34,824 nucleotides of DNA from Thermoleophilia bacterium (GTDB taxonomy: Bacteria; Actinomycetota; Thermoleophilia; Gaiellales; Gaiellaceae): contig JAICLU010000007.1 of assembly GCA_025925195.1 (NCBI GenBank), positions 1-34,824 on the forward strand. Reading direction: 5' to 3'. Both the position numbers and the translations under genes were made by a program. The notes under the pieces were generated by a model. It had not been told where the DNA came from. It did not search any database and worked only from the letters and a program-made list of their open reading frames with translations. Positions 1-34,824 of the stretch are shown piece after piece. Within the stretch, counting starts at the first letter, position 1. Each line of letters opens with the position of its first letter.

Positions 1-179
1 ACGGTCGTCAGGACGACTGCGGCCACGGTCGCGACGAGCGCGCTGACGCCGACGCCGTAGAAGTGGACCCACATCGGCGGCATCACCTGCACCTCGCCGA
101 AGGCGAGAATGAGCGCAGCCGGGACGACGGCGCACGCGCCGAGCAGGGCGAAGATCGAGCCGAAGGGCCGCCGCAGCAT
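1..179 (-). CDS. N-terminus of an unidentified membrane protein (cut by window edge)
   Basis: Reading the reverse strand from the ATG at 179 gives 59 codons open to the window edge. The peptide begins MLRRPFGSIFALLGACAVV and contains two hydrophobic segments (about residues 8-26 and 43-59) joined by a short Met/Pro-rich turn. It looks like the membrane anchor of a sensor or signalling enzyme, but the diagnostic domain lies outside the window, so I assign no function. No clear ribosome binding site precedes the ATG. A GATACT box (reverse strand, 194-189) lies about 10 nt upstream, which could mean a leaderless transcript. It is divergent from the small gene at 225. Confidence 0.55.
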   Translation of the reverse strand, partial: MLRRPFGSIFALLGACAVVPAALILAFGEVQVMPPMWVHFYGVGVSALVATVAAVVLTT

Positions 180-224
180 CCGCCAACGAGTATCGGATGT
201 TTTCCTGGGATAGTGAAGACCCAG

Positions 225-569
225 ATGGCAGAGCTGCGATCGGCCCTCCTGGCCCTCCACAAGTCCCTCCTGGCGGCCGAGCGGCGCCAGGTGGAGCGTG
301 TCCACGGGCGGCTCGGGAACGCGGAGTTCCTGCAGATCGTGTCGGATCCGGTGCGGTACGGCTGGTTGAAGCCCTTTACCGAGCTGTTGCTCCATTTCGA
401 CGACGAGGAGTACGCCGGCGACCTCGTCGTGGATGCCCGCGAGCTGCTGCTGCCGCCGAAGGCCGAGACGCCCTTCGGCCGCCGCTACCTCTCCCTGATG
501 CAGCGCGAGCCGGGCCTTGTCGTCGACCATCGCACCGTCACGCGCCTGCTCGAACGCAGGCCCGGCTAG
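225..569 (+). CDS. Small conserved-looking protein of unknown function (114 aa)
   Basis: The frame stays open upstream, but the ATG at 225 is the likely start: the peptide before it reads like antisense of the divergent gene, and the one after it (MAELRSALLALHKSLL...) is a coherent amphipathic, soluble protein. It has no signal peptide, membrane segment or Cys motif. The N-terminal 30 residues are probably helical, followed by an acidic FDDEEYAGD stretch near the middle and a basic C-terminus. I do not recognise the family with certainty. It runs convergently into msrB with only 9 bp between the stop codons. Confidence 0.6.
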   Translation: MAELRSALLALHKSLLAAERRQVERVHGRLGNAEFLQIVSDPVRYGWLKPFTELLLHFDDEEYAGDLVVDARELLLPPKAETPFGRRYLSLMQREPGLVVDHRTVTRLLERRPG

Positions 570-578
570 GCGTTGCCG

Positions 579-971
579 CTACTTCTCGTCGAGCTTCAGG
601 GCGGCGCTGTTGATGCAATAGCGGCTGCCCGTGGGAAGCGGCCCGTCCGGGAAGAGGTGGCCGAGGTGGCCGCCGCAGCTCGCGCACATCACCTCGGTGC
701 GAACCATGCCGAACGACGTGTCGGTTTCCTCCTCGACGGCATCGCCGGCGGCCGGGGCGGAGAACGCCGGCCAGCCGCAGCCGGAGTCGTATTTCGCGTC
801 CGACTCGAAGAGGACGGCGCCGCAGCCGGCGCAGCGGTACGTCCCGGGCTCGAAGGTGAAGTCGTACTCGCCGCTGAACGGCGCCTCGGTTCCCTTCTCC
901 CGCAGGACGCGGTACTGCTCGGGCGTCAGCTCAGCCCGCCACTCGGCGTCGGTCTTCTCGATTCGGCTCAT
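579..971 (-). CDS. msrB: Peptide-methionine (R)-S-oxide reductase MsrB
   Basis: MsrB reduces the R epimer of methionine sulfoxide in proteins, repairing oxidative damage in the cytoplasm. The 130-residue length is typical of single-domain MsrB. The structural zinc site is complete as two CxxC pairs (C47/C50 in CAGC and C96/C99 in CASC). The catalytic cysteine is C119 in RYCINSAAL, and C65 in SGCGWPAF is in the position of the usual resolving cysteine. The start at 971 gives the standard N-terminus with the [14 protein letters not shown] substrate-loop region. It is divergent from the MFS gene at 995 with 23 bp between start codons. No export signal is visible. Confidence 0.96.
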
Positions 972-973
972 GA

Positions 974-2545
<1,572 letters not shown>

Positions 2546-2568
2546 CCGCCGATCCTGCTACCCTGGTG

Positions 2569-2596
2569 CCACGGACGACAACGGGTCGTCCCGTGG
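2569..2596 (+). terminator. Hairpin after the MFS gene (terminator or helicase leader structure)
   Basis: CCACG-GACGAC (2569-2579) pairs with GTCGTC-c-CGTGG (2585-2596) around the loop AACGG, giving 11 base pairs with one bulged C. It sits 23 bp past the MFS stop and about 80 bp before the helicase start. No T-tract follows, so it could end the MFS transcript or form part of the helicase 5' leader. Confidence 0.5.
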
Positions 2597-2677
2597 GATC
2601 CAGCCTCTCGTTCCTCCTTGCGTGGTTTCGAGTCGTGTGATCTCGAACCACAAGCACCGATAGGAGTCGAACACCAC

Positions 2678-3847
2678 ATGGAGCTTTCGTTTCAATCGCT
2701 CGGCGTGAGCGCTGCCGTCGAGCAAGCGCTTGCCGCTCGGGGCATCCTCGAGCCGTTCCGCATCCAGACCCTCGTCCTGCCCGACGCCCTGGCCGGCCTC
2801 GACATCCTCGCGAAGGCCCCGACGGGCTCCGGCAAGACGATCGCCTTCGGCCTCCCGGTCGTCGAGCGCACCGACGCATCGGCAAAGGCGCCGTCGGCGC
2901 TGGTCCTCGTCCCGACCCGCGAGCTCGCGCTCCAGGTCGCGGACGAGCTGTCGAAGTTCGCGGGGGCGAAGCACCTGAAGGTCGGGCTCGCGTACGGCGG
3001 CGCGCCGGTCGGCGCGCAGGCCAAGCGCCTGCAGGGCGCCCACATCGTCGTCGCGACGCCGGGGCGCCTGCAGGATCTCGTCGAGCGCCGCCTCGTGTCG
3101 CTCGACGGCATCCGCATCCTCGTCCTCGACGAGGCCGACCGGATGCTCGACATGGGCTTCCGGCCGCAGGTCGAGCGGATCGTCCGCCGGGTGCCGAACG
3201 ACCGCCAGACGATGCTCTTCTCCGCCACGCTCGACGGCGAGGTCGGCGAGCTCGCACACGCGTACACGACGGATCCGTCGCAGTTCGAGGCACGTCGCGA
3301 CGGCGCCGACGAGGACGGCGACGTCGAGCACCAGTTCGTCCCGGTCACGCCGGACGGCAAGCTCGACACGCTCGTCGAGCTGCTCGAAGCCGAGCCCGGG
3401 CTCTCGCTCGTGTTCGTCCGGACCAAGCGGGGCGCCGACCGCCTCGCCGACAAGCTGAAGCGGCGCGGCATCTCCGCCGTCGCCATGCACGGCGACCTCG
3501 GCCAGTCGCAGCGGGAGCGCGCGCTCGAGCGGTTTCGCACCGGCAAGGTGACGACGCTCGTCGCAACCGACGTCGCGGCCCGCGGGCTCGACCTCGAGGC
3601 GATCGAGCACGTGATCAACTTCGATCCGCCGGAGGACGACAAGGGCTACGTGCACCGGGTGGGACGGACCGGTCGTGCCGGTCGCGCCGGTCGCGGCAGC
3701 ACCCTCGTTCTGCCGGAGCAGCAGGCCGATGTCAGCCGGGTTGCAATGCTGGCCGGACATCGAGAGACTTTCGAGAGCACAGGTATGCGCACTGCTCGCC
3801 CGAAGCTCGTCTATACGAGCCGTCGCGGCCGGCGCTCGCGCTGGTAA
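2678..3847 (+). CDS. DEAD-box ATP-dependent RNA helicase
   Basis: This is a 389-residue, two-RecA-domain RNA helicase that unwinds short RNA duplexes, as in cold adaptation, ribosome assembly or RNA decay. Motifs occur in order: Q motif region ([10 protein letters not shown], 22-31), Walker A APTGSGKT (47-54), Ia PTREL (79-83), ATPGRLQDL (about 127-134), DEAD (151-154), SAT (182-184), then in domain 2 [22 protein letters not shown] and [13 protein letters not shown]. The C-terminus is only a short basic tail (SRRGRRSRW), so it is a minimal helicase without DbpA or CsdA RNA-binding extensions. The ATG at 2678 is preceded by AGGAG and starts the conserved FQSLGVS segment. The cold-shock gene follows 19 bp later, probably in the same transcript. 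Confidence 0.95.
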
Positions 3848-3866
3848 CGCGGGGGAGGTGAATCAA

Positions 3867-4073
3867 TTGGCTACAGGGACTGTTAAGTGGTTCAGCGACG
3901 AGAAGGGCTACGGCTTCATCACGCCGGAGGACGGGTCGAAGGATCTGTTCGTGCACTTCAGCGGCATCTCGGGTGACGGCTTCAAGTCGCTCGCCGAGGG
4001 CGCGCGCGTCGAGTTCGAGGCAACGGAGGGTCAGAAGGGCCCGCAGGCGACCAACGTTCGCCTGATCGGGTAA
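3867..4073 (+). CDS. Cold-shock domain protein (CspA family), TTG start
   Basis: This 68-residue cold-shock protein binds single-stranded RNA/DNA and melts RNA structure. It has RNP1 KGYGFIT and RNP2 LFVHFS, with the usual MATGTVKWF opening. That opening requires TTG at 3867 as the start codon. The Shine-Dalgarno sequence GGAGGTGA (3854-3861) sits 5 nt before it, which decides the start against the in-frame GTG at 3858 that lies inside the SD. It directly follows the DEAD-box helicase, so the pair encodes two RNA-remodelling factors together. A near-perfect intrinsic terminator follows at 4097. Confidence 0.96.
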
Positions 4074-4096
4074 CACCGCTCTCGCACCGTTTCGTT

Positions 4097-4122
4097 CGAA
4101 GGGCCCCGCAAGGGGCCCTTCG
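4097..4122. terminator. Strong hairpin between the csp gene and ctaB (probably bidirectional)
   Basis: CGAAGGGCCCC (4097-4107) pairs perfectly with GGGGCCCTTCG (4112-4122), an 11-bp stem closed by a GCAA tetraloop. It lies 23 bp after the csp stop and 4 bp from the ctaB stop on the other strand, so it can end both converging transcripts. Confidence 0.85.
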
Positions 4123-4126
4123 TCGT

Positions 4127-5314
4127 TCAGAGCGCGGCGTCGACCGCTGCGGCGACGAAGAGCAGCGCGAGATAGAGCAGCGAGTAGTGGAACGCGAACG
4201 CGGCCCGGCGGCGGTCGCCGTCGCGAAGCCGCAGCGCGAGGACGAGAAAGATGCCGCCGAGCCCAAGCGCGAAGACGAGATAGACGAGGCCGAACGCGCC
4301 GGCCGCATACGGCACGACCGTGAAGGCGACGAGCGCGATCGTGTACCAGACGATCCGCCGCACGGTCGCCGGGACGCCGGCGGCAACCGGCAGCATCGGA
4401 ACGTTCGCCTTCGCGTAGTGCTCGCGGAGCAGAAGGGCGAGCGCCCAGAAGTGGGGCGGCGTCCAGAGGAAGACGATCACGAAGAGCCACAGCGCCGGCA
4501 GGCCGAGGTTGCCGGTCGCCGCTGCGTAGCCGACGAGCGGCGGCACCGCGCCTGCGGCGCCTCCGAGCACGATGTTCTGCGGGCCGCGCCGCTTCAGGTA
4601 CCCGGTATAGACGAGCACGTAGAACGCGTTGCCGACGAGTGCGAGCACCGCCGTCAGCACGTTGACGCTCGACGCGAGCAGCGTGAACGAGCAGGCCGAC
4701 AGCGCGAGCCCGAACTCGAGGGCGCGCGACGGCGCGAGCCGTCCGGTCGCGACCGGACGTCCTTCCGTGCGGGATCCCATGAGGCGGTCGATGTCGCGGT
4801 CGAGCAGATGGTTGAGCGCGCTCGCGCCACCGCAGGCAAGTGCGAGGCCGACCATCGCGAGCACGAACTGCGCGCTGCCGGGCCAGCCGCGCGCGCCGAC
4901 GACCATGCCGCACGCGCCCGTGACGAGCAACAGGCTCATGATGCGCGGCTTCGTCAGCGTCAGGTAGTCGCGGGCGCTGCCGCGTTCGAGCGGGGCGCCG
5001 CGCAGGCAGCGCGCCGCAGCCACGCAGGTCGCCGCGAGCGCGAGCGATGCGAGCACGAGGTGCAGTTGCCGCGTCGTGACGGCGGCCGAGGTGCAGAAGA
5101 GCGCAAGCGCCGCACACGCCGGCGGCAGCAGTCTGCGGTGCGACAGGAAGGCGGCGAGCACGAGCGCCAGCAGGGGTGGCAGCGCCGCGGCCGCGACGAC
5201 GTCGTGCGTCGAGCGGCTGCCGGTCGCGCCGCTGACGACCGCGATCAGGCAGCCGGCGGCGGCGGCGAGCGCGGTCAGGCGCAGAGCGAGGCCGCCGCTC
5301 GCACCGGTTCTCAC
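4127..5314 (-). CDS. ctaB: Protoheme IX farnesyltransferase (heme O synthase) with an N-terminal membrane extension
   Basis: CtaB adds a farnesyl group to heme b to make heme O, the precursor of heme A for the oxidase encoded upstream. The UbiA-family core begins near residue 115 (LTLTKPRIMSLLLVTG) and has the Asp-rich prenyl-binding motif NHLLDRDIDRLM (168-179) plus the second loop YTGYLKRRGPQNI. The protein is 395 residues, about 100 longer than usual. The extra N-terminus has about three or four hydrophobic segments, including GATGSRSTHD and a late RQLHLVLASL segment. These recall heme A synthase (CtaA) loops, but it is at most half of a CtaA. The GTG start at 5314 overlaps the SCO stop (GTGA), supporting the long form. 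Confidence 0.93.
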   Translation of the reverse strand: MRTGASGGLALRLTALAAAAGCLIAVVSGATGSRSTHDVVAAAALPPLLALVLAAFLSHRRLLPPACAALALFCTSAAVTTRQLHLVLASLALAATCVAAARCLRGAPLERGSARDYLTLTKPRIMSLLLVTGACGMVVGARGWPGSAQFVLAMVGLALACGGASALNHLLDRDIDRLMGSRTEGRPVATGRLAPSRALEFGLALSACSFTLLASSVNVLTAVLALVGNAFYVLVYTGYLKRRGPQNIVLGGAAGAVPPLVGYAAATGNLGLPALWLFVIVFLWTPPHFWALALLLREHYAKANVPMLPVAAGVPATVRRIVWYTIALVAFTVVPYAAGAFGLVYLVFALGLGGIFLVLALRLRDGDRRRAAFAFHYSLLYLALLFVAAAVDAAL

Positions 5315-5991
5315 GCGGGGTCCCGCGCGAGCCGCGCCAGGTCAGACTGGACGAACGACTGCAAGAACGGGAACAGGTACGCAGTCCGCTCGGAGCCCCT
5401 CCGGTCGATCAGGTAGAGCGCGAGGCTGTGCACGATGTCGTTCGTCGTCGGCTCGACCTCGACCCCGTAGCGCTTCCACACGGCGGCGAGCTGCGCGCGG
5501 TGCGGCGCGTTCAGCCAGTGCAGCTGCCAGGGGCCCGACAGCTTCCATTTCGCGAGGGCGTGCGAGATCGAGCCCGGAGTGTCGCCGCGCGGGTCGACGC
5601 TGACCACGAGGACGACGGGGCGCCGCGCGGCCGGGAGCCGTCGCATGATCGAGCCGAGCTCACGGCCGACGATCGGGCATGCGGTCGTGCACTGCGAGTC
5701 GAGGAAGACGAGCAGCACCGGCTTTCCGCGCAGCCCTGCCAGCGAGATGGATGCGCCGTGTTGATCGCGGAGCGCGAACGGCGGAGCGGGGCGGGCGCCC
5801 GGCGCCCACGACGCCTGCCCATGGAACTCGGGCAGCGCCGGCTTCACGAGGGTGGTCGCGCCGCGCTCGTGCAGGACGCGGACGAGCGCACCGGCGCCGA
5901 TACCGGCCAGCGCGACCGCTGCGAGCACGAGCCCGACCTGCGCTCCGGCGGGCCGGCCGCGGCCGGGCGCGGCTGCGCCGACCTCGGTCAT
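5311..5991 (-). CDS. SCO1/SenC-family copper chaperone for the CuA site
   Basis: SCO proteins are membrane-anchored thioredoxin-fold chaperones that deliver copper to, and reduce, the CuA site of oxidase subunit II. In this 226-residue protein, an N-terminal anchor (about 19-38) is followed by the thioredoxin fold. The copper ligands are all present: C101 and C105 in CTTAC, and H188 in NDIVHSL. FALRDQHG and SVDPRGDTPG are also typical. The ATG at 5991 is fixed by an ATGA overlap with the 47-residue gene upstream; a longer in-frame start at 6042 would lie inside that gene. Its place between the oxidase structural genes and ctaB fits its role. Confidence 0.93.
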   Translation of the reverse strand: MTEVGAAAPGRGRPAGAQVGLVLAAVALAGIGAGALVRVLHERGATTLVKPALPEFHGQASWAPGARPAPPFALRDQHGASISLAGLRGKPVLLVFLDSQCTTACPIVGRELGSIMRRLPAARRPVVLVVSVDPRGDTPGSISHALAKWKLSGPWQLHWLNAPHRAQLAAVWKRYGVEVEPTTNDIVHSLALYLIDRRGSERTAYLFPFLQSFVQSDLARLARDPA

Positions 5992-6131
5992 TGCACCTTG
6001 CCGCTGCGCGCGCCGGGCGTGCGCCGTCGTAGCAGGATCCACCAGTAGATGCCGACGGCGATCAGCGCGCCGACGGGGATGACGAGGGACAGGATCGCGC
6101 CGGTGAGGAAGTGCGTTGCGAGCAGGATCAT
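5988..6131 (-). CDS. 47-residue single-span membrane peptide in the oxidase operon
   Basis: This small gene has a GAGAGG-type ribosome binding site just before the ATG at 6131, sits 2 bp after the ctaG stop, and overlaps the SCO start as ATGA, so it is tightly built into the operon. The product (MILLATHFLTGAILSLVIPV...) has one long hydrophobic helix (about 2-35, ending YWWILLRRR) and a basic cytoplasmic tail RRRTPGARSGKVQ. Small hydrophobic subunits are known in bacterial heme-copper oxidases, so a structural or assembly role is plausible. I cannot match it to a named subunit. Confidence 0.75.
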   Translation of the reverse strand: MILLATHFLTGAILSLVIPVGALIAVGIYWWILLRRRTPGARSGKVQ

Positions 6132-6133
6132 GG

Positions 6134-6982
6134 TCAGGTTCCTCTCAGGAGACGCCCACGCGCCGGCAGGGGATCGAGCCAGCGGTAGACGAAGACGACG
6201 ATGGCGGCCGTGTACGCGATCGAGCCGGGCACCCACATGACGCCGGCGGCGAGGCGCTGGTCGGTGAGCTCTGACAGGCCGCCCGGGCGGTGCGCGAGGT
6301 CCGCATACCCGGAGTAGAGCGCGTTCGGCTCGAACGCGAGGATCACCGAGAGCAGCCAGCCGACGAGCATCCCCGATCCTGCAAAGGCGACCCGGTGCAG
6401 CCAGTCGAGTCGAGACCGGAACGGCGGCGAATCGACGATCGCCCCCCAGAAGAGCAGCGCCGTCGCGAAGAACAGCGCGTGCTCGAGGTCGTGCACGGCC
6501 TCGTTCCGCAACGTCAGGTCGTACAGCGCGGGCAGGTGCCAGACGAGCAGGGTCGTCGAGGCAACGGTCCACGCGCACACGGGATGGCCGAACGCGTGCG
6601 TGACTGCGCGCAGCCACGCGGCGCGCGGGCTGAGAGCGAGCGTCCGCGCGGTCGCGCGGCGGAAGCTCAGCGGCAGCGGCTGCCACATCCGCATCCAGGG
6701 CGCCGAGACCACGATGAGCGGCGGCGCGACCGCGATCAACAGCACGTGCTGCACCATGTGCGCGAGGAACAGCCGGTCGGCGAGCGCGTCGAGCGGCGAG
6801 TCGAGCGCGACGACGACGGCGAGCAGACCCAGCGAGAAGGCGATCGTCCGGCCGCGCTGCTCGTTGCCATGCGGCCCCGAGACGCGGCGCCTCCCGCCGA
6901 GCCAGTACAGGATCGCTGCGATCGCGACGACCGCGAGCGGCGGCTCGATCGGCCAGGCGGCGGCGCTCGTCAGGCTGGGCAC
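6134..6982 (-). CDS. ctaG: Cytochrome c oxidase assembly factor, CtaG (caa3 type)
   Basis: This 282-residue polytopic membrane protein belongs to the caa3_CtaG family, which assists assembly of the oxidase copper centres in Gram-positive bacteria. It is unrelated to the Cox11-type CtaG. Family features are the HMVQHVLLIAVAPPL segment (about 74-88), the H-rich VWHLPALYD and HDLEHALFF motifs, and roughly seven hydrophobic spans. The GTG start at 6982 lies 10 bp beyond the subunit III stop. It is followed 2 bp later by the 47-residue membrane peptide. Confidence 0.9.
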   Translation of the reverse strand: MPSLTSAAAWPIEPPLAVVAIAAILYWLGGRRRVSGPHGNEQRGRTIAFSLGLLAVVVALDSPLDALADRLFLAHMVQHVLLIAVAPPLIVVSAPWMRMWQPLPLSFRRATARTLALSPRAAWLRAVTHAFGHPVCAWTVASTTLLVWHLPALYDLTLRNEAVHDLEHALFFATALLFWGAIVDSPPFRSRLDWLHRVAFAGSGMLVGWLLSVILAFEPNALYSGYADLAHRPGGLSELTDQRLAAGVMWVPGSIAYTAAIVVFVYRWLDPLPARGRLLRGT

Positions 6983-6992
6983 CGCGCGGGCC

Positions 6993-7673
6993 TCAGATCA
7001 GGTAGAGGACGACCCAGCTGAGGACGCCGAGCCCCGCCACGAAGCCCCAGTAGAAGGACAGGGACTCGAGGCCCGGCCGCACGAGCGACAGCGGATCGCT
7101 GATGTCGTGGCCCGGCCGTCCCGGGTCGCCGGACGCCTCGCCGGGAGCCGGGGAGCCGGTCGCGTGGCTCCGGTAGCGCAGCGAGGTCGCGACGATGTTC
7201 TCCAGCCAGAAGAGCGTGCCGATCGTGAAGAGCACGTTGAACGCCGTCCAGCCGAAGAAGACGCTCGCGTAGCCGCCGTCGGCCGGGCCGAACCCGATCG
7301 CCGTCCATTCGATCACCTGCACCACGACCCCGGCGATTCCGAGCGCGAGCGCGACCACTCCCGTGCGGCGCCACTGCGCGCGGCGCCCCGCACGGTGCTG
7401 CAGCAGTCCGATCCGCACGAGCAATGCGCTCAGGACGATCAGCGCCATGACGATCGTGCCGTAGGCGAGCGACGGGTCGATGTGCTTCGGCCGCCACTTG
7501 TCCGCATTGTTCAACGAGCGGAGGTAGAAGTACGCGAAGACGAACGCGAGGAAGAAGAACGCCGTCGCGCTGGCGAACAGATGCGCTCCGGAGTTCAGGT
7601 TGCGGCCGAGCAGCTCCGGCGGCTCGCCCTCGACGATCTCGTAGTCGGTCGCATGGCTCACCAGTTCGCTCAT
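6993..7673 (-). CDS. ctaE: Cytochrome c oxidase subunit III
   Basis: Subunit III is a structural membrane subunit of the aa3-type oxidase. The 226-residue protein shows about five hydrophobic spans with family-like stretches: LFASATAFFFLAFVFAYFYLR near residue 32, VQVIEWTAIGFGP, GWTAFNVLFTIGTLFWLE, and a C-terminal SFYWGFVAGLGVLSWVVLYLI. A hydrophilic Gly/Pro/Asp insert (about 172-195) separates the last two spans. Its ATG at 7673 overlaps the ctaD stop as ATGA, indicating translational coupling with subunit I. Confidence 0.92.
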   Translation of the reverse strand: MSELVSHATDYEIVEGEPPELLGRNLNSGAHLFASATAFFFLAFVFAYFYLRSLNNADKWRPKHIDPSLAYGTIVMALIVLSALLVRIGLLQHRAGRRAQWRRTGVVALALGIAGVVVQVIEWTAIGFGPADGGYASVFFGWTAFNVLFTIGTLFWLENIVATSLRYRSHATGSPAPGEASGDPGRPGHDISDPLSLVRPGLESLSFYWGFVAGLGVLSWVVLYLI

Positions 7674-9562
7674 GACATGCCTCCTACGCCGGTCGGGGCG
7701 GGTACGGCGACCGGGCCGCGCGCCTCGCCGTAGTCGTACGGATCACTCGTGATGTGTGGAATCCGGTCGAAGTTGTGCACCGGAACGGGCGACGGCAGCT
7801 GCCACTCGAGCGAGCGCGAGCCCCAGGGATTCGCCGGCGCCGGCACCTTCGCGAACACGAGCGACCAGACGAAGTTCACGAGGAACAGCAGCAGCGAGAA
7901 CCCGAGCACGAACGCCGAGATCGACACCCAGTCGTTCAGGAACTGCAGCGTGTGCGCGTACGTCACCGCGCGGCGCGGCTGCCCGAGGAACCCGATCGCG
8001 AACAACGGCCCGAACGTCGAGTTGAACGAGATGAACATCAGCCAGAAGTGCACCTTCCCGAGGCGCTCGTTCAGCATGTAGCCCGTCATCTTCGGCACCC
8101 AGTAGTAGATCGCGGCGAAGAAGGTGAACACGAGCCCGCCCATGATCGTGTAGTGGAAGTGGGCCATCGAGAAGAAGCTGCCGTGCGTCGTCACGTCGCT
8201 CGGAACGTCGGAGAGGAAGACGCCCGACAGCCCGCCGATCAGGAAGTTGAAGAACCAGGCGAGGCAGAACAGCATCGGCACCGGGAAGCGCAGGTTGCCG
8301 CGCCAGAGCGTCATCAGACCGCAGAGGAACGTGAAGCCGGTCGGAATCGAGATCAGCTCGGTCGACAGCATGTAGAACGGCCGCAGGTCGCTGTTGATGC
8401 CGCTGACGAAGATGTGGTGCTGCCAGACGAGCCAGCTCAGCAGCGTGACGCCGAGCAAGCCCGCGACCGAGAGGCGGTAGCCCCAGAGCGGCTTGCGCGC
8501 GAACACCGGCAGGAGCTCGAGCACGATCGCGAATCCGGGCAGCGCGAGGATGTAGACCTCCGGGTGCCCGAAGATCCAGAACAGGTTCTCGTACAGGTAT
8601 GGACTGCCGCCGCCGGTCGGCAGGAAGAAGGTCGTCTGCGCCGTCCGGTCGAGCATCGCCATGCCGAGCACCGCGACGAGCACCGGGGCTGCGAGCACCA
8701 TGAGGATCGCGGTCGACAGCACGCCCCAGCAGAAGATCGGCAGGCGCGACCACGTCAACCCCGGCGCGCGCATGGTCACGATCGTCGCGATCATGTTCAG
8801 GCCGAGCAGGCACATCGAGATCCCGACGAGCGCGAAGAACACGATGTACGCGTCCATGCCGGCGTTCGCCTGATCGTTGAGCGGCTCGTAGCCCGTCCAC
8901 CCCGTGGGGAAGCCGCCGAAGAAGATCGTCGTCGTCAGGATCGCGCCTGCCGACATCAGCAGCCAGAAGGTCAGCGCCTCGATGCGCGGGAAGGCCATCC
9001 GGCGCGCGCCGATCATCAGCGGCACGAGGTAGTTCGCAAACGGCCCGAGGATGCCGCTCGTGAACATCCCCATCATCATCGTGCCGTGCATTCCGACGAG
9101 CGTCAGGTACTGGCCGGGCGGGAAGATATGGCTCGTCGGGCTGAGCAGCTCCATTCGGATGAACATCGCGTTCAGCCCGCCGACGAAGAAGAAGAGACCG
9201 ATCCCCCACAGGTACTGGATGCCGACGACCTTGTGGTCGGTGCAGAGGCCGAAGTAACGGCCCGCGCCCTCCGTCTCCTTCTCGCGGAGCGACGGCGGAT
9301 AGCCGCGCATGCGCGACCACGGGTAGACGCCGAAGCCCAACCCGATCAGGAAGCCGAGCAGGCCGATGATGTAGCCGCAGAAGATCGCGACGTCGTTCTG
9401 GTCGATGTCGCCGAAGTAGTCGATGCTCGCGCCGGCGACCTGGTGGCCGATGAACCAGCCGAGATACCAGCCGCCGACGCCGAGGACGACCGCCGTCAGC
9501 AGGTTGAACCCGATCAGGCGGCGCCAGAGCGGTGGAGTGGTCTCGATCGCGACTGCGCTCAC
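7670..9562 (-). CDS. ctaD: Cytochrome c oxidase subunit I (aa3-type heme-copper oxidase)
   Basis: The catalytic subunit reduces O2 to water at a heme a3-CuB centre and pumps protons. The GTG start at 9562 has an AGGAG site (reverse strand of 9571-9575), giving 630 residues; further upstream the frame only reads antisense of ctaC. Ligands are present: MHGTMMM (heme a His), GHPEVYI (CuB His, Glu and the cross-linked Tyr of A1-type enzymes), WQHHIFVSG (CuB His pair) and MAHFHYTIMGG (heme a3 and heme a His). It has an extra N-terminal pair of spans (about 15-85) before the core. The D-channel entrance motif reads IGARRMAFPRIEA, with Arg where the conserved Asp usually sits (codon 8999-9001). It is coupled to ctaE by ATGA. 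Confidence 0.96.
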   Translation of the reverse strand: MSAVAIETTPPLWRRLIGFNLLTAVVLGVGGWYLGWFIGHQVAGASIDYFGDIDQNDVAIFCGYIIGLLGFLIGLGFGVYPWSRMRGYPPSLREKETEGAGRYFGLCTDHKVVGIQYLWGIGLFFFVGGLNAMFIRMELLSPTSHIFPPGQYLTLVGMHGTMMMGMFTSGILGPFANYLVPLMIGARRMAFPRIEALTFWLLMSAGAILTTTIFFGGFPTGWTGYEPLNDQANAGMDAYIVFFALVGISMCLLGLNMIATIVTMRAPGLTWSRLPIFCWGVLSTAILMVLAAPVLVAVLGMAMLDRTAQTTFFLPTGGGSPYLYENLFWIFGHPEVYILALPGFAIVLELLPVFARKPLWGYRLSVAGLLGVTLLSWLVWQHHIFVSGINSDLRPFYMLSTELISIPTGFTFLCGLMTLWRGNLRFPVPMLFCLAWFFNFLIGGLSGVFLSDVPSDVTTHGSFFSMAHFHYTIMGGLVFTFFAAIYYWVPKMTGYMLNERLGKVHFWLMFISFNSTFGPLFAIGFLGQPRRAVTYAHTLQFLNDWVSISAFVLGFSLLLFLVNFVWSLVFAKVPAPANPWGSRSLEWQLPSPVPVHNFDRIPHITSDPYDYGEARGPVAVPAPTGVGGMS

Positions 9563-9578
9563 GCAGGGCTCCTCTCGG

Positions 9579-10448
9579 TCAGCCCGCGCGTTGCGACGGG
9601 TCGGGCAGATACGTGGTCGAGTAGGGCGGCAGATACTTCGAGACGGGCGCGAAGTACGACTGCTGCTGCTTGATCCAGCTCGTGAACCGGCCGGACGCCA
9701 CGACGTGGCCGGTGTCGAACATGTAGCCGTGCCACAGGCCGCAGAGTTCTGCACAGCGGATGTCGAACTGCATCGGGTCCTTCGTGTGCACGTAGACGAT
9801 GTTGTCGACGCCCGGGTTCGCGTCGGCCTTGACGCCGAGCCCGTACGCCCAGAACGAATGGATCGCGTCGAGTGACGTCACGTGCAGCCGCACGAGCGTC
9901 CCCGCCGGCAGCACGAGGTGCGGTGTCTCGATGCCGCCGTACGTGGGGTAGCGATACGTGAACTCCCACTGCTGCCCGATCACCTGGACGTCGAGCGCCT
10001 TCTGGTAGCCGGCCGGCTGGAACGCCGCCGTCGGGCCCTGGCCGCCGCCGGCGCCCGACTGCACGAGCTCGTAGCTGCCGAACCCGGCCAGGAAGAGGAC
10101 GATCGCCGACGTGATGACCATCCACAGCGTCTGGATCCGCGCGTTGCCACGGATCGGCGGCCCGTCCTCGAGTGCCCCGACCGTGCCGCGGTTCCGGAAC
10201 GTCCAGAGGGCGTAGCCGAGGAACATCACGACGAACAGGCCGGGCGGCGTCATGATCGCGAGCAGCCACGAGTTGTCGAAGACCTGCTCGTGCGCCTGCG
10301 CAGACCCGTTCCCGGGCGGCAGGTGGTCGCCGAGGAAGATCGCGACGAGCGGCGTCGCGATGACGCTCGCGACGATCCAGGCGACGAGGAAGCGCTTGCC
10401 GTGGTCGGTCGCGGGCGCGGGCGTTGTGGATGCGGCGGCCTCGGTCAT
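9579..10448 (-). CDS. ctaC: Cytochrome c oxidase subunit II with complete CuA site
   Basis: Subunit II accepts electrons at its exposed CuA centre and passes them to subunit I. The 289-residue protein has hydrophobic spans at about 21-39, 60-82 and 107-127, then a cupredoxin domain. All CuA ligands are seen: H197, C232, E234, C236, H240 and M243 (RCAELCGLWHGYM). The aromatic electron-entry patch GQQWEFTYRYP is also present. There is no fused cytochrome c domain, so it needs a separate donor or complex III partner, neither of which is in this window. The ATG at 10448 overlaps the stop of the upstream cupredoxin gene by 1 nt (TGATG). Confidence 0.95.
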   Translation of the reverse strand: MTEAAASTTPAPATDHGKRFLVAWIVASVIATPLVAIFLGDHLPPGNGSAQAHEQVFDNSWLLAIMTPPGLFVVMFLGYALWTFRNRGTVGALEDGPPIRGNARIQTLWMVITSAIVLFLAGFGSYELVQSGAGGGQGPTAAFQPAGYQKALDVQVIGQQWEFTYRYPTYGGIETPHLVLPAGTLVRLHVTSLDAIHSFWAYGLGVKADANPGVDNIVYVHTKDPMQFDIRCAELCGLWHGYMFDTGHVVASGRFTSWIKQQQSYFAPVSKYLPPYSTTYLPDPSQRAG

Positions 10449-11134
10449 CAGACGACGTTCAGGAAGCCGTCCATGTAGCCGACGCTCTGCATCGGCCCGC
10501 CGAAGCCGTACTCGAAGCCGGCGGCGCACGGGACGAAGCACTGCCAGCGGTAGCGACCGGGCTTGCCGGTGCGGAACGTGAAGGTGATCGTGCGGTGCGC
10601 CATCGAGAGCGCGCACGGTGCGTAGCCGCAGGCCTTGGGCGAGTCTTCGCCGGCTTCGCTGACCGGTGCGACCGGGACGAGGATCCCCATTTCAGGGACC
10701 GCGAACGTGTGCGACGGCTGGTCGGGCGGGAACGCGTCGATCGGCTTGCCGTCGACGACCTCCTTGCCGACGAGGCCCTGCGGCTGGCCGAGGAAGGGAT
10801 TGCGAAGCCCGCTCGCGCCGTCGAAGTTGTAGATCGTCACGTGGACGAGCGCGTGGGCGGGCAGCGTGTAGATCGTGCTGCGCTCCCACTGGCCGTTCGG
10901 CCGGCGCACGAGGTACGAGACCCAGTCGGGGTGCGGCGCCTTCGTCGGGCCGACCGCGGCCACCGTCTGCAGGACGAGGTTGACGCTCGTCTTGCCGCTC
11001 GTCGTCTGCGCAGCGGGGCGGAACGGGGTCGTGTTCCCGACGAGGTAGCCCGAGATGTAGAAGCCGATCAGGATGCCCGCGACGGCGACGACCGCCGCCA
11101 CTCCTGCCACCTTCGCCGCCAGGCCTCCCCGCAT
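10448..11134 (-). CDS. Membrane-anchored CuA-like cupredoxin protein heading the oxidase operon
   Basis: The 228-residue product has one N-terminal anchor (about 7-32) and an extracytoplasmic beta-rich domain resembling oxidase subunit II. It contains SHTFAVPEMG (H142), placed like the first CuA histidine, and GRYRWQCFVPC, whose C199-x3-C203 has the same spacing as the CuA cysteines; a GPM methionine follows at 215. The second CuA histidine is absent (Phe at the +4 position), so the copper site, if any, is atypical. A further cysteine pair (C169, C174) could form a disulfide. It is coupled to ctaC by TGATG. The ATG at 11134 lacks a good SD; an in-frame TTG at 11176 would add 14 residues. A subunit or copper-handling factor of the oxidase is likely. 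Confidence 0.8.
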   Translation of the reverse strand: MRGGLAAKVAGVAAVVAVAGILIGFYISGYLVGNTTPFRPAAQTTSGKTSVNLVLQTVAAVGPTKAPHPDWVSYLVRRPNGQWERSTIYTLPAHALVHVTIYNFDGASGLRNPFLGQPQGLVGKEVVDGKPIDAFPPDQPSHTFAVPEMGILVPVAPVSEAGEDSPKACGYAPCALSMAHRTITFTFRTGKPGRYRWQCFVPCAAGFEYGFGGPMQSVGYMDGFLNVV

Positions 11135-11176
11135 GGCTGGTGGATATACAGCGGCCCGAAGGCGGGGGTCGCACAA

Positions 11177-11214
11177 ATGACGAAAGTGTCATCCGCCCGT
11201 CATTTACATGTCAT
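11177..11214. promoter_or_regulatory. Four 11-bp-phased GTCAT half-sites between the cox and two-component operons
   Basis: GTCAT occurs at 11188, 11199 and 11210, exactly 11 bp apart, and its complement ATGAC at 11177 is one more 11-bp step upstream. Tandem repeats on one DNA face with 11-bp spacing are the usual binding pattern of OmpR/PhoB-family regulators. The array lies in the 110-bp divergent region between the cupredoxin/cox operon (start 11134) and the response regulator (start 11245), so it could control both. Confidence 0.7.
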
Positions 11215-11244
11215 TCGCAGGGCGATAGGTTGCGTGAGCGGCTG

Positions 11245-11904
11245 ATGAACATCCTGCTGATCGAGGACGAGGCTCGGATCCTGTCGTTCCTCGCGCGCGG
11301 CCTGGAAGCCGAGGGCTACTCGGTCGAGAGCGCCGGCGACGGGCGGCTCGGGCTCGCCCTCGCGGTCGCGCGCACCTGGGACCTCGTCGTGCTCGATCTG
11401 CTGCTGCCGTCCATGAGCGGCCTCGACGTCCTCGCCGAGCTCCACCGCCGGCGTCCCGACCTGCCCGTGCTCATCCTCTCGGCGAGGTCGGACCTGCAGA
11501 CGAAGCTGCGCGGGTTCGAGCTCGGCGCGTCGGACTACGTCCAGAAGCCGGTCGCGCTCGACGAGCTCCTCGCACGGGTGCGCGTCCAGCTGCGCCGCCG
11601 CGAGCCGGTCGACGGCGGACTCATCTGCTGCGGGCGCCTCGAGCTCGACGTCGAGCGCCGGCAGGCCCGCATCGGCGCCGCCGTCTGCGAGCTCTCCGAC
11701 CGCGAGTTCCGACTGCTCCGCCATCTCGTCGATCACGCCGGAAAGGTGATCAGCCGGGAACGGCTGCTCGCCGACGTCTGGGGGTACACGTTCGACCCCG
11801 GCTCGAACGTCGTCGACGTGTGCATCCGGCGGCTCCGGAAGAAGCTCGGGCCCGACGCTCCGATCGAGACCGTCCGCCATGCGGGTTACCGGCTGGCTGC
11901 GTAG
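11245..11904 (+). CDS. OmpR/PhoB-family response regulator
   Basis: The 219-residue DNA-binding regulator has a receiver domain (1-120) with acidic residues E7-D8, phospho-acceptor D51 in VVLDLLLP, the switch residue S79 and conserved K101 in VQKPV. It also has a C-terminal winged helix (about 127-218) with typical features: SDREFRLLRHLVDHAGKVIS, LLADVWGY and VVDVCIRRLRKKLG. The ATG at 11245 begins directly at the first strand MNILLIEDE; longer starts would add an unrelated tail encoded by the divergent control region. The kinase gene begins inside its last codons (26-bp overlap). The phased repeats at 11177-11214 just upstream suggest autoregulation. Confidence 0.94.
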   Translation: MNILLIEDEARILSFLARGLEAEGYSVESAGDGRLGLALAVARTWDLVVLDLLLPSMSGLDVLAELHRRRPDLPVLILSARSDLQTKLRGFELGASDYVQKPVALDELLARVRVQLRRREPVDGGLICCGRLELDVERRQARIGAAVCELSDREFRLLRHLVDHAGKVISRERLLADVWGYTFDPGSNVVDVCIRRLRKKLGPDAPIETVRHAGYRLAA

Positions 11905-12961
11905 ATACTCGGTCGAGGTCGGCTGGTCGGTGTTCGCTGCGGCGAACGTCGCCGCGATGATCGCGGACCCGAGCTGGGAGACGATCCCGTTCCACTTCGT
12001 CTGGATCAGCCTGACGCTCGTCTACGGGTTCCGCGTCTGGTCGAACCGGACGACCACGATCGTGCTCGCCGTCGTCGTCGTCTCGACCGGCACGTCGATC
12101 TTCGCCGACGCGTTCGAGGGCATCCAGCTGTGGGGCGAGCTGTTCGAGGTGCCGCTGATGTCGGCGATGTTCCTCGCGATGGTGTGGCACGCGCGACGCC
12201 GGCAGATCGCGGTGCACGAGGCGGAGGCGCTCGTCGAGCAGCAGGAGCGGTTCCTGCACGACGTGTCGCACGAGCTGCGGACGCCGGTCGCGATCGCGCG
12301 TGGCCACCTCGACCTCCTGCGTCCGCGCGGCGGCGAGCTGCCGCCGGAGGTCGCGATCGCGATCGACGAGCTCGGCCGGATGGACAGGATCATCTCGCGC
12401 CTGCTGCTGCTCGCGAAGGCGGAGCAGCCGTCCTTCCTCGCATTCGCGCCGCTCGACGCGGCGGCGTTCCTCGAGGACGTCTTTCTCCGCTGGAGCGAGG
12501 TCGCGCCGCGCGTGTGGCGGCTCGGCCGGCTCGCGCAGGGCTCCGTCCTCGCCGACGAGGAGGCGTTGCGCGACGCGCTCGACGCGCTGCTCGAGAACGC
12601 CGTCAAGTACACCGACCGTGGCGACCGGATCGAGGTGCGCTCGTACGTCCTCGACTTCGGGCTCGTGATCGAGGTGATCGACACCGGCGTCGGCATTCCG
12701 GCCGAAGCCGTCGACCGGATCTTCGAGCGCTTCGCCCGCGGCGACGCCGCACGGACGCGGTCGACCGGCGGCGTCGGGCTCGGGCTCGCGATCGTCGACG
12801 CGGTGGCGCGGGCGCACGGCGGGGCCTGCTCCGTGCAGTCGAAGGGCCGCGGGGCGACGTTCTCGCTGAGGCTGCCGCGCTACACGGCGTCAGGGAACGG
12901 GGCGAGCACCGGGACGAGCGCGGGGGATCCGGCGATGCTGCCGGATCCCGTGCTCGAGTAG
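11879..12961 (+). CDS. Sensor histidine kinase partner of the OmpR-family regulator
   Basis: This 360-residue membrane kinase should phosphorylate the preceding regulator. The N-terminus has about four hydrophobic spans (roughly 13-30, 38-53, 60-76, 88-104) with very short loops, so it has no sizeable extracellular sensor domain; a signal inside or near the membrane is likely. The dimerisation/phosphotransfer helix carries H131 in FLHDVSHELRTP. The ATPase domain shows the N box LLENAVKYTD, G1 DTGVGIP, the F box IFERFARG and G2 GVGLGLAIV. The C-terminal 30 residues are low-complexity. No HAMP domain is evident. It converges on the small membrane gene ending at 12978. Confidence 0.93.
   Translation: MRVTGWLRRYSVEVGWSVFAAANVAAMIADPSWETIPFHFVWISLTLVYGFRVWSNRTTTIVLAVVVVSTGTSIFADAFEGIQLWGELFEVPLMSAMFLAMVWHARRRQIAVHEAEALVEQQERFLHDVSHELRTPVAIARGHLDLLRPRGGELPPEVAIAIDELGRMDRIISRLLLLAKAEQPSFLAFAPLDAAAFLEDVFLRWSEVAPRVWRLGRLAQGSVLADEEALRDALDALLENAVKYTDRGDRIEVRSYVLDFGLVIEVIDTGVGIPAEAVDRIFERFARGDAARTRSTGGVGLGLAIVDAVARAHGGACSVQSKGRGATFSLRLPRYTASGNGASTGTSAGDPAMLPDPVLE
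12924..12949 (+). terminator. Hairpin in the 3' end of the kinase gene (possible terminator)
   Basis: GGGATCCGGC (12924-12933) pairs perfectly with GCCGGATCCC (12940-12949) around GATGCT. It lies within the last 40 bp of the kinase gene, before the convergent small gene. There is no T-tract, so termination is a guess. Confidence 0.35.
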
Positions 12962-12977
12962 TCCCCGCGCTCTCGCG

Positions 12978-13199
12978 TCAGGCGGCGAGCGCTTCCGCGC
13001 GCTCGTCCTCGTGCAGGGCGACCTGGTGCAGCGGCAGCGGCGCAGACGGGACCCAGTGGTCGCCGCCGGTTCCCCAGCGAACGTCGCTGAGGGGAGCGTG
13101 GCCGGAGAGCCGGTGCGCGAGGCGGACGACGCCTACGACCGCGCCGACGGCGAGCAGTGCGAAGCAGGTGTTCATGATGATGATCGCTGTGATGGTCAT
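12978..13199 (-). CDS. Small single-span membrane protein next to the histidine kinase (73 aa)
   Basis: Starting at the ATG at 13199, the product opens MTITAIIIMNTCFALLAVGA: one N-terminal membrane helix (about 2-27), a short basic stretch (RLAHRL), and a roughly 40-residue soluble tail containing WGTGGDHWVPSAPLPLHQVALHEDERAEA. GGGGAA upstream on the reverse strand (13216-13211) could serve as ribosome binding site. I do not recognise the family. Support for it being real: it fills the space between kinase and GFA gene, has a membrane-protein composition, and has a striking array of phased repeats immediately upstream (13223-13261). A role as target or accessory of the neighbouring two-component system is only an inference. 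Confidence 0.6.
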   Translation of the reverse strand: MTITAIIIMNTCFALLAVGAVVGVVRLAHRLSGHAPLSDVRWGTGGDHWVPSAPLPLHQVALHEDERAEALAA

Positions 13200-13222
13200 G
13201 CAGTCAGTGTTCCCCGACGGCG

Positions 13223-13261
13223 TGTGAGGCGCTTGGGAGCGGCCTGAGAGAACGCTGTGAG
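13223..13261. promoter_or_regulatory. Four 11-bp-phased TGNGAG repeats upstream of the small membrane gene and GFA gene
   Basis: TGTGAG (13223), TGGGAG (13234), TGAGAG (13245) and TGTGAG (13256) are each exactly 11 bp apart. On the reverse strand they read CTCNCA, the direction of the 73-residue gene. The pattern matches tandem OmpR-family binding and resembles the pair upstream of htrA at 21660. Confidence 0.65.
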
Positions 13262-13268
13262 GGCCGAT

Positions 13269-13703
13269 ATGCTGCGCGCGATGCTGACCGGCGGATGTCT
13301 GTGCGGCGGGGTGCGCTACGAAGTGAGCGAGCCGTTCGTCTCCGCGGGCTACTGCCACTGCACGCGCTGCCAGCGGCGGACGGGCACGGCAGCCGCCGCG
13401 TCCGGCCGGATCGTCCCGGGCTCGCTGCGGGTCGTGCAGGGCGAGGAGCTGATCTCGTGCTGGCAGCCGGAGGAGGGCTTCGCGAAGTGCTTCTGCTCGG
13501 CCTGTGGCGGCGCGTTGTGGAGCCGCCATCCGGAGGATCCGGACGCGATCGGGATCCGGCTCGGAACGGTCGACGGCGACCCGGGCGTGCGGCCGGAGTA
13601 CCGGCAGTTCGTCGCCTACGCGGCGCCGTGGGAGCCGATCCCGGACGACGGGCTGCCGCGCTATCCCGAGTCCCGCAGTGCTCCGAACGCCCGCCCCCTC
13701 TAG
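13269..13703 (+). CDS. GFA/CENP-V-domain zinc protein
   Basis: The 144-residue protein belongs to the glutathione-dependent formaldehyde-activating enzyme (GFA)/CENP-V fold family. The zinc cysteines are present as GGCLCGG near the N-terminus, CHCTRC (about 29-34) and CFCSACG (about 74-80). Members bind two zinc ions; most bacterial ones have no proven reaction, and the formaldehyde role should not be assumed here because actinobacteria generally lack glutathione. The ATG at 13269 has GAGGG at 13258-13262 as ribosome site; a GTG at 13257 and an ATG at 13281 are alternatives. A hairpin follows 12 bp after the stop. Confidence 0.85.
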   Translation: MLRAMLTGGCLCGGVRYEVSEPFVSAGYCHCTRCQRRTGTAAAASGRIVPGSLRVVQGEELISCWQPEEGFAKCFCSACGGALWSRHPEDPDAIGIRLGTVDGDPGVRPEYRQFVAYAAPWEPIPDDGLPRYPESRSAPNARPL

Positions 13704-13715
13704 CGCACAACCCTT

Positions 13716-13735
13716 CAACGGGGATTATCCCCTTG
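13716..13735 (+). terminator. Hairpin after the GFA gene (copy 1 of a repeated CAACGGGGATTA hairpin)
   Basis: CAA-c-GGGGA/TCCCC-TTG pairs around TTA at 13716-13735, 12 bp after the GFA stop, followed by a T-containing stretch. It shares CAACGGGGATTA with the hairpin at 13847-13866 next to modC. Confidence 0.6.
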
Positions 13736-13847
13736 TCTGGCTCGTTTCGTTGCGAAGGCGGCACGCAGCCGTGACGAATGAACGACCGCTGCGCGGCGAG
13801 CAGGCAGTTCGCTTCCGTCTTTCGAACGGCTTCGTCAACGGCGCGAC

Positions 13848-13866
13848 AACGGGGATTACCCCCGTT
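13848..13866 (-). terminator. Hairpin at the modC stop codon (copy 2)
   Basis: AACGGGG (13848-13854) pairs with CCCCGTT (13860-13866) around ATTAC. On the reverse strand it begins within the modC TAA stop codon (13867-13865), so it probably ends the mod transcript. The 5' half is the same sequence as in the hairpin at 13716. Confidence 0.6.
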
Positions 13867-14869
13867 AAATACGCACGAGGCGGGTGCCGGTGGCTTTGAA
13901 GGTCGCATAGACCTCGCCGCCGCCGGCGAGGTCGAGTCGGTCCGCCGACGCCGCCGTCACCTCCGCGGTCAGCGGGCCGACGCGCACGCGGACGCGGTTC
14001 GCGACCGCCACGACCGAGCCGACCTCGCCGCGCAGGACGTTCAGCGCCGAGTCGTCCGCCGGCTCGCGCGCGAGCGACACGTCCCACGGATAGACGACGA
14101 CGCCGACCGCGCCGGACTCCTCGTCGGTCGAGTAGATCCGCTCGCCCGAGGTGAGCGTCACGACCGTCATGCCGCGGGCGCCGCGAGCGTCGCCGTGCAG
14201 CAGGTTCGCGCCGGTGAACGCGGCCACGAACCCGTCCTTCGGACGGGCGACGAGCTCGGCGGGCGGCCCGAGCTGACGGAGCGTCCCGTCGACGAGCACC
14301 CCGACCTCGTCGGCGAGCGAGGCCGCGTCCTCGTAGTCGTGCGTGACGAGCAGCGTCGGCAGGCGCAGCTCTCGCAGCAGATCGGCGAGCTCGTGTCGCA
14401 CCTCGCTCTTCGTGTGCGCGTCGAGCGCCGACAGCGGCTCGTCGAGCAGCAGCACCGCCGGGTCGCGCGCGAGCGCGCGCGCGAGCGCGACTCGCTGCCG
14501 CTCGCCGCCGGACAGCTCTCCCGGACGTACGCGCGCGAGGTGTGCGATCTGCAGCCGTTCGAGCAGCTCGTGCGCTCGCTCGCGACCGCCGTACGAGACG
14601 TTGCCGAGCACGTCGAGGTGGGGGAACAGCGCGTAGTCCTGGAACACGAGGCCGGCGCGGCGGCGCTCGGGTGGCAGCTCCGTCCAGTCCTCGCCGTCCA
14701 GGCGGACATGACCGCGCGCCGGCCGCGCGAGGCCGGCGACGACACGCAGCACCGAGCTCTTGCCGGCGCCCGACGGGCCGACGAGCGCGACTGTGCGCTC
14801 GACGTCCAGCGCGAGCGTCAGCTCGAAGCTGCGAAGCGGAAGCGCGAAGTCGAGACTGAGGGTCGCCAT
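13865..14869 (-). CDS. modC: Molybdate ABC transporter ATP-binding protein with TOBE domain
   Basis: ModC powers molybdate (or tungstate) import through ModB. The 334-residue protein has Walker A GPSGAGKSS (31-39), the Q loop FQDYALFPH, signature LSGGERQR (119-126), Walker B LLLDEPLSALD (140-150) and the switch histidine in LLVTHDYEDA. The C-terminal third (about 230-334) is a TOBE/Mop-type regulatory region. By similarity alone it could also serve sulfate or iron, but the adjacent modB, modA and TOBE-HTH regulator point to molybdate. The start at 14869 overlaps the end of modB by 52 bp. Confidence 0.93.
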   Translation of the reverse strand: MATLSLDFALPLRSFELTLALDVERTVALVGPSGAGKSSVLRVVAGLARPARGHVRLDGEDWTELPPERRRAGLVFQDYALFPHLDVLGNVSYGGRERAHELLERLQIAHLARVRPGELSGGERQRVALARALARDPAVLLLDEPLSALDAHTKSEVRHELADLLRELRLPTLLVTHDYEDAASLADEVGVLVDGTLRQLGPPAELVARPKDGFVAAFTGANLLHGDARGARGMTVVTLTSGERIYSTDEESGAVGVVVYPWDVSLAREPADDSALNVLRGEVGSVVAVANRVRVRVGPLTAEVTAASADRLDLAGGGEVYATFKATGTRLVRI

Positions 14870-15594
14870 TTGAGGGTGATCAGCAGCGCGGCGCTCAACG
14901 CGACGAGCAGCGCGCTGATCGAGAGCGCCACGTCGAAGTCGACGTTGAACTCGGAGTAGACCGCGAGCGGCAGCGTCTCGGTGACGCCGCGCAGGCTGCC
15001 CGCGAACATGATCGTCGCACCGAACTCGCCGAGCCCCCGTGCGAGCGCGAGCGCCGCACCGGCGGCGAGCCCCGTCCGGGCGAGTGGCAGGACGACGCGG
15101 AAGAAGGTTCGCGTCGGCCCCGCACCGAGCGTCCGCGACGCGGCGACGATGTTCGCGTCGACGCCCTCGAACGCGGCGATCGCGGCACGGACGTACAACG
15201 GCCCAGAGACGAACGCGACCGCGAAGACGACCGCGAGCCTGGTGAACGGGATCGACGTGTGCAGCAGCCCGAACCGCCCGAACGCCGCGAAGAGCCCGAT
15301 GCCCGCGACTGCCGGCGGCAGGACGAGCGGCAGCTCGACGACGCTGACGAGGAGCTCGCGCCCGTGGAAGCGTCGCGCGAGCACCACGGCGGTGGGCGTC
15401 CCGACGGCGAGTACGAGCAGCTGTGCGAGCGCGCTCGTCTCGGCACTCACCCGCAGCGCGTCGAGCACGGCGCCGTCGCCGAGCTGTGAGAGCAACCGCC
15501 CCGGCGGAACGCGCGCGAAGATCGCCACCACCGGCAGCAGCAGGAACGCGAGCCCGGCGAACGCGGCGCCCAGGACGACGACGCGCCGGATCAT
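14818..15594 (-). CDS. modB: Molybdate ABC transporter permease
   Basis: This 258-residue inner-membrane permease forms the molybdate channel. It has about six hydrophobic spans and the binding-protein-dependent permease EAA loop around residues 148-190 (AASRTLGAGPTRTFFRVVLP), where it contacts ModC. ELPLVLPPAVAGIGL and GLGEFGATIMFAGS are characteristic of ModB. The ATG at 15594 overlaps the modA stop as ATGA. Confidence 0.94.
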   Translation of the reverse strand: MIRRVVVLGAAFAGLAFLLLPVVAIFARVPPGRLLSQLGDGAVLDALRVSAETSALAQLLVLAVGTPTAVVLARRFHGRELLVSVVELPLVLPPAVAGIGLFAAFGRFGLLHTSIPFTRLAVVFAVAFVSGPLYVRAAIAAFEGVDANIVAASRTLGAGPTRTFFRVVLPLARTGLAAGAALALARGLGEFGATIMFAGSLRGVTETLPLAVYSEFNVDFDVALSISALLVALSAALLITLKWRPSVSTSRFRFAASS

Positions 15595-16247
15595 CGCCGC
15601 GCGAGGAAGCCGGCCGCGCGCAGCTTCGCCTGCGCGACCCGGCCCGTCAGGCGCCGGACGAACGCCCGCGCCGCGGCCTCGTGGCTCGAGCCCCGCACGA
15701 CGGCGGCCGCGTACGAGACCGCCGGACGCGCGCTGCGACGAATGCCGATCGTCGCCACCCGGCCGCGCACGGTTCGGGCATCGGTGACGTAGACGAAGCC
15801 CGCGTCGGCCTCGCCGAGGGAGACCTTCGCGAGCACGTCGCGCACGTCGTTCTCGTCGCTGACGACCTGGTTCAAGACGTCGTCGGCATGCAGGTTGTGC
15901 AGCACCCGTCGTGTGTAGTCGCCGACCGGCACGCCCGGGGCCGCGACGACGAGCTTGACGCCGCGCCGGCGCAGGTCGAAGACCGAATGGATGTGCGCGG
16001 GATTCGACTTCGGCACGATCAATGTCAAGGCGTTGCGCGTGAAGACGACGGGCTTCTCGACGAGCCCGGCACGGTAGAGCTGGAACGGGAGCGAGGTGTT
16101 CGCCGACGCGAAGACGTCGGCCGGCGCACCCTGACGGATCTGCGCCGCGAGCGCGTTCGAGCCGCCGAACGAGTACCGCTCCTGGTGTGCGATCTGCGGG
16201 AAGACCGTCGTGAGCGACGCCGCGGCGAGGATCGTCAGCAGCGTCAC
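15591..16247 (-). CDS. modA: Molybdate-binding protein ModA without a visible signal peptide
   Basis: ModA captures molybdate outside the membrane and hands it to ModB. Family features are clear: LTILAAASLT (oxyanion-binding first strand), SFGGSNALAAQIRQGAPADVFASAN, and ALTLIVPKSNP. The 218-residue protein starts with GTG at 16247, which overlaps the regulator stop (GTGA). Normal ModA precursors carry 20-30 residues of signal peptide or lipobox before the LxxxAAASL strand; here that strand begins at residue 4 and no upstream in-frame start is apparent. Either the first strand doubles as an export signal, or the start region has been altered. The rest looks intact. Confidence 0.9.
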   Translation of the reverse strand: MTLLTILAAASLTTVFPQIAHQERYSFGGSNALAAQIRQGAPADVFASANTSLPFQLYRAGLVEKPVVFTRNALTLIVPKSNPAHIHSVFDLRRRGVKLVVAAPGVPVGDYTRRVLHNLHADDVLNQVVSDENDVRDVLAKVSLGEADAGFVYVTDARTVRGRVATIGIRRSARPAVSYAAAVVRGSSHEAAARAFVRRLTGRVAQAKLRAAGFLARR

Positions 16248-16618
16248 GACTCGACCATCACCGACGTCGACTTGACGATCGCCGTCGCGGGCGAGCCAGC
16301 CTTCAGCCCGAGCTCCTCGACCGCGTCCCGGGTCACGACCGCGACCACGCGGAAGGGCCGGTCGACGAGGATCTCGACCTGCGCCAGCAGACCCTCCACC
16401 TCGACCGACTGCACCGTCCCCGAGAAGCGGTTGCGCGCGCTCATGTGCGAGTCGCCGCCTCCTCGCAGCCGCTCGATCTCGTTCGCGGTGACGACGCGCC
16501 GGTTGCCCGCGTCGCGTCGCGTCTTGATGCGGCCGTCGCGATCCCAGCGGCGCAGCGTGTCGAGGCTGATGCCGAGGGCCTGCGCCGCCTCGCTCGCGGT
16601 GTACAGCGTCTTCGCCAC
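16244..16618 (-). CDS. MerR-type HTH + TOBE (molybdopterin-oxyanion-binding) regulator
   Basis: The 124-residue protein combines an N-terminal MerR/excisionase-like helix-turn-helix (about 5-55: TASEAAQALGISLDTLRRW, RRVVTANEIERL) with a C-terminal TOBE/Mop domain (about 60-124: SARNRFSGTVQSVEVEG, LKAGSPATAIVKSTSVMV), which in this family binds molybdate or tungstate. It is therefore a probable oxyanion-responsive regulator of the modABC genes to which it is coupled. It has no ModE-type winged helix. The GTG start at 16618 has no ribosome site; a TATGAT box ends 6 nt upstream, suggesting a leaderless transcript. Palindromes overlap this promoter at 16631-16650. Confidence 0.88.
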   Translation of the reverse strand: MAKTLYTASEAAQALGISLDTLRRWDRDGRIKTRRDAGNRRVVTANEIERLRGGGDSHMSARNRFSGTVQSVEVEGLLAQVEILVDRPFRVVAVVTRDAVEELGLKAGSPATAIVKSTSVMVES

Positions 16619-16624
16619 ACCGCG

Positions 16625-16650
16625 ATCATATACCTAGGTAGTGCCTAGGC
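16625..16650 (-). promoter_or_regulatory. Probable promoter and operator of the molybdate operon
   Basis: On the reverse strand TATGAT (16630-16625) is a good -10 box placed so that transcription would begin at or next to the GTG start (16618). Just upstream are two palindromes sharing CCTAGG: TACCTAGGTA (16631-16640) and GCCTAGGC (16643-16650), with centres 11 bp apart, in the promoter spacer region. This is a fitting operator for the MerR-type regulator encoded here. The element overlaps the last codons of the L,D-transpeptidase gene. Confidence 0.6.
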
Positions 16651-17248
16651 GGATGAGCGGGTGCGCCGACGGCCGCAGCCGGCGGAGCAGGCGCAGCAGG
16701 ATCGGCTCGGGCAGGGACACACACCCGGCGGTCGACCCGACCGCGACGTGCAGGAAGATCGCCGAGCCGCGGCCCGGCACGACCGGGGCGGCGTTGTACT
16801 CGATCACGGCGAAGTACCGGTACTGCGGGGAGATCCGCCACAGCGCCTCGCTGCCGCCGCCGAACGGCGGCGGCGTCCCGCAGCGCACGTGGCGGAACGT
16901 GTTGTACGCCGCCGAGCGCGGGTCCTCGTCCCACCAGTCGCCGCACACGAGCCGGTGGTAGCGCAGCCGTAGCCCCGGATCCGGCGCGATCCCGTAGACC
17001 GTGCCGCCGAGGCGATACGTCCCGGTCGGCGTCGCGCCGTCGCCCTCGCGCTTGTGGGCCGACAGGCCCGCCCGGCCGAGCCGGGCCCGCCACGGCCCGG
17101 CAACGCGGCGCCAGCAGCGGCCGTCCCGGGTCCAGAGGGCGACGACACCCGCGGTCGCACCGGGTGGCGCCTGGACGGTCACGAGCTGCGTCGAGCCGTG
17201 CGTGCCCGCGAAGCAGGCCAGCGTGGCGAGGATCGTGGCACCATGCAT
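16634..17248 (-). CDS. Exported L,D-transpeptidase (YkuD-family) protein
   Basis: L,D-transpeptidases make 3-3 cross-links in peptidoglycan or attach proteins to it. This 204-residue protein has a short hydrophobic N-terminus (MHGATILATLACFAG) that fits a signal peptide, and the YkuD catalytic pattern with H167 and C176 in IFLHVAVGSTAGCVSLP. GDGATPTGTYRLG (about 69-81) is another family hallmark. The family variant is the COG3786-like type with GCVSL rather than SHGCIRL. The start is uncertain: ATG at 17248 or 17257. The latter lies opposite the start codon of the M15 peptidase. The molybdate regulator follows 15 bp downstream on the same strand. Confidence 0.87.
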   Translation of the reverse strand: MHGATILATLACFAGTHGSTQLVTVQAPPGATAGVVALWTRDGRCWRRVAGPWRARLGRAGLSAHKREGDGATPTGTYRLGGTVYGIAPDPGLRLRYHRLVCGDWWDEDPRSAAYNTFRHVRCGTPPPFGGGSEALWRISPQYRYFAVIEYNAAPVVPGRGSAIFLHVAVGSTAGCVSLPEPILLRLLRRLRPSAHPLIRLGTT

Positions 17249-17255
17249 CGCGCCC

Positions 17256-17840
17256 ATGGTTGCAGCACTGCCGCCGTTCGTCTCACATGTGGAGCGCGTC
17301 ACCGCGGCCGACCTCCGGTATTCGTGGCACCGCGGCTGCCCCGTCGCCCCGGCCCAGCTGCGGCGGATCCGGTTGCGCCGCGTCGGGTTCGACGGGAGGG
17401 CGCACCCCGGGGAGCTGATCGTCAATGCGGCTGTCGCGCGGGACGTCGTCGTCGTCTTCAGGACGCTGTACGACGCCCGGTTTCCGATCCGGCGGATGGT
17501 GCCGATCGACGCGTATCGCGGCAGCGACGACCGCTCGGCGGCCGCCGACAACACGTCGTCGTTCAATTGCCGCAAGGCGGTTGCGGCGGGCGCACCGTCG
17601 TGGTCGATGCACGCGTACGGCGAGGCGATCGACGTGAACGACCTCGAGAACCCGTACGTCGAGGGCGGCCGCGTCCTGCCGCCGCGCGGCAAGGCCTTTC
17701 TCGACCGCGGGCGCGTCCGGCCGGGGATGGCCGTCGACGGCGGCGTGCTCGTACGCGCGTTCGCGAAGGTCGGCTGGGGCTGGGGTGGACGCTGGGCCGG
17801 CTCACCCGACTACCAGCACTTCTCGACGAACGGCCGTTAG
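17256..17840 (+). CDS. M15-family (VanY-like) metallopeptidase
   Basis: Peptidases of this family cleave peptidoglycan stem peptides (D,D- or L,D-carboxypeptidase or endopeptidase). The zinc ligands are visible: H119 and D126 in SMHAYGEAIDVN, and H188 in DYQHF near the C-terminus. VDAYRGSDDRSAAADNTS-like and FNCR segments match actinobacterial M15 proteins. From the ATG at 17256 the protein is 194 residues with no clear signal peptide. Earlier in-frame GTG codons (for example near 17223) would add a short hydrophobic stretch (VAPCIAPMVAALPPFV), so the true start may be upstream and overlap the divergent L,D-transpeptidase. Its stop overlaps the stop of the convergent MFS gene. Confidence 0.87.
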   Translation: MVAALPPFVSHVERVTAADLRYSWHRGCPVAPAQLRRIRLRRVGFDGRAHPGELIVNAAVARDVVVVFRTLYDARFPIRRMVPIDAYRGSDDRSAAADNTSSFNCRKAVAAGAPSWSMHAYGEAIDVNDLENPYVEGGRVLPPRGKAFLDRGRVRPGMAVDGGVLVRAFAKVGWGWGGRWAGSPDYQHFSTNGR

Positions 17841-19192
17841 GCCGGGTTGCGGATGCCGACGGCGCCGATCGCGCCGCCGAGGCAGATCAGGCCGCCGACG
17901 ATCAGCATCGCGACGTGGAACCCGTGCGCGGTCAGGCGGTGGCTGCCGTCGGACGCCGCGAGCCCGACGCCCGCGATGGCAACGAGCCCTGCGATCCGGG
18001 CGACGGCGTTGTTGACGCCTGACGCGATGCCCGCGTCACCTGCGCCGGCCTCCGACAGCACGGTGGTCGTCAGCGGCGCCACCGTCATGGCGAGCCCGAC
18101 GGCGAACCCGACGAGCGGCGGCAGCAGATCGACCCAGTAGCTGAGGCCGACCGGCAGCCGTGCGAGCGCGAGCAGCGACGCGCCGCCGAGCAGCGGGCCG
18201 GCCGCCATGAAGACGCGCGGCCCGTGGGTCGCCGACAGCCGTCCCGCGTAGCGCGAGAGGAAGAAGAGGACGATCGTCACCGGGATCGTGGCGAGTCCCG
18301 ACCGGAACGGCGAGTAGCCGGCGACCTGCTGCAGGAACAGGGCGAGGAAGAACCCCCACGCGGACAGGCCGCCGTACACCGCGAGCGTCTCGACGTTCGT
18401 CACGGTGAAGTTGCGGCGTCCGAAGAGCCGCAGCGGCAGCATCGGCGAGCTCGCGCGCAGCTCCCAGAGGACGAACGCCGCGAGGCACAGCGCGCCGCCT
18501 GCGAATCCGAGCACGATCGCCCAGTGTGTCCAGCCGAGTCGCGGCTGCTCGATCAGCGCGAACACGACCCCGCCGAGCCCGGCCGCGCAGAGCACCGCGC
18601 CGGCGTAGTCGACGGGCGCAGCCGTCGGTCCCTGTGCACGCCGCGGCATCAGAAGGAGCGCGATCGCGACCGTGAGGATCGAGATCGGGACGTTGAGCAG
18701 GAAGATGACGCGCCAGGACGACACCTCGATCAGCCAGCCTCCGAGCAGCGGCCCGACGACGGTCGAGATCCCGCTCCACGCCGTCCACGTGCCGATCGCG
18801 GCGCCCCGGTCGGCCCCCTCGAAGGTCGACGTGATCACCGCAAGGGACGCCGGCGTCAAGAGCGCTCCCGCGACGCCCTGGACGCCGCGAAAGACGATCA
18901 GCGTCGTCACGTCCGGTGCGACCGCGCAGAGCGCGGAGGCGACGCCGAACGCCGCGACCCCGATCGTGAAGAGGCGGACCTCGCCGAAGATGTCGCCGAG
19001 CGAGCCGCCGACGAGGATCAGCGAGCCGAGCGTCAGCAAGTAGGCGTCGACGACCCACTGCTGGGCCGCAAGCCCGCCGCCGAGATCGGCCTGGATCCGC
19101 GGCAACGCGACGTTCACCACGGTCATGTCGATGAAGGCGATCGACGAGCCCAGGATCGTGCCCACGAGCGTGAATCTCCGCGAGCGGTCCAT
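17837..19192 (-). CDS. Second DHA2-family MFS exporter
   Basis: This 451-residue exporter has the DHA2 first-helix motif SIAFIDMTVVNVALPRIQADLG, a loop 2-3 motif GGSLGDIFGEVR, and the motif C-like IGTWTAWSGISTVVGPLLGGWLIEVSSWRVIF. It is clearly diverged from the exporter at 995, so they are not a recent duplicate. The ATG at 19192 gives the standard N-terminus MDRSRRFTLVGTILGSS; an ATG at 19210 would add MRCCLK. It is divergent from the molybdoenzyme gene with 58 bp between starts, which hold a 15-bp palindrome. Confidence 0.92.
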   Translation of the reverse strand: MDRSRRFTLVGTILGSSIAFIDMTVVNVALPRIQADLGGGLAAQQWVVDAYLLTLGSLILVGGSLGDIFGEVRLFTIGVAAFGVASALCAVAPDVTTLIVFRGVQGVAGALLTPASLAVITSTFEGADRGAAIGTWTAWSGISTVVGPLLGGWLIEVSSWRVIFLLNVPISILTVAIALLLMPRRAQGPTAAPVDYAGAVLCAAGLGGVVFALIEQPRLGWTHWAIVLGFAGGALCLAAFVLWELRASSPMLPLRLFGRRNFTVTNVETLAVYGGLSAWGFFLALFLQQVAGYSPFRSGLATIPVTIVLFFLSRYAGRLSATHGPRVFMAAGPLLGGASLLALARLPVGLSYWVDLLPPLVGFAVGLAMTVAPLTTTVLSEAGAGDAGIASGVNNAVARIAGLVAIAGVGLAASDGSHRLTAHGFHVAMLIVGGLICLGGAIGAVGIRNPA

Positions 19193-19227
19193 CTTCAGGC
19201 AGCATCTCATGTGAAAACCGATTCGCC

Positions 19228-19242
19228 CCGTTCGACGAACGG
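19228..19242. promoter_or_regulatory. 15-bp palindrome between the MFS exporter and molybdoenzyme genes
   Basis: CCGTTCG-A-CGAACGG is a perfect inverted repeat with 7-bp arms in the 58-bp divergent spacer. It overlaps the likely ribosome site of the molybdoenzyme gene (GGAGAAG at 19241), so a bound repressor would block that gene. No regulator gene is adjacent. Confidence 0.5.
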
Positions 19243-19250
19243 AGAAGCAG

Positions 19251-19925
19251 GTGGACGAACAGGCCCCGAGACGGTACGGCCGCGGGCTCTTCCTCGCGAC
19301 GGTCGCGGGCGGCCTGTCGTCGCTCGTGTGGGGCCGGCCGGTGTGGGGGCATGTGTCGTCGGCGATCGGCGGCGCCGAGCAGCTCATCCCGCTCGTGCCG
19401 AACGGCTGGCGCATCTACACGGTCGCGGCGACCATGCCCACGTTCGACCGGACGACGTGGCGACTCGAGGTGAGCGGCCTCGTCGACCAGCCGCTGACCC
19501 TCGACTACGACGCACTCCGCGCGCTGCCGCGCACCACCGAGGTGCGCGACTTCCACTGCGTCACAGGGTGGTCGGTGCCGAACGTCCGCTGGACGGGCGT
19601 GCGCCTGACCGACCTGTTCGAGCGGGTGCGGCCGCAGGCCCGCGCGGGCGGCGTGCAGTTCACGTCGGCCGAGATCCCGTACGTCGACTCGCTGACACTG
19701 AAGCAGGCGTCGCTGCACGACGTGCTCCTCGCGTACGAGATGGACGGCAAGCCGCTGCCACGCGAGCACGGCGCGCCCGTGCGCCTCGTGATGCCCGAGA
19801 TGTACGGCTACAAGAGCGTCAAGTGGGTGTCGCGGATCGAGCTCGTGCCGCAGGCGACCGACGGCTACTGGGAGGTGCTCGGATACGACCGCGACGCCTG
19901 GGTCGGCCGCTCGAATGGACTCTGA
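19251..19925 (+). CDS. Exported sulfite-oxidase-like molybdoenzyme (MsrP/YedY type)
   Basis: The 224-residue protein contains the SUOX-type molybdopterin-binding fold: FHCVTGWSV places the molybdenum-ligating cysteine at C103, followed by VRWTGVRLTDLF and the MPEMYGYKSVKWV segment near the C-terminus. It lacks the dimerisation and heme domains of true sulfite oxidases, as in MsrP/YedY. The N-terminus RRYGRGLFLATVAGG resembles a Tat signal, suitable for a folded cofactor protein. The start is GTG at 19251 with GGAGAAG at 19241-19247. It overlaps the cytochrome b gene by 11 bp, so the two likely form one membrane-linked redox unit. The substrate (a protein methionine sulfoxide, sulfite or another S/N-oxide) cannot be decided from sequence. 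Confidence 0.88.
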   Translation: MDEQAPRRYGRGLFLATVAGGLSSLVWGRPVWGHVSSAIGGAEQLIPLVPNGWRIYTVAATMPTFDRTTWRLEVSGLVDQPLTLDYDALRALPRTTEVRDFHCVTGWSVPNVRWTGVRLTDLFERVRPQARAGGVQFTSAEIPYVDSLTLKQASLHDVLLAYEMDGKPLPREHGAPVRLVMPEMYGYKSVKWVSRIELVPQATDGYWEVLGYDRDAWVGRSNGL

Positions 19926-20538
19926 TCGGCGGCCTGTGCTGCGCTACGTCGCGCGCTTCTCGCGCACCGAGCGCACGCTGCACTGGCTGAATGCGTCGTT
20001 CTTCCTCTTCCTGCTCGCGACCGGGCTCGCGCTCTATCTGCCGCGGTTTTCGACGCTCGTCGGTCGCCGGCCGCTGCTCAAGGACCTGCACTTCTGGGGC
20101 GGGCTCGCGTGGATCGCAGCCCTCGGGCTCGTTGCGTTGCTCGGCGACCGGCGCGCGCTCGCGCGAACCGCGCGTGAGCTCGAGACGCTCTCGCACGACC
20201 GCTTCAACCCGGGCCAGAAGATCAATGCGATCCTCACCGCGGCGTTCACGCTCCTGTTTCTCGTCTCCGGCGTGCTCCTCTGGCTCGGCGAGCGCGACAC
20301 GCGCTTCCGGTTCGCGAGCACCGTCACGCTGCACGACGCGCTCCTCTACGCCGCGCTCGTCCTGCTCGTCGGGCATCTCTATCTCGCCGTCATCCATCCG
20401 GCGACGCGCCACTCCCTGCGGGGAATGACGCGCGGCAGTGTCAGCGAGGAATGGGCTCGGCGGCACTACCCGGAGTGGGAAGTGCCGCCGAGAGCAGAGA
20501 ACGACGACCTGACTACGACGGGCGCTGGCCGAACGTGA
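19915..20538 (+). CDS. Membrane cytochrome b (b561/formate dehydrogenase gamma-like) partner
   Basis: This 207-residue protein with four hydrophobic spans is a di-heme cytochrome b of the FdnI/b561 superfamily and should exchange electrons between the quinone pool and the exported molybdoenzyme. Candidate heme histidines lie in RTLHWLNA (H23), LKDLHFWGG (H59), VTLHDALLY and GHLYLAVIHP. FNPGQKINAIL between spans 2 and 3 is typical of formate dehydrogenase gamma subunits. It is not a MsrQ/YedZ-type protein, so this is an alternative pairing. It starts inside the molybdoenzyme gene, and its 3' end overlaps the convergent htrA by 26 bp. Confidence 0.87.
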   Translation: MDSDRRPVLRYVARFSRTERTLHWLNASFFLFLLATGLALYLPRFSTLVGRRPLLKDLHFWGGLAWIAALGLVALLGDRRALARTARELETLSHDRFNPGQKINAILTAAFTLLFLVSGVLLWLGERDTRFRFASTVTLHDALLYAALVLLVGHLYLAVIHPATRHSLRGMTRGSVSEEWARRHYPEWEVPPRAENDDLTTTGAGRT

Positions 20539-21634
20539 TGTCGACGGTCTTCGTCGAGCCGCCACGCTGGAGCGTGAGGGTCACCTTGTCGCCGGGCTTG
20601 TAGGTCGCGACGAGCGCCGTCAGGTCGTCGGCGGTCGAGATCTGCTTGCCGCCGATCGCCGTCACCACGTCGCCCGCCTGTAGTCCCGCCTTGTCGGCAG
20701 GGGAGCCGGCGATCACGCGGGAGATCGAGGCGCCGGTGTCGTTCGGGGTGTCGCCGATCGAGACGCCGAGGTAGGCGTGCTGCACCTTGCCGCCTGCGAT
20801 CACGGTGTCGGCGACGTTCTTGATCGCGTCGATCGGGATCGCGAAGCCGACGCCCGCGTTGTCGTTCGAGTTGCTCTCGATCTGCGCGTTGACGCCGATC
20901 ACGTTGCCCGAGGCGTCGAGCAGCGGGCCGCCCGAGTTGCCGTGGTTGATCGCCGCGTCGGTCTGGATCGCCCCCGAGATCGAGTAGTTGTTCGGCGCCG
21001 TGATCGTCCGGTCGACCGCGCTCACGATCCCGGCGGTCATCGTCTCGGGCAGGCCGAACGGGCTGCCGATCGCCGCCACCGTCTGGCCCACCTGGACGTT
21101 GTTGGAGGTGCCGATGGAGAGCGGGTGGAGGTCGGCGCTCGGGACGTCCACCTTGATCACGGCGATGTCCGTCGACTCGTCCTTGCCGACGAGGGTCGCG
21201 TTCACGACCTTGCCGGTCTGGAAGCGGACCTTGATCGCGGTCTCGCCGTCGACGACGTGCGCGTTCGTGACGATGTCGCCTTGGTCGTCGTAGACGAAGC
21301 CGGACCCCTCGGCCTGGCTCGACTGGCCGCTCGGGGCGCCGAAGAAGCCGCCGTTGTCCGAGCCGCCCGACGTCGTGACGACGATGTCGACGACACCCGG
21401 CGCCGCCTCCTTGTAGATCTGCGTCAGGCTCGTGGCCGAGGTCGTGGCGGCGGTCTGCGCGGGAACCGACGCGACCACGGTCGAGCGTGCAGGCGCCGAG
21501 GTCGAGTCGCCGCTGACGCCGGCGTAGATGCCTGCCCCGGCGCCGGCGCCGAGCACGAGGGCCGCCGCGATCGGGGCCGTCCTGCGAAGGATTCTCCTGC
21601 TGTTCACGGTCTGCTCCTGGGTCTCGTGTTCCAT
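20513..21634 (-). CDS. HtrA/DegP-family serine protease with PDZ domain
   Basis: HtrA proteases degrade or refold misfolded proteins outside the membrane. The 373-residue protein has a membrane anchor (about 20-40) and a Ser/Thr/Ala-rich linker. A trypsin-like domain carries the full triad: H126 in TNAHVV, D156 in STDIAVIKV and S234 in GNSGGPL. One PDZ domain follows (about 285-365: YLGVSIGD, GSPADKAGLQAGDVV). The ATG at 21634 has GGAGAG just upstream. A pair of CTCTCA repeats 11 bp apart lies upstream on this strand (21676-21660), suggesting OmpR-type control; in mycobacteria the htrA-like pepD is under the MprAB two-component system. Confidence 0.95.
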   Translation of the reverse strand: MEHETQEQTVNSRRILRRTAPIAAALVLGAGAGAGIYAGVSGDSTSAPARSTVVASVPAQTAATTSATSLTQIYKEAAPGVVDIVVTTSGGSDNGGFFGAPSGQSSQAEGSGFVYDDQGDIVTNAHVVDGETAIKVRFQTGKVVNATLVGKDESTDIAVIKVDVPSADLHPLSIGTSNNVQVGQTVAAIGSPFGLPETMTAGIVSAVDRTITAPNNYSISGAIQTDAAINHGNSGGPLLDASGNVIGVNAQIESNSNDNAGVGFAIPIDAIKNVADTVIAGGKVQHAYLGVSIGDTPNDTGASISRVIAGSPADKAGLQAGDVVTAIGGKQISTADDLTALVATYKPGDKVTLTLQRGGSTKTVDITFGQRPS

Positions 21635-21659
21635 CGCTCTCCACGGTGCCCACGCCGGC

Positions 21660-21676
21660 TGAGAGGCCGATGAGAG
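21660..21676 (-). promoter_or_regulatory. Pair of 11-bp-phased CTCTCA repeats upstream of htrA
   Basis: TGAGAG occurs at 21660 and 21671, exactly 11 bp apart; on the htrA strand it reads CTCTCATCGGC then CTCTCAGCCGG. It resembles the arrays at 13223 and 11188 and sits about 26 bp before the htrA start. Confidence 0.55.
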
Positions 21677-21731
21677 AGCGCTAAGGACTGGTTAAAGCCG
21701 GAGGCCCTTCTCGCCGATGGAGGAATGGGCA

Positions 21732-22460
21732 ATGACAGAGACGGCCGGGATCATGGAACAGTACGCGCAGCACCTCGAGCGAAAGGCCGCCGGGGTCGTC
21801 TTCCGGTTCACGGTCGGGTTCGGGATCGTCGGCGCCGTGCTCGGCGCCTTCCCGCTTTTCGCGAGAGCGAACGCGCTCGTTCCGTCCCACCTCGGCCTCG
21901 CGACGCTCCTGCTCGGGCTCGGGGCGGGTGCGTACCTCGGGCACCGGACCGGCGAGCGGCGGGCGATGGAGCCCCGCTTCCAGGCGCAACTCGCGCTCCG
22001 CCAGCTCGCCGTCGAGCAGCGCCTGATCGGCGCGGCTCCCGTGGTCGTCGGCGGCGCCCCGGTCGCTCCGGCTCCGGTCGCCGCTCCGGCACCTGTTGCT
22101 CCGGCACCTGTTGCTCCAGTATCTGTTGCTCCGGCACCTGTCGCTCCGGCACCTGTCGCTCCGGCACCTGTCGCTCCGGCGCCCGTGGCTCCGGCAACGG
22201 CCCCTCCGGCCTCGCCTGCGCCCGCGCCTCTCGCTCCGGTGGCTCCCGCACCGCCGCTCGTCGCAGCCCCGGCCCCGCCCCCGGTCGTCGCGCCTGCACC
22301 CCTGTCGGCGCCTCCGTCGGCGCCCCCGCGGGTCGCCGAACCGCCCGTCGAGGCCGTACCGGCTCCCGCTCCGGCCGCGGTCGTACCGCAGCCGCTCCTC
22401 GCTCCGCCGCGGCTCGTCGAGCCGCCTGCCGCACCGCCGCTGAGCTCCGCCGGCGGCTGA
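21732..22460 (+). CDS. Membrane protein with Ala/Pro/Val-repeat tail, ahead of the pilus locus
   Basis: The ATG at 21732 has GGAGG at 21719-21723; an in-frame ATG at 21717 lies upstream of that site and is less likely. The 242-residue product has a short N-terminal helix, two membrane spans (about 24-46 and 56-74; GFGIVGAVLGAFPLF, LATLLLGLGAGAYLG), a basic segment, then about 140 residues almost entirely Ala, Pro and Val, including repeated APAPV units. Such tails are extended and often cross or bind the cell wall. I do not recognise a named family. It is divergent from htrA and is followed by a strong terminator, so it is probably a separate transcript from the pilus operon. Confidence 0.78.
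   Translation: MTETAGIMEQYAQHLERKAAGVVFRFTVGFGIVGAVLGAFPLFARANALVPSHLGLATLLLGLGAGAYLGHRTGERRAMEPRFQAQLALRQLAVEQRLIGAAPVVVGGAPVAPAPVAAPAPVAPAPVAPVSVAPAPVAPAPVAPAPVAPAPVAPATAPPASPAPAPLAPVAPAPPLVAAPAPPPVVAPAPLSAPPSAPPRVAEPPVEAVPAPAPAAVVPQPLLAPPRLVEPPAAPPLSSAGG
22083..22187 (+). repeat. 15-bp tandem repeat in the proline-rich tail gene
   Basis: Seven near-identical 15-bp units of the form GCTCCGGCACCTGTY run from 22083 to 22187, each encoding APAPV; the third unit (22113) is diverged to APVSV. The low divergence suggests recent slippage expansion. Confidence 0.85.
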
Positions 22461-22484
22461 GCCCGGCCGCCGCAGCCCGCTGGC

Positions 22485-22507
22485 AAAACGCCCCTTCGGG
22501 GCGTTTT
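22485..22507 (+). terminator. Intrinsic terminator after the proline-rich membrane protein
   Basis: AAAACGCCCC (22485-22494) pairs perfectly with GGGGCGTTTT (22498-22507) around TTC, ending in four T residues and followed by CTCATTTC. It is the clearest Rho-independent terminator in the window and isolates the pilus operon. Confidence 0.9.
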
Positions 22508-22610
22508 CTCATTTCAAAGTCAGAAAAGTCCGTAAGTATATGATTTTGAAATCATAGCGACATGTTGTAGGAAAATATTTTCAAAAAGGCGTACCTCCAT
22601 TTCGGACTCG
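22508..22610 (+). promoter_or_regulatory. AT-rich control island upstream of the pilin genes, with two palindromes
   Basis: This roughly 100-bp stretch is strikingly AT-rich inside a very GC-rich region. It contains two palindromes: TATGATTT-TG-AAATCATA (22539-22556), whose left arm holds a TATGAT box that could be a -10 element, and the perfect 12-mer GAAAATATTTTC (22571-22582). A direct AAAGTC repeat lies at 22516 and 22525. It is the likely promoter and operator of the Flp/Tad operon. No regulator is encoded nearby. Its composition could also reflect acquisition or a nucleoid-protein binding site. Confidence 0.65.
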
Positions 22611-22677
22611 CCCGTTTTCAGGTCGGATCCGCCGGTCGGGAGCGGCGGACGTCGGGAGAACGGAAAGGAGCTACACC

Positions 22678-22866
22678 ATGTCGGATCTGTTCAGAGGGCT
22701 CTGGGTGCGGGTCGGCAACGCTGTCTACCGCGAGGAAGGCCAGGCGCTGACCGAGTACGCACTCGTCCTGTCGCTGCTCGCCGGAATCGTGGCGCTTGCT
22801 GCCTTCACGGGCATCGGCGCGTCGATCGTCGGCAAGATCAGCGGCGAGCTCGCGAAGATCAACTAG
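22678..22866 (+). CDS. flp: Flp-family type IVb pilin (copy 1)
   Basis: This 62-residue pilin precursor has a short N-terminal leader ending EEG, then the processing and assembly motif G/QALTEYALVLSLLAG, including the Glu-Tyr pair that defines Flp pilins. A hydrophobic helix follows (about 24-48) and a short tail GKISGELAKIN. Cleavage should occur after the Gly at about residue 21 by a TadV/CpaA-type prepilin peptidase; one is encoded at 30013-30663. The ATG at 22678 has AAGGAG 7 nt upstream. It is the first gene after the AT-rich island. Confidence 0.93.
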   Translation: MSDLFRGLWVRVGNAVYREEGQALTEYALVLSLLAGIVALAAFTGIGASIVGKISGELAKIN

Positions 22867-22876
22867 GGCGCGGGCG

Positions 22877-23059
22877 ATGCGGGCGGAAGAGCTCTGGCGG
22901 CGACTGACGACGGCGCTGCTGACCGAGGACGGCCAGGCGATGACGGAGTACGCGCTCGTGCTCTCGCTGATCGCAGCGGCCGCGGCTGCCCTTCTGGCCG
23001 CGACGGGCATCGGCCAGACGATCGTCGACCAGATCAGCAACCAGCTGGGGAAGATCTAG
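22877..23059 (+). CDS. Flp-family type IVb pilin (copy 2)
   Basis: This 60-residue second pilin is arranged like the first: leader ending TEDG, motif G/QAMTEYALVLSLIA, a longer Ala-rich helix and the tail VDQISNQLGKI. Both share the processing motif and the TGIG...I..IS..L.KI C-terminal pattern, so they are paralogues from an older duplication (hydrophobic cores clearly differ). It starts at the ATG at 22877, 10 bp after the first pilin stop. It could be a minor pilin or part of a mixed fibre. A strong hairpin follows at 23074. Confidence 0.9.
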   Translation: MRAEELWRRLTTALLTEDGQAMTEYALVLSLIAAAAAALLAATGIGQTIVDQISNQLGKI

Positions 23060-23073
23060 GGATTTTTCCCGAC

Positions 23074-23101
23074 GGTGGGGCGGGTGACCGCCCGCCCCAC
23101 C
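23074..23101 (+). terminator. Hairpin between the pilin pair and the assembly genes (probable attenuator)
   Basis: GGTGGGGCGGG (23074-23084) pairs perfectly with CCCGCCCCACC (23091-23101), an 11-bp all-strong stem with loop TGACCG. It lies 14 bp after the second pilin gene and has no T-tract. Partial termination or mRNA 3'-end protection here would yield much more pilin than assembly protein. Confidence 0.6.
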
Positions 23102-23130
23102 AACCAGAACCACGAAGCGCGAGGACGGGG

Positions 23131-23529
23131 GTGCAGGACATGCGGAAGTTGAAGAACGAGAGCGGTCAGGCGATCACGGAATTCGCCGTCGTCATGCCGC
23201 TGCTGTTCATCCTCATCTTCGGGATCGTCGAGGGCGGGCTCACGCTCAACAACTATCTGCGGCTCACCGACGCCGTTCGCGTCGGCGGCCGGGTGGCGAG
23301 CGTCCAGGGAAGCCTCGGCGCACCGGCCGCCACGAGCGCCGCGACGAGCGCGCTCGCCGACGCGGCCGGGAACCTGCCGCTCCAGGGCGTCGACGTGACC
23401 GCGTCGGCCTGGCAGTCGGGCCAGCCGATCACCGTCCAGGCCTCGACGAAGTACTCGATCAACTTGCCGCTCTTCGGGACGATCCTCTCGGGGACCCTGA
23501 CGAGCAGCTCGACCCAGCGAATCGAATAG
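23131..23529 (+). CDS. tadE: TadE-like pseudopilin
   Basis: This protein of about 132 residues has the class III leader and pseudopilin motif NESGQAITEFAVVMPLLFIL near the N-terminus, with Glu-Phe in place of the pilin Glu-Tyr. The TadE domain follows, with IVEGGLTLNNYLRLTDAVRVGGRVAS-type sequence, and then a Ser/Thr-rich extracytoplasmic part. TadE pseudopilins are processed by the prepilin peptidase and help Flp pilus assembly. The start is GTG at 23131 (GAGG at 23121-23124) or ATG at 23140; the choice changes only three residues. Confidence 0.9.
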   Translation: MQDMRKLKNESGQAITEFAVVMPLLFILIFGIVEGGLTLNNYLRLTDAVRVGGRVASVQGSLGAPAATSAATSALADAAGNLPLQGVDVTASAWQSGQPITVQASTKYSINLPLFGTILSGTLTSSSTQRIE

Positions 23530-23545
23530 ACGGGGGACGCTGACC

Positions 23546-24259
23546 ATGCGCACGTACGGAATCAGGAATCTTGTGCTGCCGGCGCTCCTTGCGACGGTGG
23601 CCGCCGCCATGACCCTCGTGTACGTCGGGCATGGAGGCTCGAAGGACGCGGCCGCCGCAGCGGGGACGACCGGCGTCTACGTGGCAACGCACGACATCGC
23701 TGCCGGCGCGTCGGGAGACGACGTCATGCGCGCTCTGCGGCTCGTGCACATGTCGCCGGATGCCGTCGTCCCCAGTGCGGTGACGCGTCCGTCCGAGCTC
23801 ACGGGCCGGGTGCTGCTCGCACCGCTGTACCAGGGGCAGCAGCTGACGCTCCGCGCGTTCGGGCGCGTCCGCCAGCAGGGGATCGCAGGACAGCTGAACG
23901 GCCGCCTCCGCGCGATCTCGGTCGCCGGAGACCAGGACCAGCTGCTCGCCGGCACCCTCCGAAACGGCGACCACGTCGACGTCGTCGCGTCGCTGAAGTC
24001 GAACGACGGACAGCACACGTACGGCCGCACGGTGCTGCGGAACGTCGCGGTGCTCCAGGCGCCGTCGGCTCCGTCGTCGTCGCCCGGAGCGTCGCAGACG
24101 CTCAGCGCGACGCTCCGCCTGACCGACGCGCAGGCCCAGACGCTCTTCTTCGTGACGAAGAACGGCGACTGGTCGTTCGTCCTGCGCCCGGTCGTCCACG
24201 GCTCCGACAGCAGCGACTTCGTCGACTCGGTCGGGACGATCCTCGGAGCGGGACGGTGA
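23546..24259 (+). CDS. cpaB: CpaB/RcpC-family pilus assembly protein (SAF domain)
   Basis: The 237-residue protein has an N-terminal anchor (about 8-28), then an SAF-like domain (GVYVATHDIAAGASGDDVM, about 43-62) and the RcpC/CpaB region, including the ISVAGDQDQLLAGTLRNGDHVDVVAS-type segment. In Gram-negative bacteria CpaB works with the outer-membrane secretin CpaC. No secretin is present here, so it probably acts at the cell wall in a single-membrane Tad system. It overlaps cpaE as GTGA. Confidence 0.88.
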   Translation: MRTYGIRNLVLPALLATVAAAMTLVYVGHGGSKDAAAAAGTTGVYVATHDIAAGASGDDVMRALRLVHMSPDAVVPSAVTRPSELTGRVLLAPLYQGQQLTLRAFGRVRQQGIAGQLNGRLRAISVAGDQDQLLAGTLRNGDHVDVVASLKSNDGQHTYGRTVLRNVAVLQAPSAPSSSPGASQTLSATLRLTDAQAQTLFFVTKNGDWSFVLRPVVHGSDSSDFVDSVGTILGAGR

Positions 24260-25395
24260 GCGCCCTGCGCATCGCCTGCGCGGGCGACTGGTCGCAGCTC
24301 GAGGCGCTCACCGACGAGCTGCGCCGGGAGCCGGGCGTCGAGCTGACCGGCCAGGCGCACGCCGACGTCGTGCTCCTCTCGGCGCCGGCCGCCGCGGTGT
24401 CCCGTGCGGAGCTCGAGGCGATCCGCATCGTCACGACGGCGCCGATCCTGCTCGTTGCCGCCGATCCGAGCGAAGCGCTGCTCGACGCTGCCGACTCGTA
24501 CGGCATCGCGGACGTCGTGCCGCTGCCGCAGAGCGCCGCGGGCGTCGTGTTCGCGGCGCGGAAGGCCGCGCGCGGCGGACGTCCTGCCGAGACGGCCGCG
24601 GGGTCGTCGACCGGCCCGGCTCGCGTCATCACCGTGTTCTCGCCGAAGGGCGGCACCGGCAAGACGACGACCTCGTGCAACCTCGCAGCGGCTGCTGCCG
24701 CAGCGGGCCGGCGCACGCTGCTGCTCGACCTCGACCTGCAGTTCGGCGACACGGCGATCATGCTCGGCCTCGAGCCGCGGAAGACCCTGCACGACCTCGT
24801 CTCCGACGCCGGCGTGATGGATGCCGAAAAGCTCGCGGGCTACGTCAGCGCGAGCGACATCGGGATCGACGTGCTGCCCGCGCCGCTGCGCCCGGAGGAC
24901 GCCGAGCGGGTGGGCGAGGAGCGCGTCTCGCAGCTGCTCGACGTCGCGAGTGGCGTCTACGACGTGATCGTCGTCGACACGTCGCCGTATTTCCACGGGC
25001 CGATGCTCGCGACGCTCGACCGCACAGATCAGCTCGTGCTCGTCGCCGCGCCGGACGTTCCCACGCTCAAGAACCTCCGCCTGACCTTGCACACGCTCGA
25101 GCTCCTCGGCTTCGCGCAGGATCGCACGCGCGTCGTGCTCAACCGGGCCGATCCGCGGATCGGGCTCAAGGCGGGCGAGGTCGGCGCGGTGCTCGGGCAT
25201 GCGATCGACTTCCAGCTGCCGAACGACCCGTCGGTTCCCGCGACCGTCAACCGCGGCGTGCCGGCCGTCGTCTCGCGCAAGCGGTGCCCGTACGTGCAGG
25301 CATTCGGGCCGTTCGCAGCCGAGGTGCTCGGCGAGACGAAGACGGCGCCGGCGCGCAGGCATCGCGGCGTGAAGCTCGCGCTGGGGTGGCGCTGA
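24256..25395 (+). CDS. cpaE: CpaE/TadZ-like pilus-localising ATPase
   Basis: CpaE/TadZ proteins are MinD/ParA-type ATPases that position the pilus machine. The 379-residue protein has an N-terminal atypical receiver-like domain (about 3-105) whose phospho-acceptor region reads ADVVLLSAP, so it lacks the aspartate. The MinD-like domain has the deviant Walker A SPKGGTGKTTTS (129-140), LLLDLDLQFGD and VIVVDTSPYF. The start is GTG at 24256, overlapping the cpaB stop. It ends 2 bp before cpaF. Confidence 0.9.
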   Translation: MSALRIACAGDWSQLEALTDELRREPGVELTGQAHADVVLLSAPAAAVSRAELEAIRIVTTAPILLVAADPSEALLDAADSYGIADVVPLPQSAAGVVFAARKAARGGRPAETAAGSSTGPARVITVFSPKGGTGKTTTSCNLAAAAAAAGRRTLLLDLDLQFGDTAIMLGLEPRKTLHDLVSDAGVMDAEKLAGYVSASDIGIDVLPAPLRPEDAERVGEERVSQLLDVASGVYDVIVVDTSPYFHGPMLATLDRTDQLVLVAAPDVPTLKNLRLTLHTLELLGFAQDRTRVVLNRADPRIGLKAGEVGAVLGHAIDFQLPNDPSVPATVNRGVPAVVSRKRCPYVQAFGPFAAEVLGETKTAPARRHRGVKLALGWR

Positions 25396-25397
25396 CC

Positions 25398-26792
25398 ATG
25401 GCGCTCGCCGAGCGGCTGAACACCGCGTCGAGCCTGGAGGCGCCCGAGGTCGAGGCGCACGCGCTTGCCGTCCGCATCGACCCCGCGCGGTCGGAAGCGC
25501 ACACCGACCCGTACATCGAGCTGAAGCTCCGGATCCACAATGCGTCGATCGCGAAGCTCGGCTCGGAGCTCGACAAGCTCGAAGAGCAGCGCGACCAGGA
25601 GCAGCTCGTCCGCGCCGTCGTCGAAGAGCACCTGCGTGAGGAGGAGACGCCGCTGTCACGCGAGGAGCGTGACCGCGTGATCGCCGACATCGTCGACGAG
25701 GTGCTCGGCTACGGCCCGCTCGAGGGCTACCTCCGCGACGACGAAGTGACGGAGATCATGGTCAACGGCCCGCATCACGTCTTCGTCGAGCGCCGGGGCA
25801 AGCTCGAGCAGGTCCCGGCGGCGTTCGCGAGCGACGCGCACGTCATGCGCATCGTCGACAAGATCGTGTCGCAGGTCGGCAGGCGGATCGACGAGTCGTC
25901 GCCGATGGTCGACGCCCGGCTGCCCGACGGCTCGCGCGTCAACGTCGTCATCCCGCCGCTGTCGCTGTGCGGCCCGGCGCTGACGATCCGCAAGTTCGCG
26001 CGCCGCCCCTTCACGATGGACGATCTCGTCGCGCGCGGCATGCTGACTCCGAAGGCGAGCGAGTTCCTCTCGGCGTGCGTCGCCGGCAAGCTCAACGTGC
26101 TCATCTCGGGCGGCACCGGCGTCGGCAAGACGACGCTCCTCAACGCCATGTCGGGCTTCATCCCCGACCGCGAGCGGATCATCACGATCGAGGACGCCGC
26201 CGAGCTGCAGCTGCAGCAGGCGCACGTCCTCTCGCTCGAGTCGCGGCCGCCGAACGTCGAGGGCAAGGGCGAGATCCGCATCCGCGAGCTCGTCCGCAAT
26301 GCACTGCGCATGCGGCCAGACCGGCTGATCGTCGGCGAGGTTCGCGGCGCGGAGACGGTCGACATGCTCCAGGCGATGAACACGGGCCACGACGGCTCGC
26401 TGACGACGATCCACGCGAACGCGCCGCGCGACGCCCTGTCGCGCCTCGAGACGCTCGTGCTCACCGGCGGCGTCGACCTGCCGCTGCGCGCCATCCGCGA
26501 GCAGATCGCGAGCGCGTTCGACCTCATCGTCCAGGTCGTGCGCTGCGTCGACGGCTCGCGCCGCATCAGCCACGTCACCGAGGTCGTCGGCATGGAGTCC
26601 GAGGTCGTGACGCTCCAGGACGTCTTCGCCGCCCGGTCGCCGAGCGAGCAGGACTACGACGACGGCGGCCGGCTGCTCGGACCGCTCGAGTACACGGGCA
26701 TCAAGCCTCGCTTCTTCCCCAAGTTGGCGACCAACGGCATCGTCCTGCCGCGGGACTTCTTCGCCAACGAGCTCGTCGGGAGCATCCGGTGA
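25398..26792 (+). CDS. cpaF: CpaF/TadA-family pilus assembly ATPase
   Basis: This secretion ATPase powers extension (and perhaps retraction) of the Flp pilus. The 464-residue protein has an N-terminal helical part (about 40-100), the CpaF/TadA signature LGYGPLEGYLRDDEVTEIMVNG, and the arginine-rich GRRIDESSPMVDARLPDGSR region. It also has Walker A GGTGVGKT (238-245), the Asp box IITIEDAAEL, Walker B LIVGEVRG, and the His box TTIHANAPRDAL. All catalytic motifs are intact. The ATG at 25398 follows the cpaE stop by 2 bp; its end overlaps tadB as GTGA. Confidence 0.95.
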   Translation: MALAERLNTASSLEAPEVEAHALAVRIDPARSEAHTDPYIELKLRIHNASIAKLGSELDKLEEQRDQEQLVRAVVEEHLREEETPLSREERDRVIADIVDEVLGYGPLEGYLRDDEVTEIMVNGPHHVFVERRGKLEQVPAAFASDAHVMRIVDKIVSQVGRRIDESSPMVDARLPDGSRVNVVIPPLSLCGPALTIRKFARRPFTMDDLVARGMLTPKASEFLSACVAGKLNVLISGGTGVGKTTLLNAMSGFIPDRERIITIEDAAELQLQQAHVLSLESRPPNVEGKGEIRIRELVRNALRMRPDRLIVGEVRGAETVDMLQAMNTGHDGSLTTIHANAPRDALSRLETLVLTGGVDLPLRAIREQIASAFDLIVQVVRCVDGSRRISHVTEVVGMESEVVTLQDVFAARSPSEQDYDDGGRLLGPLEYTGIKPRFFPKLATNGIVLPRDFFANELVGSIR

Positions 26793-27736
26793 GCGCGCTC
26801 CTCGCAATCGTCGTGGGAAGCCTCGCCTTCCTCGCGGGGCGCGCGCTCGTCGGACGTCGCAACGTCGCCAGGCTCGAGCGGAGAGTGCGGCCGCACGTCC
26901 ACGTCGAGTCGCGACAGCACGAAGGCGCGACGGGCGACCGCAGCCGGCTTCGACGCCGCCTCGACCGCATCGAGCGATGGTTCGAGGGACGGGAATCCTA
27001 CGAGAGCTTCGTGCTGCGGACCGAGCGCGCCGGCGTCGACCGGCGGCCGGTCGACGTGCTCGCGCTCGTCGTGGCCGTCGCGGTCGTGCTTGCGCTGCTC
27101 GGAGCCCTCGCAGGCTCGCCGGCCCTCGGCGTCGTGCTGCTGCTTGCCGCGCCGGGGATCGTCTGGCTTGCGCTCGGCGTGCTCGCGCAGCGCAGGGTGA
27201 AGGCGTTCGACGAGCAGCTGCCGGACCTCCTCGCCGCGCTGTCGAGCTCGCTGCGCGCGGGGCATGGGTTCCTGCAGAGCCTGCACGCGGTCGCGAACGA
27301 CGCACCCGATCCGACGGGCGCGGAGCTGCGCCGCGCGCTGCTCGAGACGCGTCTCGGCCGGCCCGTCGACGAGGCGCTCGCAGGCGTCTCGCGGCGGATC
27401 CCGTCGAAGGAGTTCGGCTATGTGCTGACGGCGATCGTCGTCCAGCGCCAGGTCGGCGGCAGCCTCGCGGGGCTGTTCGAGACGGTGAACGAAACCGTCC
27501 GCCAGCGGCAGCAGTTCGCACGCAAGGTGCGCGCGCTCACTGCGACGGGGAGGACGTCCGCCTATGCGCTCGTCGGGCTGCCGTTCGGCGTCGCGCTGCT
27601 GCTGACGCTGCTCAACCACGCGTACCTGACACCGCTCTTCACGACCCACGCGGGAAGGCTGATGGTCGCCTTCGGCCTGTTCTCGCTGTTCGTCGGGTCG
27701 GTTCTCGTCCGCCGCATCGTCTCGTTCAAGGGGTGA
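26789..27736 (+). CDS. tadB: TadB-like inner-membrane platform protein
   Basis: TadB and TadC form the membrane platform on which the ATPase works. The 315-residue protein has an N-terminal span (about 3-20), a basic cytoplasmic stretch, a pair of central spans (about 92-130), a T2SF (GspF-like) domain with LPDLLAALSSSLRAGHGFLQSL and RIPSKEFGYVLTAIVVQRQVGG, and two C-terminal spans. The GTG start at 26789 overlaps the cpaF stop as GTGA. Another 4 bp separate it from tadC. Confidence 0.92.
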   Translation: MSALLAIVVGSLAFLAGRALVGRRNVARLERRVRPHVHVESRQHEGATGDRSRLRRRLDRIERWFEGRESYESFVLRTERAGVDRRPVDVLALVVAVAVVLALLGALAGSPALGVVLLLAAPGIVWLALGVLAQRRVKAFDEQLPDLLAALSSSLRAGHGFLQSLHAVANDAPDPTGAELRRALLETRLGRPVDEALAGVSRRIPSKEFGYVLTAIVVQRQVGGSLAGLFETVNETVRQRQQFARKVRALTATGRTSAYALVGLPFGVALLLTLLNHAYLTPLFTTHAGRLMVAFGLFSLFVGSVLVRRIVSFKG

Positions 27737-27740
27737 AGCC

Positions 27741-28634
27741 GTGTCGATCCTGCTCGCACTGATCGTCTTCTGCTTCGTCGCCGCAGCGGCCTCGCTCGCG
27801 CAGGCGGCCGTGGCGCGCCGGGAGCTGCGGGCCTCGCTTGCACGTGTCGCCGGCGCCGGCGCGGCGGCGTCTTCGCCGTCGCTCGCGATCGGCGGCCGGA
27901 CACTGCCGTTCGTCGGCCGCCTCGCGCGCCTCGCCCTCGCCGTGCGACCGGGCGCGAGCCGTGACGAGCTCGCGCTCCGCCTCGCGGGCGCCGGCCTCGG
28001 CCGCCGTGTGTCGCCCGATGCGTTCCTTGCGCTGCAGGGCGCGCTGCTCGTCGTCTCCATCGTCGTCGGTGCCCTGACGGTCGCCGCCGGCTCGGCGGCG
28101 GTCGGCATCGTGCTCGCCCTCGCGGGAGCAGCCTCCGCGCTCGTCGTCCCGGACCGGCTGCTCGCCGCCCGCGCGTCGCGCCGCGGCGAACGGATCCTCG
28201 CGGAGCTGCCGGGCGCGCTCGACCTGCTCGCGATCTCGGTCGAGGCGGGTCTCGGCTTCGACGCGGCGCTGGCGCGGGTCGCGGACGCGATCGAGGGGCC
28301 GCTGGGCGAGGAGCTCAACACGATGCTGTCGGAGATCCGCGTCGGCGAGTCCCGGCCGGTCGCGCTCCAGCGGCTCGCCGACCGTGCCGGCACGAACGAC
28401 GTGGCGATCTTCGCGCGCGCAGTGATCCGCGCCGACCAGCTCGGCACGTCGCTCGCGCAGACCATGCGGGTGCAGGCGGGCGACGCGCGCGCCCGGCGGC
28501 AGGTCGCAGCGGAGGAAAAGGCCGGCAAGGCGCCGGTCAAGATGCTCTTCCCGACCGTCTTCTTCATCTTCCCTGCGCTCTTCGTCATCGTCCTCGGGCC
28601 GGCTGTCCTGTCGCTCGGGAGCTTCCTGGGATGA
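27741..28634 (+). CDS. tadC: TadC-like inner-membrane platform protein
   Basis: This is the second GspF-like platform protein, 297 residues, with the typical TadC layout: an N-terminal span, a linker, two spans (about 95-135), the T2SF domain with LPGALDLLAISVEAGLGFDAAL and RADQLGTSLAQTMRVQAGDAR, and a C-terminal span containing MLFPTVFFIFPALFVIVLGPA. The GTG start at 27741 lies 4 bp after the tadB stop. Its stop overlaps the TadG-like gene as ATGA. Confidence 0.93.
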   Translation: MSILLALIVFCFVAAAASLAQAAVARRELRASLARVAGAGAAASSPSLAIGGRTLPFVGRLARLALAVRPGASRDELALRLAGAGLGRRVSPDAFLALQGALLVVSIVVGALTVAAGSAAVGIVLALAGAASALVVPDRLLAARASRRGERILAELPGALDLLAISVEAGLGFDAALARVADAIEGPLGEELNTMLSEIRVGESRPVALQRLADRAGTNDVAIFARAVIRADQLGTSLAQTMRVQAGDARARRQVAAEEKAGKAPVKMLFPTVFFIFPALFVIVLGPAVLSLGSFLG

Positions 28635-29569
28635 CGCGGCTGCGCTCGGAGTCCGGGCAGGTGATCCCGTTCGTGGGCGTCGTCCTGCTGGCGACCTTGC
28701 TCGGCGTTTGTGCGCTCGCGATCGACATGGGCGTCTGGTACAAGACGTCGCGCCACGCGCAGGGTGTCGCCGACGCGGCGGCGCTCGCGGCGGTCCAGGA
28801 CCTGCCGGGCGATCCGGCCGTCGCACGGGCCGACGCGGTCGACTACGCGCAGGCGAACGGCGGCACCCTCGACGGGACGCCGGCGGTGACGACGACCGAT
28901 GCGCCCGACGACACGATCAGCGTCCGGGCGGTCGAGCAGGCGCCGGCGTTCTTCGCCCGCATCTTCGGCATCGACTCGGCGACGGTGCACGCGACCGCCT
29001 CGGCGCAGGTCTCGGCGGCGTCGATCATCAAGCAGGAGGACGAGTCCGCCGACGGGACGGGCCGGCCGCTGCCGCTCGTCATCTCGGTCGAAAGCGCGCC
29101 GAGCCCCGGCTGCAATTGCTTCGGAAAGCCCGTGACGCTGACGTACGGGCCGAGCGCCGCGATCGCAGGCGGCGAGTTCGGTCTGCTCGACTTCGCGAAC
29201 GCGAACGGCGGCACGCCGCCCCGAACGGTCGGCGACTGGATCGCGAACGGGTATCCCGGCGATCTCGCCACGGGCGACTACCAGGGCGTCACGGGCAACA
29301 AGACCGTGCCGCCCGCGGTCGACGGCGCGATGCAGGAACTGGCGGCGAACCATCCGACGGTCGTCCTGCCCGTCTACTCGGGGACGAACGGCGCCAGCGG
29401 CGGGCAGACGATCTACACCATCGTCGGCTGGGCGGCGTTCAAGATCGACTCGTGGAACGCGAGCGGCAGCACGACGACGCTGACGGGCTCGTTCCAGACG
29501 CTGCACACCGACGACACAGGCTCCGAGCAGCAGTACTTCGGCGTCGGCTCCGTGAGGCTGACGAAGTGA
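28631..29569 (+). CDS. TadG-like pilus-associated protein
   Basis: The 312-residue protein begins with a class III-like leader, SESGQVIPFVGVVLLATLLG, followed by the Flp-pilus-assembly TadG N-terminal pattern ALAIDMGVWYKTSRHAQGVADAAALAAVQ (about 31-59). The larger C-terminal part is exported, rich in Gly, Thr and Asp. It contains CNC (about residues 158-160), which could form a disulfide or bind metal; I see no named domain. It lacks the von Willebrand domain found in long TadG proteins. It is coupled to tadC by ATGA and to the next gene by GTGA. Confidence 0.87.
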   Translation: MTRLRSESGQVIPFVGVVLLATLLGVCALAIDMGVWYKTSRHAQGVADAAALAAVQDLPGDPAVARADAVDYAQANGGTLDGTPAVTTTDAPDDTISVRAVEQAPAFFARIFGIDSATVHATASAQVSAASIIKQEDESADGTGRPLPLVISVESAPSPGCNCFGKPVTLTYGPSAAIAGGEFGLLDFANANGGTPPRTVGDWIANGYPGDLATGDYQGVTGNKTVPPAVDGAMQELAANHPTVVLPVYSGTNGASGGQTIYTIVGWAAFKIDSWNASGSTTTLTGSFQTLHTDDTGSEQQYFGVGSVRLTK

Positions 29570-30027
29570 CGCCGGTGCGCCGCCGTCCCGTGCCCGACGA
29601 GGAGCTCGAGCCGCAGTCGATCGAGGAGCTGCGCCGCAAGGTCGGCTGGCAGGTGTCGAAGGCCTACGGCCTCGAGCTCGAGGAGATCGACCCGGAGCCG
29701 GTGCCCGTGCCCGTCACCGTGCTCCCGGCGGAGCCGGAGCCCGTGCCTGTGCCTGTGCCTGTGCCCGAGCCCGAGCCGGAGCCCGAGCTCGAGCTGCCGC
29801 CGGCGGCAGTCGCCGTCGACCTGATGTCCGTGCCGACGCTGCACGAGCTCGAGCGGCTCGTCGCCGCTGCAGGGGGGGTGCACCCGGAACGCGTCGAGGA
29901 GTGGCGCTGGTACCTGTTCTATCTGCGCGACTTCGCCCGGCCCGACGGGTCGCTCGACCCGACGTTCGGGCTGCTGATCGAGACGGCGTTCTCGGCGCTG
30001 CTGCCGGGCGGCTCAGCCCAGGCCTAG
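29566..30027 (+). CDS. Pro/Val/Glu-repeat protein ending the pilus operon (153 aa)
   Basis: The GTG start at 29566 overlaps the TadG-like stop (GTGA), so it is part of the operon. It has no signal peptide and is probably cytoplasmic. Residues 1-40 are charged and helical (SIEELRRKVGWQVSKAYGLE). Residues about 44-85 form a PVPVPV and PEPEPE hexanucleotide-encoded repeat. The C-terminal 65 residues form a compact helical segment (LHELERLVAAAGGVHPERVEEW, WYLFYLRDFARPDG). I do not recognise the family. It overlaps the convergent prepilin peptidase by 15 bp. Confidence 0.75.
   Translation: MTPVRRRPVPDEELEPQSIEELRRKVGWQVSKAYGLELEEIDPEPVPVPVTVLPAEPEPVPVPVPVPEPEPEPELELPPAAVAVDLMSVPTLHELERLVAAAGGVHPERVEEWRWYLFYLRDFARPDGSLDPTFGLLIETAFSALLPGGSAQA
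29743..29796 (+). repeat. Hexanucleotide repeats encoding PV/PE tracts
   Basis: Four GTGCCY units (29743-29766) are followed by five GAGCNN units (29767-29796), giving VPVPVPVP and EPEPEPELEL-type protein. Slippage could change length in steps of two residues without changing frame. Confidence 0.8.
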
Positions 30028-30663
30028 ATACGCGTCGACGATCCGGCGTCCCGCGAACAGGGCCACGGCTCCGCCGAGAGCGAGGAACGGCGCGAACGGG
30101 ATGCCCATCTTCCGCCCGCGGCTGCCGTGGCGCAGAAGGATTGCAACGGCGGGGACGAACGAGGCCGCGAGCGCGATCGCGATCGCGGCGAGCACGCCGC
30201 GCCCGAGCATCGCGCCGAGCAGCAGCGCGAGCTTCACGTCGCCCATGCCCATGCCGCCGGGCCGGGCGAGGGCTGCGACCAGGAAGAAGGCGGCAGCCGC
30301 GAGGCCCGCGACGAGCCATTCGACGCTCGGGTCGATCGCGGTCTGCGCTGCGAGCGCGACGAGCGCGGCGGGGACGACGATCCGGTTCGGGACGATCCGC
30401 AGCTCCACGTCGATCGCCGACAGCAGCACGAGCGTGGCTGCGAAGGCGGCCGCGACCGCCACGCGCGGGTGGAAGCCGAACGCGAGCCCGCAGCCGGCGA
30501 GCAGCGGCGGCGTCACGGCGAGCACCGCGGCGGCTCGCCCGGGCAGCCGCGTGCGTCGGCGCGCGTCGGGCCTGCGACGGGCCACGTCGTCGGCGAGTCG
30601 GTTCAGGCCGATGCCAACCGGCACACCGGCGACGGCCAGTACGGCCGCGAGCACCCAGTTCAT
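30013..30663 (-). CDS. A24-family prepilin peptidase
   Basis: Type IV prepilin peptidases remove leaders from pilins and pseudopilins. The 216-residue membrane protein has the two catalytic aspartates, D85 in SAIDVELRIVPN and D142 in GMGMGDVK. It has about six or seven spans but no zinc-cysteine methylase domain, as in TadV/CpaA-type enzymes. The likely substrates are the two Flp pilins, TadE and the TadG-like protein on the opposite strand. The ATG at 30663 overlaps the DUF192 stop (ATGA), so this pilus gene is translated from the trp operon message unless an internal promoter exists. Confidence 0.93.
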   Translation of the reverse strand: MNWVLAAVLAVAGVPVGIGLNRLADDVARRRPDARRRTRLPGRAAAVLAVTPPLLAGCGLAFGFHPRVAVAAAFAATLVLLSAIDVELRIVPNRIVVPAALVALAAQTAIDPSVEWLVAGLAAAAFFLVAALARPGGMGMGDVKLALLLGAMLGRGVLAAIAIALAASFVPAVAILLRHGSRGRKMGIPFAPFLALGGAVALFAGRRIVDAYLGLG

Positions 30664-30998
30664 CCGTCGAGCACGAGCCGCTCGCCCGGCTCGACGTCGG
30701 CGGCGTTCGCCGCCGTCTCGAGCACGCACTTCGCGCCGCGCGCGCCGGACGCGCGCCACGGCGCCAGCGCGCGCGTCACCTTCAGGACGCGCAGGTCGCG
30801 GTCGAGGAACACGACGTCGATCGGAAACCGCATGAACATCGTGTGCACGCTGCCGGCGGGCCGGATGAGGACCCCCTCGTCGGGCGCGAGGCCCTTGCGG
30901 CCGAGGAGCCCGCGCAGCCGAGTCCAGGCCGAGTCCGCGACGCCGCACCGCTTGCAGACGACGCGGCCGGAATCGGTGCGGAGCGTCGCCGTGCGCAT
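30660..30998 (-). CDS. DUF192 protein with N-terminal CxxC
   Basis: This 112-residue protein carries the DUF192 hallmark MFMRFPIDVVFLD (about 61-73), preceded by RLRGLLGRKGLAPDEGVLI, and ends in a beta-rich CVLETAANAADVEPGERLVLDG segment. The family has no established function and often carries a signal peptide; this one has none and instead has a VCKRC pair near the N-terminus. It lies between trpA and the prepilin peptidase, coupled to both (TGATG upstream, ATGA downstream). DUF192 genes occur near Tad pilus loci in some actinobacteria to my recollection, which would make a pilus link possible but unproven. Confidence 0.85.
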   Translation of the reverse strand: MRTATLRTDSGRVVCKRCGVADSAWTRLRGLLGRKGLAPDEGVLIRPAGSVHTMFMRFPIDVVFLDRDLRVLKVTRALAPWRASGARGAKCVLETAANAADVEPGERLVLDG

Positions 30999-31699
30999 CA
31001 GTCGAGCGCGGCCCGCAACGAGGCGACGTAGTCGCGCAAGGCAGCAGGGCCGTTCTCCGCGACCAGCACGGCACGCGAACCGACGGCGATCCCGTCGGCG
31101 AGCGAGCCCGCCGCGCGCGCGTGGTCGGGCGTCGAGATTCCGAAGCCGGCGTACAGCGGACGGTTCACGAGCCGCCGCGCGCGCTCGACGAGCCCGGCGA
31201 GCTCGGGGGAGACGTCGTCGCGTGCGCCGGTCGTCCCCGTCACAGTGACGAGGTAGAGCCAGCCGTCGGTCTGCTCGCCCGCGAGCGCGATTCGCTCGTC
31301 GGTCGACGTCGGTGCGATGAGCTGCACGCGGCGCAGGTCGGCGCGCTCGCCTGCGGGCACGTCGACGACGATCATGCTCGTGCCGCCGTTCGCATGCATC
31401 GCCTCGGTGAGCCGGTCCCAGCCGTACGCCTCGAAGAGCGACGCGTATGTCATCGGGATCAGCGGTATGTCGTCGCCGACGAGCTCGCGCGTACGCGCGA
31501 GCACGTCGAGGCATTGCGCGGTCCGCATGCCGCGCGCGAGTGCCCGTTCGCCGGCGCGGCGGATGACCGGCCCGTCCGCGAGCGGGTCGGAGAACGGGAA
31601 CCCGAGCTCGATGATGTCGGCCCCGCCGTCGACGGCCGCGCGCGCGAGGTCCGGCGTCTCCGGCTCCGCCATCAGGTAGATGACGAGCTTCTTGCTCAC
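30998..31699 (-). CDS. trpA: Tryptophan synthase alpha subunit (short form)
   Basis: TrpA cleaves indole-3-glycerol phosphate and channels indole to TrpB. The catalytic residues are present: E31 and D42 in [15 protein letters not shown], equivalent to E49 and D60 of the E. coli enzyme, plus the phosphate-binding YAGFGIS and GIAVGSRAV loops. The protein is 233 residues, about 18 shorter at the N-terminus than E. coli TrpA, because it lacks the usual helix 0. The GTG start at 31699 overlaps the trpB stop (GTGA), which fixes the short form. Confidence 0.95.
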
Positions 31700-32817
31700 G
31701 CAGTGTTGAGCCGGTCGAGCACCTCGGCGAGATCCTTGTCGCCGCGGCCCGACAGCGCGACGAGGATCAGGTCGGCGTCGAGATCGCGTGCCCGCGCGAG
31801 CGCGTGCGCAGGCTCGAGCGCAGGGATGATCCCCTCGGTGCGCGCGAGGTCGGCGAACGCCTGCAGCGCCTCCTCGTCGGTCGCGGTGCGGTATTCGGCC
31901 CGGCCCGTGTCGCGCAGGAACGCGTGCTCCGGACCGACGCCCGGATAGTCGAGCCCGGCCGAGATCGAGTGCGCGTCGGCGACCTGCCCGTCGTCGTCGG
32001 CGAGGATCGACGACCGCGCGCCGTGCAGGACGCCGGTGCGGCCGCTGCCGAGCGACGCGGCGCCTGCCGCCTCGACGCCGACGAGCCGCACGGCGACGTC
32101 GTCGACGAAGCCGCGGAACATCCCGATCGCGTTCGAGCCGCCGCCGACGCACGCGACGACCGCCTCGGGCAGCGCGTCGGCCGCCGCGAGGAACTGCTCG
32201 CGCGACTCGCGGCCGATGACGGACTGCAGCTCGGCGACGAGCTCCGGGTACGGCGCGGGGCCCACGCAGGATCCGATCAGGTAGTGCGTCGTCTCGACAT
32301 TCGTGATCCAGTCGCGGATCGCTTCGCTCGTCGCCTCCTTCAGCGTCTGCGTGCCGAAGTCGACGCCGCGCACCTCGGCGCCGAGCAGGCGCATCCGCTC
32401 GACGTTCGGCTTCTGCCGCCGCATGTCCTCGACGCCCATGTAGACGACGCACTCGAGGCCGAAGCGCGCGCACACGGTCGCCGTCGCGACTCCGTGCTGG
32501 CCGGCGCCGGTCTCGGCGACGATCCGCCGCTTGCCGAGCCGCTGCGCGAGGACGGCCTGGCCGACCGCGTTGTTGATCTTGTGCGCGCCCGTGTGGTTCA
32601 GGTCCTCGCGCTTGAGATAGATCTTCTTGCCGGGCGCGAACCGCTCGCTCAGCGTCAGCGGCGACGGCCGGCCCACGTAGGTCGTCGCGAGGTGGTGCAG
32701 CTCGGCGTGGAACGCGTTGTCCGCGAGCGCCTCCTGCCACGCGCGGTCGAGCTCGTCGAGCGCCGGGATCAGCGTCTCCGGGACGTACCGCCCTCCGTAG
32801 TCGCCGAAATCACGCAC
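31696..32817 (-). CDS. trpB: Tryptophan synthase beta subunit
   Basis: TrpB joins indole and serine using pyridoxal phosphate. The 373-residue protein has the PLP lysine K80 in [18 protein letters not shown] (E102 catalytic glutamate) and the phosphate loop GGGSN (225-229), and starts with the typical [14 protein letters not shown]. This is the standard TrpB1 form. The GTG start at 32817 overlaps the end of trpCF by 8 bp. Confidence 0.97.
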
Positions 32818-33967
32818 GGGCTGCCTCGACGTACGCGCGCACCCGCTCGTGATCCTTGACGCCCGGCTCGGACTCGAGCGACGACGACGCGTCGACCGCC
32901 CACGGGCGGACGGCCGCGATCGCGTCTTGGACGTTCTCCGGGCCGAGGCCGCCGGCGAGCATGACGCGCCCCTCGGCCGCGGCGGCGCGCGACCAGTGCA
33001 CCGGGTCGGTCTCCTGCCACGGCTGGTCGAGGACGCTCGCGACCTGCACGCCGTCGCGCAGCAGCATCGCCTCGCGGCCGCGCACGCCGGCGCCGCGGTC
33101 GGGATAGAACTGCACGAGGTCGGCGCTCGTCTCGCGCGTCTCCTCGACGAAAACCGAGACGGCGAGCGTCGTGTCGGGCGTGTCGAGCACGTCGCGCGCG
33201 TGGCGCGGGCTGCGCTCGACGTGGATGAAGCCGAGCAGGTCGGCGCCCGCCTCGACGGCGGCGTCGACGTCCTCCTGGCGCGTCAGCCCGCAGACCTTGA
33301 CGAGCGGCCGCGACAGCAGCTCGCGCAGCTTCGCCTGCGGATCGGTCGCGCGCATCAGCGCCGAGCCGACGAGGATCGCGTCGGCCCCGGCGAGCTCGGC
33401 TGCGGCCCCCTGCGCGCGGGTGTGCACGCCGCTCTCGGCGATCACGATCCGGTCTTTCGGCGCGCGCGCCACGAGCTGCAATTGCGTCCGGCGGTCGATG
33501 TCGAACGTCGTCAGGTCGCGCGCGTTGATCCCGACGATCGGCGCGTCGAGCGCCATCGCGCGCTGCAGCTCGGCGGCATCGTGCGCCTCGACGAGCGCGT
33601 CGAGCTCCAGGTCGTGTGCGAACGCAAGGAGCCGAGCGCACGTCTCGTCGTCGAGGTCGCGGAGGATCAGCAGCACCGCGTCGGCGCCCGCTTCCTTGAG
33701 CTCGCGGAGGTGATCCTCGGTCGAGAAGAAGCCCTTGCCGAGCAACGGCGTGTCGGTCGCGGCGCGCGCGGCGCGCAGGTCGTCGAGCGTCCCGGCGAAC
33801 CGCTCGTCGACGAGCACGCTGACTGCGGCTGCGCCTGCTGAGCCGAACTGCGCGGCGAGCCGCGCCGGGTCGGCGTCGGGGCGCAGGTCTCCGGCCGACG
33901 GCGAGCGCCGCTTCACCTCGGCGATCGCGCCGAGCCCGGGGCGAGACAGTGCGTCGGCGAATCTCAT
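32810..33967 (-). CDS. trpCF: Fused indole-3-glycerol phosphate synthase / phosphoribosylanthranilate isomerase
   Basis: One 385-residue protein carries two consecutive TIM barrels. Residues 1-220 are TrpC-like: [10 protein letters not shown] (E17, K19), LLGKGFF, INARDL, IAESGV and ILVGSALM. Residues about 222-385 are TrpF-like: VKVCGLTR with catalytic C226, [22 protein letters not shown] and catalytic D359 in VDASSSLE. The TrpC part lacks the N-terminal helical extension of most IGP synthases (about 36 residues shorter than E. coli), and the TrpF part is also compact. The order C-F is as in E. coli TrpCF, but fusion can arise independently. The ATG at 33967 overlaps the trpD stop. Confidence 0.95.
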
Positions 33968-34824
33968 CGGCGCGTGAACTCCACCAGCTCGTCGAGCCGC
34001 GCCGCTGCGGCGCCGGAGTCGAGCGCCTCGCGGGCGATGCCGATCCCCTCGCGCAGGTCGGGCGCGTGACCGCCGGCCGCGATCGCGCCGGCGGCGTTGA
34101 GGACGATCGCCTCGCGCGCCGAGCCGCGCTCGCCGGCGAATACGCGCCGGATGGCGGCAGCGTTCTCGGCGGGCGAGCCGCCCGCGAGCCCGTCGAGCGT
34201 CGAGGGCTCGAGCCCGAGCTCCTGCGGGTCGATCGTCCGGTGGCGCACCTCGCCCTCGACCACCTCGCAGACGTTGCTCGGGCCGATCGGCGACAGCTCG
34301 TCGATGCCGCCGGCGCCGTGCACGACGAAGGCGCGACGGGCGCCGAGCTGCGCGAGCGCCTCGGCCACGGGGCGGACGAGGTCGTCGGAGTAGACGCCGA
34401 CCACCTGGGCGCGGGCGCGGGCCGGGTTCGTGAGCGGGCCGAGCACGTTGAACACCGTACGCGTTCCGAGCTCGCGTCTCACCGGGGCTGCGTGCTTCAT
34501 CGCGGGATGGTGTGCCTGGGCGAACATGAAGCCGAAGCCGAGGGTGTCGATCGACTCGGCGATCCGCTCGGGTGCGATCTCGAGCTCGAAGCCGAGCGCC
34601 TCGAGCACGTCGGCGGAGCCGGTCTGCGACGAGGCCGCGCGGTTGCCGTGCTTCGCGACGCCGGCGCCTGCCGCCGCGGCGACGAGTGCCGCGGCCGTCG
34701 AGATGTTGATCGTGCTCTTGCCGTCGCCGCCCGTCCCAGCCGTGTCGACGAGGTCGGCTCGCTGCGGCTGCACCGGCAGGACGTGGTCGCGCATCGCCTC
34801 GGCGCAGCCGGCGATCTCGTTCGC
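33964..34824 (-). CDS. trpD: Anthranilate phosphoribosyltransferase (5' end beyond window)
   Basis: TrpD transfers phosphoribose to anthranilate. The visible 286 codons are open to the window edge, beginning in the EIAGCAEAMR region of the N-terminal helical domain. The phosphate-binding motif DTAGTGGDGKSTINIST, VAKHGNRAASSQTGSADVLE, and HHPAMKHAAPVRRELGTRTVFNVLGPLTNP segments are characteristic. Nothing suggests damage. The stop overlaps the trpCF start (ATGA). The internal ATG at 34794 is not the real start, since similarity continues upstream of it. Confidence 0.95.
   Translation of the reverse strand, partial: ANEIAGCAEAMRDHVLPVQPQRADLVDTAGTGGDGKSTINISTAAALVAAAAGAGVAKHGNRAASSQTGSADVLEALGFELEIAPERIAESIDTLGFGFMFAQAHHPAMKHAAPVRRELGTRTVFNVLGPLTNPARARAQVVGVYSDDLVRPVAEALAQLGARRAFVVHGAGGIDELSPIGPSNVCEVVEGEVRHRTIDPQELGLEPSTLDGLAGGSPAENAAAIRRVFAGERGSAREAIVLNAAGAIAAGGHAPDLREGIGIAREALDSGAAAARLDELVEFTRR

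What the first reader, a model, noticed from the sequence alone, without database searches (positions are those of the whole stretch)
10448..11134. Atypical CuA-like cupredoxin as first gene of the oxidase operon
Seen: H142 in SHTFAVPEMG and C199-x3-C203 have the arrangement of a CuA site, but the second histidine is replaced (Phe at +4) and the methionine is displaced to 215; an additional Cys pair (C169/C174) is present. The gene is fused by TGATG coupling to the normal subunit II. It could be an extra electron-entry subunit, a copper relay to CuA, or a duplicated subunit II that lost its site.
Basis: partly seen in the sequence, partly recalled or inferred. Interest (0 to 1): 0.6.

Follow-up and report, generated by a model that had tools for sequence, protein, structure and literature searches.

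The report
Cupredoxin with unusual oxidase copper site
The first gene of this respiratory-oxidase operon encodes a membrane-anchored copper-type protein of an unnamed family, found mostly beside one kind of oxidase, whose probable metal site (one His, two Cys, two Met) matches no standard copper site and may be how electrons enter that oxidase.

Summary
The gene is real and is not a decayed subunit II. It encodes an N-terminal membrane helix plus a cupredoxin domain (AlphaFold pLDDT 89; nearest solved folds: rusticyanin, and the CuA domains of ba3 oxidase and N2O reductase). No Pfam or NCBIfam model names it. A genome scan found 244 relatives; all 80 examined stand directly upstream of a subunit II gene with an intact CuA motif wherever complete. 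All 97 members aligned, down to 23% identity, carry the His and then C-x2-P-C-x(4 or 10-12)-M-x5-M-x-G. The second His of CuA and type-1 sites is missing. C169/C174 is a secondary pair, lost together in two members. In 61 related genomes this protein and its own subunit II clade are both present (19) or both absent (42). That clade lacks the fused cytochrome c domain that 28 of 31 other subunit IIs in the genus have. Best reading: a dedicated electron-entry cupredoxin, analogous to AcoP of Acidithiobacillus, with a new ligand set. Copper delivery is the main rival. Metal binding is untested.

The parts
10448..11134 (-). cup: membrane-anchored cupredoxin, first gene of the oxidase operon (228 aa)
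   Evidence: 244 relatives
11042..11125 (-). N-terminal transmembrane helix, residues 4-31; all 80 homologues have a hydrophobic N-terminal segment
10709..10711 (-). His142 codon, candidate metal ligand, invariant
10613..10630 (-). C169-GYAP-C174: second Cys pair, present in 79 of 81 close members, both lost together in 2; absent from the divergent branch
10472..10540 (-). ligand loop C199-FVP-C203-x11-M215-x5-M221: C199, P202, C203, M215 and M221 invariant
9579..10448 (-). coxB/ctaC, subunit II, intact CuA motif, no cytochrome c domain; its start overlaps the stop of cup (TGATG)
7670..9691 (-). coxA/ctaD, subunit I (open frame given; the true start lies inside it)
   Evidence: PF00115 E=4.7e-128
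6993..7673 (-). coxC/ctaE, subunit III
   Evidence: PF00510
6134..6982 (-). ctaG, oxidase assembly factor
   Evidence: PF09678 E=2.5e-52
5311..6042 (-). Sco1/SenC-like copper protein
   Evidence: PF02630
4127..5314 (-). ctaB-like UbiA prenyltransferase (haem O synthase)
   Evidence: PF01040 E=1.3e-57

Best explanation
The gene encodes a dedicated, membrane-anchored cupredoxin subunit of one clade of aa3-type cytochrome c oxidase, found mainly in Thermoleophilia and Acidimicrobiia. Shown: one N-terminal helix, a predicted cupredoxin fold, strict co-occurrence and operon linkage with one subunit II clade, and an invariant set His142, Cys199, Cys203, Met215, Met221. Inferred: the domain sits on the outer face beside subunit II, binds copper through those residues, takes electrons from a periplasmic or bc1-bound donor, and passes them to CuA, doing the job that a fused cytochrome c domain does in the caa3-type oxidases of the same genomes. 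AcoP of Acidithiobacillus ferrooxidans is placed in a similar way. Whether the site holds one or two coppers is not known.
For: Cupredoxin fold, with rusticyanin, ba3-CuA and N2OR-CuA as nearest solved structures. Five potential ligands invariant in 97 members down to 23% identity. 80 of 80 loci have coxB directly downstream, and the CuA ligand motif is intact in the 78 loci where coxB is complete. In 61 related genomes the cupredoxin and its coxB clade are both present (19) or both absent (42). In the same genus 0 of 10 coxB of this clade have an attached cytochrome c domain, against 28 of 31 other coxB; the window genome's two other CoxB proteins carry CxxCH. No CxxCH in any of the 80 partner CoxB. 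AcoP precedent: a membrane-anchored cupredoxin bound to cytochrome oxidase, encoded in the same cluster, and reducible through cytochrome c4 (PMC4059628, PMC5982212).
Against: No metal, redox or binding data exist. The loop 203-212 is the least certain part of the model (pLDDT below 50 in places), so site geometry cannot be judged. A Cys2Met2His set is soft and would also suit Cu(I) carriage. The window genome has several c-type cytochromes, so an entry protein is not strictly required. The genomes compared are related, so the counts are not independent events.
Confidence: 0.5

Rival explanations
1. Copper relay: a membrane-bound Cu(I) chaperone specific to this oxidase, using the CxxxC pair plus His and two Met to hand copper to CuA of the adjacent subunit II.
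For: C-x3-C plus a distant His is the ligand pattern of Sco proteins (established knowledge), the Met-containing loop suits Cu(I), and the assembly genes sco and ctaG share the operon.
Against: sco and ctaG are already in the operon. The genome's other CoxB proteins have intact CuA motifs, yet the protein pairs only with one coxB clade, so CuA assembly in general does not need it.
Confidence: 0.25
2. Accessory stabilising subunit: the metal site matters for folding or protection of the oxidase (for example at low pH), not for electron transfer.
For: AcoP was proposed to maintain optimal oxidase activity at acidic pH (PMC4059628). One cultured member, Acidithrix ferrooxidans (L087), is an acidophilic iron oxidiser (PMC5143472).
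Against: Members also occur outside oxidase operons with the same five residues kept, which suggests that the metal site itself is the selected feature.
Confidence: 0.15
3. Degenerate duplicate of subunit II without a metal site.
For: A profile comparison places His142, Cys199 and Cys203 on the CuA His, Cys and Cys of its own subunit II, a hint of remote common descent (probability 36%). The second CuA His is absent.
Against: Candidate ligands are invariant in 97 sequences while mean column identity is 28-41%. The protein matches neither COX2 nor COX2_TM.
Confidence: 0.03

Closest known systems
AcoP of Acidithiobacillus ferrooxidans (green cupredoxin bound to cytochrome c oxidase)
   Same: Single-domain cupredoxin, N-terminal membrane helix, gene in the cytochrome oxidase cluster, an extra region not seen in other cupredoxins, unusually long loop between Cys and Met (PMC4059628).
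   Different: AcoP has the classical set H85, C159-x6-H166-x4-M171. The family here has no loop His and has two Cys and two Met.
CuA domain of oxidase subunit II and of N2O reductase
   Same: Cupredoxin fold, His plus C-x3-C, and a weak profile match in ligand register.
   Different: The motif Hx34Cx3Cx3Hx2M (as given in PMC6189053) is not met: no second His, and Met positions differ.
Rusticyanin, auracyanin and sulfocyanin (type-1 blue copper)
   Same: Best fold match, weak sequence matches, and M221 in the axial Met position.
   Different: The second His ligand is absent, a second Cys and a second Met are invariant, and the Cys-to-Met loop is about 12 residues longer.
PmoD/AmoD
   Same: A membrane-anchored cupredoxin tied to one copper-enzyme operon that forms a CuA site with a non-canonical Cys/Met/His set (PMC6189053).
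   Different: PmoD builds its site between two monomers, from another part of the fold, and has a C-terminal helix.
Sco1/SenC
   Same: CxxxC plus a distant His.
   Different: Sco has a thioredoxin fold; this is a cupredoxin, and a separate Sco gene is in the same operon.

Membership tests
Cupredoxin superfamily | Greek-key beta-sandwich cupredoxin fold | tested here: met
   AlphaFold pLDDT 89 and Foldseek matches to rusticyanin and CuA domains, E down to 9.9e-5; a divergent member passes the Pfam Cupredoxin_1 cut-off
CuA site (COX2 / N2OR) | H-x(n)-C-x3-C-x3-H-x2-M ligand motif | tested here: not met
   first His and C-x3-C present; position C203+4 is F, W, Y, T and others; no loop His in 94 of 97 members
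Oxidase subunit II (Pfam COX2) | match to PF00116/PF02790 | tested here: not met
   no family at E<=1; the neighbouring gene matches PF00116 at 1.2e-14
Type-1 blue copper proteins | two His, one Cys and an axial Met | tested here: not met
   His142, C199 and M221 present; second His absent, while a second Cys (C203) is invariant
Rusticyanin (TIGR03095) | score above curated cut-off | tested here: not met
   the window protein has no hit; 11 of 81 members match weakly, best E=0.0026
AcoP | N-terminal membrane helix and gene in the cytochrome oxidase cluster | tested here: met
AcoP | ligands H85, C159-x6-H166-x4-M171 | tested here: not met
   no conserved His in the loop (AcoP ligands from PMC4059628)
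AcoP | sequence homology over the whole domain | not tested
Sco1/SenC | thioredoxin fold | tested here: not met
   cupredoxin fold; no PF02630 match
PCuAC | H(M)x10Mx21HxM motif (as given in PMC9145763) | tested here: not met
   not present in the 228 aa sequence
All copper sites above | copper actually bound | not testable with these tools
   needs purified protein

The most novel reading that the evidence does not exclude
The family carries a new natural copper centre: a CuA-like two-copper site bridged by Cys199 and Cys203, capped by His142 and Met221 on one side and by Met215 in place of the second CuA His on the other. It would form an extra purple-copper relay in series with CuA in these oxidases.
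Probability: 0.25. Interest if true: 0.8.

Novelty: new variant of a known kind. Interest (0 to 1): 0.58.

Why it matters
Cupredoxins tied to terminal oxidases are known (AcoP, sulfocyanin), but the characterised ones use the classical His2-Cys-Met set. Here a family without a Pfam or NCBIfam name, found in many soil and acidophilic Actinobacteria including the iron oxidiser Acidithrix ferrooxidans, keeps a different set of five residues without exception. If it binds copper, it is a natural test of what CuA chemistry requires, and a candidate for the electron route into the oxidases of these bacteria.

Tried and rejected
Pseudo-subunit II: rejected by invariance. Replacement for missing cytochromes c: rejected for this genome, which has several PF00034 proteins. 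Relatives in viral contigs: none. PDB sequence search with the single protein gave nothing; profiles gave only weak blue-copper and nitrite-reductase matches. Pfam and NCBIfam gave no usable name. The deeper alignment did not improve the ligand loop in the model. Literature searches found no paper holding 'cupredoxin' together with Thermoleophilia and cytochrome c oxidase, or with Solirubrobacter. Subscription journals are not held, and a 2020 review cited for membrane-bound oxidase cupredoxins ('Cup', Degli Esposti 2020, cited in PMC8239418) could not be read, so the gene may have been noted before.

Full report
The observation. The gene at 10448-11134 on the minus strand encodes 228 residues with H142, C169, C174, C199, C203, M215 and M221. 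Its stop overlaps the start of subunit II as TGATG. Downstream follow coxB, coxA, coxC, ctaG, sco and a ctaB-like UbiA gene on the same strand. No Pfam or NCBIfam model matches the protein.

Relatives. A scan of one genome for each of 84,980 species gave 244 relatives; the 80 held are mostly from Thermoleophilia (Solirubrobacterales and related) and Acidimicrobiia, including the cultured Acidithrix ferrooxidans. In an even draw of the phylum, 20 of 391 good genomes have it. No relatives were found in viral contigs.

Linkage. All 80 loci have coxB immediately downstream, mostly overlapping or within a few bases. The CuA ligand motif C-x3-C-x3-H-x2-M of that coxB is intact in all 78 complete copies; L086 has CSSLC instead of CxExC, and the copies in L068 and L088 end before the motif. 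In 61 related genomes, 19 have the cupredoxin, and the same 19 have a coxB scoring 271 bits or more; the other 42 have only distant coxB copies at 111 bits or less, or none. In the same genus, 0 of 10 partner coxB but 28 of 31 other coxB have a cytochrome c domain directly attached (from the tables). The window genome's two other CoxB proteins were read directly and contain CxxCH after CuA. None of the 80 partner CoxB proteins has CxxCH.

The site. In 81 close members, 17 columns are invariant, among them H142, C199, C203, M215 and M221. In 37 members reaching down to 23% identity, only seven columns are invariant: H142, C199, P202, C203, M215, M221 and G223. All 97 sequences obey C-x2-P-C-x(4 or 10-12)-M-x5-M-x-G. 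The divergent members include copies outside oxidase operons: four tandem cupredoxins in one genome and three cupredoxin genes in another. C169/C174 is lost as a pair in L086 and L088 and is absent from the divergent branch, so it is likely a disulfide in the majority (inference).

Fold. AlphaFold with 81 sequences gives pLDDT 89.3 and a membrane helix 4-31 followed by a beta-sandwich. Foldseek finds rusticyanin first, then N2O reductase and the ba3 CuA domain. TM-scores are modest, plausibly because of the helix and the long insert at about 105-140. Residues 203-212 are poorly defined, so no geometry is claimed.

Descent. A profile comparison with its own subunit II aligns H142, C199 and C203 with the CuA His and two Cys, at probability 36% and E 0.0004 for a single comparison. 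The tail M221-x-G-x-L-x-V resembles the axial Met context of blue-copper proteins (established knowledge). The protein therefore shares traits with both classes and cannot be assigned to either.

Interpretation. A lost site is excluded. The conserved set, the membrane anchor, the strict pairing with a subunit II clade lacking a cytochrome c domain, and the AcoP precedent (PMC4059628, PMC5982212) make an electron-entry subunit the best reading. A dedicated copper relay is the main rival, because two Cys, two Met and one His also suit Cu(I). PmoD shows that cupredoxins can build CuA-type centres with other ligand sets (PMC6189053), which makes the two-copper reading possible but not shown.

Limits. 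Genomes are mostly metagenome bins and are related to one another, so counts are not independent. Only 80 of 244 relatives were held. Only open-access literature was searched.

Noticed in passing
L125: 5624-8220 (genome G279, contig C15): Four cupredoxins of this superfamily in tandem, outside an oxidase operon and near a sulfate permease; all keep the His, CxxPC and M-x5-M pattern.
   Followed up: partly
L132: 3107-3796 and 3806-4513: Two adjacent cupredoxin genes with different N-termini but almost identical C-terminal regions of about 140 residues, a sign of recent duplication or gene conversion. Their loop between the second Cys and the first Met is only 4 residues.
   Followed up: partly
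window genome G000: C135:3964-5193 and C53:4127-5173: The window genome has two further subunit II genes, both with fused cytochrome c domains; the one on C53 lies near a diheme QcrC-like cytochrome.
   Followed up: partly
11245-12961: Divergently transcribed two-component system (OmpR-type regulator and histidine kinase) directly upstream of the oxidase operon; possible regulator of it.
   Followed up: no
7670-9691: Subunit I has roughly 100 extra N-terminal residues with hydrophobic segments before the COX1 domain.
   Followed up: no
L021, L026, L033, L059, L094: Bins labelled Gemmatimonadaceae, Burkholderiales, Acidobacteriota, Bacillota and Acidobacteria carry this actinobacterial-type operon; labels or binning are doubtful.
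   Followed up: no
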